Shown piece after piece: positions 1-41,147 of a DNA stretch of 41,147 bases; position 1 is the stretch's first letter; each line of letters starts with the position of its first letter. Under the pieces are notes generated by a model. The model searched no databases. It was not told where the DNA came from and was given only the letters and a program-made list of their open reading frames with translations. The position numbers were made by a program, and so were the translations under genes. The stretch spans positions 1-41,147 of the forward strand of contig CAMNFQ010000007.1 in NCBI GenBank assembly GCA_946537295.1, written 5' to 3'. Source of the stretch: an uncultured Bacillota bacterium (GTDB lineage: Bacteria > Bacillota_I > Bacilli_A > Erysipelotrichales > Erysipelotrichaceae).

Positions 1-248
1 AGAAGAATGTTTTCCATGATCTCATCCTGAATCTTATTGCAGACTTTAACGATATCTACACCCTGCTTGACTCTAACTGATACTTTTATCGTAGGTTCTT
101 TTGTTTTAGATAATTTGCAATCAACAAAATCATTGTCTTTTTTTGTTGGATAAACATTTTTGATATTACTGCAAGCAATAGCAGCTATATCTTTAAATGC
201 TTTTTCACTAATAACATAAGTACCTATATCATTCTTTTTAAGTTCCAT
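1..248 (-). CDS. Asp23/Gls24 family envelope stress protein, N-terminal part (runs off the window)
   Basis: This ORF is not in the supplied track. Reading minus from the ATG at 248 gives MELKKNDIGTYVISEKAFKD..., then a segment ending VKVSVRVKQGVDIVKVCNKIQDEI-type text, the pattern of Asp23/Gls24 (DUF322) proteins. The visible part has 82 codons and the C-terminus lies outside the window. Family members are small cytoplasmic or membrane-associated proteins linked to alkaline and envelope stress; the biochemical role is not settled. An AGAGGA Shine-Dalgarno lies about 8 bases before the ATG, and the stop of the rsmF-like gene is only 19 bases upstream, so it is probably cotranscribed with truB-ribF-rsmF. 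In many Firmicutes a member of this family sits near DAK-domain genes, which cannot be checked here. The family call is from recognition of the N-terminal half only. Confidence 0.75.
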   Translation of the reverse strand, partial: MELKKNDIGTYVISEKAFKDIAAIACSNIKNVYPTKKDNDFVDCKLSKTKEPTIKVSVRVKQGVDIVKVCNKIQDEIMENIL

Positions 249-267
249 AGTTTTATCCTCTTAAAAA

Positions 268-1563
268 TTATATCATTCTTCTTAATCCTTTAGGATATTT
301 ATTTTTGATAGTGTTGTTGGAACACTTTCCAAATCCAAGCGAAAGTCCTTTATAAGTTATCAGATAGTAATTATTGGAAAGATCTGCCTTAATCTCATTT
401 CCCGAAATAAACATATCATACAGTTCATCATTTAATTCATAGGTATATCTGTAATGGCCTATAAGCGAATTAGCTCGATAGAGATTATGATTTGGTTCAA
501 ATCTTTTATTGACAATATCGCCTAGATAGATTCCATACTTGATTACATTGTTTCCTAGATCCGGTAATGGAATTAACGAAAGATAAAAATGGTCTTTATA
601 TTTATACAGATAATAATTATCAAAATCAAAATTCTGTTTAATAAAATCTTCGACGATCTTTTCTTTAGCAGTTTTCAGATATTTTGTATTTGTATTCTGA
701 TCAGATCCTGTTTTACGCATGATAGCGAAGAATTGACCTTCAGTATTATTTAACGGACTTAATTTTACAGTTCCTGATAAAGTCGATGATGACTTCAATT
801 CAACTGGAATAAGTTTCATATCGTCATGTTTTTCAAGAAATGATTTAATCTGTAACTCATCTTCTTCAAATGCATATGTACAGGTCGAATAGATCAAAGT
901 TCCGCCTTCCTTGACCATGTCATAAGCGTTTTCCAAAAGGCCTTTTTGGATTTGAGCAAGATTAACAATATTGTTTAATGAATAATCATCAAGGATCTCC
1001 GGATATTTTCTGATCATTCCTTCGCCTGAACAAGGCGCATCCAAAATTACGAGATCTGCCTTATTGTTTAATTGTTCAGCAAGCTGATCGCATTTCTTAT
1101 TTGTGACCACTACATTATCTAGTCCAAGTCTTTCCAGATTGGAAGAAAGGATAAGTGCCCTATTATGACTTACATCATTGCATATGCATATGCAATGATT
1201 ATCAATACGATTAAGGACATTGATAGTTTTACCTCCAGGTGCACTGCACATATCTACGATGAGATGGATATCATTCTGATCAATATATCTTGTGCTTAAT
1301 GATGCAGCAATCTCCTGAGGATAAATAAGTCCAAGCTCATAGGCTTTTGTTTTACCGATATTGTCACATTCATGATAAAAGCTCTCTTCACTCAAATTAG
1401 AAGCACTATAAGGAAAATCAATTAATGACAGTATCTTTTCTCTTGATGCTTTTCTGGTATTAAGAAAAAATCCCTGTGTACACGGTTCCTTTAAGAGCTC
1501 AATAAATTTTATATAATCATCAGGAAAATAGTCCCGACACCTTTGATAAAACAGTTCTTTCAT
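268..1563 (-). CDS. rsmF: RsmF/NOL1-NOP2-Sun family RNA m5C methyltransferase
   Basis: Predicted S-adenosylmethionine-dependent cytosine-5 RNA methyltransferase acting on 16S rRNA in the cytoplasm. The AdoMet loop DMCSAPGGKT is at about residues 104-113. Motif IV DAPCSGEG carries Cys178 and motif VI STCTY carries the second Cys at about 228; family members use this two-cysteine mechanism. The last ~150 residues resemble the extra C-terminal RNA-binding region of RsmF/YebU-type enzymes (total 431 aa, usual for this subgroup). It starts 5 bases after the ribF stop, in the truB-ribF-rsmF run. The exact target base cannot be told from sequence; RsmF-type proteins of Firmicutes can modify several 16S positions. 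Confidence 0.88.
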   Translation of the reverse strand: MKELFYQRCRDYFPDDYIKFIELLKEPCTQGFFLNTRKASREKILSLIDFPYSASNLSEESFYHECDNIGKTKAYELGLIYPQEIAASLSTRYIDQNDIHLIVDMCSAPGGKTINVLNRIDNHCICICNDVSHNRALILSSNLERLGLDNVVVTNKKCDQLAEQLNNKADLVILDAPCSGEGMIRKYPEILDDYSLNNIVNLAQIQKGLLENAYDMVKEGGTLIYSTCTYAFEEDELQIKSFLEKHDDMKLIPVELKSSSTLSGTVKLSPLNNTEGQFFAIMRKTGSDQNTNTKYLKTAKEKIVEDFIKQNFDFDNYYLYKYKDHFYLSLIPLPDLGNNVIKYGIYLGDIVNKRFEPNHNLYRANSLIGHYRYTYELNDELYDMFISGNEIKADLSNNYYLITYKGLSLGFGKCSNNTIKNKYPKGLRRMI

Positions 1564-1568
1564 AAAAG

Positions 1569-2312
1569 TTACAGAGAAAGCTTGAATGTATCGCTTTCTA
1601 TTTTATTTTTACTTTCAAGATAAAAAATACCATCTTTAATCTTCAAATGATTATTTACTGTCATATTATCTGGTATTACTATATCTTTTTCACTTGTTTT
1701 AGCTTCTATTGACCATTTTGAGCCATTTTCAGCCTGTTTTATGATTTTCAGGTTCAGATAATAGTTAAATCCTAAAAGTCTGTCAACAAGCCTGAAATTG
1801 CCTGATTTAATAGCTTCTTTTATACGTGTTGAAGATATCTTTTTGCCATAATAGGTTTTTTCAGGAATAACCTCAAGTTTGAAGTTACCATATTTTCTTA
1901 AAAGCTTACTGTTACCTGATCCCTTGTATCCAAAACTGAAATCAAAACCACAGATCAGTTTTTCCAGATTCATCTTATTGAGATATTCATTGATGAATAA
2001 TTCAGGTTTCATCTTCATCAGAGACTCATTGAATCTGATGATAATAAGCTGATCGATATCATAATTTGAAAGAATATTAATTCTTTCTTTAAAAGAAAAG
2101 ATGTGCTTATTTTTAAAACCGGTAATAATATCATTTGGATCAGGATCAAAACATATAACTGATGATCTGATATTATGTTTCTTTGCATAATCAATTACCG
2201 AATAGATAAGTTCCTGATGACCGCGATGAAATCCATCGAAAAAGCCAATACAAGCTACGTTTCTATCGGTAATACCGAAATCGGAAGAATCTATAATAAT
2301 CTTTTTCACCAT
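1569..2312 (-). CDS. ribF: RibF-like FAD synthetase (FMN adenylyltransferase) lacking the riboflavin kinase domain
   Basis: The N-terminal ~180 residues are a clear FAD-synthetase nucleotidyltransferase domain: GFFDGFHRGH at residues 23-32 and the STRIKEA motif near 160-166. The usual bifunctional RibF has about 300-315 aa with a C-terminal riboflavin kinase domain marked by a GxPTAN motif. This protein has only 247 aa. The region after residue 185 is a short, Lys/Ile-rich tail with no such motif, so I predict FMN to FAD conversion but not riboflavin phosphorylation. The gene overlaps truB by 7 bases (2306-2312), the common truB-ribF pairing. Domain loss is seen directly; the loss of kinase function is inference, because a divergent kinase fold in the ~60-residue tail cannot be wholly excluded. 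Confidence 0.85.
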   Translation of the reverse strand: MVKKIIIDSSDFGITDRNVACIGFFDGFHRGHQELIYSVIDYAKKHNIRSSVICFDPDPNDIITGFKNKHIFSFKERINILSNYDIDQLIIIRFNESLMKMKPELFINEYLNKMNLEKLICGFDFSFGYKGSGNSKLLRKYGNFKLEVIPEKTYYGKKISSTRIKEAIKSGNFRLVDRLLGFNYYLNLKIIKQAENGSKWSIEAKTSEKDIVIPDNMTVNNHLKIKDGIFYLESKNKIESDTFKLSL

Positions 2313-3148
2313 AAACCTCTTACGCTTCTGAAAGAATCTCCATCTTTTTCGTAGACTGCCAATACTTTATTATTACTGGTGATAAGAACCCTATCACTTT
2401 GAGTATCAAGTCTGATTCTTTTACCATTTTTTATATCTTCTGTATGTTCATATTCAATACATTCAAAATGATCTTTCATAATATCTAAAACATCATGTAC
2501 TTTATAATTACCCTTTTCAGCTTCTTCAAGATCATCACACATATCCAGATTTATATTATCGACAGCAGTCCTTTTCAGTTCTTTTACTGTCCCAATAAGA
2601 TCCATTTTCTTTAAAACATCCTGTACAAGTGATCTGATATATGTTCCTGAAGATACTTTGCAACGGAAAGAAAAACCTTCAGAATCAATATCAAGAAGAT
2701 CAATCGAATAAACTTCAATGGTTCTAGTGGGCTGTTTAACTTCGATACCTTCTCTTTGATACTGATACAGTCTTTTACCATTGATGCTTACAGCACTAGT
2801 CATTGGAACGATCTGTTCACTTCTTCCAATAAAAGAATTAAGAGTATCTTCTATAATCTTTTTTTCTGGAACATTACATTCTTTTTTATTAATAATAGTC
2901 CCGTCAATATCAAGAGTATCAGTCTCTACTCCGAGTAATACTTTTGCTTCATATTCCTTTGTAGCAGAAACGATAAACTGATTACACTTGGTAGCTTTAT
3001 CAAATAGTATGATCATCACACCTGTTGCGTTGGGATCAAGTGTACCAGTATGGCCGATCTTACGGGTATTTAAAACTTTTCTTAGACGATGACACACATC
3101 AAAAGACGTGATTCCTGCAGGCTTATTTATGTATAAAACATTGCACAT
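2306..3148 (-). CDS. truB: tRNA pseudouridine(55) synthase TruB
   Basis: Converts U55 in the T-loop of tRNAs to pseudouridine. The start MCNVLYINKPAGITSFDV matches the family's 'hhhxKPxGxTS' opening. The catalytic motif HTGTLDPNATGVM contains the predicted nucleophile Asp38. The KRTAVDNINLD segment and a C-terminal PUA-like tail complete a normal 280-aa TruB. The start fits family alignment, yet no Shine-Dalgarno precedes it; a TATAAT hexamer ends 8 bases upstream of the ATG (see the promoter entry), predicting a nearly leaderless mRNA. It heads the truB-ribF-rsmF-Asp23 run and is divergent from ttcA with only 34 bases between start codons. Confidence 0.96.
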   Translation of the reverse strand: MCNVLYINKPAGITSFDVCHRLRKVLNTRKIGHTGTLDPNATGVMIILFDKATKCNQFIVSATKEYEAKVLLGVETDTLDIDGTIINKKECNVPEKKIIEDTLNSFIGRSEQIVPMTSAVSINGKRLYQYQREGIEVKQPTRTIEVYSIDLLDIDSEGFSFRCKVSSGTYIRSLVQDVLKKMDLIGTVKELKRTAVDNINLDMCDDLEEAEKGNYKVHDVLDIMKDHFECIEYEHTEDIKNGKRIRLDTQSDRVLITSNNKVLAVYEKDGDSFRSVRGLW

Positions 3149-3156
3149 ACATAAAG

Positions 3157-3167
3157 ATTATAACATG
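3157..3167 (-). promoter_or_regulatory. Extended -10 promoter of truB fused to the start codon
   Basis: On the minus strand TGT-TATAAT (-10 at 3162..3157) is followed by 8 bases and then the truB ATG at 3148, giving a predicted leader of about 2 nt. A TTGACA occurs at 3189..3184 but the spacer would be 21 bases, so the extended TGn element is the better support. The TTGACA lies inside the first codons of ttcA. Confidence 0.55.
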
Positions 3168-3170
3168 ATA

Positions 3171-3176
3171 TATAAT
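3171..3176 (+). promoter_or_regulatory. -10 element of ttcA, leaderless configuration
   Basis: TATAAT, six bases (AAGCAT), then ATG at 3183. The predicted transcription start falls on the A of the start codon. No Shine-Dalgarno is present and no good -35 is visible. This supports starting the protein at 3183, not at the track's 3108, which lies inside truB. Confidence 0.55.
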
Positions 3177-3182
3177 AAGCAT

Positions 3183-3935
3183 ATGTCAATGAAAAAACTG
3201 CTTGCACAGATAAGAAAAGCTGATCAGATGTTTGGTCTGATTGAAGATAAAGACAGAATAGCAATAGGGCTTTCCGGTGGTAAAGATTCTTCTTTGTTGC
3301 TATATGCCATGTATCTTTATCATTTTCTTTATGAGAATACCTATAAAAAAACTTTTGAAATAGTTGGCATTCATATTGACTTAAATTTTGGTGAAGATGA
3401 TTTTGGATCACTCAAAGATTGGTTCAGCAAATATCCGATCGAAATAGTATATGAACAATCCAAGATCCAGGATATTCTCTCTTTAAATCTGCACAAAGGC
3501 AAAATTGACTGTTCTTTGTGTTCAACTCTAAAAAAAGGTGCAGTCATCAGAAAAGCTAAAGAACTTGGTTGCAATAAAGTTGCTTTCGCTCATCATGCGG
3601 ATGATGCGATCGAAACTCTTATAATGAATATGATCTATGGCGGAAGAATCGCAACATTTGATCCGAAGATGTATCTTGATCACTCTGATACGACATTTAT
3701 CAGACCGTTCTGTCTTTCTTTTGAATCAGATATCGCCAAGACCTGTCGTCAGTTAAACATACCGATTATCAAATCCGGCTGTCCAAATGATGGGTATACC
3801 AAAAGACAGGATATCAAGGAAATGCTTCATTCCTTATATCATAATTATCCGCAAGCAAAAGAAAACTTCCTTCTGTCGCTTTATAATAAAGAACATCTCA
3901 ATCTATATATGGACAAAATAATAGACAAAGGTTAA
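3183..3935 (+). CDS. ttcA: TtcA-like tRNA 2-thiocytidine biosynthesis PP-loop ATPase
   Basis: Predicted tRNA sulfurtransferase that adenylates a cytidine (position 32 in TtcA) and thiolates it using an Fe-S cluster. Counting from the ATG at 3183 (250 aa), the PP-loop SGGKDSS is at ~31-37, a CSLC pair at 110/113, and a third Cys in KSGCPND near 199; TtcA binds [4Fe-4S] through such a Cys trio. The track start at 3108 would overlap truB and precedes the -10 box, so MSMKKLLAQIRKAD is preferred. The gene ends within the loop of a strong hairpin shared with the convergent DUF218 gene; the two stop codons overlap by 4 bases. Target specificity between TtcA and related TtuA-type proteins is inferred from the motif layout. 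Confidence 0.85.
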   Translation: MSMKKLLAQIRKADQMFGLIEDKDRIAIGLSGGKDSSLLLYAMYLYHFLYENTYKKTFEIVGIHIDLNFGEDDFGSLKDWFSKYPIEIVYEQSKIQDILSLNLHKGKIDCSLCSTLKKGAVIRKAKELGCNKVAFAHHADDAIETLIMNMIYGGRIATFDPKMYLDHSDTTFIRPFCLSFESDIAKTCRQLNIPIIKSGCPNDGYTKRQDIKEMLHSLYHNYPQAKENFLLSLYNKEHLNLYMDKIIDKG

Positions 3936-3947
3936 TCTTTGTCTATT
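3920..3947. terminator. Bidirectional terminator built from the 3' coding ends of two convergent genes
   Basis: Perfect 11-bp stem AATAGACAAAG / CTTTGTCTATT with a 6-base loop GTTAAT that contains both stop codons. T-rich sequence follows on the plus strand (AAATTTTT). The stems are coding on both sides, so both proteins end in IDK + one residue. Confidence 0.85.
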
Positions 3948-4465
3948 AAATTTTTAATAATAAATATTTCTTCTAATGGTAAATGAACAAACAGTTCTAC
4001 CGGCATTGAACGGCAAAAGATACTATGAACTTTATAACCATGTTTCAGAAACAGCAACTTGATTCTCAAGATATGATAATCATTACTGCAGACAACAATC
4101 TTTGAGTCCTTATCTACCAGCTTAATACAATTAGCAACATTCTGTTTTGTATTAATTGAATTTTCTTCCATAGTGATCATTTCTACCGGGACGTTTCTCT
4201 CAATCAGTAAACGCCTCATAACCGAAGCTTCTGATACGCTGTTATTTCCGGTAACACCACCACTGACAATGATCTTGCAGTTTCGGTTTCTTTTATAGTA
4301 AAGAGCTGCTCTATCTACTCTGTTTACCATGGTAAAAGTTTCTCTATCATTGTCCAGACCAGAACCAAATACAATCAGGTAATCTGCATCAGAGGCATTA
4401 AAATCATAGCTCATGATCATAATGATTGCTGCATAGATAGCAATAATCGTAAGAATATATTTCAT
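3932..4465 (-). CDS. DUF218 (YdcF/SanA/ElyC-like) membrane-anchored protein
   Basis: The 177-aa protein from the ATG at 4465 begins with one hydrophobic segment (MKYILTIIAIYAAIIMIM), then the DUF218 pattern: ADYLIVFGSGLDND, Arg-rich 'RVDRAALYYK', IIVSGG and later SVSEASVMRRLLIERNVPVEMI and NTKQNVANC. Members act in the envelope or bind nucleotide-like ligands, but their reaction is mostly unknown (vancomycin sensitivity and ECA-related phenotypes in enterobacteria). The track start at 4501 is unlikely: it lies in the ATPase terminator, whereas a TATAAT ends 6 bases before 4465. Convergent with ttcA and sharing its terminator loop. Confidence 0.85.
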   Translation of the reverse strand: MKYILTIIAIYAAIIMIMSYDFNASDADYLIVFGSGLDNDRETFTMVNRVDRAALYYKRNRNCKIIVSGGVTGNNSVSEASVMRRLLIERNVPVEMITMEENSINTKQNVANCIKLVDKDSKIVVCSNDYHILRIKLLFLKHGYKVHSIFCRSMPVELFVHLPLEEIFIIKNLIDKD

Positions 4466-4471
4466 AAACTT

Positions 4472-4477
4472 ATTATA
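4472..4477 (-). promoter_or_regulatory. -10 element of the DUF218 gene, leaderless configuration
   Basis: TATAAT-AAGTTT-ATG on the minus strand, exactly six bases between hexamer and ATG. It abuts the U-tract of the ATPase terminator (TTTGTTTATAAT), so the upstream gene's termination signal runs straight into this promoter. No SD is present. Confidence 0.55.
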
Positions 4478-4480
4478 AAC

Positions 4481-4504
4481 AAAGTGGGCTTTTAAGCCCA
4501 CTTT
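4481..4504 (-). terminator. Intrinsic terminator of the P-type ATPase gene
   Basis: AAAGTGGGC / GCCCACTTT stem with a short TTAA-type loop, beginning four bases past the ATPase stop and followed by TTTGTTTAT on the minus strand. Confidence 0.8.
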
Positions 4505-4507
4505 ATA

Positions 4508-7225
4508 CTATTTGTTATTTAATGATTTTCTTCTGAAATACTTTCCTAATTCAAATGCTGGGAAAGTTGTAAGTGCAAGAGCAATACAGATCATCAATTC
4601 CTTAGTTTCAAATGTTCCCGGTTCAATACCGAAGACAGTTGATAATCCTGGCATATAGATTGCAGACAAGGTAATAACTACTGTAAGAATAACTGAACCA
4701 AATAACCACCAGTTGAAATTCTTAAACATTTCTTTTGAGAAAATTGATTTAGTCTGTGAACGTAAGTTGATAGCACAGCAGATCTCAGCAAAGTTAACAG
4801 TTAAGAATGCCATAGCAATCGCATTTACACAATCAGGAGCGCCAAAGAATCCGGCAATCGTTCCTCTTTCAAGTTTCAGACCAATAAAGTATGATGCAAG
4901 TTCGATGATAGAAATATAGATACCTTGCCATACCATATCAACACCGGCACCATTTGAGAAGATACCATCACTTGAACTACGAGGTTTTCTCTTCATTACA
5001 TCACCTTCAGCTTTTTCCATACCAAGAGCAAGACCAGGAAGTGAATCAGTTACCATATTGATCCAGAGTAGATGAACTGGTGATAACAATGTAAAGTTCA
5101 ACAGTGAAGAAACAAACATAATGATTACTTCACTCAGATTGGTTGACAGCTGGAACTGAATAACTTTACATACGTTGTCATAGATCTTACGACCTTCTTC
5201 AACCGCATTAACGATAGTAGCAAAGTTATCATCAGCAAGAACCATATCTGCAACAGATTTAGTTACATCAGTACCAGTAATACCCATACCGATACCGATA
5301 TCAGAAGCTTTGATTGATGGAGCATCGTTGACACCATCACCTGTCATAGCAGTGACCATGCCTCTAGCTTTCCAGGCATTAACGATCTTTGTCTTATGTT
5401 CAGGCTGAACTCTGGCGTAAACCGAATACTTTGTAACTACTGTTTTCATTTCTTCTTCAGAATACTTATCAAGTTCATGACCCTCAATAGCCTGAGATTC
5501 ATCAGAAATGATACCAAGATCTTTACCGATCGCAACGGCTGTATCCTTATGATCGCCTGTGATCATTATAGGAGTAATACCAGCACCGCGACATTCTTTG
5601 ATTGCAGCATATACTTCCGGACGGCATGGATCGATCATTCCGACGATACCAATGAATACTAAACCATTTTCCAGATCTTCTGGTTCAACAGAAGATGGAA
5701 GCTGATCATATGTCTTATAAGCAGCAGCCAGAACTCTTAATGCTTTAGATGCGAATTCCTTATTTTTAGTGATGATATTAGCTTTGATAGCATCAGTAAT
5801 TGGAACAACACCATCAAGACTCAGATATGAATCACACTTATCAAGCATTACATCAAGAGCACCTTTAGTATATTGAATATATTTACCATCCTTAGGATGA
5901 ATGGTAGACATCATCTTACGATTTGAATCAAATGGTGCTTCAGCAACACGTGGGAATTTTTCTTTCAGTTCATATTTTGGAAGACCAATTGAATTAGCAT
6001 AGTTTACTAATGCAGCCTCAGTTGGCTCACCTGTAGAACTGGTTTCTCCTGGCTTGATCTCAGCATCTGAACAAAGAGCCATAGCACTTGCCAAGAGATT
6101 CTTATCGACAGTATATTCTTCAACAACTGTCATCTTATTCTGTGTTAGCGTACCAGTCTTATCAGTACAGATAATATTTGTACAGCCAAGTGTTTCAACA
6201 GCAGTCAGTTTTCTGATCAGAGCCTGACGTTTAGCCATCGCAGAAACACCGATTGAAAGAATGATTGTAACTACAGCTGGAAGACCTTCAGGTATAGCAG
6301 CAACAGCTAATGCGATTGCGGCAATGAAGGTATTAAGAACAGTTGAACCAAGAAGTGCAACATCGAACTGTTCCTTATGTACGATAAGGTTTTCAACTAC
6401 ACCCAACACAAAAACCAGAACACAGATACCAAGAACTAACTTAGTAAGGAAAGCTGATAATTCAGCCATCTTCTTCTGTAATGGAGTAAGTTCTTTTTCA
6501 GCCTGAGTTAAGGCATCGGCGATCTTACCCATTTCGGTATCCATACCACAGGCAACCGCAACAGCTTTACCACGACCGTAAACAACAGTCGAACCATTAT
6601 AAAGCATATTCTTACGATCACCAAGTGTGATGTCCTTCTTGCTGTCTTCACACATCAGAACATCGATAATTTTATTAACTGGAACAGATTCACCAGTTAA
6701 AGCAGCTTCTTCTGCCTTTAAGGAATAGGATTCCATGATACGGCAATCTGCTGGAACAGTATCACCTGCTTCAAATACGATGACATCACCAACAACGATA
6801 TCTTCTGATTTGATTACATGGATCTCATTATCTCTCAATACTTTTGAAGTAGAAGCAGTCATCTGCATCAGAGCTTCCATTGCTCCTTCTGCCTTTGCTT
6901 CCTGAATCAGTGACATGATGGTATTGATGACAACAACAGCCATAATGACTATTACATCAGCAAATTCAGATAACTTGAAGCCATCCTTCATCTGCAAGAC
7001 ATTTACTAATGCCTGTATTGCAGCAGCAGCTATCAGCATGATGATCATTGGATCTGAGATCGATTCAAGGAAACGTTTGATCAGAGGCTTCTTTTCTGCT
7101 TCCTTCAGTTTGTTTTTTCCATTTTCAGCCAGTCTTTTTTCTGCTTCAGAAGAACTCAGACCATTTTCGGTCGTCTTAAACTCTTTTAATACATCTGAAA
7201 CATTTTCTAGATAGTACTTTTCCAT
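4508..7225 (-). CDS. Cation-transporting P-type ATPase (P2A type), predicted Mn2+/Ca2+ efflux
   Basis: 905-aa membrane pump. The actuator motif ALTGES is near residue 175; the M4 motif PEGLP (Glu313) is typical of P2A pumps; the phosphorylation site is Asp355 in CTDKTGTLT; the hinge is TGDGVNDAPS; and M5/M6 carry NLSEV and LWINMVTDSLPGLALGME. By sequence alone this would be called a Ca2+-type ATPase. The 5' leader, however, looks like a yybP-ykoY Mn2+ riboswitch, and pumps of this subgroup behind that RNA are known or proposed manganese exporters. Manganese efflux is therefore the favoured role, with Ca2+ as the alternative. SD GGGAG lies about 8 bases before the ATG. The gene is monocistronic: its own promoter, riboswitch and terminator bracket it. 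Confidence 0.9.
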   Translation of the reverse strand: MEKYYLENVSDVLKEFKTTENGLSSSEAEKRLAENGKNKLKEAEKKPLIKRFLESISDPMIIMLIAAAAIQALVNVLQMKDGFKLSEFADVIVIMAVVVINTIMSLIQEAKAEGAMEALMQMTASTSKVLRDNEIHVIKSEDIVVGDVIVFEAGDTVPADCRIMESYSLKAEEAALTGESVPVNKIIDVLMCEDSKKDITLGDRKNMLYNGSTVVYGRGKAVAVACGMDTEMGKIADALTQAEKELTPLQKKMAELSAFLTKLVLGICVLVFVLGVVENLIVHKEQFDVALLGSTVLNTFIAAIALAVAAIPEGLPAVVTIILSIGVSAMAKRQALIRKLTAVETLGCTNIICTDKTGTLTQNKMTVVEEYTVDKNLLASAMALCSDAEIKPGETSSTGEPTEAALVNYANSIGLPKYELKEKFPRVAEAPFDSNRKMMSTIHPKDGKYIQYTKGALDVMLDKCDSYLSLDGVVPITDAIKANIITKNKEFASKALRVLAAAYKTYDQLPSSVEPEDLENGLVFIGIVGMIDPCRPEVYAAIKECRGAGITPIMITGDHKDTAVAIGKDLGIISDESQAIEGHELDKYSEEEMKTVVTKYSVYARVQPEHKTKIVNAWKARGMVTAMTGDGVNDAPSIKASDIGIGMGITGTDVTKSVADMVLADDNFATIVNAVEEGRKIYDNVCKVIQFQLSTNLSEVIIMFVSSLLNFTLLSPVHLLWINMVTDSLPGLALGMEKAEGDVMKRKPRSSSDGIFSNGAGVDMVWQGIYISIIELASYFIGLKLERGTIAGFFGAPDCVNAIAMAFLTVNFAEICCAINLRSQTKSIFSKEMFKNFNWWLFGSVILTVVITLSAIYMPGLSTVFGIEPGTFETKELMICIALALTTFPAFELGKYFRRKSLNNK

Positions 7226-7241
7226 TAATGTAACTCCCTTT

Positions 7242-7393
7242 AAAAAGAAAACTCATGTTTATGCATGAGCGTTTATTTTCATCTCATGCATAACAATAAG
7301 TGTTATACATGAGTCTCGCGTATTAAGGCAAACCAGGCATAGAGCCGAGCTGTTGGCTTGACACGTAACATGTACGTAGCTACTCCCTCACCG
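7242..7393 (-). ncRNA. yybP-ykoY-type (Mn2+-sensing) riboswitch with transcription-terminator platform
   Basis: Leader of the P-type ATPase, minus strand. The aptamer (about 7393-7308) contains GGGAGTAGC, GTCAAGCCAACAGCTCGGC, GCCTGGTTTGCC and GCGAGACTCATG, the hallmark loop segments of the yybP-ykoY family. The platform has three copies of the CTCATG/CATGAG word. Segment 1 (7313..7308) can pair with segment 2 (7290..7283). Segment 2 can instead pair with segment 3 (7269..7262). Segment 3 otherwise forms the terminator hairpin CTCATG-CATAAA-CATGAG (7269..7252), followed by TTTTCTTTTT. If P1 of the Mn-bound aptamer uses the CTCA of segment 1 (pairing with TGAG near the 5' end), segment 2 is freed to act as antiterminator, giving an ON switch. 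The family is recognised from the motif; the switching logic is inference. Confidence 0.85.
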
Positions 7394-7399
7394 TTTTAG

Positions 7400-7428
7400 A
7401 TTTTACAATAATCTTTTTAATTTTACAA
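7400..7428 (-). promoter_or_regulatory. Promoter of the riboswitch-ATPase unit
   Basis: TTGTAA (7428..7423), 17-base spacer, TAAAAT (7405..7400), minus strand. The predicted start near 7393 falls just before the aptamer's GGTGAGGGAG. Confidence 0.5.
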
Positions 7429-7440
7429 TCAACTTTAGGC

Positions 7441-7446
7441 TAAAAT
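7441..7446 (+). promoter_or_regulatory. -10 element of the radical SAM gene, near-leaderless
   Basis: TAAAAT, seven bases (TGATGAT), ATG at 7454. No SD and no convincing -35. It is divergent from the riboswitch promoter, with the two -10 boxes about 36 bases apart. Confidence 0.45.
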
Positions 7447-7453
7447 TGATGAT

Positions 7454-8263
7454 ATGAAGCGTGTTTATCTGGAAATCACTAATTCCTGCAATCTCAACTG
7501 TCCTTTCTGCACAAACAGTAAAGGAAATGACTTTTTAAGTCTTTCTCAAATCGACGATTATCTTAGCCAGATCAAGCCATATTGTAGCTACATCTATCTT
7601 CATATATTAGGCGAACCTTTGCTTCATCCGCAATTTGATAAGATCCTAAAATTGCTCGATGAAAAACAGATGGATCTCCAACTTGTTACTAACGGTACAT
7701 TATTATCACGATATCCTGATCTGATGAAACACACATCACTAAGAAAGCTCAGTATTTCCTTACACAGTATCAATAATATTGATGTTGATGCAGATTATTT
7801 CGATACTATTAATAATCTCATTGAGAATAACAATAATAAAATAATCGATCTCAGGTTTTACGATTTAAATAATCTTGATCAGAAACTTGAGAATTATCTG
7901 AATAAGTTAAAAACAAAATATGGTTTTGCTTTAAACAGCAGAAACAATTCCTATAAACTGAAAGACAATGTCTATATCAGTTTTGAAGAATTCTTTCATT
8001 GGCCTGATATCAATGATCCTGTTATCTCTGATAAAGGTACATGTCATGGAGCTATCGATATGATCGCAATCAATTCTAAAAGCGAAGTAACAATATGTTG
8101 TCTGGATCCATATGCCCATAACAGTATCGGAAATCTTAAACAGATGAGCCTGAAACAGATATTAGAGTCTGATAAATACAAAAAAATGGTTGAAGATATA
8201 TCCAACCATAATCTTACAAATGAATTATGTAAACGCTGTTCCTATCGTTTACGTTTTAAATAA
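7454..8263 (+). CDS. Radical SAM protein with SPASM-like C-terminus, function unknown
   Basis: The 269-aa protein opens with C12NLNC16PFC19, the CxxxCxxC ligand set for a radical-SAM [4Fe-4S] cluster, followed by HILGEPLLHP (GGE-like motif) and LVTNGTLL. The C-terminal part has GTCHG, VTICCLDPY, NSIGNLKQMSLKQIL and ELCKRC, the spacing of a shortened SPASM auxiliary-cluster domain as in peptide- or enzyme-modifying enzymes. No precursor peptide or maturation partner is visible nearby, so its substrate is unknown; it looks like an orphan 'radical SAM/SPASM' protein. Its last 22 bases overlap the end of the convergent SPOUT gene. A -10 box 7 bases upstream predicts a leaderless message. Confidence 0.85.
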   Translation: MKRVYLEITNSCNLNCPFCTNSKGNDFLSLSQIDDYLSQIKPYCSYIYLHILGEPLLHPQFDKILKLLDEKQMDLQLVTNGTLLSRYPDLMKHTSLRKLSISLHSINNIDVDADYFDTINNLIENNNNKIIDLRFYDLNNLDQKLENYLNKLKTKYGFALNSRNNSYKLKDNVYISFEEFFHWPDINDPVISDKGTCHGAIDMIAINSKSEVTICCLDPYAHNSIGNLKQMSLKQILESDKYKKMVEDISNHNLTNELCKRCSYRLRFK

Positions 8264-8943
8264 TAAGCTTCAGAAAGAATAATCGAAGAGCGAATTGATA
8301 AAGAAATATCATCAAGTTTGCTGTGTTCAATATAATACTTGTCAGTAAAACTTTCATCAATAGTTCTATTATCTTGAGAGAGAATCAATGAAAATGGTCT
8401 TTTGATCTGTAAAGATTCAAGAGGCTTTCCTGTTGAGCCAAATGGATAAATATAGTGATCCTTATAATCTTTAAGATATGAATCAAGATCGGCAAAGTGA
8501 ACAATATTACAATGAAAAATCGAACCCATCGATGCCCTGATGCAACGTGGATCAAAATAATCCAGATCACAATCAATCAGAATGATGTTCTTGAAATCAA
8601 AAGAAACTGAAGATCTCATGATTGTACCTAGTTCTCCGAAATCATTAAAACGATAAGCAACGATATGATCATCATTACTTAACTGATCATAGAATTTATT
8701 AAAAACACCAATACAGTAACAATTCTCTTTCAGGGAAAGCTTTTCAATTAGTCTATCATCATAAACAATCTCAACATGATTGTTTTCACACAGACTCACC
8801 AGATAAGAAAGCTGATGATTATTGGCAGCTTTATTAGAAAGATAGACTCTGATCATCTGCTTTGGTCTATGCTTTAAAGCTTCGATTGTCAAAGACATTC
8901 CCAGAGAGTAGGAAGTTTTATCTTCTTTTCTATACTTTTCCAT
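8242..8943 (-). CDS. SPOUT (TrmH/SpoU-like) RNA methyltransferase homolog with degenerate active-site motifs
   Basis: 233 aa. The N-terminal ~80 residues look like the L30e-like substrate-binding domain (VYLSNKA...HVEIVYDDRLIEKLS). The rest follows the SpoU fold: GELGTIMRSSVSFDFKNIILID, IRASMGSIF, then a final DISLSIRSSIILSEA. Canonical enzymes have N-L-G-T-I-x-R, G-N-E-G-x-G and S-L-N-V-S-x-A. Here the first Asn is Glu104, motif 2 reads SQDNRTI and motif 3 has Ser in place of Asn. Only the motif-1 Arg110 is retained. It may be an inactive RNA-binding paralog or a methyltransferase with altered chemistry. Its start overlaps the end of the COG2509 gene by 14 bases, so the two are translationally linked, and its end overlaps the convergent radical SAM gene by 22 bases. 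Confidence 0.75.
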   Translation of the reverse strand: MEKYRKEDKTSYSLGMSLTIEALKHRPKQMIRVYLSNKAANNHQLSYLVSLCENNHVEIVYDDRLIEKLSLKENCYCIGVFNKFYDQLSNDDHIVAYRFNDFGELGTIMRSSVSFDFKNIILIDCDLDYFDPRCIRASMGSIFHCNIVHFADLDSYLKDYKDHYIYPFGSTGKPLESLQIKRPFSLILSQDNRTIDESFTDKYYIEHSKLDDISLSIRSSIILSEAYYLKRKR

Positions 8944-10444
8944 AATTAAATATTATCTCATTAGCTACTCTGATACCATCCAGTGCACAAGACATGATCC
9001 CTCCTCCATATCCTGCCCCTTCGCCAATTGGATAAAGATTAGGGGTATTAATCGATTGATAATGTTCATCTCTTTTTATTCTGATTGGACAAGATGATCT
9101 GGTTTCTGGTCCAATCATGATTCCCTTATCAATAAATCCGGGTATCTTGCGATCAAAATCACGTAAGGCGTCTTTAATAATCTGATTATCATGTTTTGTG
9201 AATAAATCATTAAAATTATATAAAACTGTTCCTAAAGGATAAGTAGAATCAGTCTTTAAAGGATTCAGTTCATTATTCATAAAATCAGAAATATTCTGTG
9301 ATAAAGCCTTATATGAAGATGAATAGGCATAAGCTTTCGATTCAATATCATGAAGATACTCATAGCCATCTTCAAATTCTTCCTTGTAGATCTGAATCAG
9401 AATAGCTGAATTTGCTATACCGGAAGATCTATCAGAATAAGACATGCCATTGGTGACAATAGTGTTTCTTTCTGACATGGCTGGTACCACAATACCTCCC
9501 GGACACATACAGAAAGAATAGACACCCTTTTCTCCTTTGTATCTTAAAAAATATTCATTTGCGGCATCAATGATTCCTTTTGTCTGTCTTTGATCAATAA
9601 ATGATTGGGGATGTTCAACACGAAAACCGATTGCAATATCTTTCTTTTCCAGATAGACATCATTATTTTTTAAAATCTTTACAACATCATAGGCACTATG
9701 TCCTGTTCCTAAAAGGAAATAATCACAATTATAAGTTCCTGCAGCTGTTTTAACCGCATACAGACGTCTGTTTTCATCAAGACATATATCTTTAAGATCT
9801 TCATTAAAATGAAATTCTACGCCTTTTAAAATAAGTCTGTCGGTAATGCTGGAAATAACATTTCTGATCTGATCAGTACCGATATGTGCATGATTTTCAT
9901 ATCTTATAGAATCTTTGGCACCATTTTCAACAAAGACATTCAGAATATAGTCAATATATTTATCTTTGATCCTGGTCGTCAATTTGGCATCAGAAAAAGT
10001 ACCGGCACCGCCTTCTCCAAATTGAATATTTGAAGATTCATCAAGAATGCCTTCCTTAAAGAATCTTTCAACATCCTTTACTCTTTCCGATATTCTTTTT
10101 CCTTTTTCCAGAACTATAACTTTAAAGCCAGCCTCATTCAGACGATAAGCCGCAAAGATACCACTAGGACCATAACCGGCAATGACGACTGTTTTATCAG
10201 GCCTTATATCAGGAACAGAAAAGTCTTCTTCTTTATACTTGCTTATATCCTTATTCAGATATCTGTCTTCATTCTCTATTTCAACAATTACAGCATAGAT
10301 ATAAACAGGTTCTTTACGAGCATCAAGTGACTTCTTATGTATACGAAAAGATCTGATTGGATGTCTCAGTTTCTTTTCGATCAGAATCTTTAGTTTATCC
10401 TCTGACTCGTCTGGTCTTAGTTTGATGCCGTTTATAAGTAACAT
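8930..10444 (-). CDS. COG2509-type FAD-dependent dehydrogenase (paralog A)
   Basis: 504-aa flavoprotein of the uncharacterised COG2509 family. Residues 1-80 form a separate small domain (LINGIKLRPDESEDKLKILIEKKL). Next comes the Rossmann FAD motif VVIAGYGPSGIFAAY with EKG at the end of beta-2, then GEGGAGTFSDAKLTTR and the C-terminal GEGAGYGGGIMSCALDG FAD-closing motif. The substrate is unknown; automated annotation often uses 'NAD(P)/FAD-dependent oxidoreductase'. It lacks the Cys cluster of the second paralog at 30771-32144. It heads a two-gene unit with the SPOUT gene. The TATAAT box is 11 bases before the ATG, with no SD, predicting a 5-nt leader. Confidence 0.85.
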   Translation of the reverse strand: MLLINGIKLRPDESEDKLKILIEKKLRHPIRSFRIHKKSLDARKEPVYIYAVIVEIENEDRYLNKDISKYKEEDFSVPDIRPDKTVVIAGYGPSGIFAAYRLNEAGFKVIVLEKGKRISERVKDVERFFKEGILDESSNIQFGEGGAGTFSDAKLTTRIKDKYIDYILNVFVENGAKDSIRYENHAHIGTDQIRNVISSITDRLILKGVEFHFNEDLKDICLDENRRLYAVKTAAGTYNCDYFLLGTGHSAYDVVKILKNNDVYLEKKDIAIGFRVEHPQSFIDQRQTKGIIDAANEYFLRYKGEKGVYSFCMCPGGIVVPAMSERNTIVTNGMSYSDRSSGIANSAILIQIYKEEFEDGYEYLHDIESKAYAYSSSYKALSQNISDFMNNELNPLKTDSTYPLGTVLYNFNDLFTKHDNQIIKDALRDFDRKIPGFIDKGIMIGPETRSSCPIRIKRDEHYQSINTPNLYPIGEGAGYGGGIMSCALDGIRVANEIIFNYGKV

Positions 10445-10455
10445 AACTTATTTTT

Positions 10456-10461
10456 ATTATA
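10456..10461 (-). promoter_or_regulatory. -10 element of COG2509 paralog A, very short leader
   Basis: TATAAT, 11 bases, ATG at 10444; predicted start site about 10449. Located just after the rpsO terminator. No SD is seen. Confidence 0.4.
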
Positions 10462-10480
10462 TGATATCAGACAAATGAAA

Positions 10481-10500
10481 AGCGGTCCTGATGAACCGCT
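10481..10500 (-). terminator. rpsO terminator
   Basis: AGCGGT-TCATCAGG-ACCGCT on the minus strand followed by TTTTCATTT, 8 bases past the rpsO stop. Confidence 0.75.
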
Positions 10501-10508
10501 GATCAATG

Positions 10509-10775
10509 TTATTTTCTTAAACCTAATTTAGCAACAAGATCTCTGTATCTGTTGACGTCTTCTCTCTTTAAATAGTCAAGTAAGCTTTTTCTCTTACCAA
10601 CCATCATGAGCAGACCTCTGTTAGAATGGAAATCCTTCTTATTGCTTTGCATATGCACAGTCAGTTTGTTGATTGTAGCAGTAAGTAAAGCAACCTGAAC
10701 TTCTACAGAACCTGTGTCACCTTCGAATCTGGCATAATCCTTAACGATCTTGGCCTTTTCTTCTTTTGATAACAT
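10509..10775 (-). CDS. rpsO: 30S ribosomal protein S15
   Basis: 88 aa, the normal length. It shows the family pattern throughout: [42 protein letters not shown] and the closing [12 protein letters not shown]. It binds 16S rRNA helices 20-22 and helps assemble the small-subunit platform. A strong AAGGAG SD lies about 7 bases before the ATG. It is monocistronic, with its own promoter, a ~74-nt leader and a terminator. It is not followed by pnp as in many bacteria. Confidence 0.98.
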
Positions 10776-10849
10776 TTCTTTTCTCCTTTTCTTAATTTAG
10801 ATTGAAACCGGGTAAGGAATCGGAGTTAATCCAAACTCAGCAACAATGC
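10776..10849 (-). promoter_or_regulatory. Structured rpsO leader, possible S15 autoregulatory RNA
   Basis: The predicted start at about 10849 gives a ~74-nt leader. It can form GAGTT-TGGATT-AACTC and a second element GATT...CCGG...AATC upstream of the SD. S15 leaders of several unrelated architectures bind S15 in different bacteria. This one is proposed only from folding by eye and does not match a remembered consensus. Confidence 0.4.
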
Positions 10850-10855
10850 TTATTT

Positions 10856-10884
10856 AATATAACATAAGCTTTTACAATATTCAA
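10856..10884 (-). promoter_or_regulatory. rpsO promoter
   Basis: TTGAAT (10884..10879), 17-base spacer ending TGT, TATATT (10861..10856): a good extended -10 sigma-A promoter. Confidence 0.65.
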
Positions 10885-10898
10885 TTAAGTAAAGTGAT

Positions 10899-10928
10899 TT
10901 GTTTTGCAAAAAACATTCAAGTTACAAT
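10899..10928 (+). promoter_or_regulatory. Promoter of the amylase gene, leaderless configuration
   Basis: TTGTTT (10899-10904), 18-base spacer, TACAAT (10923-10928), then six bases (TAAGCT) and the ATG at 10935. The predicted start site is the A of the ATG. No SD. Confidence 0.5.
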
Positions 10929-10934
10929 TAAGCT

Positions 10935-12452
10935 ATGTATAAAAGAACTCTGATCATAATGATGATCATAATCAGTATATTTCTTAATGGTTGTCATAAC
11001 AAATTGAATAATAACAATAATATCGTTTTCTATGAAATATTTACGGGATCTTTTTCTGATTCAAACAATGATGGAATCGGTGATCTTAACGGTATAATTA
11101 ACAGGATACCTTATCTTAAGAATGATCTCGGTATTGAAGGAATTTGGCTTACACCGATCTTTGAATCCGTTTCTTATCATAAATATGACGTTATTGACTA
11201 TTACAAGATCGATCCGGATTTCGGCAACATTGACGATCTGAAAAGACTGATCGAAACAGCCCATTCAGAAAATATCAGAATTATTCTTGATCTGGTAATA
11301 AACCATACATCTGATAAAAACGACTGGTTTAAACAATTCAAAAAAGCTCATCGGCTAAAAGATATTTCTAATCCATATTATGATTACTATTCATTTTCTG
11401 ATTCCAATAAGCTTGCAAATAACAGGACTTATTATCAGATAGATAATACCAATGAATACTATGAAGCAAACTTTTCCAGTGACATGCCGGAACTTAATTT
11501 TGACAGTAAAGATGTCAGAAACGAATTACTTGCAATAGCTGAATACTATCTGGATCTTGGTATTGACGGTTTCCGATATGATGCAGCAAAATATATCTAT
11601 TTCAATCAGAATGATGAAACAATAGATTTCTGGTCATGGTTTAATAATCAACTCAAAAAGAAACATCCGAATATCTATCTGGTATCAGAAGTCTGGTCAG
11701 AAAAAGATGAGATCATAAAATACAGTGAATCAATGAACTGCTTCGATTTTGATATGGCTGCAGAAAACGGATATATCATCCAAAGCACAAATGGTTTAAA
11801 TCTTAAATACTACACCGAATATATTGAAAACTATCAGAATGAACTTGCCCAGATAAACAAGAATGGTCAGTTTGTAAGTTTCATAACAAATCATGACATG
11901 GACAGAGCTGCAGAATTCTATGATGTCGATAATGGTAAGGCATATCTGGCTGCTTCTTTAAATATTCTTACTCCTGGCAGTCCGTTTATCTATTATGGTG
12001 AAGAAATCGGCATGAAAGGAAGTAAAGGAAATTCCAATAATGATTCCAACAGAAGACTGTCAATGCTTTGGGGTGATGAAGATTCGATCAAAGATCCGCC
12101 AGGATCAGATTATCCTGATACAAAGCAGACAAACAGATCAGTCAGTGAACAATTGAGAGATGATAGCAGTCTATTAAACTGTTACAAGAAGCTTCTAAAG
12201 ATCAGAAAAGAATATCCACAAATCGCAAATGGAACATATGCAAGTTATGATTTGCATAATTCAAATCTTGGTGGCTTTAAAATTACTTTTGATAATAAAA
12301 TAAGCTATTTGATACATAATAATTCAGGTAAAACAATCACGATCAAAAACGATTCTTTTAAAACGCTTCTTGATCAGGCTGGATATTCTAAAGCATATCT
12401 GGAAAACACTAAACTAGTTATCGGACCATATACAAGTGCAATTATTGAATAA
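10935..12452 (+). CDS. GH13 alpha-amylase-family glycosidase, surface lipoprotein
   Basis: 505 aa. The lipoprotein signal MYKRTLIIMMIIISIFLNGC has its lipobox Cys at 20, followed by an Asn-rich linker. The (beta/alpha)8 catalytic domain shows the conserved GH13 regions: DLVINHTS (region I), GFRYDAAK with the predicted nucleophile Asp216 (II), VSEVWSE with the acid/base Glu252 (III) and FITNHD with Asp321 (IV). It resembles SusG/neopullulanase-oligo-1,6-glucosidase-like enzymes that cut starch or maltodextrins outside the cell. Exact bond specificity cannot be read. It is convergent with the maltodextrin ABC operon, which would import its products. Leaderless promoter predicted. Confidence 0.92.
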   Translation: MYKRTLIIMMIIISIFLNGCHNKLNNNNNIVFYEIFTGSFSDSNNDGIGDLNGIINRIPYLKNDLGIEGIWLTPIFESVSYHKYDVIDYYKIDPDFGNIDDLKRLIETAHSENIRIILDLVINHTSDKNDWFKQFKKAHRLKDISNPYYDYYSFSDSNKLANNRTYYQIDNTNEYYEANFSSDMPELNFDSKDVRNELLAIAEYYLDLGIDGFRYDAAKYIYFNQNDETIDFWSWFNNQLKKKHPNIYLVSEVWSEKDEIIKYSESMNCFDFDMAAENGYIIQSTNGLNLKYYTEYIENYQNELAQINKNGQFVSFITNHDMDRAAEFYDVDNGKAYLAASLNILTPGSPFIYYGEEIGMKGSKGNSNNDSNRRLSMLWGDEDSIKDPPGSDYPDTKQTNRSVSEQLRDDSSLLNCYKKLLKIRKEYPQIANGTYASYDLHNSNLGGFKITFDNKISYLIHNNSGKTITIKNDSFKTLLDQAGYSKAYLENTKLVIGPYTSAIIE

Positions 12453-12455
12453 AAA

Positions 12456-12480
12456 AGCCAGGTAACTGTTTAGCCTGGCT
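12456..12480. terminator. Terminator between amylase and msmK (best for the minus strand)
   Basis: AGCCAGG / CCTGGCT stem. On minus it is followed by TTTTTT, a good signal for the mal operon end; on plus only TATTGTTT follows. Confidence 0.8.
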
Positions 12481-12497
12481 ATTGTTTAGACAATATA

Positions 12498-13682
12498 CTA
12501 ATATTCAAGATTCTTTTCGGTCTCTTTAGAGAAGACATTGGCAACTGCACCACTAAATGTCAGCTGAATCTGTTTACCATGGTAGTTGATCGCATTGCCC
12601 TCAGTAGGAACGATTACAATTACATCTTTATTATCAATGGTCATATGCAGATGAGATGAAGTTCCCATAAGTTCACTGACATCAACTTTAGCCTTAATAC
12701 CATTATCACATAACTGCAGATGATCAGGTCTCACTCCCAGAATAACATCCTGATCTTCCACATTATTTGCATTCAATCTTTCCTGCTTATCATCTGAAAG
12801 CACAACATCAAGACCATTAGTAATAACATGATATTTGCCCTCTCTTTTTTCCAGTCTGGCATCAAAATAGTTCATAGTAGGTGTGCCGATAAAACCTGAA
12901 ACAAAGAGATTCCTTGGATGTTCGAATACTTCCTGAGGAGTACCGATCTGCTGAACAAAGCCATCTTTCATGACGACGATCCTGTCTCCTAAAGTCATAG
13001 CCTCAACCTGATCATGAGTTACATAGATAAACGTGGTATCAATACGATGTCTGAGCTTAATGATCTCAGAACGCATCTGGTTACGCAGTTTAGCATCCAG
13101 ATTTGATAAAGGTTCGTCCATCAGTAATACTTTCGGATTACGAACGATCGCTCTGCCGATCGCAACTCTTTGTCTTTGACCACCCGAAAGATTTTTTGGC
13201 TTACGATCGAGATACTGTGTAATATCAAGTATTTCTGCAGCTTCTCTTACCTTCTTATCTATCTCTTCTTTTGGAACCTTCGATATCTTTAATGGAAAGG
13301 CAATATTATCATAAACACTGAGATGAGGATATAGAGCATAGGATTGGAAAACCATTGCAATATCTCTTCCTTTAGGATCGACATCATTGCATAGCTTTCC
13401 GTCAATATATAATTCACCACTGGTAATATCTTCTAATCCTGCTATCATACGCAATGTCGTAGATTTACCGCATCCTGAAGGACCAACCAGAACTATGAAT
13501 TCTTTATCTTTGATATCAATGTTGAATTCCTGAACAGCTACAACACCTTCATCGGTCATCTGCAGATGACCTGTTCTGTGTCCACCGGTATCTTTTTTAA
13601 CTTTGCCAAATAGGCCTTTATTTCCAGAACCTCCTGAAAATGGATAAACTTTCTTGATATTTTTTAAAATAACTTCTGACAT
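12498..13682 (-). CDS. msmK: Maltodextrin ABC transporter ATP-binding protein (MsmK/UgpC/MalK type)
   Basis: 394 aa. Walker A GPSGCGKST, Q-loop FQSYALYPH, signature LSGGQRQR, Walker B VLLMDEPLSNLD and switch His in THDQ, followed by the C-terminal OB-type regulatory domain (ILGVRPDHLQL). There is a ~30-residue insert (GGSGNKGLFGKVKKDTGGHRTGH...) between the first strand and the Walker A region; similar Gly/Lys-rich inserts occur in some Firmicutes orthologs, so it is not alarming. Last gene of the SBP-malF-malG-malQ-msmK operon, 10 bases after malQ, with SD AAGGAG. It energises MalFG and may serve other CUT1 importers. Confidence 0.93.
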   Translation of the reverse strand: MSEVILKNIKKVYPFSGGSGNKGLFGKVKKDTGGHRTGHLQMTDEGVVAVQEFNIDIKDKEFIVLVGPSGCGKSTTLRMIAGLEDITSGELYIDGKLCNDVDPKGRDIAMVFQSYALYPHLSVYDNIAFPLKISKVPKEEIDKKVREAAEILDITQYLDRKPKNLSGGQRQRVAIGRAIVRNPKVLLMDEPLSNLDAKLRNQMRSEIIKLRHRIDTTFIYVTHDQVEAMTLGDRIVVMKDGFVQQIGTPQEVFEHPRNLFVSGFIGTPTMNYFDARLEKREGKYHVITNGLDVVLSDDKQERLNANNVEDQDVILGVRPDHLQLCDNGIKAKVDVSELMGTSSHLHMTIDNKDVIVIVPTEGNAINYHGKQIQLTFSGAVANVFSKETEKNLEY

Positions 13683-13692
13683 ATTTTACTCC

Positions 13693-15180
13693 TTATGCTC
13701 TACCGTATGTATGAGACATTCTTTTTAATTTATCAGCAATCTTTTTATTGAAGACACCTTTTTCTGCTCGCCATTTCCAGTTATTGCCTAAAGTGCTGGG
13801 TTTATTCATTCGGGCAGAATTATCTAAGCCGAGCAGATCCTGTGCCTGAACAATTGCAGTATCAGCATTTGATTCAAATAAACATCTGATCATCGCCCAG
13901 TTCATATCACTATCTTTTTCAGCATTCATATATTCTTTGCAGTATTCAAGCTGATCTTCTGGTATCGAATGGATCCAACCCATGATTGTTTCATTATCAT
14001 GAGTTCCACAATATACTACTGAATTCTTTCGGAAATTATAGGGAATATTATCATTGGAATCTGCATCGCGGGAATCAAAACCGAATTCCATGACATTCAT
14101 GCCTGGGAATTTTGAATAGTTCAGCAGATCTTTAACTTCATCATCCATGTATCCCAGATCTTCAGCTATAATATTTTCACCGACATTTTCTCTGATCGAC
14201 CTGATCAGATCTTTTGAGGGTCCTTTTACCCATTTGCCATCTAAAGCATCTTCAGCATCAGCATCGATCGAATAATAACTGGCTAAGCCTCTGAAATGAT
14301 CAATTCTGACATAGTCATAAACCATGCAAAGATGTGAAATACGGGAAACCCACCAACTGTAGTTATCTTTTTTGTGTTCTTCCCATTTATATAGAGGATT
14401 GCCCCACAACTGACCTGTTGGCGAAAAACCATCAGGCGGACATCCAGCAACCCTGATAAGTTTCAGATCTTTATCAACCTGAAACAGATCAGGATGAGAC
14501 CATAAATCACATGAATCTTCCGCAACATAGATCGGACAATCGCCGATAATTGAAATGCCCCTGGAATTGGCATATTCCTTCAAGGAAAACCATTGACAGA
14601 AAAACAGATACTGGACACCCTTCCAGAAATCAATTTCTTTTCTGTTTTCTTCATCATTGCAGAAACAATCGATCGTCTCTTTATCTTTCAGCCGGAATTT
14701 TCTATCCCATGATGATAAGCCGACATTGCCATGTCTGGTCTTGATTGCCATAAACAGTGCATAATCTTCAACCCATGAATTATGGTGACAGAAATCATAA
14801 TAGTCATCTAACGGTTTTGTTTTAAATAAATTACTTACAGCTTTTCTTAAAACAGGATACCTTTTTTCAAACATCACACCATAATTGATCGAATCAGTGT
14901 TAGCTTTCCAATCAATATCAAGATAGTCTTCTTTAGCAAGTAAACCGTCATCGCAAAGCATATCAAGATCAATAAAATAAGGATTACCGGCAAATGTTGA
15001 TACTGATTGATATGGACTATCACCAAAACCTGTCTGAGATAAAGGAAGAATCTGCCAATAAGTCTGATGAGCATCATGAAGAAAATCAACAAAATTGTAA
15101 GCTTCTTTTCCTAGAGTTCCAATGCCGTGATCTGAGGGCAAGGAACTGATATGCATTAAAACACCTGATTTTCTTTCCAT
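13693..15180 (-). CDS. malQ: 4-alpha-glucanotransferase (amylomaltase)
   Basis: 495-aa GH77 enzyme that transfers glucan chains between maltodextrins and releases glucose. Opening RKSGVLMHISSLPSDHGIGTLG; catalytic-region motifs VRIDHFRGL (nucleophile Asp), IAEDLG (acid/base region) and CGTHDNET. Normal length for bacterial MalQ. It is separated from malG by 2 bases, so cotranscription is nearly certain. Works with GlgP (22730-25159) to channel imported maltodextrin into glucose and glucose-1-phosphate. Confidence 0.96.
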   Translation of the reverse strand: MERKSGVLMHISSLPSDHGIGTLGKEAYNFVDFLHDAHQTYWQILPLSQTGFGDSPYQSVSTFAGNPYFIDLDMLCDDGLLAKEDYLDIDWKANTDSINYGVMFEKRYPVLRKAVSNLFKTKPLDDYYDFCHHNSWVEDYALFMAIKTRHGNVGLSSWDRKFRLKDKETIDCFCNDEENRKEIDFWKGVQYLFFCQWFSLKEYANSRGISIIGDCPIYVAEDSCDLWSHPDLFQVDKDLKLIRVAGCPPDGFSPTGQLWGNPLYKWEEHKKDNYSWWVSRISHLCMVYDYVRIDHFRGLASYYSIDADAEDALDGKWVKGPSKDLIRSIRENVGENIIAEDLGYMDDEVKDLLNYSKFPGMNVMEFGFDSRDADSNDNIPYNFRKNSVVYCGTHDNETIMGWIHSIPEDQLEYCKEYMNAEKDSDMNWAMIRCLFESNADTAIVQAQDLLGLDNSARMNKPSTLGNNWKWRAEKGVFNKKIADKLKRMSHTYGRA

Positions 15181-15182
15181 AA

Positions 15183-16037
15183 TCAGCCTTTAACTGCACC
15201 TGCTGCAACACCTTTAATGATGTATTTCTGACAGAAGATATAGACAAGTACTACCGGTAAAAGGGCTAAAATGATCAAAGCCATACTGGCACCCATATCG
15301 ACCTGTCCATATGATCCTCTAAGATACTGAATATGAATAGGAATGGTCCGGTATTTTGTAATATCAAGTACTAGATAAGGCAATAGATAATCATTCCATA
15401 CCCACATTGCTTCCAATATTCCAACAGAGATCAAAGAAGGAGAAAGCATCGGAAGGACAACTTTAAAGAATGTCTGAACCGGCGAACAGCCATCCATTAC
15501 TGCCGCCTCTTCTATTTCCAATGGAATCTGTTTAACAAAACCGGTAAACATGAAGATTGCCATTCCTGCACCAAAGCCAAGATACACAACAGGAATCGTA
15601 TAAGGCGTATTCAGATGAAGCATACTGGCAGTTGATGATAAAGTAAACTGAACCATCTGGAATGGTACGATCATTGAAAATGTACATAAGGCATAGACAA
15701 TTTTGGCAAAACGTGAATTAACACGTGAAATATACCAGGCGGACATCGATGTACAAACAAGGATCAATCCAACTGATAAAACCGTAATAACGATTGAATA
15801 GTAGACACAGGTCCAGAATGAGTAATTGCCCATATTTACACCATTTGTGTAATTAAGAAAACCAACAAATGTATCAGCATTAGGAAGTTTGAATGTTTCT
15901 AAAGCGATCGAACCTTTATCTTTAAAGGAGTTGATCAGAACAATTACGATCGGCAAGACCCAGGCGAGACTGGTTGCAGTAAGAATGATCGTAATGATCC
16001 AGGCTATTGTCTTTTCTCTTTTAGCATCATTTTTCAT
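15183..16037 (-). CDS. malG: Maltodextrin ABC transporter permease (MalG-like)
   Basis: 284-aa CUT1-family permease with about six membrane segments. The EAA loop is EIEEAAVMDGCSPVQTFFKVVLPMLSPSL, which contacts the ATPase. Ends in TGA, which shows that UGA is a stop in this organism. Start overlaps the malF stop by one base (TAATG) with GGAGG upstream. Substrate assignment rests on the operon with malQ. Confidence 0.92.
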   Translation of the reverse strand: MKNDAKREKTIAWIITIILTATSLAWVLPIVIVLINSFKDKGSIALETFKLPNADTFVGFLNYTNGVNMGNYSFWTCVYYSIVITVLSVGLILVCTSMSAWYISRVNSRFAKIVYALCTFSMIVPFQMVQFTLSSTASMLHLNTPYTIPVVYLGFGAGMAIFMFTGFVKQIPLEIEEAAVMDGCSPVQTFFKVVLPMLSPSLISVGILEAMWVWNDYLLPYLVLDITKYRTIPIHIQYLRGSYGQVDMGASMALIILALLPVVLVYIFCQKYIIKGVAAGAVKG

Positions 16038-16996
16038 TACTGCTGAACCTCCTTGGATTTGGTTGCTTTAAGCTGTATCAGAGAAATCGCAGCAACCATG
16101 ATAAAGAATATTACCGCTTTAGCTTGTGCAGTACCTTTAGCCCAGGTATTGATCTTACCGAAAGAACTTGAAATATTTAATGCAAGCATTTCCGTCATCT
16201 TGATCTGTGTACCTGAAGCCGTCGTCATGACAGGAGCACCACCAGTCAAGGCAAGGTTCTGATCATAAAGCTTAAAGGAATTGGTAAGCGTCAGAAACAT
16301 GCAGACTGTGATCGTAGACATCATATTAGGAACGATGACTTTAAATAAAGACTGCATTTTATTTGCACCATCAATTCTGGCCGCTTCCAGAATGTCTTCT
16401 GAAACTGACTGGAATCCGGCAATATAAATAATCATCATATATCCTATCTGTTGCCACGACATAAGAATCACAAGTCCCCAGAATCCGAATGTCTGATTAG
16501 CAGTAAGATAAGTATTATATTTTATCAGAATACCATTGAAAATCAGTTGCCAGATATATGACAAAACAATACCACCAATCAGATTAGGCATAAAAAAGAC
16601 CGCTCTGAATAGATTGGATCCTTTAATTTTCTGGGTTAAAAGATAAGCCAGAAAAAAGGAAAAGACATTAATGATCAAAACTGAAACGACTGCATAGGAT
16701 GCAGTATAGGTAAAAGCTTTCCGGAAAGATTCATCTTCAAATGCTCTGACATAATTAGAAAAGCCTACAAATACATCCTTGATCTTATCTAAAGGAATAT
16801 ATAGAGCCTCTCTGATCAGTCTGAATTCACAAAACGAAAGATAAATACCGGAAATAAACGGCCAGACAAAGCCTATGACAAAACACAGAAAAGTAGGAAT
16901 TAGAAACAGCCAGACTTTCTTTTTGATTGGTCTGATGATCAGTTCACTGCTTAAAGCTGTCGAGTCATGCGCTCTGAGCTTCTTTTTCTTTTGCAT
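16037..16996 (-). CDS. malF: Maltodextrin ABC transporter permease (MalF-like)
   Basis: 319-aa CUT1 permease with the EAA motif ILEAARIDGANKMQSLFKVIVPNM. The N-terminal basic segment (MQKKKKLRAHDS) precedes the first membrane helix. At 319 aa it lacks the large periplasmic P2 loop of the enterobacterial MalF, as usual in Gram-positives. SD GGGGATAA before the ATG. It is separated from the SBP gene by 93 bases holding an attenuating hairpin. Confidence 0.92.
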   Translation of the reverse strand: MQKKKKLRAHDSTALSSELIIRPIKKKVWLFLIPTFLCFVIGFVWPFISGIYLSFCEFRLIREALYIPLDKIKDVFVGFSNYVRAFEDESFRKAFTYTASYAVVSVLIINVFSFFLAYLLTQKIKGSNLFRAVFFMPNLIGGIVLSYIWQLIFNGILIKYNTYLTANQTFGFWGLVILMSWQQIGYMMIIYIAGFQSVSEDILEAARIDGANKMQSLFKVIVPNMMSTITVCMFLTLTNSFKLYDQNLALTGGAPVMTTASGTQIKMTEMLALNISSSFGKINTWAKGTAQAKAVIFFIMVAAISLIQLKATKSKEVQQ

Positions 16997-17056
16997 AATT
17001 ATCCCCTTTCATTTACTCTTTTAAATACTATTACTTAAAACAATAAACAAAAAAGA

Positions 17057-17077
17057 GGGCGAAGAAAAACTTCGCCC
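17057..17077 (-). terminator. Intercistronic hairpin between SBP and malF, likely partial terminator
   Basis: GGGCGAAG-TTTTT-CTTCGCCC on the minus strand followed by TCTTTTTTG. It lies in the gap within an otherwise tight operon, so it should lower permease expression relative to the binding protein and may shield the SBP mRNA 3' end. Confidence 0.8.
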
Positions 17078-17089
17078 TTAACTGAAAGA

Positions 17090-18370
17090 TTATTGTTTTT
17101 CCTGTGCGTATAAAGTATTCCAGCCGTTTACAAATGCATTTTCAACAACTGACCAATCACCATCTACAGCATATGACTGTAAAGCAGTAACTAAACCAGC
17201 ACGGAAATCATCAACTGCAGGAGTGTAGTTGAATGCCCAGTCAACGTTATAGTTGCCTGCTGCGAGTAAAGCATTAGCTTGAGCAAAGAAGACGTTTTCA
17301 GGTTCAGCAGCATTCTTGAATGGAATAGGACCAAACTCCTTAGCCATCATCTTAGTACCTTCTTCAGAAGAAACAAGCCAGGTTACAAAATCAACAGTAG
17401 CCTTGATATCTTCAGGTTTTGCGAGGTTATTTAAAGCCCAGTGAGCTTCTGTACCAGAGCAAAGACCAGCTTTTTCTTCGCCTTCATGTCCGCAATAGAT
17501 TGGGATCATCTGCAGATCATCAGCAGAAAGGCCATAAGTACCTGTTAAAGCAGAGTATTCCCAAGAACCATTCTGATAGAAAACAGCTTTCTTATTACCG
17601 AATTCAGCTTCAGCTTCATCACCAGCAGTGTTATTAGCAACTGGATCAGTAGCAGAATTATTCAGATAAAGATCCCAGATGTTCTTATATTCATTGAGAT
17701 AAGTTCCCTTGATTTCACCTTTTGCTGTAATTCCTTCATAGTAAAGAGGAAGAGTGATAAGATGACCGGTGAATCTCCAAGATGAAGAAGGAGCAAGACC
17801 AGCATTAGTAAAGGCATCAAAGCCTAATTCAGCAGCTCTGGAATGAATATCTTCAGCTACAGCCTTTAATGTTTCGAAATTAGTGATTTCAGAAATATCG
17901 TGACCAGCTTCCTTTAATAAAGCCTTATTGACGATAATACCAAAACATTCATAACAGTAACCAATACCTAATGTCTTTGAATCTTTTGTCAGATCAAATG
18001 CATGAGTAGTCATCAGATCATAAGCATCTGTACCATTCCAGTCCGCACAATAATCGCCATAAGTAGCTACAGCACCATCATTAGTCAGCTGGAATAAAGT
18101 AAGTTCTGGAGAAGTCTTGCTTAATTCATTCTGTAAAGCAGTGTCATAAGTTCCGGAAGCAGCAGTAACGACTTTTACAGGCACACCAGTCTGCTCAGTA
18201 TATGTAGCAGCGATGGCTTGCCATGATTCATCTGCTTCAGGTTTGAAGTTCAGATAATAAACAGATCCAGTTGCGGCAGTTTCTTCACCACCATCAGCTG
18301 GTTTTTGGCTACAAGCTGATAATGAAAGTACCATTAATACAGCTAACAGCAAAGTAAAAAATCTTTTCAT
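17090..18370 (-). CDS. Maltodextrin-binding lipoprotein (extracellular solute-binding protein family 1)
   Basis: 426 aa. Signal MKRFFTLLLAVLMVLSLSAC with lipobox LSAC (Cys20), then a short linker and a type-1 sugar-binding fold: SVYYLNFKPEADESWQAIAATYTEQTGVPVKVV at the N-terminus, GDYCADW, FYQNGSWEYSAL and WLVSSEEGTKMMAKEFGPIP later. First gene of the import operon with malFG-malQ-msmK, which sets the maltodextrin assignment. SD GAAAGGG. The hairpin after its stop suggests extra expression. The leader carries a dyad and the promoter a cre-like box. Confidence 0.92.
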   Translation of the reverse strand: MKRFFTLLLAVLMVLSLSACSQKPADGGEETAATGSVYYLNFKPEADESWQAIAATYTEQTGVPVKVVTAASGTYDTALQNELSKTSPELTLFQLTNDGAVATYGDYCADWNGTDAYDLMTTHAFDLTKDSKTLGIGYCYECFGIIVNKALLKEAGHDISEITNFETLKAVAEDIHSRAAELGFDAFTNAGLAPSSSWRFTGHLITLPLYYEGITAKGEIKGTYLNEYKNIWDLYLNNSATDPVANNTAGDEAEAEFGNKKAVFYQNGSWEYSALTGTYGLSADDLQMIPIYCGHEGEEKAGLCSGTEAHWALNNLAKPEDIKATVDFVTWLVSSEEGTKMMAKEFGPIPFKNAAEPENVFFAQANALLAAGNYNVDWAFNYTPAVDDFRAGLVTALQSYAVDGDWSVVENAFVNGWNTLYAQEKQ

Positions 18371-18394
18371 TTTATGTTCCCTTTCTATATTATT

Positions 18395-18423
18395 TTGTGT
18401 AACTTTTCACAATTTTTACACAA
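18395..18423. repeat. 8-bp dyad at the start of the SBP transcript
   Basis: TTGTGTAA...TTACACAA perfect arms (18395-18402 and 18416-18423) with a 13-base centre. It overlaps the predicted start site near 18421, so it may be an operator or a 5' mRNA hairpin. Confidence 0.55.
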
Positions 18424-18427
18424 TTAA

Positions 18428-18455
18428 ATTTTAACTCACAAGAAAGATAAGTCAA
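18428..18455 (-). promoter_or_regulatory. Promoter of the maltodextrin operon
   Basis: TTGACT (18455..18450), 16-base spacer, TAAAAT (18433..18428), predicted start ~18421, ~51-nt leader. Confidence 0.6.
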
Positions 18456-18469
18456 TACAAACGCTTACA
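18456..18469 (-). promoter_or_regulatory. cre-like / LacI-family operator of the maltodextrin operon
   Basis: TGTAAGCGTTTGTA directly upstream of the -35. It matches the CcpA cre pattern TGWAANCGNTNWCA at all fixed positions except the last two non-A positions. A MalR-type regulator recognises a related sequence, so either is possible. Confidence 0.6.
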
Positions 18470-18485
18470 TTTTTTTTGTCAAATA

Positions 18486-19571
18486 TTAAGGCAAAAAGCC
18501 AAGAAGAACACTGTTAAGCAATGCCAGATCTTTACATATAAGATGATTATCTTTAATTTCTAAAAGTTTGTTTCCTTCAATAATATCTTTAAATTCATTG
18601 ATAAAGTCTGTCTTATAAAGATCATTAAATCTTTGAATATCTAATCCATAGATTGTTCTTAGCGACATCATGATATGTTCAAATTTAAGATCATCTTTGT
18701 CCAGGATCAGATCTTCATCTTTATTACTGATATTTTCAAGATATTTGTTAAGAATCCTGGTGTTGGTATATCTTCTGTTTCCTATTTTTGATGATGCACC
18801 AACTGAAACGCCTAAGAAATCTTCATAGTTCCAATACGCAAGATTATGTTTTGATTCATATCCCCTTTTAGCGAAATTAGATACCTCATAATTAATGTAT
18901 CCTTTTTCTTTCAGATATGAGCGGATCAGATCATACATATCTGCTTCAGTATCTTCATCAAGCGGTTTATATCCTTTTTTGCCAAATACCGTGTTCTCTT
19001 CAATGGTTAATGAATAAATGGAAATATGTGGCACATTCAGATCACAGATATCTTCTAAAGATTTCTGTAGTATCTCAATGCTTTGGCCAGGTAAAGAATA
19101 CATCAGATCAACACTGATATTGTTGAAACCATTATCTTGTAATAGTCTGATCTTATTTCTGGCATCCGCAAAGCTGTGATGTCTGTTTAATGATTTTAGA
19201 ATATTATCATCACTGCTTTGAATACCCATTGAGATCCTGTTAACTCCATATTGTTTTAGAAGTTTTATCTTATCAATATCAATTGATTCCGGATTTACTT
19301 CTACGGTATATTCAAGGAAGTTCTTGCTGAAGGGAGAAATAAGCTTTAATAATTTTTCTAATTGATCACAAGAAAGACACGATGGTGTTCCTCCACCGAT
19401 ATAGATCGTCTCATAGAGATCTTTACATTCATTATGTATTTCCTGAGATAGCTTATTTAGCCATTTATCCACAAGATCATTCTTATAGACTTGATGGGCA
19501 AAGTCACAATAAAAACATATGGCATTGCAGAAAGGCACATGCACATATAGATGTTTAATTCTTGTCGTCAT
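18486..19571 (-). CDS. hemW: HemW-like radical SAM protein (heme chaperone / CPO-like)
   Basis: 361 aa. The cluster motif is C15NAIC19FYC22, the CX3CX2C of HemW, with [26 protein letters not shown] and [13 protein letters not shown] following in the usual order. HemW proteins are heme-binding chaperones; they are frequently mis-annotated as oxygen-independent coproporphyrinogen oxidase. Its first 17 bases overlap lepA, as in many Firmicutes lepA-hemW pairs. No heme biosynthesis gene is near. No clear terminator follows before the mal promoter. Confidence 0.92.
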
Positions 19572-21372
19572 CTAAAGCCAGTACAGCCATGAAAGCTTCC
19601 TGAGGTATTTCTACACTGCCTACTGCCTTCATACGCTTCTTGCCCTCTTTCTGTTTCTCTAACAGTTTCTTTTTACGTGAGATATCACCACCATAACATT
19701 TAGCCAGAACATCTTTACGTAATGATTTGATATTGGTACGGGCAAGTACTTTATTGCCAATTGCAGCCTGAATTGGAATCTCAAACTGCTGTTTAGGAAG
19801 GATCTCTTTCAGTTTTACAGTTATTGCCTGACCACGATTATAAGCAAAGTCACGATGTACGATAATACTCAAGGCATCAATGATCTCACCATTGATCAGG
19901 ATATCCATCTTGACCAGATTTGATTTACGATAACCTATCAGTTCATAGTCTAATGAAGCATATCCTCTTGATACGGATTTCAATTTATCGAAGTATTCAA
20001 AAATAATTTCTGACAAAGGCATTTCATAAATCAGCTGATTTCTATTGGAATCAATATAGATCATATCCTTGTAGATACCTCTTTTATCCTGAGATAACTG
20101 CATGATTGGTCCGATATATTCATTAGGAACCATGATAGACGCTTTGACATATGGTTCTTCAATGTATTCGATGATATTGGATTCCGGCATCATGGAAGGA
20201 TTATCGATATATTTGATCGTACCATCTGTAAGGGTAACTTTATATATGACAGATGGTGCAGTTGCGATCAGATTAAGATTGTATTCCCTTTCGAGTCTTT
20301 CCTGTACGACTTCCATATGAAGTAGTCCCAAAAAACCTAGACGGAAACCAAAACCTAAAGCTTTAGAAGATTCTGCTTCAAATGTCAGACTTGAATCATT
20401 GAGCTGCAGTTTCTCTAAAGCATCTCGAAGATCATTGTATTTATTGTTATCAGTTGGATACATACCACAATAGACCATCGGATTCATCTTGCGATAACCA
20501 GGCAAAGCCTGATCACAAGGTTTATATGCGTTAGTGATCGTATCACCGATATGAATATCCTGAATCGATTTAATGGAAGCACAAAGATATCCAACTTCAC
20601 CAGTGCTTAAACTGTTACGTTTAATTTCTCCTGGTGTTTTGACACCCAATTCGGTAACTTCGTATTCTGTATTAGTCTGCATAAAACGGATGTGATCGCC
20701 AACCTTTACACTTCCTTCTTTAATACAGATAAATACAACAACACCACGATATGAATCGTAGTAGGAATCAAAAACCAGAGCTTTCAATGGATCACTGGCT
20801 TCTCCTTTTGGACAAGGCAGATATTTAACGATTCCTTCCAGAACTTCTTCAACATTTAAACCAGTCTTTGCACTGATGCATGGTGCGTTGGAACAATCCA
20901 GTCCAATAACGTCTTCGATCTCTTTCTTGGTACGTTCAATATCGGCACTTGGAAGATCGATCTTATTGATAACCGGCAAGATCTCAAGATCATTATCAAG
21001 AGCCAGATAGGTATTTGCGAGTGTTTGCGCTTCAATGCCTTGCGATGCATCAACGACTAGTATTGCCCCATCACATGCCGCCAATGATCTTGATACTTCA
21101 TAAGTAAAGTCAACATGTCCCGGCGTATCGATCAGATGAAAAATATAATCAGATCCATCTTTGGCATGGTATTTGAGCTGTACGACATTAAGTTTGATTG
21201 TAATGCCTCTTTCTCTTTCCAGTTCCAGAGAATCAAGGATCTGATCCTGCATTTCCCTTTTAGAAACAGTATCAGTCAGCTCCAGAATTCTATCTGCCAA
21301 GGTCGACTTGCCGTGGTCGATATGAGCGATTATCGAAAAATTTCTGATCTTATTCTTATCCAATTCTTTCAC
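19555..21372 (-). CDS. lepA: Elongation factor 4 (LepA)
   Basis: 605-aa translational GTPase. G1 [10 protein letters not shown]3 DTPGHVDF, G4 NKIDLP; the LepA-specific C-terminal domain ends [31 protein letters not shown]. Acts on the ribosome in back-translocation or assembly. The track start at 21372 is GTG. A TTG three codons on (21363) has AGGTGA about 6 bases upstream and gives [14 protein letters not shown], so the true start is uncertain. The gene overlaps fmt by 17 bases with the GTG start (8 with the TTG). Confidence 0.97.
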
Positions 21373-22294
21373 CTACCAGATTTCTTCCAGCACCATTATA
21401 GAAAGAATGGGCATCCATTGTATTCTTACCCTCAGGTCTGATCTTAAATACTTTGATAAAACCGTTAAGACAATCAATCCTGAGATATTCATTTTCTAAA
21501 CCTTTAAATACTGATGGTTCAACATTATCATCATATTCAAAGAAGGCATCAAAGATCTTATATTTCTTATTGTTCAATACAAAATAACAACCAGGATTAT
21601 CTAAAAGACCTCTGATATGGTTATAGACATTTAAGACGTCATCGTTAAAACTGATCTGTTCAATTTCCTTTTCCAGATTATAGGCATAAGTTGCTTCATC
21701 GTTGTTCTGCTTGATTGCCTTAAAATCACCTTCAAAAAACTTAGGCAGAAATTCCAGAAGCATTTCTAAAGAAAGTTTAGATAGTTTATCAAACAAAGTT
21801 GTATTAGTATCATGAATATCAATATCAATACTCTTCTGATAAAGGATATCCCCTTCATCCATCTTTTCGTTCATATACATGATGCTCATACCCGTCGTCT
21901 TTTCGCCATTAATGATGCAACGCTGTATAGGAGCACCACCACGATATTTAGGAAGAAGTGATCCATGAGTATTGATACATTTATATTTGGGGTAATCCAA
22001 AAGCTGCTTTGGAACGATCTGGCCATATGCAGATGTAATAATAAGGTCAGGCTTGAAAGCGATCACTTCTTCAAAGTCAGTTCTGATCTTATTTGGTGTA
22101 ACAACTTCAAGTCCAAGTTCTAAAGCTTTCTGTTTTACTTCAGATGGTCTAAGTTCGTGTTTTCTGCCAAAGGCCTTGTCCGGCTGAGAAACAACACCGA
22201 CAATATTGTATCCAGCTTCATAGAGCCCTGATAGAATATCTGCGGCAAATTTAGGAGTCCCCATAAAGACAATTCTGTGTTCATACTTGTTCAT
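21356..22294 (-). CDS. fmt: Methionyl-tRNA formyltransferase
   Basis: 312 aa. Motifs [44 protein letters not shown] (Asn/His of the formyl-transfer site) and [18 protein letters not shown]. Formylates initiator Met-tRNA using 10-formyl-THF. Here it heads a fmt-lepA-hemW run, not the more usual def-fmt pair. No SD; a TATAAT ends 9 bases before the ATG, predicting a ~3-nt leader. Confidence 0.96.
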
Positions 22295-22303
22295 AACATT
22301 AAT

Positions 22304-22309
22304 ATTATA
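22304..22309 (-). promoter_or_regulatory. -10 element of fmt, near-leaderless
   Basis: TATAAT, nine bases (ATTAATGTT), ATG at 22294. Divergent from the rpsT promoter. Confidence 0.45.
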
Positions 22310-22318
22310 CAGTATTTA

Positions 22319-22347
22319 TTGCTTTTTTTAGGTCTTTTGCTTATAAT
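22319..22347 (+). promoter_or_regulatory. rpsT promoter
   Basis: TTGCTT (22319-22324), 17-base spacer, TATAAT (22342-22347); start ~22354; leader ~22 nt with AAGGAGG SD. Confidence 0.7.
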
Positions 22348-22375
22348 AAGAAAGCGAATTAGGTAAGGAGGATCT

Positions 22376-22639
22376 ATGGCAAATATTAAGTCTCAAAAGA
22401 AGAGAGCTTTAACAAATGCTAAGGCAAACTTAAAGAACAATGCTGAAAAGTCTCAGTTAAAGACAGCTATGAAAAAAGTAAAAGCTGCAGTTGCTGCTAA
22501 TGATAAAGAAACTGCTGTTAAGGCATTTAACGAAGCAAACTCACTTCTTGATAAAGCAGCTACAAGCCATTTAAAACATAAAAATTATGTTGCAAGACAA
22601 AAAGCTCGTTTAGCTAAAGAAGTTGCAACATTAGGTTAA
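22376..22639 (+). CDS. rpsT: 30S ribosomal protein S20
   Basis: 87 aa, MANIKSQKKRALTNAKAN start and KKVKAAVAANDKETA, HKNYVARQKARLAK later, typical S20. Binds the 5' and 3' minor domains of 16S rRNA. Very strong SD AAGGAGGATCT-ATG. It is monocistronic, divergent from fmt-lepA; S20 next to lepA is a common Firmicutes arrangement. Confidence 0.97.
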   Translation: MANIKSQKKRALTNAKANLKNNAEKSQLKTAMKKVKAAVAANDKETAVKAFNEANSLLDKAATSHLKHKNYVARQKARLAKEVATLG

Positions 22640-22649
22640 GCAAGAATTC

Positions 22650-22665
22650 AGCACCGTATGGTGCT
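22650..22665 (+). terminator. rpsT terminator
   Basis: AGCACC-GTAT-GGTGCT followed by TTTTCTTT. Confidence 0.85.
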
Positions 22666-22686
22666 TTTTCTTTACCTATAATAAAA

Positions 22687-22710
22687 GACAGTTTCAAATA
22701 TGAAACTGTC
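22687..22710. terminator. Terminator after glgP, bidirectional
   Basis: Perfect 10-bp stem GACAGTTTCA / TGAAACTGTC with a 4-base loop. On minus it is followed by TTTTATTAT, on plus by ATTTTTAG. Confidence 0.85.
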
Positions 22711-22729
22711 ATTTTTAGTAATTGATATG

Positions 22730-25159
22730 TTATCCAACCTTTTTGATATGCCAAATTTCATTTGCATATTCTTCGATAGTTCTATCAGATGAGAAATATG
22801 CAGATTTAGCAATATTGATAAGACATTTCTTTGCCCATACACTTGGATTGGCATATAACTGATATACCTTATCATGAGCTTCGCAATAAGAATCGAAATC
22901 TGCAAGAATGAAGTATTCATCGTTTCTTAACAGGAATTCATCAGCAATATCCTTGAAATCATCATGGATATCAGACCAGGTGTTATCTCTGAAGGAATCA
23001 ATGATTCTTCTTAACATAGGATTGTTCTCATAATACTCATAGGCGTTGTAGTATCCTTTTCTGAGTTCATGGATTTCATCCTCATGCTTACCAAAGATTA
23101 CACAGTTATCATCACCGACAAGTTCTCTGATCTCAACATTGGCTCCATCAAGAGTACCTAAGGTAATAGCACCGTTCATCATGAACTTCATATTACCAGT
23201 ACCAGAAGCTTCTTTACCTGCTGTAGAGATCTGTTCAGAGATATCAGATGCCGGCATCAGTTTTTCGGCAACTGTTACACGATAGTTTGGTATAAAGACA
23301 ACCTGAATATACTTATTGACATCAGGATCATTATTGATCTTTTCAGCTACGCAATTGATCAGCTTGATAACTTTCTTGGCAAATTTATATGAACTAGCTG
23401 CCTTTGCACCAAATAAGAATGTTGTCTTTGGTACTTTAAAGTTAGGATCATCCTTAATGCGGAAATACAGTGATATTACATACATGATATCAAGCAACTG
23501 TCTCTTATAAGCATGGAGACGTTTAGCGATTGAATCAAAGATAGAATCAGGATCCAGATCGATATCATAATTCTTTTCCAGCCATTCAGCAAGCTGAACT
23601 TTCTTGAGATGTTTAACTTCCAAAAACTGTTTCTGCAGTTTAGGATCATCAACATGTTTCATCAGATCTCCGATCTTATTGAAATCACTTCTGAACTTAG
23701 GACCGATATATTTTTCAATCAGTGAAGTGAGTTCAGGGTTAGCATACATCAGCCAACGACGTGGAGTGATACCGTTTGTCTTATTGTTGAATTTTTCAGG
23801 ATAGATCTCATAGAAATCTCTGAATGTATCATTCTTGATGATATTGGTATGGATCTTTGCAACACCGTTGACAGAGAATGAACCAACAATAGAAAGATAT
23901 GCCATTCTGACATTTCCGTCATTAATGATACATACAGAATCAATAAAGTTATGTTTCTTGCCCATAGCGATAAGTTCACGCTTGAACTGACGATCGATCT
24001 CTTCAATAATCAGATAAATTCTAGGCAGAAGTTTCTGAATGTATTCAACAGGCCATTTTTCCAGAGCTTCTTGCATAACAGTATGATTTGTATAGGCGAA
24101 AGTATGGGTAACGATTTCCCAAGCTCTATCCCAAGGAATGCCATACTCGTCCATAAACAGTCTCATCAGTTCAGGTACAGCCAATGCAGGATGCGTATCA
24201 TTTAACTGGATAACAACCTTATCAGCGAAATTATCCAATGTACCATAAACTTTCAAATGGTCATTAATAATTGATTGTAAACCAGCAGCTACAAAGAAAT
24301 ACTCCTGTTTGATTCTCAGGTACTTACCTTTTTCAGTTGAATCATCCGGATAAAGATTAAGACAGATATCTTCAACATCGGCAAGATACTTACGATAATC
24401 TCTTCCACTTGGAAGATCATCAGATGGTTCAGCATTCCACATTCTTAAGGTATTGGATACTGATTTATTAGAACCAACGATTGGCATATCATATGGAACA
24501 GCCAGAACGTGTTCAGTATCTTTACGATGGAATTCAAGATCACCCTTTTCATTTCTGGTAATATCAACATAGCCATAGAATCTGACATCAACAGACTTGC
24601 TGGCTTTTCTGACTTCCCATGGGTTTTCTATTCTTAACCACTGATCAGGAACTTCAACCTGTTCATTATTTATTGTAAGCTGTTTAAACAGACCGTTTTT
24701 ATATCTGATGGTATTTCCAGAACCTGGATAATTCAAGGTAGCTAATGAATCCAGGAAACATGCAGCAAGTCTTCCCAGACCACCATTACCCAGACCAGCA
24801 TCTGTTTCAACATCCTCAATATCATTGATATCAACACCTAGCTCATTGAGACCTTCTTTAACAACATCATAGATGCCTAATGACATCAGATTGTTTCTTA
24901 ACATTCTTCCCAAAAGGAACTCAAGTGAGAAATAATAAACCTGTTTTAGATTCTCGCCTCTGACAGAGTGCTTTGTCTCACGCCAGTCTTCCAGCATATA
25001 TGTCTTGACCATCTGAGATAAGACGACATATTTTTCAATAAGACCAGTTTCATTCAGTTCTTTACCGTATTGAATATGAGCAAAATAATCAAAATATTCA
25101 ATAAATGAATTCTTATTCTTAAATGCTTCATTACGGTAATTCTTAAATTTATTTGCCAT
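22730..25159 (-). CDS. glgP: Glycogen/maltodextrin phosphorylase
   Basis: 809-aa GT35 enzyme that phosphorolyses alpha-1,4-glucan to glucose-1-phosphate. Shows FGAKAASSYKFAKKVIKLIN and the PLP-site region TAGKEASGTGNMKFMMNGAITLGTLDGANVEI, plus ETDAGLGNGGLGRLAACFLDS near the N-terminus. Normal length. SD GAGGT 8 bases before the ATG. It sits 14 bases after trmK at the end of the glyS-dnaG-rpoD cluster, not in the mal operon 4.4 kb downstream; functionally it completes the MalQ pathway. Confidence 0.96.
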   Translation of the reverse strand: MANKFKNYRNEAFKNKNSFIEYFDYFAHIQYGKELNETGLIEKYVVLSQMVKTYMLEDWRETKHSVRGENLKQVYYFSLEFLLGRMLRNNLMSLGIYDVVKEGLNELGVDINDIEDVETDAGLGNGGLGRLAACFLDSLATLNYPGSGNTIRYKNGLFKQLTINNEQVEVPDQWLRIENPWEVRKASKSVDVRFYGYVDITRNEKGDLEFHRKDTEHVLAVPYDMPIVGSNKSVSNTLRMWNAEPSDDLPSGRDYRKYLADVEDICLNLYPDDSTEKGKYLRIKQEYFFVAAGLQSIINDHLKVYGTLDNFADKVVIQLNDTHPALAVPELMRLFMDEYGIPWDRAWEIVTHTFAYTNHTVMQEALEKWPVEYIQKLLPRIYLIIEEIDRQFKRELIAMGKKHNFIDSVCIINDGNVRMAYLSIVGSFSVNGVAKIHTNIIKNDTFRDFYEIYPEKFNNKTNGITPRRWLMYANPELTSLIEKYIGPKFRSDFNKIGDLMKHVDDPKLQKQFLEVKHLKKVQLAEWLEKNYDIDLDPDSIFDSIAKRLHAYKRQLLDIMYVISLYFRIKDDPNFKVPKTTFLFGAKAASSYKFAKKVIKLINCVAEKINNDPDVNKYIQVVFIPNYRVTVAEKLMPASDISEQISTAGKEASGTGNMKFMMNGAITLGTLDGANVEIRELVGDDNCVIFGKHEDEIHELRKGYYNAYEYYENNPMLRRIIDSFRDNTWSDIHDDFKDIADEFLLRNDEYFILADFDSYCEAHDKVYQLYANPSVWAKKCLINIAKSAYFSSDRTIEEYANEIWHIKKVG

Positions 25160-25173
25160 AAAATTTACCTCGG

Positions 25174-25818
25174 TTATTTATTATACATTATCTTGTCTAT
25201 TTCTACTATTTTTTTATATAAGCTCTCTTTATGCGATTTTTCATAGATTTTTTGATAGCGATCCTTAAGATCATTAAGATATTCTAAAAAGATATTATCC
25301 CTGCGTTTTAATAGTACAGGACCATATTCTATTTCAGTTTCAGAATATGGATCGTGGAAATCACTGTTGAACTTAATGACCTGATAGAAAAAGCCATCAT
25401 AGACGATCTGTTCATCAATTATTGTTAGATTATGATCAGAAAGATAAGTTCTGAGTTTATCAACGTCTGTATTGGATTGAACGATAAATGAATCGTATTT
25501 GTTGATATCACAATTATCAAGGATATGTTCAATCGTATAATAGCCCATGCCGGAAATAACAACTGTTTCAACATCATCAGGCGCATTCATCAGACCATCA
25601 GATAATACAGGAATGACTTTGTATTTTAATCTGAATCTTTCAATATTATCTTTAGCGTTATTTAATGGTCCTTTTGCGATCTCACCAGCATAGGCTTTCT
25701 GAGTTATGCCATGCTGTATCAAAAAACAAGGTAGTAAAGCGTGGTCTGAACCCACGTCAAATACTACCTTATTATTATCAATCATTTCTGCTATCGTTTT
25801 TAAACGTTTTGAAAGCAT
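25174..25818 (-). CDS. trmK: tRNA (adenine(22)-N1)-methyltransferase TrmK
   Basis: 214 aa, COG2384. Opening LSKRLKTIAEMI, AdoMet motif VFDVGSDHALLPCFLI, then VVISGMGYYTI and LDNCD..DSFIVQSNTDVDKLR. Methylates A22 in tRNA of Gram-positives. One-base overlap with rpoD (TAATG). The rpoD-trmK order is standard in Firmicutes; the Nif3-family gene that often follows is replaced by glgP. Confidence 0.93.
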   Translation of the reverse strand: MLSKRLKTIAEMIDNNKVVFDVGSDHALLPCFLIQHGITQKAYAGEIAKGPLNNAKDNIERFRLKYKVIPVLSDGLMNAPDDVETVVISGMGYYTIEHILDNCDINKYDSFIVQSNTDVDKLRTYLSDHNLTIIDEQIVYDGFFYQVIKFNSDFHDPYSETEIEYGPVLLKRRDNIFLEYLNDLKDRYQKIYEKSHKESLYKKIVEIDKIMYNK

Positions 25819-27653
25819 TATTTCTTGTCTTCCAAGAATTCTCTTAATCTCTTACTCTTGGTTGGATTCTTGAGTTTTCTTAAAGCCTTAGCTTCGATCT
25901 GTCTGATACGTTCACGAGTGACATCAAACTCCTTACCAACTTCTTCCAGAGTTCGCGTACGACCATCTTCCAGACCAAATCTTAATCTGATAACTTTTTC
26001 TTCTCTATCAGTAAGAGTTGATAGAATCAGATCGATTTCATCTTTAAGAAGTTCATTATTAGCATACTGATCAGGAGACATTGCGTCCTTATCTTCAATG
26101 AAGTCACCAAGATGAGAATCATCTTCTTCACCGATAGGTGTTTCCAAGGAAACTGGATCAAGGGCGATCTTCTGGATCTCTCTGACTTTATCAGCCGTCA
26201 TACCTGAACCCATTCTGTTTGCGATCTCTTCCGCAGAAGGATCTCTACCAAGTTCCTGAACCAGCTGACGCTGAATTCTGGTCATCTTGTTTATTGTTTC
26301 GACCATATGAACAGGAATTCTGATCGTTCTTGCCTGGTCGGCAATAGCTCTAGTTATGGCCTGTCTGATCCACCATGTTGCATAAGTTGAAAATTTAAAT
26401 CCCTTAGTGTAATCAAATTTATCAACAGCTTTGATTAAACCCATATTACCTTCCTGGATCAGATCAAGGAATAACATTCCTCTGCCAGTATATTTCTTAG
26501 CAATCGCAACAACAAGTCTCAGGTTAGCACTTATCAGTTCATTCTTGGCTTCAATACCGTCCTGAACAGCTTTAGTGTCTTTAGGATGCTTAAGACCTTT
26601 TTCGATTCTTTTGGCGATTACAACTTCCTCATCTGCTTTTAGCAGAGGAACTCTACCTATCTCTTTAAGATACATTTTGACAGGATCATTAACCTTGGTA
26701 TAGGTTGAAGCCTGTTCATAGTTGATGACGATATTCTTTTCAGAATCGTCATCATCAGAATCTTCTGATTCTTCTGAAGCCAGATAATCATCATCTTCCA
26801 GATCTTCTTCGTTATCTGATTCATCAATCAGATCAATATTGACATTAGAAAGCCAATCATAGAACTGATCAATCTCATCATCGCTCATTTCAAATCTGTC
26901 TAATGCATTAACAACATCAGACTGAACGATATCAACACCCTGTTTATTGAGTTCAACCAGATCATTTTTAAGATCTTCGATATCGTTATATTTTTTCTTA
27001 AGGCCTAAAGAAGATTTCTTATTCTTTTTAACAGCTTTGATTGCCTTACCATCAGAACCAATGATCTCTTTGATCATTTCATTCTTAGAAGCTTTTGTTT
27101 CTTTTTTCTCAGTTACTTTAGAACTGCTCTTTGCTTCTTTAGGATTCTTAACAGGTTCTGGTTGAGGCTTGACTACCTTTTTGATTGGTTTAGTCGAGAT
27201 CACAATCTGTTTTTTAGCCTTTTCCGGTTTCTTATCGACTTTCTTCTCGGTTTTCTTTTCTATTTTCTTTTCAACTTTTTTGACTTTATTATCAGCTTTA
27301 GCCTTTGTTACAGTGGCTTTAGCTTTTTTATCAGTCTTTTTTTCCGTCTTGAGAGTTTTCTTGCTGGTCTTATCAGCTTTCTTTGGAAGAGCAGCTTTCT
27401 TGGCTACCGGTTTAGAAACGACAGGTTTAGTTTTCTTTGTAACAGTCTTCTTGACAGCTTTAAGAGCCTTCTTTGGCTTTTCAGCAACTTTAGCACTTGT
27501 CTTTTTAACAACTGCTTTCTTTTCAACTTTCTTATCTGTTTTCTTCGCAACAGTCTTCTTGACAGTTGTCTTCTTGTTTGCCTGTAATGTCTTTTTTTCT
27601 TTTACAGGTTTTACCGTTTTTTTATCATTACTTTTCTTTACTTGTTTAGCCAT
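25818..27653 (-). CDS. rpoD: Primary sigma factor RpoD/SigA with a long Lys-rich N-terminal tail
   Basis: 611 aa, far longer than the ~370 aa of Bacillus SigA. Residues ~1-220 are a low-complexity Lys/Ala/Thr/Val tract (I count about 61 Lys in the first 150) resembling histone H1-like tails. A region-1.1-like helical part follows ([20 protein letters not shown], ~224-275), then a very acidic stretch (~278-305) and a normal sigma core: 1.2 [16 protein letters not shown], 2.x [38 protein letters not shown], 4.2 [17 protein letters not shown]. The start is supported by a GGGAGG SD inside the dnaG end. It overlaps dnaG by 8 bases. The basic tail could bind DNA or RNA; that is inference. Confidence 0.95.
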
Positions 27654-29382
27654 TATTGCCTCCCAATTCTCTAATCAGTTTTTCGTATTCTCTCAGATAT
27701 TCGATTGCTTTTGCAGGATCCACGGTAGATATTGCGTCAATCTTATTCTTCAGATCAGCCATTTTTCTTTTCTTGATCTCAATCTTGACTTTATCTATCG
27801 CACCATCAAGGCTTTCTTCATCAAAATCACTTGGCAGGGTTTCAACCAGAGCCAGATTGGAGATCAGATCTTTGATATTATCGTCAGTTGTCTCATCATA
27901 GATTCGTGATAAAGAACATTTTTCATTTTTACGATAGTCATCAACAATCAGCATCGCCAGTTTCTGGTTATTGTCATCCAGCATACAGCCAAGCTTTCTC
28001 TGATAGATATCCAATGCTTTTCTTGACAAGGAAATCTGAGCTAATATAAGATACTCTGCTTTGGTCAATCCGTCAATAGAAAAGCTGATATCCGCTACCT
28101 TTCTATTATACTCTACTTTTCTGTTATCCTGAGCTACTCTTTTCCTTATTTTAGTTAATTCATAAAGCTCATTTAGATAATTATCACGATCATATTCATC
28201 TTTGATCTTTTCGATCAGATTACTTAAGACGATCGTCATCGTTTTGCGATCATTATAGTTATCAAGATTGTACATCTTCTTGTAGTAGCCAAACGCAAAA
28301 TCAATGAAGGAAATCTGCTTTGCTTCAAGATCTCTTAAAGCATTCTTGCCATACTGATTGATGATCTCATCCGGATCCAACTCAGTCTGATTATCAATGA
28401 CAAGTACTTCTGCTCCAGCTTCTAAAAGCATCTCACCAAGTTTCATATTGGCATTCTGACCGGCTTTATCGCCATCATATGACAAAACAATCTTTTTATT
28501 TAGCGAAAGTAATAGTTCAAGCTGTTTTCTGGTGCAGGCAGTACCAAGGGTTGCGACTACATTGGTCTTACCAGCCCGATAATAGGCAATGACATCCATT
28601 ACGCCTTCACATACGATAATATAACCGGCTTTTCTGGCTGATTCATAGGCACGATGATAATTATAGAGATTATCACCTTTTGTATATATGACGTTATCAT
28701 TTGAATTTATATATTTTGAATCAGAAATACCTTTATAATCTCTGGCAGTAAAGGCAATAGGATTGCCATCACGATCATGAATCGGAAATACAATCCTGTT
28801 ATAGAAGACATCAGCCATTCCATTTGAAAGCATACGACAGACACCGGTCTTTATCATATCTTCATCTTTAAAGCCATGATTCTTCAGATATTCATAGATC
28901 TTGTTGTTTTCCGGATTTAAACCGATATTGAAGTATTCAACGACATCTTTATCCAGACCTCTTTTATTAAGATAATTCAAAGCTTCTTCACCAGCTTTAG
29001 ATGCACTAAGCAAATATGATGTATAAGCGATCATCGCACTTAACAGATCATAATATGGTTGAAATTTAGATACTTTCTTTGGAGCTGTATCAATTTCAAT
29101 TGGTTTACCAATGATCTTGGCAACTTCACCAACAGCTTCTGGAAAAGAAATCTTTTTAAAATTGGAAACAAAAGTAAATACATTACCGCCATTTCCACAG
29201 ACAAAGCATTTATAGATCTGTTTATCTTGGGAAATAGAAAGTGAAGGATCATGATCATCATGAAAAGGACAAACAGCCGAATAGCTTTTGCCCTTTTTCT
29301 GAAGTGGAAGATAGTGACCGATAACATCTACAATATCGGCACTGTTCCTTATATCATTAATTACTTCCTCAGTAAGTTTCAT
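27646..29382 (-). CDS. dnaG: DNA primase DnaG
   Basis: 578 aa. CHC2 zinc finger C38-x2-H41...C59-x2-C62 ([11 protein letters not shown]...[10 protein letters not shown]), catalytic TOPRIM with [15 protein letters not shown] and [12 protein letters not shown], then the helicase-interacting C-terminal part. Synthesises RNA primers at the replication fork. glyS-dnaG junction overlaps by one base (TAATG). The dnaG-rpoD pairing is the classic macromolecular-synthesis operon, here headed by a flavoprotein and glyS and not by rpsU. Confidence 0.96.
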
Positions 29383-30758
29383 TAAAACTTGATTCTGTCT
29401 TTAATGTAATCCTTAAGATCAGTGATCTTTACACGTTCCTGATTCATACTGTCTCTTTCTCTGACAGTAACGCAACCATCATTTTCGGTATCAAAATCAT
29501 ATGTGATACAGAAAGGTGTTCCGATGGCATCATTTCTTCTGTAACGCTTACCAATTGTACCTGTTGCATCGTATTCGCAATGGAATTCCTGTGAAAGGTC
29601 TTCAAATAGTTTTGTAGCAGGTTCAGCAAGCTTCTTGACTAAAGGACAGACACACACTGTAACCGGAGCGATTGCAGGATGGAAATGCATAACGACTCTT
29701 TCATCGTTTTCACCAACCATTTCCTTATCATAGGCATCACAACAGATCATCAGGAATAATCTTTCAACGCCAACTGATGGTTCAACACAATAAGGAATAT
29801 ATTTTTCATGAGTTTCAGGATCAAGATAACTTAATTCCTTGCCCGAATACTCAGAATGCTGTTTAAGATCATAATCAGTACGATCGGCAATACCCCATAC
29901 CTCACCCCAATCAGTGAATGGGAAAGCATATTCAATATCACTGGTTCCTTTAGAATAGAAAGCCAGTTCTTCCTGAGCGTGTTCTCTGATTCTTAATTTA
30001 TTCTCATCAATGCCAAGTCTCTTGACAAAGTTATAGCAGTAGTCAACCCAGTATCTGTACCATTCCAGATCAGTTCCCGGCTGACAGAAGAATTCCAGTT
30101 CCATCTGTTCAAATTCTCTGATTCTGAAGATAAAGTTACCTGGGGTAATTTCATTTCTGAAAGATTTGCCAATCTGACCGATACCAAATGGAATCTTCTT
30201 CCTTGAAGTTCTGGCAACATTATTGAAATTGACAAATATTCCCTGTGCAGTTTCCGGACGAAGATAGACAACTGATTTGGCATCTTCCAAAGTTCCGATA
30301 TAAGTCTTGAACATCAGATTGAATGATCTGGCACTGGTAAAATTGTGTTTACCGCAGACAGGACAAACGATATGATTATCTTCGATCATCTTATCCATTT
30401 CTTCTGGAGTTTTACCTTCAGCTGAAAGTCCGGTCGCCTCTTCAATCATATTGTCGGCACGGAAACGTCCTTTACATTCCTTACAATCGACCATGGCATC
30501 CGCAAATCCCTTGATATGACCAGATGCTTCCCAGGTCTTGGTATTCATCAGAATAGCTGAATCAATACCAACGTTATAAGGCGATCTTTCAATAAATTCT
30601 TTCCACCAGAGATCCTTGATATTCTTTTTTAACCATGAACCAAGAATACCAAAATCCCAGGAATTGGAAAGACCACCATAGATCTCAGAACCCTGATAGA
30701 CAAATCCGGAATTCTTGAGATGAGAAACGATTTCATCAAAATTGTATTTATTATCCAT
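29382..30758 (-). CDS. glyS: Glycyl-tRNA synthetase (single-chain, homodimeric type)
   Basis: 458 aa class II synthetase of the alpha2 type, as in other low-GC Gram-positives. Opens with FVYQGSEIYGGLSNSWDFG; Zn-type Cys pairs CKEC and CPVC; motif 2 FRNEITPGNFIFRIREFEQMELEFFC; motif 3 EPSVGVERLFLMI; then an anticodon-binding domain. SD GGAG; 12 bases after the COG2509 gene. No T-box is visible in front of it. Confidence 0.95.
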   Translation of the reverse strand: MDNKYNFDEIVSHLKNSGFVYQGSEIYGGLSNSWDFGILGSWLKKNIKDLWWKEFIERSPYNVGIDSAILMNTKTWEASGHIKGFADAMVDCKECKGRFRADNMIEEATGLSAEGKTPEEMDKMIEDNHIVCPVCGKHNFTSARSFNLMFKTYIGTLEDAKSVVYLRPETAQGIFVNFNNVARTSRKKIPFGIGQIGKSFRNEITPGNFIFRIREFEQMELEFFCQPGTDLEWYRYWVDYCYNFVKRLGIDENKLRIREHAQEELAFYSKGTSDIEYAFPFTDWGEVWGIADRTDYDLKQHSEYSGKELSYLDPETHEKYIPYCVEPSVGVERLFLMICCDAYDKEMVGENDERVVMHFHPAIAPVTVCVCPLVKKLAEPATKLFEDLSQEFHCEYDATGTIGKRYRRNDAIGTPFCITYDFDTENDGCVTVRERDSMNQERVKITDLKDYIKDRIKF

Positions 30759-30770
30759 ATTAACTCCAAT

Positions 30771-32144
30771 CTATAGATTATTACTTATATATCTGGCGAC
30801 ATAGACGCCGCTGGCAGATGCATGTGACAAGGAATGAGTAACACCTGAACAATCTCCGATAACAAACAGATTCTTATGAATTGTTTCGAGATTGTCATCA
30901 AGCTGAAGTTCCATGTTGTAGAATTTTACTTCTACTCCATAAAGAAGTGTTTCATCATTAGCTGTACCAGGTGCGATCTTGTCAAGCGCATAGATCATCT
31001 CGATAATATCATCCAGAATTCTTTTTGGAATGACCAGAGAAAGATCACCAGGTGTAGCTTTTAATGTTGGTGTGATAAACGAATGTTCGATCTTATCAAC
31101 CGTAGAGCGCTTGCCTCTTAACAGATCACCGAATCTTTGAACGATAACGCCACCGCCTAACATATTGGACAGTTTCGCAATTGATTCACCATAGCCGTTT
31201 GAATCCTTAAATGGTTCAGTAAAATGTTTTGATACCAGCAAGGCAAAGTTGGTATTCTCTGTCTTTTTTTCCGGATCTTCATAGCTATGACCATTAACAG
31301 TAATGATTCCATTGGTATTTTCATTAACAACGATACCTTTAGGATTCATACAGAAAGTTCTTACTCTATCCTGATATTTAGATGTACGATAGACGATCTT
31401 ACCTTCATAGAGTTCATCGGTGATATGATTGAAGATCTCACAAGGAAGCTCTACTCTGACACCAATATCGACACGGTTGGAATTAGTTGGAATCTTAAGA
31501 TCAGCACAGACTTTTTCCATCCATTTAGAACCGGATCTACCAGCTGAGATAATGCAATACTTGGAGACAAACGTTTCATTTTTAGTCTCAAGTTCATATT
31601 CATCATTATTCTTATGAACACTTATTACTTCGGTATTGAAATAGAAATCTATCTTTTCAACCAGATAGTTATATAGATTGCTCAATACCTCATAGTTGAT
31701 ATCAGTTCCTAAATGTCTAACCTTGGCATCCAGAAGATGTAAGCCATTCTTGATACATTCAGTCTTGATAGACGAAGAAGCGGTTGAATACAGTTTAGTT
31801 TTTCCACCGCCATATTCTACATTGATCGTATCGACATAATTCATCAGATCTAACGCCTGTTTTTTACCGATATGTTCATATAATGTTCCACCAAAATCAT
31901 TGGTGATGTTATATTTTCCATCAGAAAAAGCACCTGCTCCACCAAATCCATTCATGATAGCGCAAGTCTGACAGTTGATACATTTGGTGATCTTCTCACC
32001 ATCGATTGGACATTTTCTTTTTTCCAGCTTATTGCCATATTCAATAATAGCAACTTTAAGCTGAGGAGCCTTTTTTGTCAGTTCATAGGCCGTAAAGATA
32101 CCGCCTGGGCCAGCTCCTACAATTGTGACATCATACTTTATCAT
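30771..32144 (-). CDS. COG2509-type FAD-dependent dehydrogenase with Cys cluster (paralog B)
   Basis: 457 aa. N-terminal FAD motif TIVGAGPGGIFTAYEL, then KCPIDGEKITKCINCQTCAIMNGFGGAGAFSDGKYN, a CX9CX2CX2C cluster that could bind Fe-S or Zn, and a C-terminal FAD closure VIGDCSGVTHSLSHASASG. Same family as paralog A but without the ~80-residue N-terminal extension. Substrate unknown. Heads the glyS-dnaG-rpoD-trmK-glgP run, with an AAGGTAGG SD. Confidence 0.85.
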   Translation of the reverse strand: MIKYDVTIVGAGPGGIFTAYELTKKAPQLKVAIIEYGNKLEKRKCPIDGEKITKCINCQTCAIMNGFGGAGAFSDGKYNITNDFGGTLYEHIGKKQALDLMNYVDTINVEYGGGKTKLYSTASSSIKTECIKNGLHLLDAKVRHLGTDINYEVLSNLYNYLVEKIDFYFNTEVISVHKNNDEYELETKNETFVSKYCIISAGRSGSKWMEKVCADLKIPTNSNRVDIGVRVELPCEIFNHITDELYEGKIVYRTSKYQDRVRTFCMNPKGIVVNENTNGIITVNGHSYEDPEKKTENTNFALLVSKHFTEPFKDSNGYGESIAKLSNMLGGGVIVQRFGDLLRGKRSTVDKIEHSFITPTLKATPGDLSLVIPKRILDDIIEMIYALDKIAPGTANDETLLYGVEVKFYNMELQLDDNLETIHKNLFVIGDCSGVTHSLSHASASGVYVARYISNNL

Positions 32145-32168
32145 ACAACCTACCTTTTTAACATAACT

Positions 32169-32174
32169 ATTATA
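32169..32174 (-). promoter_or_regulatory. -10 of the COG2509-B / glyS-dnaG-rpoD unit
   Basis: TATAAT on minus, predicted start ~32162, 18-nt leader with SD. No good -35; the position expected for it falls in the phased repeats. Confidence 0.5.
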
Positions 32175-32188
32175 TATTAAAGATGGAA

Positions 32189-32216
32189 CTAAAAAGTACT
32201 AAAAAGACCTAAAAAG
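32189..32216 (+). repeat. Three CTAAAAAG repeats at exact 10-bp spacing between divergent promoters
   Basis: CTAAAAAG at 32189-32196, 32199-32206 and 32209-32216. They fill the place of the -35 of the CofE-like promoter (TATAAT 32222-32227) and lie about 15 bases from the opposing -10. Helically phased direct repeats just upstream of a -10 fit an activator or OmpR-type operator. Confidence 0.6.
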
Positions 32217-32221
32217 TGTTT

Positions 32222-32227
32222 TATAAT
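32222..32227 (+). promoter_or_regulatory. -10 element of the CofE-like gene
   Basis: TATAAT, predicted start ~32234, 15-nt leader containing TTGGAGG. No -35 match; the repeats occupy that site. Confidence 0.5.
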
Positions 32228-32248
32228 ATCTAAGTTGGAGGATAATTT

Positions 32249-33439
32249 ATGTCACGTTTAACAGGAACAGTGTCTAGAGGCATCAGATGCCCGATCATTA
32301 AAGAAGGTGATGATCTTTCAGCTATAGTTACATCTGCTGTGATCAACGCCAGTAAGTCAGATGGATTTGAATTACACGATAGAGATGTAATTGCGCTAAC
32401 TGAATCAATCGTAGCCAGATCTCAAGGCAATTATTGTACAGTTGATGATATTGCCTATGATGTCAGAAAGAAACTTGGAGGCAATGATATAGGCGTTATC
32501 TTCCCTATCACTTCCAGAAACAGATTTTCCGTCCTTCTGAGTGGTATTGCCAGAGGAGCCAAGAAGATCTATCTCATGTTCTCATACCCTTCTGATGAAG
32601 TAGGAAATGCCTTCTTAACCTATGATGAACTGGATGAAAAAGCTATTGATCCATTTACAGACGTCTTAAGTGAATCACAGTTCAAGGAACTCTTTGGTGA
32701 TCCGATTCATGAATTTACCGGTGTTAACTATGTTGATTACTATCGTGAACTGATCAATAAAGAAGGTTGTGAATGTGAAATCATTTTCGCCAATCAGGCA
32801 AAAACAATCCTGGAATTCACAAAAAATGTTTTAGCTTGTGATATTCATACCAGATTCAGATCAAAGAGAATTCTGAGAGAACTCGGTGCTAATGTGTGCG
32901 GACTAGATGATATCCTGAATGAATCAATAAATGGTTCCGGATATAATGAAAAATATGGTCTGTTAGGATCTAACAAGGCAACTGATGAAAAAGTAAAGCT
33001 CTTCCCAAGAGATGCTCAATCACTTGTTGACGGTATTCAAAGCAAGATGCAGGAACTTACCGGTAAGCATATGGAAGTTATGATCTATGGCGATGGAGCC
33101 TTCAAAGATCCTCAAGGAAAGATCTGGGAATTGGCTGATCCTGTTGTTTCACCTTTCTATACTGAAGGTTTAAAAGGAACACCAAACGAAGTTAAGATCA
33201 AATACCTTGCTGATAACGATTATAAGGATCTTTCTGGTGAAGAACTTAAAGAAGCTATTAAATCTTCCATTAAACAGAAAGACGCCAATCTGGTCGGTAA
33301 GATGGTCTCAGAAGGAACAACTCCTAGACAGTTAACAGATCTGATCGGATCATTATGTGATCTGACATCCGGTTCAGGTGATAAAGGAACACCAGTTGTA
33401 CTGGTCCAGGGTTATTTCGATAATTATACAAATGACTAA
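32249..33439 (+). CDS. CofE/FbiB-like gamma-glutamyl-ligase-fold protein (F420 ligase family), function unknown here
   Basis: 396 aa. Opens with TGTVSRGIRCPIIKEGDDLSAIVTSAV, then HDRDVIALTESIVARSQGNYCTVDDIA, matching the PF01996 'F420_ligase' opening (cf. the VVxxTxKxVSKAxG region) in its Firmicutes variant. The later EVMIYGDGAFKDPQGKIWELADPVVSPF and a Gly-rich end GSGDKGTPVVLVQGYFDN are also characteristic of that group. True CofE adds glutamates to coenzyme F420-0, but no other F420 gene is seen, so the substrate is probably another carboxylate. Monocistronic, SD TTGGAGG, bidirectional terminator after it. Confidence 0.75.
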   Translation: MSRLTGTVSRGIRCPIIKEGDDLSAIVTSAVINASKSDGFELHDRDVIALTESIVARSQGNYCTVDDIAYDVRKKLGGNDIGVIFPITSRNRFSVLLSGIARGAKKIYLMFSYPSDEVGNAFLTYDELDEKAIDPFTDVLSESQFKELFGDPIHEFTGVNYVDYYRELINKEGCECEIIFANQAKTILEFTKNVLACDIHTRFRSKRILRELGANVCGLDDILNESINGSGYNEKYGLLGSNKATDEKVKLFPRDAQSLVDGIQSKMQELTGKHMEVMIYGDGAFKDPQGKIWELADPVVSPFYTEGLKGTPNEVKIKYLADNDYKDLSGEELKEAIKSSIKQKDANLVGKMVSEGTTPRQLTDLIGSLCDLTSGSGDKGTPVVLVQGYFDNYTND

Positions 33440-33441
33440 AC

Positions 33442-33467
33442 TAAAGGGATGTATCAACATCCCTTTA
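33442..33467. terminator. Bidirectional terminator between the CofE-like and ABC genes
   Basis: TAAAGGGATG-TATCAA-CATCCCTTTA: 10-bp perfect stem with a 6-base loop between two convergent stops. Confidence 0.8.
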
Positions 33468-33476
33468 ATTAACTCT

Positions 33477-34271
33477 TTAACTTAATATTGCCGCATCATT
33501 ACTGAACTGTTCACCTGCCGCTTTTTCAAACATTTCGAGCAGTTTTTCAACAGTAAGATGCTTTTTTTCTTCACCTGAGATATCCAAGATGATCTTACCA
33601 TTGTTCAACATCAGTAATCTGTCACCGTGTATAATGGCATCTCGCATATTATGAGTAACCATGAAAGTTGTAAGTTCAGTCTTGCGGACAATCTTATCAG
33701 TAACTTCCAGAACCTTTTGCGCAGTCTTAGGATCTAAGGCAGCAGTATGTTCATCAAGAAGAAGAATATGCGGCTGTTGTAATGTGGCCATAATAAGAGT
33801 CAGAGCTTGCCTTTGACCACCTGAAAGTAAACCGACCTTAGTGGAAAGACGATCTTCAAGGCCTAAATCAAATTCCTTTAATAAAGACTTAAAGGTAGCT
33901 CTTTCTTCTGGATCAATTCCTGGAGCCAGTCCTCTTTTTTTACCACGACGATGAGCCAGAGCCAGGTTTTCTTCGATCCACATATCAGCAGCTGTACCCA
34001 TCATCGGGTCCTGAAATACTCTACCGATATATTTAGCTCTTTTATCTTCAGATAGCTTTGTAACATCAATATCATCGATCAGGATCTTTCCTTCATCAAC
34101 AAGCCAGGTTCCGGCAATAGCATTCAATAGTGTTGATTTACCAGCACCATTAGAACCGATGACAGTTACAAATTCACCATCTTTTAAAACCAGATCTACC
34201 CCATTTAGCGCAACTTTTTCGTTGATCGTACCAGGGTTAAATGTCTTCTTAAGATTTTCTAATACCAGCAT
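33477..34271 (-). CDS. ABC transporter ATP-binding protein, TrpXYZ-type amino-acid importer
   Basis: 264 aa, COG1101. Walker A IGSNGAGKST, signature LLSGGQRQALTL, Walker B HILLLDEHTAALD, switch THNM. It forms an operon with the permease (1-base overlap) and binding lipoprotein upstream. Regulated by the T-box in the operon leader, so tyrosine supply is the likely signal. Confidence 0.88.
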   Translation of the reverse strand: MLVLENLKKTFNPGTINEKVALNGVDLVLKDGEFVTVIGSNGAGKSTLLNAIAGTWLVDEGKILIDDIDVTKLSEDKRAKYIGRVFQDPMMGTAADMWIEENLALAHRRGKKRGLAPGIDPEERATFKSLLKEFDLGLEDRLSTKVGLLSGGQRQALTLIMATLQQPHILLLDEHTAALDPKTAQKVLEVTDKIVRKTELTTFMVTHNMRDAIIHGDRLLMLNNGKIILDISGEEKKHLTVEKLLEMFEKAAGEQFSNDAAILS

Positions 34272-35158
34272 TATTTATTCCCCTTTCTGAAATTAGGGAT
34301 AGCTAATGCCAGCATAACGATGATAGCAGTAGCAAGTTTCAGGTCGTTTGAATCTACTCTGAGCCACAATACAACGATCATGATCAGATAGTAGACAACT
34401 CCGCCAAGAATAACAAACAGCAATCTGAGATAGAAACTGCATCCTTTCGGGAAGATGATCTCAGATAAGACTTCACCGATTATGATGGCAGCCAGACCAA
34501 TAACGATAGCGCCTCTGCCCATATTGATATCAGAGAAGCCCTGATATTGTGCCATAAGTGCGCCAGCAAGTGCAACAAGTCCATTACTAAGGGCAAATCC
34601 GATAACTTTCATATTATTAACATTTATGCCCTGAGCTAAAGCCATATGCATATTATTGCCGGTTGCTCTGATTGCACATCCCTGTTCAGTACCAAAATAC
34701 CAGTACATGATAATAATCAGGCCTATCGCAAACAAGACGCCGACAAGTATAGCCATCGGAATATTTCTCATTGAGATAAGAACATTGTTCTTGCTTGGAT
34801 TACATGATACGTTTGCAACCATTCCCATGATATGCAGGTTAATCGAATATAGTCCAAACTGCACTAAAATTCCGGATAAGATTGCCGGAATTTTTAGTTT
34901 AGTATGAATAAGCCCTGTACAGATACCAACAACAATACCTGTTACAAACGAGACAAGTACAGCAATCCAGGGATTAATTCCTGAAGTGATAAGCATTACT
35001 GCAACTGCTCCACCAGTAGCAAAAGAGCCATCAACCGTAAGGTCTGACTCTTTTAATACTCTGAATGTTATATATATTCCTAAAGCCATCAAGCCCCAGA
35101 TGATACCTTGGGCAAGACCGCCTGGAATACGTCCAATAAGATTAGAAAGTGTGATCAT
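34271..35158 (-). CDS. ABC transporter permease, TrpXYZ-type
   Basis: 295 aa, COG4120-like. About eight membrane segments, opening GGLAQGIIWGLMALGIYITFRVLKESDLTVDGSFATGGAVAV, later GAIVIGLAAIIIGEV. This branched-chain-type fold is used by the putative Trp/Tyr importers. Three bases after the SBP stop. Confidence 0.87.
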   Translation of the reverse strand: MITLSNLIGRIPGGLAQGIIWGLMALGIYITFRVLKESDLTVDGSFATGGAVAVMLITSGINPWIAVLVSFVTGIVVGICTGLIHTKLKIPAILSGILVQFGLYSINLHIMGMVANVSCNPSKNNVLISMRNIPMAILVGVLFAIGLIIIMYWYFGTEQGCAIRATGNNMHMALAQGINVNNMKVIGFALSNGLVALAGALMAQYQGFSDINMGRGAIVIGLAAIIIGEVLSEIIFPKGCSFYLRLLFVILGGVVYYLIMIVVLWLRVDSNDLKLATAIIVMLALAIPNFRKGNK

Positions 35159-35161
35159 ATA

Positions 35162-36154
35162 CTATTCAACTGCTATAAATTCATCTGATACTGTTACACC
35201 AAGTAATTCACAGATTTCCGGATTGTATTTCTTGACTGGTTCAGGGAAATACTGAATTGGCATTTCTTCGATCTTTGCTTCACCATTCAAGACCTTAACT
35301 GCCATTTTACCAGTTTCAACGCCTAAATCAAAGTAATCAATTGTTAATGTTGCAACACCACACAATTTACAGATACCTTCTTCACCGGCAATAACAGGCA
35401 TCTTCTTGTCTAAAACGATATTAGCGATCGTCTCTGCACAGCTTGCAGCCTGATTATCGGTAGGAATGTAGAGGACATCAATTTGTGAACACAGATCTTC
35501 ACAAACCATAGCGATATCGTTAGAATCGGTAAATGATTTAGAAACAACTTCAATACCCTTAGCTTCCAGTTCCTTAGTGACTACTTCAACCTGATATTTG
35601 GAATTAGCTTCATTAGAACAGAAGATGATACCGACTTTCTTTGTATCTGGGAACAGATCAACGATCATCTGAGCCTGCTGATCAAGTGGAGCAAGATCAC
35701 TGGTACCAGAAACATTAGAACCAACTAAACCATCAAAATTATCTATGCCTAAAGCTACACCATATTCAGTAACAGAAGTTCCAAGGATTGGAATATCACC
35801 GGTAGCTGATACAGCAGCTTGTAAAGCTGGAGTAGCGTTTGCCATGATCAGATTAACACCATCATTGACAAAACCCTGACAGATTGTAGAACAGGTAGCT
35901 GAATCGCCAGCTGCATTCTGGACAACGATATCGGCATCAGGGAAAGCTTTCTTAACTTCCTGAACGAATCCTTCTGTTGCGGCATCAAGAGCAGCATGCT
36001 GGACAAGCTGAACAACGCCTACAGAAACAGCAGTGTTTGTCTCAACTGGAGTATCATTTCCTCCTTCTTCATTTTGTGAATTGTTTCCTGATGAACATCC
36101 GACCAATGCGAAGATCATCATCATTGCTAATAAAGCAGTCAGTAATTTTTTCAT
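35162..36154 (-). CDS. ABC transporter substrate-binding lipoprotein, TrpX-type
   Basis: 330 aa from the ATG at 36154: MKKLLTALLAMMMIFALVGC with lipobox LVGC, then SVGVVQLVQHAALDAATEGFVQEVKKAFPDADIVVQNAAGD, VGIIFCSNEANS and a COG2984-type fold. The track's start at 36190 (TTG) lies within the T-box terminator hairpin and is rejected; AGGAGG sits 6 bases before 36154. Expected ligand: an aromatic amino acid, more likely tyrosine given the UAC specifier, though such importers were first named for tryptophan. Confidence 0.9.
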   Translation of the reverse strand: MKKLLTALLAMMMIFALVGCSSGNNSQNEEGGNDTPVETNTAVSVGVVQLVQHAALDAATEGFVQEVKKAFPDADIVVQNAAGDSATCSTICQGFVNDGVNLIMANATPALQAAVSATGDIPILGTSVTEYGVALGIDNFDGLVGSNVSGTSDLAPLDQQAQMIVDLFPDTKKVGIIFCSNEANSKYQVEVVTKELEAKGIEVVSKSFTDSNDIAMVCEDLCSQIDVLYIPTDNQAASCAETIANIVLDKKMPVIAGEEGICKLCGVATLTIDYFDLGVETGKMAVKVLNGEAKIEEMPIQYFPEPVKKYNPEICELLGVTVSDEFIAVE

Positions 36155-36175
36155 TTTTTCCTCCTGAAATAAAAA

Positions 36176-36418
36176 ATTCGTCCCTGACAAGGACGAATCT
36201 ATCGCGTTACCACCTTTTTTTAATAATACATTACTGTATTAATCTCATTAGCCACCAACATGGCTTACATCTGTAACGGGATGACCCGAGATAACCTACT
36301 TCTTTCAGCTATCTAACTCCGTAATGTATTCTCGTTCAACTATCATGATTACTTGCACCAACCGTAATCTCTCTGAAATGAATCATTGACGATACTATTT
36401 ACTTCAAAGTTTGTAACT
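36176..36418 (-). ncRNA. T-box riboswitch with predicted tyrosine (UAC) specifier
   Basis: Leader of the ABC operon, minus strand. Stem I closes with AACTTTG...CGGAGTT; the distal part holds AGAGAG and a GATTAC-GGTTGGTGCAA-GTAATC hairpin; the specifier loop reads AGAA-UAC-AUUA, so the codon is UAC (36328..36326). Hairpin III is AATACA-GTAA-TGTATT. The T-box AAGGTGGTAACGCGA (36217..36202) carries U in the UGGN bulge, which matches the A discriminator of tRNA-Tyr. The terminator is ATTCGTCC-TTGTCAG-GGACGAAT followed by TTTTTTATTT (36198..36176). Uncharged tRNA-Tyr should raise transporter expression. The stretch 36191-36503 contains only this RNA and its promoter. Confidence 0.9.
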
Positions 36419-36424
36419 GATTTT

Positions 36425-36453
36425 ATTTTATGTAAACTTTGAAAAAATGTCAA
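36425..36453 (-). promoter_or_regulatory. Promoter of the T-box-ABC operon
   Basis: TTGACA (36453..36448), 17-base spacer, TAAAAT (36430..36425); predicted start ~36418. A consensus -35, among the strongest promoters in the window. Confidence 0.75.
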
Positions 36454-36467
36454 CAATTATTTTCAAT

Positions 36468-36484
36468 ATATTTTCTGAAAATAT
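36468..36484. repeat. AT-rich palindrome upstream of the T-box promoter
   Basis: ATATTTTC-T-GAAAATAT, 8-bp perfect arms, 15 bases above the -35 and just past the DMT stop. It could be a weak terminator or an operator; it lacks GC for a strong hairpin. Confidence 0.4.
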
Positions 36485-36503
36485 TTACATGTGAATAATT
36501 TGA

Positions 36504-37367
36504 TTACTTTTCCGCGAAATATTCATTTGCTATTGAAGAAAGGATTATGAGTATCGCCCCTACTATTCCCATTATTCCAATATTCTCATGAAACAGTATA
36601 GATCCGATCAGAACATTGAGTACTGGTTCCAGATATCCCAGTATTGCAATAGTTTGTGAAGACAGAACACCTATTGCATCAAAGTAGCACATATATGCAA
36701 CTCCCGTATGTAGAAAACCAAGGATAAGAACAATAATCACCGATTTCAGATCAAAACTTGTAGGAAACGATCTGTTTAAAGCTACATATGGAAAAACAAT
36801 AAAAGCACTGGAAAGTAACTGGACAAGTGTTTTGTCATACGAAGATATATTTTTGAGCTTGCGATTAAATAGCAGTAATATCACAAAACCAAGAGCTGCC
36901 AGTAAACCATAGAAAAAACAGCGATAGTCTTCGATTTTACCATCGAATACCCCAGATATTAATACCATTCCTATAAACGCCATAACGATACATATCAGTT
37001 GATACTTATTTATCTTAGCCTTATTTATCAAGGCATCAATCACGACAACTATAATTGGAGCCAGGTAGTTACATAAGGAACTTACAGCCATTCCATAACG
37101 ATAACCGCTGAACAGAAAGATCCAGTTAAATCCCAAAGCAAAGCCGGAACCGATCAAAAGAAAGAGATTATTATTGATTGCCTTAAGATCGATCTTTCTA
37201 CCTGTGATCATCATGACAACGATAATAAACAACGAACCCAGAATACCACGACATAAGACGACAAATTCATCCGAATAATCGACGAATCGTAAAAACAGGC
37301 CGATAGTGCCATACAGACATAAGGCAAACAGATATTTGGCTGTTGTAATTCTTTTTTCTTTATTCAT
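36504..37367 (-). CDS. EamA/DMT-superfamily transporter
   Basis: 287 aa from the ATG at 37367, about ten membrane helices in two EamA repeats (LYGTIGLFLRF...VLCRGILGS; ILGFLHTGVAYMCYFDAIGVLSSQTIAILGYLEPVLNVLIGSILFHE). Substrate unknown; family members export metabolites or amino acids. The track start (GTG, 37373) lies in the bases between a TATATT box and the ATG, so 37367 is favoured. Predicted 1-nt leader, no SD. It ends just upstream of the T-box promoter with no GC-rich terminator. Confidence 0.85.
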   Translation of the reverse strand: MNKEKRITTAKYLFALCLYGTIGLFLRFVDYSDEFVVLCRGILGSLFIIVVMMITGRKIDLKAINNNLFLLIGSGFALGFNWIFLFSGYRYGMAVSSLCNYLAPIIVVVIDALINKAKINKYQLICIVMAFIGMVLISGVFDGKIEDYRCFFYGLLAALGFVILLLFNRKLKNISSYDKTLVQLLSSAFIVFPYVALNRSFPTSFDLKSVIIVLILGFLHTGVAYMCYFDAIGVLSSQTIAILGYLEPVLNVLIGSILFHENIGIMGIVGAILIILSSIANEYFAEK

Positions 37368-37374
37368 CACCACA

Positions 37375-37380
37375 AATATA
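37375..37380 (-). promoter_or_regulatory. -10 element of the DMT gene, near-leaderless
   Basis: TG-TATATT, seven bases (TGTGGTG), ATG at 37367. Confidence 0.4.
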
Positions 37381-37440
37381 CAACAGTTTGTTATATAAGA
37401 TCACGGTTTTACTTAAGGAAAATATAGTAGAATACTTATA

Positions 37441-37449
37441 TGTTAAAAT
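37441..37449 (+). promoter_or_regulatory. Possible extended -10 of argS
   Basis: TGTTAAAAT; predicted start ~37456, 18-nt leader with GAGG SD. No clear -35. Confidence 0.35.
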
Positions 37450-37473
37450 ATTGAAAGAAATGAGGAATGATTT

Positions 37474-39132
37474 ATGAATATTGAAGAGATCTTAGTACAA
37501 TCAATTACTAAAGTTGTTAAAGATATATATGGAATCGAACCGGAAGATGGAATGATCATGGTTGAGATTCCTAAAGAAAAAACCAATGGTGACTATTCAA
37601 CAAATATCGCCATGAGACTGACTAAGGTTCTTAAACGTCGTCCTCAGGAAATAGCTCAAGAGATTAAAGAAGCGATGTTGAAAGAACTGGATGTTGCAGA
37701 AAAGATCGAAATTGCCGGTCCAGGTTTTATCAATCTCTGGCTTAAAAAAGAATCAATGGCTTCAATCATAAACAGCGTCATTGATGCGGGTGATAATTAT
37801 GGTCATTCTGATTTTGGCAAAGGTATAAAAGTGCTGGAAGAATATGTCAGTGCTAACCCTACCGGTCCATTACATTGTGGACATGCCAGAGGCGCCTGCT
37901 GGGGAGATTCAAGTGTAAGAATCATGAAGGCTGCCGGGTATGAAACTACCAGAGAATACTATATCAATGATGCCGGTGCACAGATGATGAATCTGGGTAA
38001 ATCACTTCTAGGAAGATATAGAGAACTCTTTGGTCTGGACTTCACTTTACCGGAAGATGGATATCATGGACCTGATGTTATTGAAATAGCAAAAGAGATC
38101 AAAGAAAAAGATGGCGATAAATATCTGAAGATGGATGAAGAACAAGCTGTTCTGGAACTAAAGGAACTGGGAAGAAAGATTGAATTAGACAGGATCAGAA
38201 AAGATCTTGAATACTATGGATGTGAATTTGATTCCTGGATCTCTGAACAGTGGATCGTCTCTCAGGGACTTGTCGAAAAAGCTGTTGAGAAGATGAAAGA
38301 AATGAACCTTCTTTATGAAAAAGATGGTGCCATCTGGTTTGAAGCAACTAAATATGGTGATGACAAAGACCGTGTACTAAAGAAATCTGATGGTTATTAC
38401 ACATATATGACACCAGATATCGCAAACCATATTTATAAATATGATCGTGGATATAATTTACTGGTTAATATCTGGGGTGCAGATCACCATGGCTATATCC
38501 CGCGAATGAAAGCTGCTATGGAAGCACTTGGCTATCCAAGAGATAATCTGCAGGTGGACATCTGTCAGATGGTCAGAATGGTTGAAAATGGCCAGGAAGT
38601 AAAAATGTCAAAACGTACCGGCAATGCCATAACCTTAAGAGAACTGATCGATGATATCGGTGTTGATTGCGCAAGATATTTCTTCCTTTCCAAAGCACTT
38701 GATACTCATCTAGATTTTGATCTGACCTTAGCCAGAACAAAGTCTAATGATAATCCGGTCTACTATGTACAATATGCTTATGCAAGAATCTGTTCTGTCT
38801 TAAGACAGGCAGAAAAACCATTCCAGAAGAAAGAGACATATGCCCTCTTGTCTCATCCAAAAGAAGTTGATCTGCTTAAACATATCAGTTCATTTACAGA
38901 AGTAGTAGCAGATGCTGCTGAAAACAGAAGTCCAAACAAGATCTGTAATTATGTTCAGAAGCTTGCTACCTACTTCCATACCTTCTATGGAGCCTGCAAG
39001 ATCAATGACAAGGAAAATCCTGAACTTACCAACGAAAGACTGGCTCTATGTGAAGCAACCAGAATTACACTCAAAAATGCCTTATACCTACTTGGAGTAA
39101 GTGCTCCTGAAGTAATGGCAAAAGAAGATTAG
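37474..39132 (+). CDS. argS: Arginyl-tRNA synthetase
   Basis: 552 aa class I synthetase. N-terminal Add-1-type domain; HIGH-equivalent SANPTGPLHCGHARGA; KMSKS-equivalent EVKMSKRTGNAITLREL; C-terminal DALR anticodon domain (YVQYAYARICSVLRQAE...NALYLLGV). SD GAGG 8 bases before the ATG. It is convergent with the ohrR-like gene over a shared hairpin. Two tRNA-Arg genes lie 0.5-0.8 kb downstream. Confidence 0.97.
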   Translation: MNIEEILVQSITKVVKDIYGIEPEDGMIMVEIPKEKTNGDYSTNIAMRLTKVLKRRPQEIAQEIKEAMLKELDVAEKIEIAGPGFINLWLKKESMASIINSVIDAGDNYGHSDFGKGIKVLEEYVSANPTGPLHCGHARGACWGDSSVRIMKAAGYETTREYYINDAGAQMMNLGKSLLGRYRELFGLDFTLPEDGYHGPDVIEIAKEIKEKDGDKYLKMDEEQAVLELKELGRKIELDRIRKDLEYYGCEFDSWISEQWIVSQGLVEKAVEKMKEMNLLYEKDGAIWFEATKYGDDKDRVLKKSDGYYTYMTPDIANHIYKYDRGYNLLVNIWGADHHGYIPRMKAAMEALGYPRDNLQVDICQMVRMVENGQEVKMSKRTGNAITLRELIDDIGVDCARYFFLSKALDTHLDFDLTLARTKSNDNPVYYVQYAYARICSVLRQAEKPFQKKETYALLSHPKEVDLLKHISSFTEVVADAAENRSPNKICNYVQKLATYFHTFYGACKINDKENPELTNERLALCEATRITLKNALYLLGVSAPEVMAKED

Positions 39133-39139
39133 AAACAAA

Positions 39140-39162
39140 AGCAACTGAATCATTCAGCTGCT
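39140..39162. terminator. argS terminator overlapping the 3' end of the ohrR-like gene
   Basis: AGCA-a-CTGAA-TCA-TTCAG-c-TGCT followed by TTTTTC on plus. The loop contains the TGA stop of the convergent MarR-type gene; on minus TTTTGTTTC follows, so it can serve both. Confidence 0.8.
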
Positions 39163-39593
39163 TTTTCATCATCCAGTATCTTATAGAGAATTCCATACAG
39201 ATAGAGAGCTTCTTGCTTACTGAGATTAATTGTTTTCGCAATCGATTCCGGTACACAAATAGCTCTTTCTTTTAATTTTCTGCCCTTTTCGGTAAGTGCA
39301 ATAACAAGATTTCTAATATCATTACTGTTTCTTCTTAAAGAAATATATCCCTTGTCTTCCAGCTTTTTTAATAATGGAGTTAGCGTATTGGATTTAAGAA
39401 ACAATTTATTTCCTAAGGCACTTTCATTAATGTTTTCTTCTTCCCACAATACCATCATTACAATATATTGAGTATAAGTAAGATCAAGTTCATCTAACAG
39501 TGGTTTATAGTTTCTGATGATCTTATTTGATACTGCGTATAAAGGAAAACATAATTGATTTGAGAGTTTCAGATTGTCATACTTATCAGCCAT
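39150..39593 (-). CDS. ohrR: OhrR-like MarR-family organic-peroxide-sensing repressor
   Basis: 147 aa. KLSNQLCFPLYA places a Cys at residue 15, the reactive peroxide-sensing Cys of Bacillus OhrR, followed by the YKPLLDELDLTYTQYIVMMVLWEEE dimer/winged-helix pattern and SNTLTPLLKKLEDKGYISLRRNSNDIRNLVI. Predicted one-Cys sensor controlling organic hydroperoxide resistance. No ohr gene is in the window; the nearest peroxidase gene is bcp, 0.3 kb away. SD GAGG. A dyad at its own -10 suggests autorepression. Confidence 0.85.
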   Translation of the reverse strand: MADKYDNLKLSNQLCFPLYAVSNKIIRNYKPLLDELDLTYTQYIVMMVLWEEENINESALGNKLFLKSNTLTPLLKKLEDKGYISLRRNSNDIRNLVIALTEKGRKLKERAICVPESIAKTINLSKQEALYLYGILYKILDDEKAAE

Positions 39594-39608
39594 AAATACC
39601 TCATTTAT

Positions 39609-39626
39609 ATTATATCGTATGCGATA
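39609..39626 (-). promoter_or_regulatory. ohrR promoter with overlapping dyad operator
   Basis: TATAAT (39614..39609), start ~39602, leader ~9 nt. A TATCG-TATG-CGATA dyad (39613-39626) overlaps the upstream edge of the -10. It differs from the known Bacillus OhrR operator. Confidence 0.5.
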
Positions 39627-39642
39627 GATATAATTAAAAAAA

Positions 39643-39719
39643 TGGCGTCCATGGAGAGACTCGAACTCCCGACCGTCCGCTTAGAAGGCGGATGCTCTAT
39701 CCAGCTGAGCTACATGGAC
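39643..39719 (-). tRNA. tRNA-Arg (anticodon TCT)
   Basis: 77 nt on minus. Acceptor GTCCATG/CATGGAC, D-stem GCTC/GAGC, anticodon stem TCCGC/GCGGA with loop CTTCTAA (anticodon TCT), T-arm GGGAG-TTCGAGT-CTCTC, discriminator G and encoded CCA. Reads AGA/AGG. Confidence 0.97.
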
Positions 39720-39727
39720 ACAAAAGT

Positions 39728-39756
39728 ATCCTAACATTTTTGAAATCCCTTTTCAA
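39728..39756 (-). promoter_or_regulatory. Promoter of tRNA-Arg(TCT)
   Basis: TTGAAA (39756..39751), 17-base spacer ending TGT, TAGGAT (39733..39728); predicted start 2 bases before the mature 5' end. Confidence 0.6.
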
Positions 39757-39770
39757 TAAAGCGTCTGTAT

Positions 39771-39799
39771 TTGAAAAAGTCGGATAATAGTGATAATCT
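39771..39799 (+). promoter_or_regulatory. Promoter of tRNA-Arg(ACG)
   Basis: TTGAAA (39771-39776), 17-base spacer ending TGA, TAATCT (39794-39799). Mirrors the TCT promoter in layout. Confidence 0.6.
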
Positions 39800-39810
39800 A
39801 AATGAGCGAT

Positions 39811-39887
39811 GTGCCTATAGCTCAACTGGATAGAGTGTTTGGCTACGAACCAAAAGGTTGCGAGTTCAAGTCTTGCTAGGCACGCCA
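39811..39887 (+). tRNA. tRNA-Arg (anticodon ACG)
   Basis: 77 nt. Acceptor GTGCCTA/TAGGCAC, D-stem GCTC/GAGT, anticodon stem TTTGG/CCAAA with loop CTACGAA (anticodon ACG, A34 expected to become inosine), T-arm GCGAG-TTCAAGT-CTTGC, discriminator G, encoded CCA. Reads CGU/CGC/CGA. Confidence 0.97.
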
Positions 39888-39897
39888 TCTTATAAAA

Positions 39898-39920
39898 AAC
39901 AGCAGAATTGATCTGCTGTT
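39898..39920. terminator. Bidirectional terminator between tRNA-Arg(ACG) and bcp
   Basis: AACAGCAG / CTGCTGTT stem, 7-base loop. On plus TTAGTTT follows; on minus TTTTTTATA follows, directly after the bcp stop. Confidence 0.85.
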
Positions 39921-40376
39921 TTAGTTTAACTCAGATAACATATCAGAAGGATTTTCTGAAGACTTCACATTGTAGAAAGCTTTAGCGATCTTACCATTTT
40001 CATCAATCAGAAAAGTACTTCTAGATACGCCCATGTACTTTCTGCCATACATTGATTTCTCTTTAAGAACATCATATGCCTGAATAGCTTCCATATCAGG
40101 ATCAGATAACAGGATAAATGGCAGATTAAACTTTTCCATAAATTTCTTATGTGATTCAACACTATCCTTGCTGACACCAATTATTACAGCATCCTTTTCC
40201 ATAAACTGAGGATACAGTTCTCTGAAATTACATGCCTGTTTACTGCAACCGCTCGTCATATCTTTAGGATAGAAATATAAGATGATCTTCTTTCCTTTGA
40301 ATTCAGAAAGTTTTCTTACATTTCCATACTGATCTTTAAGTTTGAATGCGGGCGCCTTTTTTCCTACTTCAATCAT
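39921..40376 (-). CDS. bcp: Thiol peroxidase / peroxiredoxin (Bcp type)
   Basis: 151 aa. The sequence PKDMTSGCSKQACNF puts the peroxidatic Cys at 44 and a resolving Cys at 49, the Bcp/PrxQ CX4C layout. Reduces hydroperoxides with thioredoxin. SD AGGAG; 9 bases after the small membrane-protein gene, so it is the last gene of an operon that extends past the window edge. Located near the peroxide-sensing ohrR-like gene. Confidence 0.93.
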   Translation of the reverse strand: MIEVGKKAPAFKLKDQYGNVRKLSEFKGKKIILYFYPKDMTSGCSKQACNFRELYPQFMEKDAVIIGVSKDSVESHKKFMEKFNLPFILLSDPDMEAIQAYDVLKEKSMYGRKYMGVSRSTFLIDENGKIAKAFYNVKSSENPSDMLSELN

Positions 40377-40385
40377 ATTGTTCTC

Positions 40386-40706
40386 CTAATAATTAATTCC
40401 AAAGCGTCTTAATAATGAATAGATACTGTCAACAAGTTCCTTTAATTTTGCACCAGTATCTTCCCCTACACTATCTACCAACTGATTGATGCTGGTATTA
40501 GTCTGCTCAAGCTGTTCCATTAAAGCGTTATACCTATTGACCATATCGACGATCATTGGAATATATTTGATGCAAAGAATAATTACAATTAAAGCCAACA
40601 CAGCATAGATACCATATTTGATATAGCGGATCTTGTCATTCCTTCTTTTTTCTTCGACAAGTTCCATCAGTAATTCATGATCACTCATTTCATTAATGTC
40701 TTTCAT
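40386..40706 (-). CDS. Small single-span membrane protein, unrecognised
   Basis: 106 aa, no family recognised. Residues ~1-27 are charged (HELLMELVEEKRRNDK), ~28-53 form one hydrophobic helix (YGIYAVLALIVIILCIKYIPMIV), and ~55-95 form a helical, coiled-coil-like tail (YNALMEQLEQTNTSINQLVDSVGEDTGAKLKELVDSI). SD AGGAGG overlaps the stop region of the gene upstream, so translation is coupled. Cotranscribed with bcp. Confidence 0.75.
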   Translation of the reverse strand: MKDINEMSDHELLMELVEEKRRNDKIRYIKYGIYAVLALIVIILCIKYIPMIVDMVNRYNALMEQLEQTNTSINQLVDSVGEDTGAKLKELVDSIYSLLRRFGINY

Positions 40707-40718
40707 TGATTTGACCTC

Positions 40719-41147
40719 CTAGTGAAAGCTTTTGACCCAGTTAAGTAATGAATCATGATAAACATTTTCCAGTACATCTTTCTTCATTCTATCAGTTACA
40801 GGGCCATTTGCGGACATCTTGGCAAGGATTTCGGCCTGAAGTTCTTCAACACTCATCTCATCATATGATTTGCCAGAAGCTCTTTCAGAAATTGAAATCT
40901 CCTTTTTATCTTCTGTAATCTTGTTTATTTTTAATGCTTCATAATCTGTGTCGACTCTTTCAGTTGGTATCCAGATCTCACCATAATCGCCATCGATCTC
41001 TATATGAAGATTGTTTCCATCTGATTCAATAGTTCTTCCAGAGATAACTCCTTTATATGTACCAGAACGATTAAGATCAAATGAGCACTGATCAGAAGAG
41101 TTATTGACGGTAACGATAATATCATCGCGCGAGAAAGCAAAACTTGT
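40719..41147 (-). CDS. Uncharacterised protein, C-terminal part (enters from beyond the window)
   Basis: Not in the ORF track because its start is outside the window. The open minus frame gives 142 residues ending ...SLLNWVKSFH. The first half is beta-rich (NRSGTYKGVISGRTIESDGN..., IEIDGDYGEIWIPT), reminiscent of repeat-like adhesin/DUF4097 folds but too weak to assign. The second half is helical (SVEELQAEILAKMSANGP...). It ends 12 bases before the small membrane gene, so the three genes form one operon. Confidence 0.7.
   Translation of the reverse strand, partial: TSFAFSRDDIIVTVNNSSDQCSFDLNRSGTYKGVISGRTIESDGNNLHIEIDGDYGEIWIPTERVDTDYEALKINKITEDKKEISISERASGKSYDEMSVEELQAEILAKMSANGPVTDRMKKDVLENVYHDSLLNWVKSFH

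What the first reader, a model, noticed from the sequence alone, without database searches (positions are those of the whole stretch)
32189..32216. Triple CTAAAAAG repeat, exactly 10-bp phased, in the promoter gap of two divergent units
Repeats on one face of the helix replace the -35 of the CofE-like gene and occupy the expected -35 of the COG2509-B/glyS-dnaG-rpoD unit. One regulator could control both a gene of unknown function and the primary sigma operon.
Basis: partly seen in the sequence, partly recalled or inferred. Interest (0 to 1): 0.6.

Follow-up and report, generated by a model that had tools for sequence, protein, structure and literature searches.

The report
Phased A-tracts between back-to-back promoters
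The three CTAAAAAG repeats are real and unusual for this genome, but they are best read as an extra-regular version of A-rich, helix-phased promoter DNA that related species keep in the same place without the CTAAAAAG sequence, not as the binding site of a dedicated new regulator.

Summary
CTAAAAAG occurs at 32189, 32199 and 32209, exactly 10 bp apart, between a CofE-like gene and the COG2509-glyS-dnaG-rpoD unit. It is not chance: it is the only three-copy 10-bp array in 771 kb of this genome, and the full motif (up to 2 mismatches) is found nowhere else in a 198-genome class sample. A dedicated regulator is not supported. None of the 13 aligned relatives with the same head-to-head arrangement has a CTAAAAAG (up to 1 mismatch), and the genome holds no second site above control level. 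What relatives do keep are both -10 boxes and same-strand A-tracts at helical steps: an A-tract centred at -38 to -43 of the inferred cofE start in 11 of 13 (0 of 400 shuffles), and pairs 9-11 bp apart in 8 of 13. The window's first two repeats sit at those positions; the third is extra. Most likely the repeats are a lineage-specific, very regular UP-element-like phased A-tract array shared by two overlapping divergent sigma-A promoters, comparable to the Mannheimia leukotoxin promoter repeats. Side finding: an AAA-ATPase family carries helix-phased repeat arrays directly upstream of its genes in several phyla; this genome has no detectable member.

The parts
32189..32196 (+). repeat copy 1, CTAAAAAG; A5 centre at -41 of the inferred cofE start and -31 of the inferred COG2509 start
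   Evidence: sequence; coordinates; an A-tract at the matching cofE position (-38 to -43) in 11 of 13 relatives
32199..32206 (+). repeat copy 2, CTAAAAAG; A5 centre at -31 (cofE) and -41 (COG2509); lies in the -35 region of cofE
32209..32216 (+). repeat copy 3, CTAAAAAG; A5 centre at -21 (cofE, within the -35/-10 spacer) and -51 (COG2509); the extra copy compared with the 45-47-bp spacers of relatives
32175..32221 (.). 47-bp spacer between the two -10 boxes; holds the strongest predicted 30-bp bend in the window under one wedge model
32222..32227 (+). -10 box TATAAT of the CofE-like gene
   Evidence: TATAAT (TAAAAT in one) at matching distance in all aligned relatives
32169..32174 (-). -10 box TATAAT (ATTATA on +) of the COG2509-glyS-dnaG-rpoD unit
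   Evidence: exact ATTATA in all aligned relatives except L022
32249..33439 (+). CofE-like gene (PF01996), 396 aa; downstream neighbour is convergent
30771..32144 (-). FAD-dependent protein (COG2509-like), first gene of the divergent unit
   Evidence: conserved next to cofE in relatives
29382..30758 (-). glyS-like class II aminoacyl-tRNA synthetase (glycyl)
27646..29382 (-). dnaG
25818..27653 (-). rpoD-type primary sigma factor (regions 1.1, 1.2, 2, 3, 4)

Best explanation
The triple is a lineage-specific, unusually regular array of three helix-phased A5 tracts in the shared upstream region of two overlapping, back-to-back sigma-A promoters. Both promoters have good -10 boxes and poor -35 elements. 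The A-tracts act in cis as UP-element-like and curved DNA: the C-terminal domain of the RNA polymerase alpha subunit would contact them and compensate for the weak -35. Copy 1 lies at the proximal UP position of cofE (A on its non-template strand, -43 to -39). Copy 3 reads as TTTTT at -53 to -49 of the COG2509 unit, matching the T-tract of the distal UP subsite. Because the polymerase footprints would overlap, the two promoters should compete. Shown by sequence: repeats, geometry, conserved -10 boxes, conserved A-tract phase and position. Inferred: transcription starts, alpha contact, bending in solution, competition, origin by local 10-bp duplication.
For: A-tract (A4 or longer) pairs 9-11 bp apart occur in the spacers of 8 of 13 relatives (shuffles 1.5, 0 of 1000) and 6 of 9 clades, and at no other lag tested. 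An A-tract centre lies at -38 to -43 of cofE in 11 of 13 (7 of 9 clades; 0 of 400 shuffles), and at -28 to -32.5 in 6 of 13 (p 0.02). The window's copies 1 and 2 sit at -41 and -31. This is specific to the locus: 38 TATAAT promoters of the genome (this one among them) show no general pairing (2 against 1.1 expected). The spacer holds the strongest predicted 30-bp bend of the 41-kb window under a Bolshoy-type wedge model and is in the 99.99th percentile under an AA-wedge model. The proximal UP consensus A-tract is at -44 to -41 and the distal T-tract at -53 to -47 (PMC5664571). Repeated proximal subsites strengthened a Bacillus promoter up to 8.2-fold (PMC9655642). A parallel exists in M. haemolytica, where 10-bp ACAAAAAACA tandem repeats above a core promoter are confined to one species (PMC2697988).
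Against: Copy 3 lies inside the cofE -35/-10 spacer, not in a classical UP position. The exact CTAAAAAG flanks need not be so well kept if only A-tracts matter. The two relatives without the proximal tract (L013, L017) still keep TATAAT. Relatedness inflates the counts, and clades were collapsed by eye from a weakly supported tree. Wedge parameters were entered from memory. The -35 weakness is judged by the standard TTGACA consensus.
Confidence: 0.62

Rival explanations
1. One reading: CTAAAAAG is the operator of one sequence-specific regulator that binds one helix face and controls both cofE and the COG2509-glyS-dnaG-rpoD unit.
For: Three identical 8-mers at an exact helical step inside both promoters, unique and above chance.
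Against: CTAAAAAG absent (up to 1 mismatch) from all 13 relatives' spacers analysed; no second paired site in the genome beyond control level; A-tracts rather than the 8-mer are conserved.
Confidence: 0.12
2. A neutral local tandem duplication by slippage in an AT-rich promoter spacer, without functional consequence beyond keeping the spacer length.
For: Units differ at few positions; absent from relatives; spacer length varies (23, 38, 45-47 bp) while both -10 boxes stay; 10-bp tandem A-tract repeats of this kind expand and contract in M. haemolytica.
Against: No other three-copy 10-bp array in 771 kb, so slippage products are rare here; copies fall at the conserved A-tract positions; final spacer length equals that of most relatives.
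Confidence: 0.16
3. An orphan array of the kind that accompanies an AAA-ATPase/winged-helix family: a relic or trans target of such a protein.
For: Two genomes of the genus carry arrays of the same CTAAAAAG core at 10-bp steps directly upstream of such an ATPase; 17 of 25 family upstream regions examined hold phased repeats.
Against: This genome has no detectable family member; the genomes that have ATPase and array (G025, G031) have no array at cofE; no insertion scar, the intergenic length equals that of relatives, and copies 1-2 sit at conserved A-tract positions.
Confidence: 0.07

Closest known systems
Mannheimia haemolytica leukotoxin (lkt) promoter repeats (PMC2697988)
   Same: Two to four tandem 10-bp units (ACAAAAAACA) with A-tracts in helical phase, upstream of a core promoter, confined to one species, not recognisable in the sister species.
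   Different: There the repeats lie upstream of one core promoter; here they fill the shared -20 to -50 region of two divergent promoters, and the unit is CTAAAAAGNN.
UP element (alpha-CTD binding, proximal -46 to -38, distal -57 to -47; PMC5664571)
   Same: Copy 1 at the proximal A-tract position of cofE; copy 3 as a T-tract at the distal position of COG2509; an A-tract at the cofE position in 11 of 13 relatives.
   Different: Array also occupies -35 and core spacer; no match to the full consensus; alpha binding not shown.
Clostridium perfringens phospholipase C promoter bent DNA (Katayama et al. 1999, known here from the reference list of PMC2697988 and from memory; text not held)
   Same: Phased A-tracts next to a sigma-A promoter of a low-GC Gram-positive, predicted curvature.
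   Different: In that case, as I recall it, the tracts lie upstream of -40 of a single promoter; here two promoters share them.
pLS20 Pc/Pr overlapping divergent promoters with statically bent spacer (PMC4207663)
   Same: Overlapping divergent promoters and an A/T-tract bend nearby.
   Different: There a dedicated regulator (RcoLS20) binds separate operators; none is seen here.

Membership tests
UP element | A-tract in the proximal subsite (-46 to -38) of a sigma-A promoter | tested here: met
   window copy 1 centre -41 of cofE; 11 of 13 relatives have a tract at -38 to -43; start sites inferred from the -10 box
UP element | distal subsite A-tract (-57 to -54) plus T-tract (-53 to -47) | tested here: inconclusive
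   COG2509 side has TTTTT at -53 to -49 (copy 3) but no A-tract at -57 to -54; cofE side has none
UP element | alpha-CTD binding and stimulation of transcription | not testable with these tools
   needs footprinting or a reporter
Phased A-tract curved DNA | three or more A/T tracts at about one helical turn | tested here: met
   A5 at 32191, 32201, 32211; strongest predicted 30-bp bend of the window under the Bolshoy-type model
Phased A-tract curved DNA | measured anomalous gel mobility or bend | not testable with these tools
   needs a circular permutation gel
Operator of a dedicated regulator | sequence conserved upstream of orthologues | tested here: not met
   no CTAAAAAG with up to 1 mismatch in 13 relatives' spacers
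Operator of a dedicated regulator | further sites in the genome (not needed for a single-target regulator) | tested here: not met
   paired motif with up to 2 mismatches at control level outside this locus
AAA-ATPase-associated phased repeat array | array directly upstream of the ATPase gene | tested here: not met
   next gene is cofE; genome has no detectable family member

The most novel reading that the evidence does not exclude
The triple is an orphan member of the helix-phased repeat arrays that accompany an uncharacterised AAA-ATPase/winged-helix family: a site where such a protein once assembled, or still does in trans, now controlling the primary sigma operon.
Probability: 0.06. Interest if true: 0.65.

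Novelty: new member of a known kind. Interest (0 to 1): 0.27.

Why it matters
It shows a case where the striking letters (CTAAAAAG) are species-specific while the underlying architecture, A-tracts at fixed helical positions between two back-to-back promoters, is kept across a genus. If it works as proposed, the supply of the primary sigma factor, primase and glycyl-tRNA synthetase is tied, by competition for one stretch of DNA, to a CofE-like gene of unknown role; that can be tested with one two-colour reporter.

Tried and rejected
Regulon search in the own genome, genus and class: no second site in this genome and none in the class sample apart from the window; the genus hits besides the window lie upstream of the ATPase. 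A second TAAAA triple in the window, 27600-27624 (-), lies in the Lys-rich coding start of rpoD and is not a signal. A generic sigma-70 scan found no full promoter at either -10 because the -35 elements are too poor. Genome-wide tendency of promoters to have phased A-tracts: not seen. Descent of the array from an ATPase-associated array: considered and judged unlikely (no family member, no scar, copies at conserved positions). Relatives of the same species: not available (nearest cofE about 85% identical), so repeat-number polymorphism could not be tested. Searches (over-long region; search term; frame) failed and were replaced or dropped; two key papers were not held.

Full report
OBSERVATION. 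The window holds CTAAAAAG at 32189, 32199 and 32209, exactly 10 bp apart. The 8-mer alone is ordinary (4 in the window, 2.67 expected), the array is not: in 771 kb of the same genome it is the only three-copy array at period 10 with at least 70-80% of columns identical, and none appeared in Markov-shuffled sequence. Allowing up to 2 mismatches, the full motif is unique in a sample of 198 genomes of the class; in the genus, allowing up to 3, it recurs only in two genomes, G025 and G031, in another context.

SURROUNDINGS. The repeats lie between a CofE-like gene (32249-33439 +, PF01996) and a tightly packed unit COG2509-like / glyS / dnaG / rpoD on the other strand. Relatives, ruminant-gut Erysipelotrichaceae metagenome assemblies where named, keep the head-to-head arrangement, and where the flank reaches, glyS and the start of dnaG follow. 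In the 14 aligned intergenic regions TATAAT (TAAAAT in one) stands before cofE in all, and ATTATA, the -10 of the other unit, in all but L022. In the window they are 32222-32227 and 32169-32174, leaving 47 bp that hold the array. With 16-18 bp spacing no -35 exceeds 3 of 6 matches on either side. Inferred starts are 32234 (+) and 32162 (-), so polymerases at the two promoters would overlap.

WHAT IS AND IS NOT CONSERVED. No CTAAAAAG, even with one mismatch, occurs in the spacers of 13 relatives (12 aligned loci plus G025). But these spacers carry A-tracts on the same strand at helical steps: A4-or-longer pairs with centres 9-11.5 bp apart in 8 of 13 (shuffle mean 1.5, 0 of 1000) and 6 of 9 clades, while lags of 5-8, 12-15 and 16-19 give none. 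Measured from the inferred cofE start, an A-tract centre lies at -38 to -43 in 11 of 13 (0 of 400 shuffles) and at -28 to -32.5 in 6 of 13 (p 0.02). The window's tracts are at -41, -31 and -21 for cofE and at -31, -41 and -51 for COG2509. Copies 1 and 2 are therefore at positions kept by relatives; three tracts at about -40, -29 and -20 are also seen in L010. The 38 TATAAT promoters found in the sampled genome, this one among them, show no general pairing (2 against 1.1). The clades were collapsed by eye from a FastTree tree with several weakly supported nodes.

STRUCTURE. A Bolshoy-type wedge model (parameters from memory) places the strongest 30-bp bend of the 41-kb window at 32188; an AA-wedge model puts it in the 99.99th percentile. 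Strong predicted curvature of the whole intergenic region is shared by some relatives (L016; L037 in one model) and not by others, so curvature as such is less conserved than the A-tract positions.

MECHANISM. The UP consensus has a proximal A-tract at -44 to -41 and a distal T-tract at -53 to -47 (PMC5664571). Copy 1 gives cofE an A-tract at -43 to -39; copy 3 reads TTTTT at -53 to -49 on the COG2509 side. The best-supported reading is that the tracts help RNA polymerase at two promoters with poor -35 elements, that the extra third copy is a local addition in this lineage, and that the two promoters compete. Alpha contact, bending and competition are inferred. A dedicated regulator cannot be excluded for this species alone, but nothing supports it.

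COMPARISON. The nearest described case is the leukotoxin promoter of M. haemolytica with 10-bp ACAAAAAACA repeats, two to four per promoter, confined to that species, in helical phase (PMC2697988). Helix-phased A-tracts near bacterial promoters are a known theme (PMC9825172). Hence: a new member of a known kind.

SIDE FINDING. The genus search led to arrays of five to eight GTTCTAAAAA-type units at 10-bp steps directly upstream of an AAA-ATPase/winged-helix gene in G025 and G031. Other family members carry arrays with different units: TCCCTAAAAT, GTTGTAAAAA, GAACTGTAAA, AATCTAAAGA, AAATGATAAC, AAGTTATAAC, and on plasmids TTTCACC (Arthrobacter) and TATAAAC-type units (Brevibacterium, Bacillus). 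Of 25 upstream regions, 17 pass a lag test at 8-12 bp (fewer than 5% of shuffles), with pooled peaks at 9-10, 19-20, 28-30 and 37-40 bp. The Pfam matches are generic P-loop ATPase families; a profile finds no close solved relative. This genome lacks the family, so the link to the window is judged convergent, but the association deserves its own study.

Noticed in passing
L040:1400-1480 and L039:1495-1550 (genomes G025, G031); also L127, L128, L133, L134, L135, L201, L202, L208, L213, L219, L247, L248: A family of AAA-ATPase plus winged-helix genes (start MNNPFTxxFG) carries arrays of helix-phased direct repeats directly upstream of the start codon; unit sequence differs between members, spacing stays at 9-11 bp (17 of 25 upstream regions, peaks at multiples of about 9.7-10 bp). 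No description found in the few literature searches made.
   Followed up: partly
L165:1490-1640 (genome G093): A further GGTAAAAA-type array is followed not by an ATPase gene but by a short stretch that, read by eye, resembles only the C-terminal end of this family; possibly an array left after gene loss. A check by alignment failed on frame.
   Followed up: no
L124:1470-1484: The last repeat unit before the ATPase start forms TAAAAT six bases before ATG, which would give a leaderless transcript if used as a -10.
   Followed up: no
L053:1969-2086 (genome G032): The COG2509 gene is missing and glyS stands head-to-head with cofE; the shared promoter region then faces glyS directly.
   Followed up: no
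window 27600-27624, - strand: The only other phased TAAAA triple of the genome lies in the lysine-rich coding start of rpoD and is a codon effect.
   Followed up: yes
L031, L033, L034 upstream of cofE: In more distant relatives cofE follows directly after a gene whose product ends in ...YYYLIGIE, a different neighbourhood that may hint at its role.
   Followed up: no
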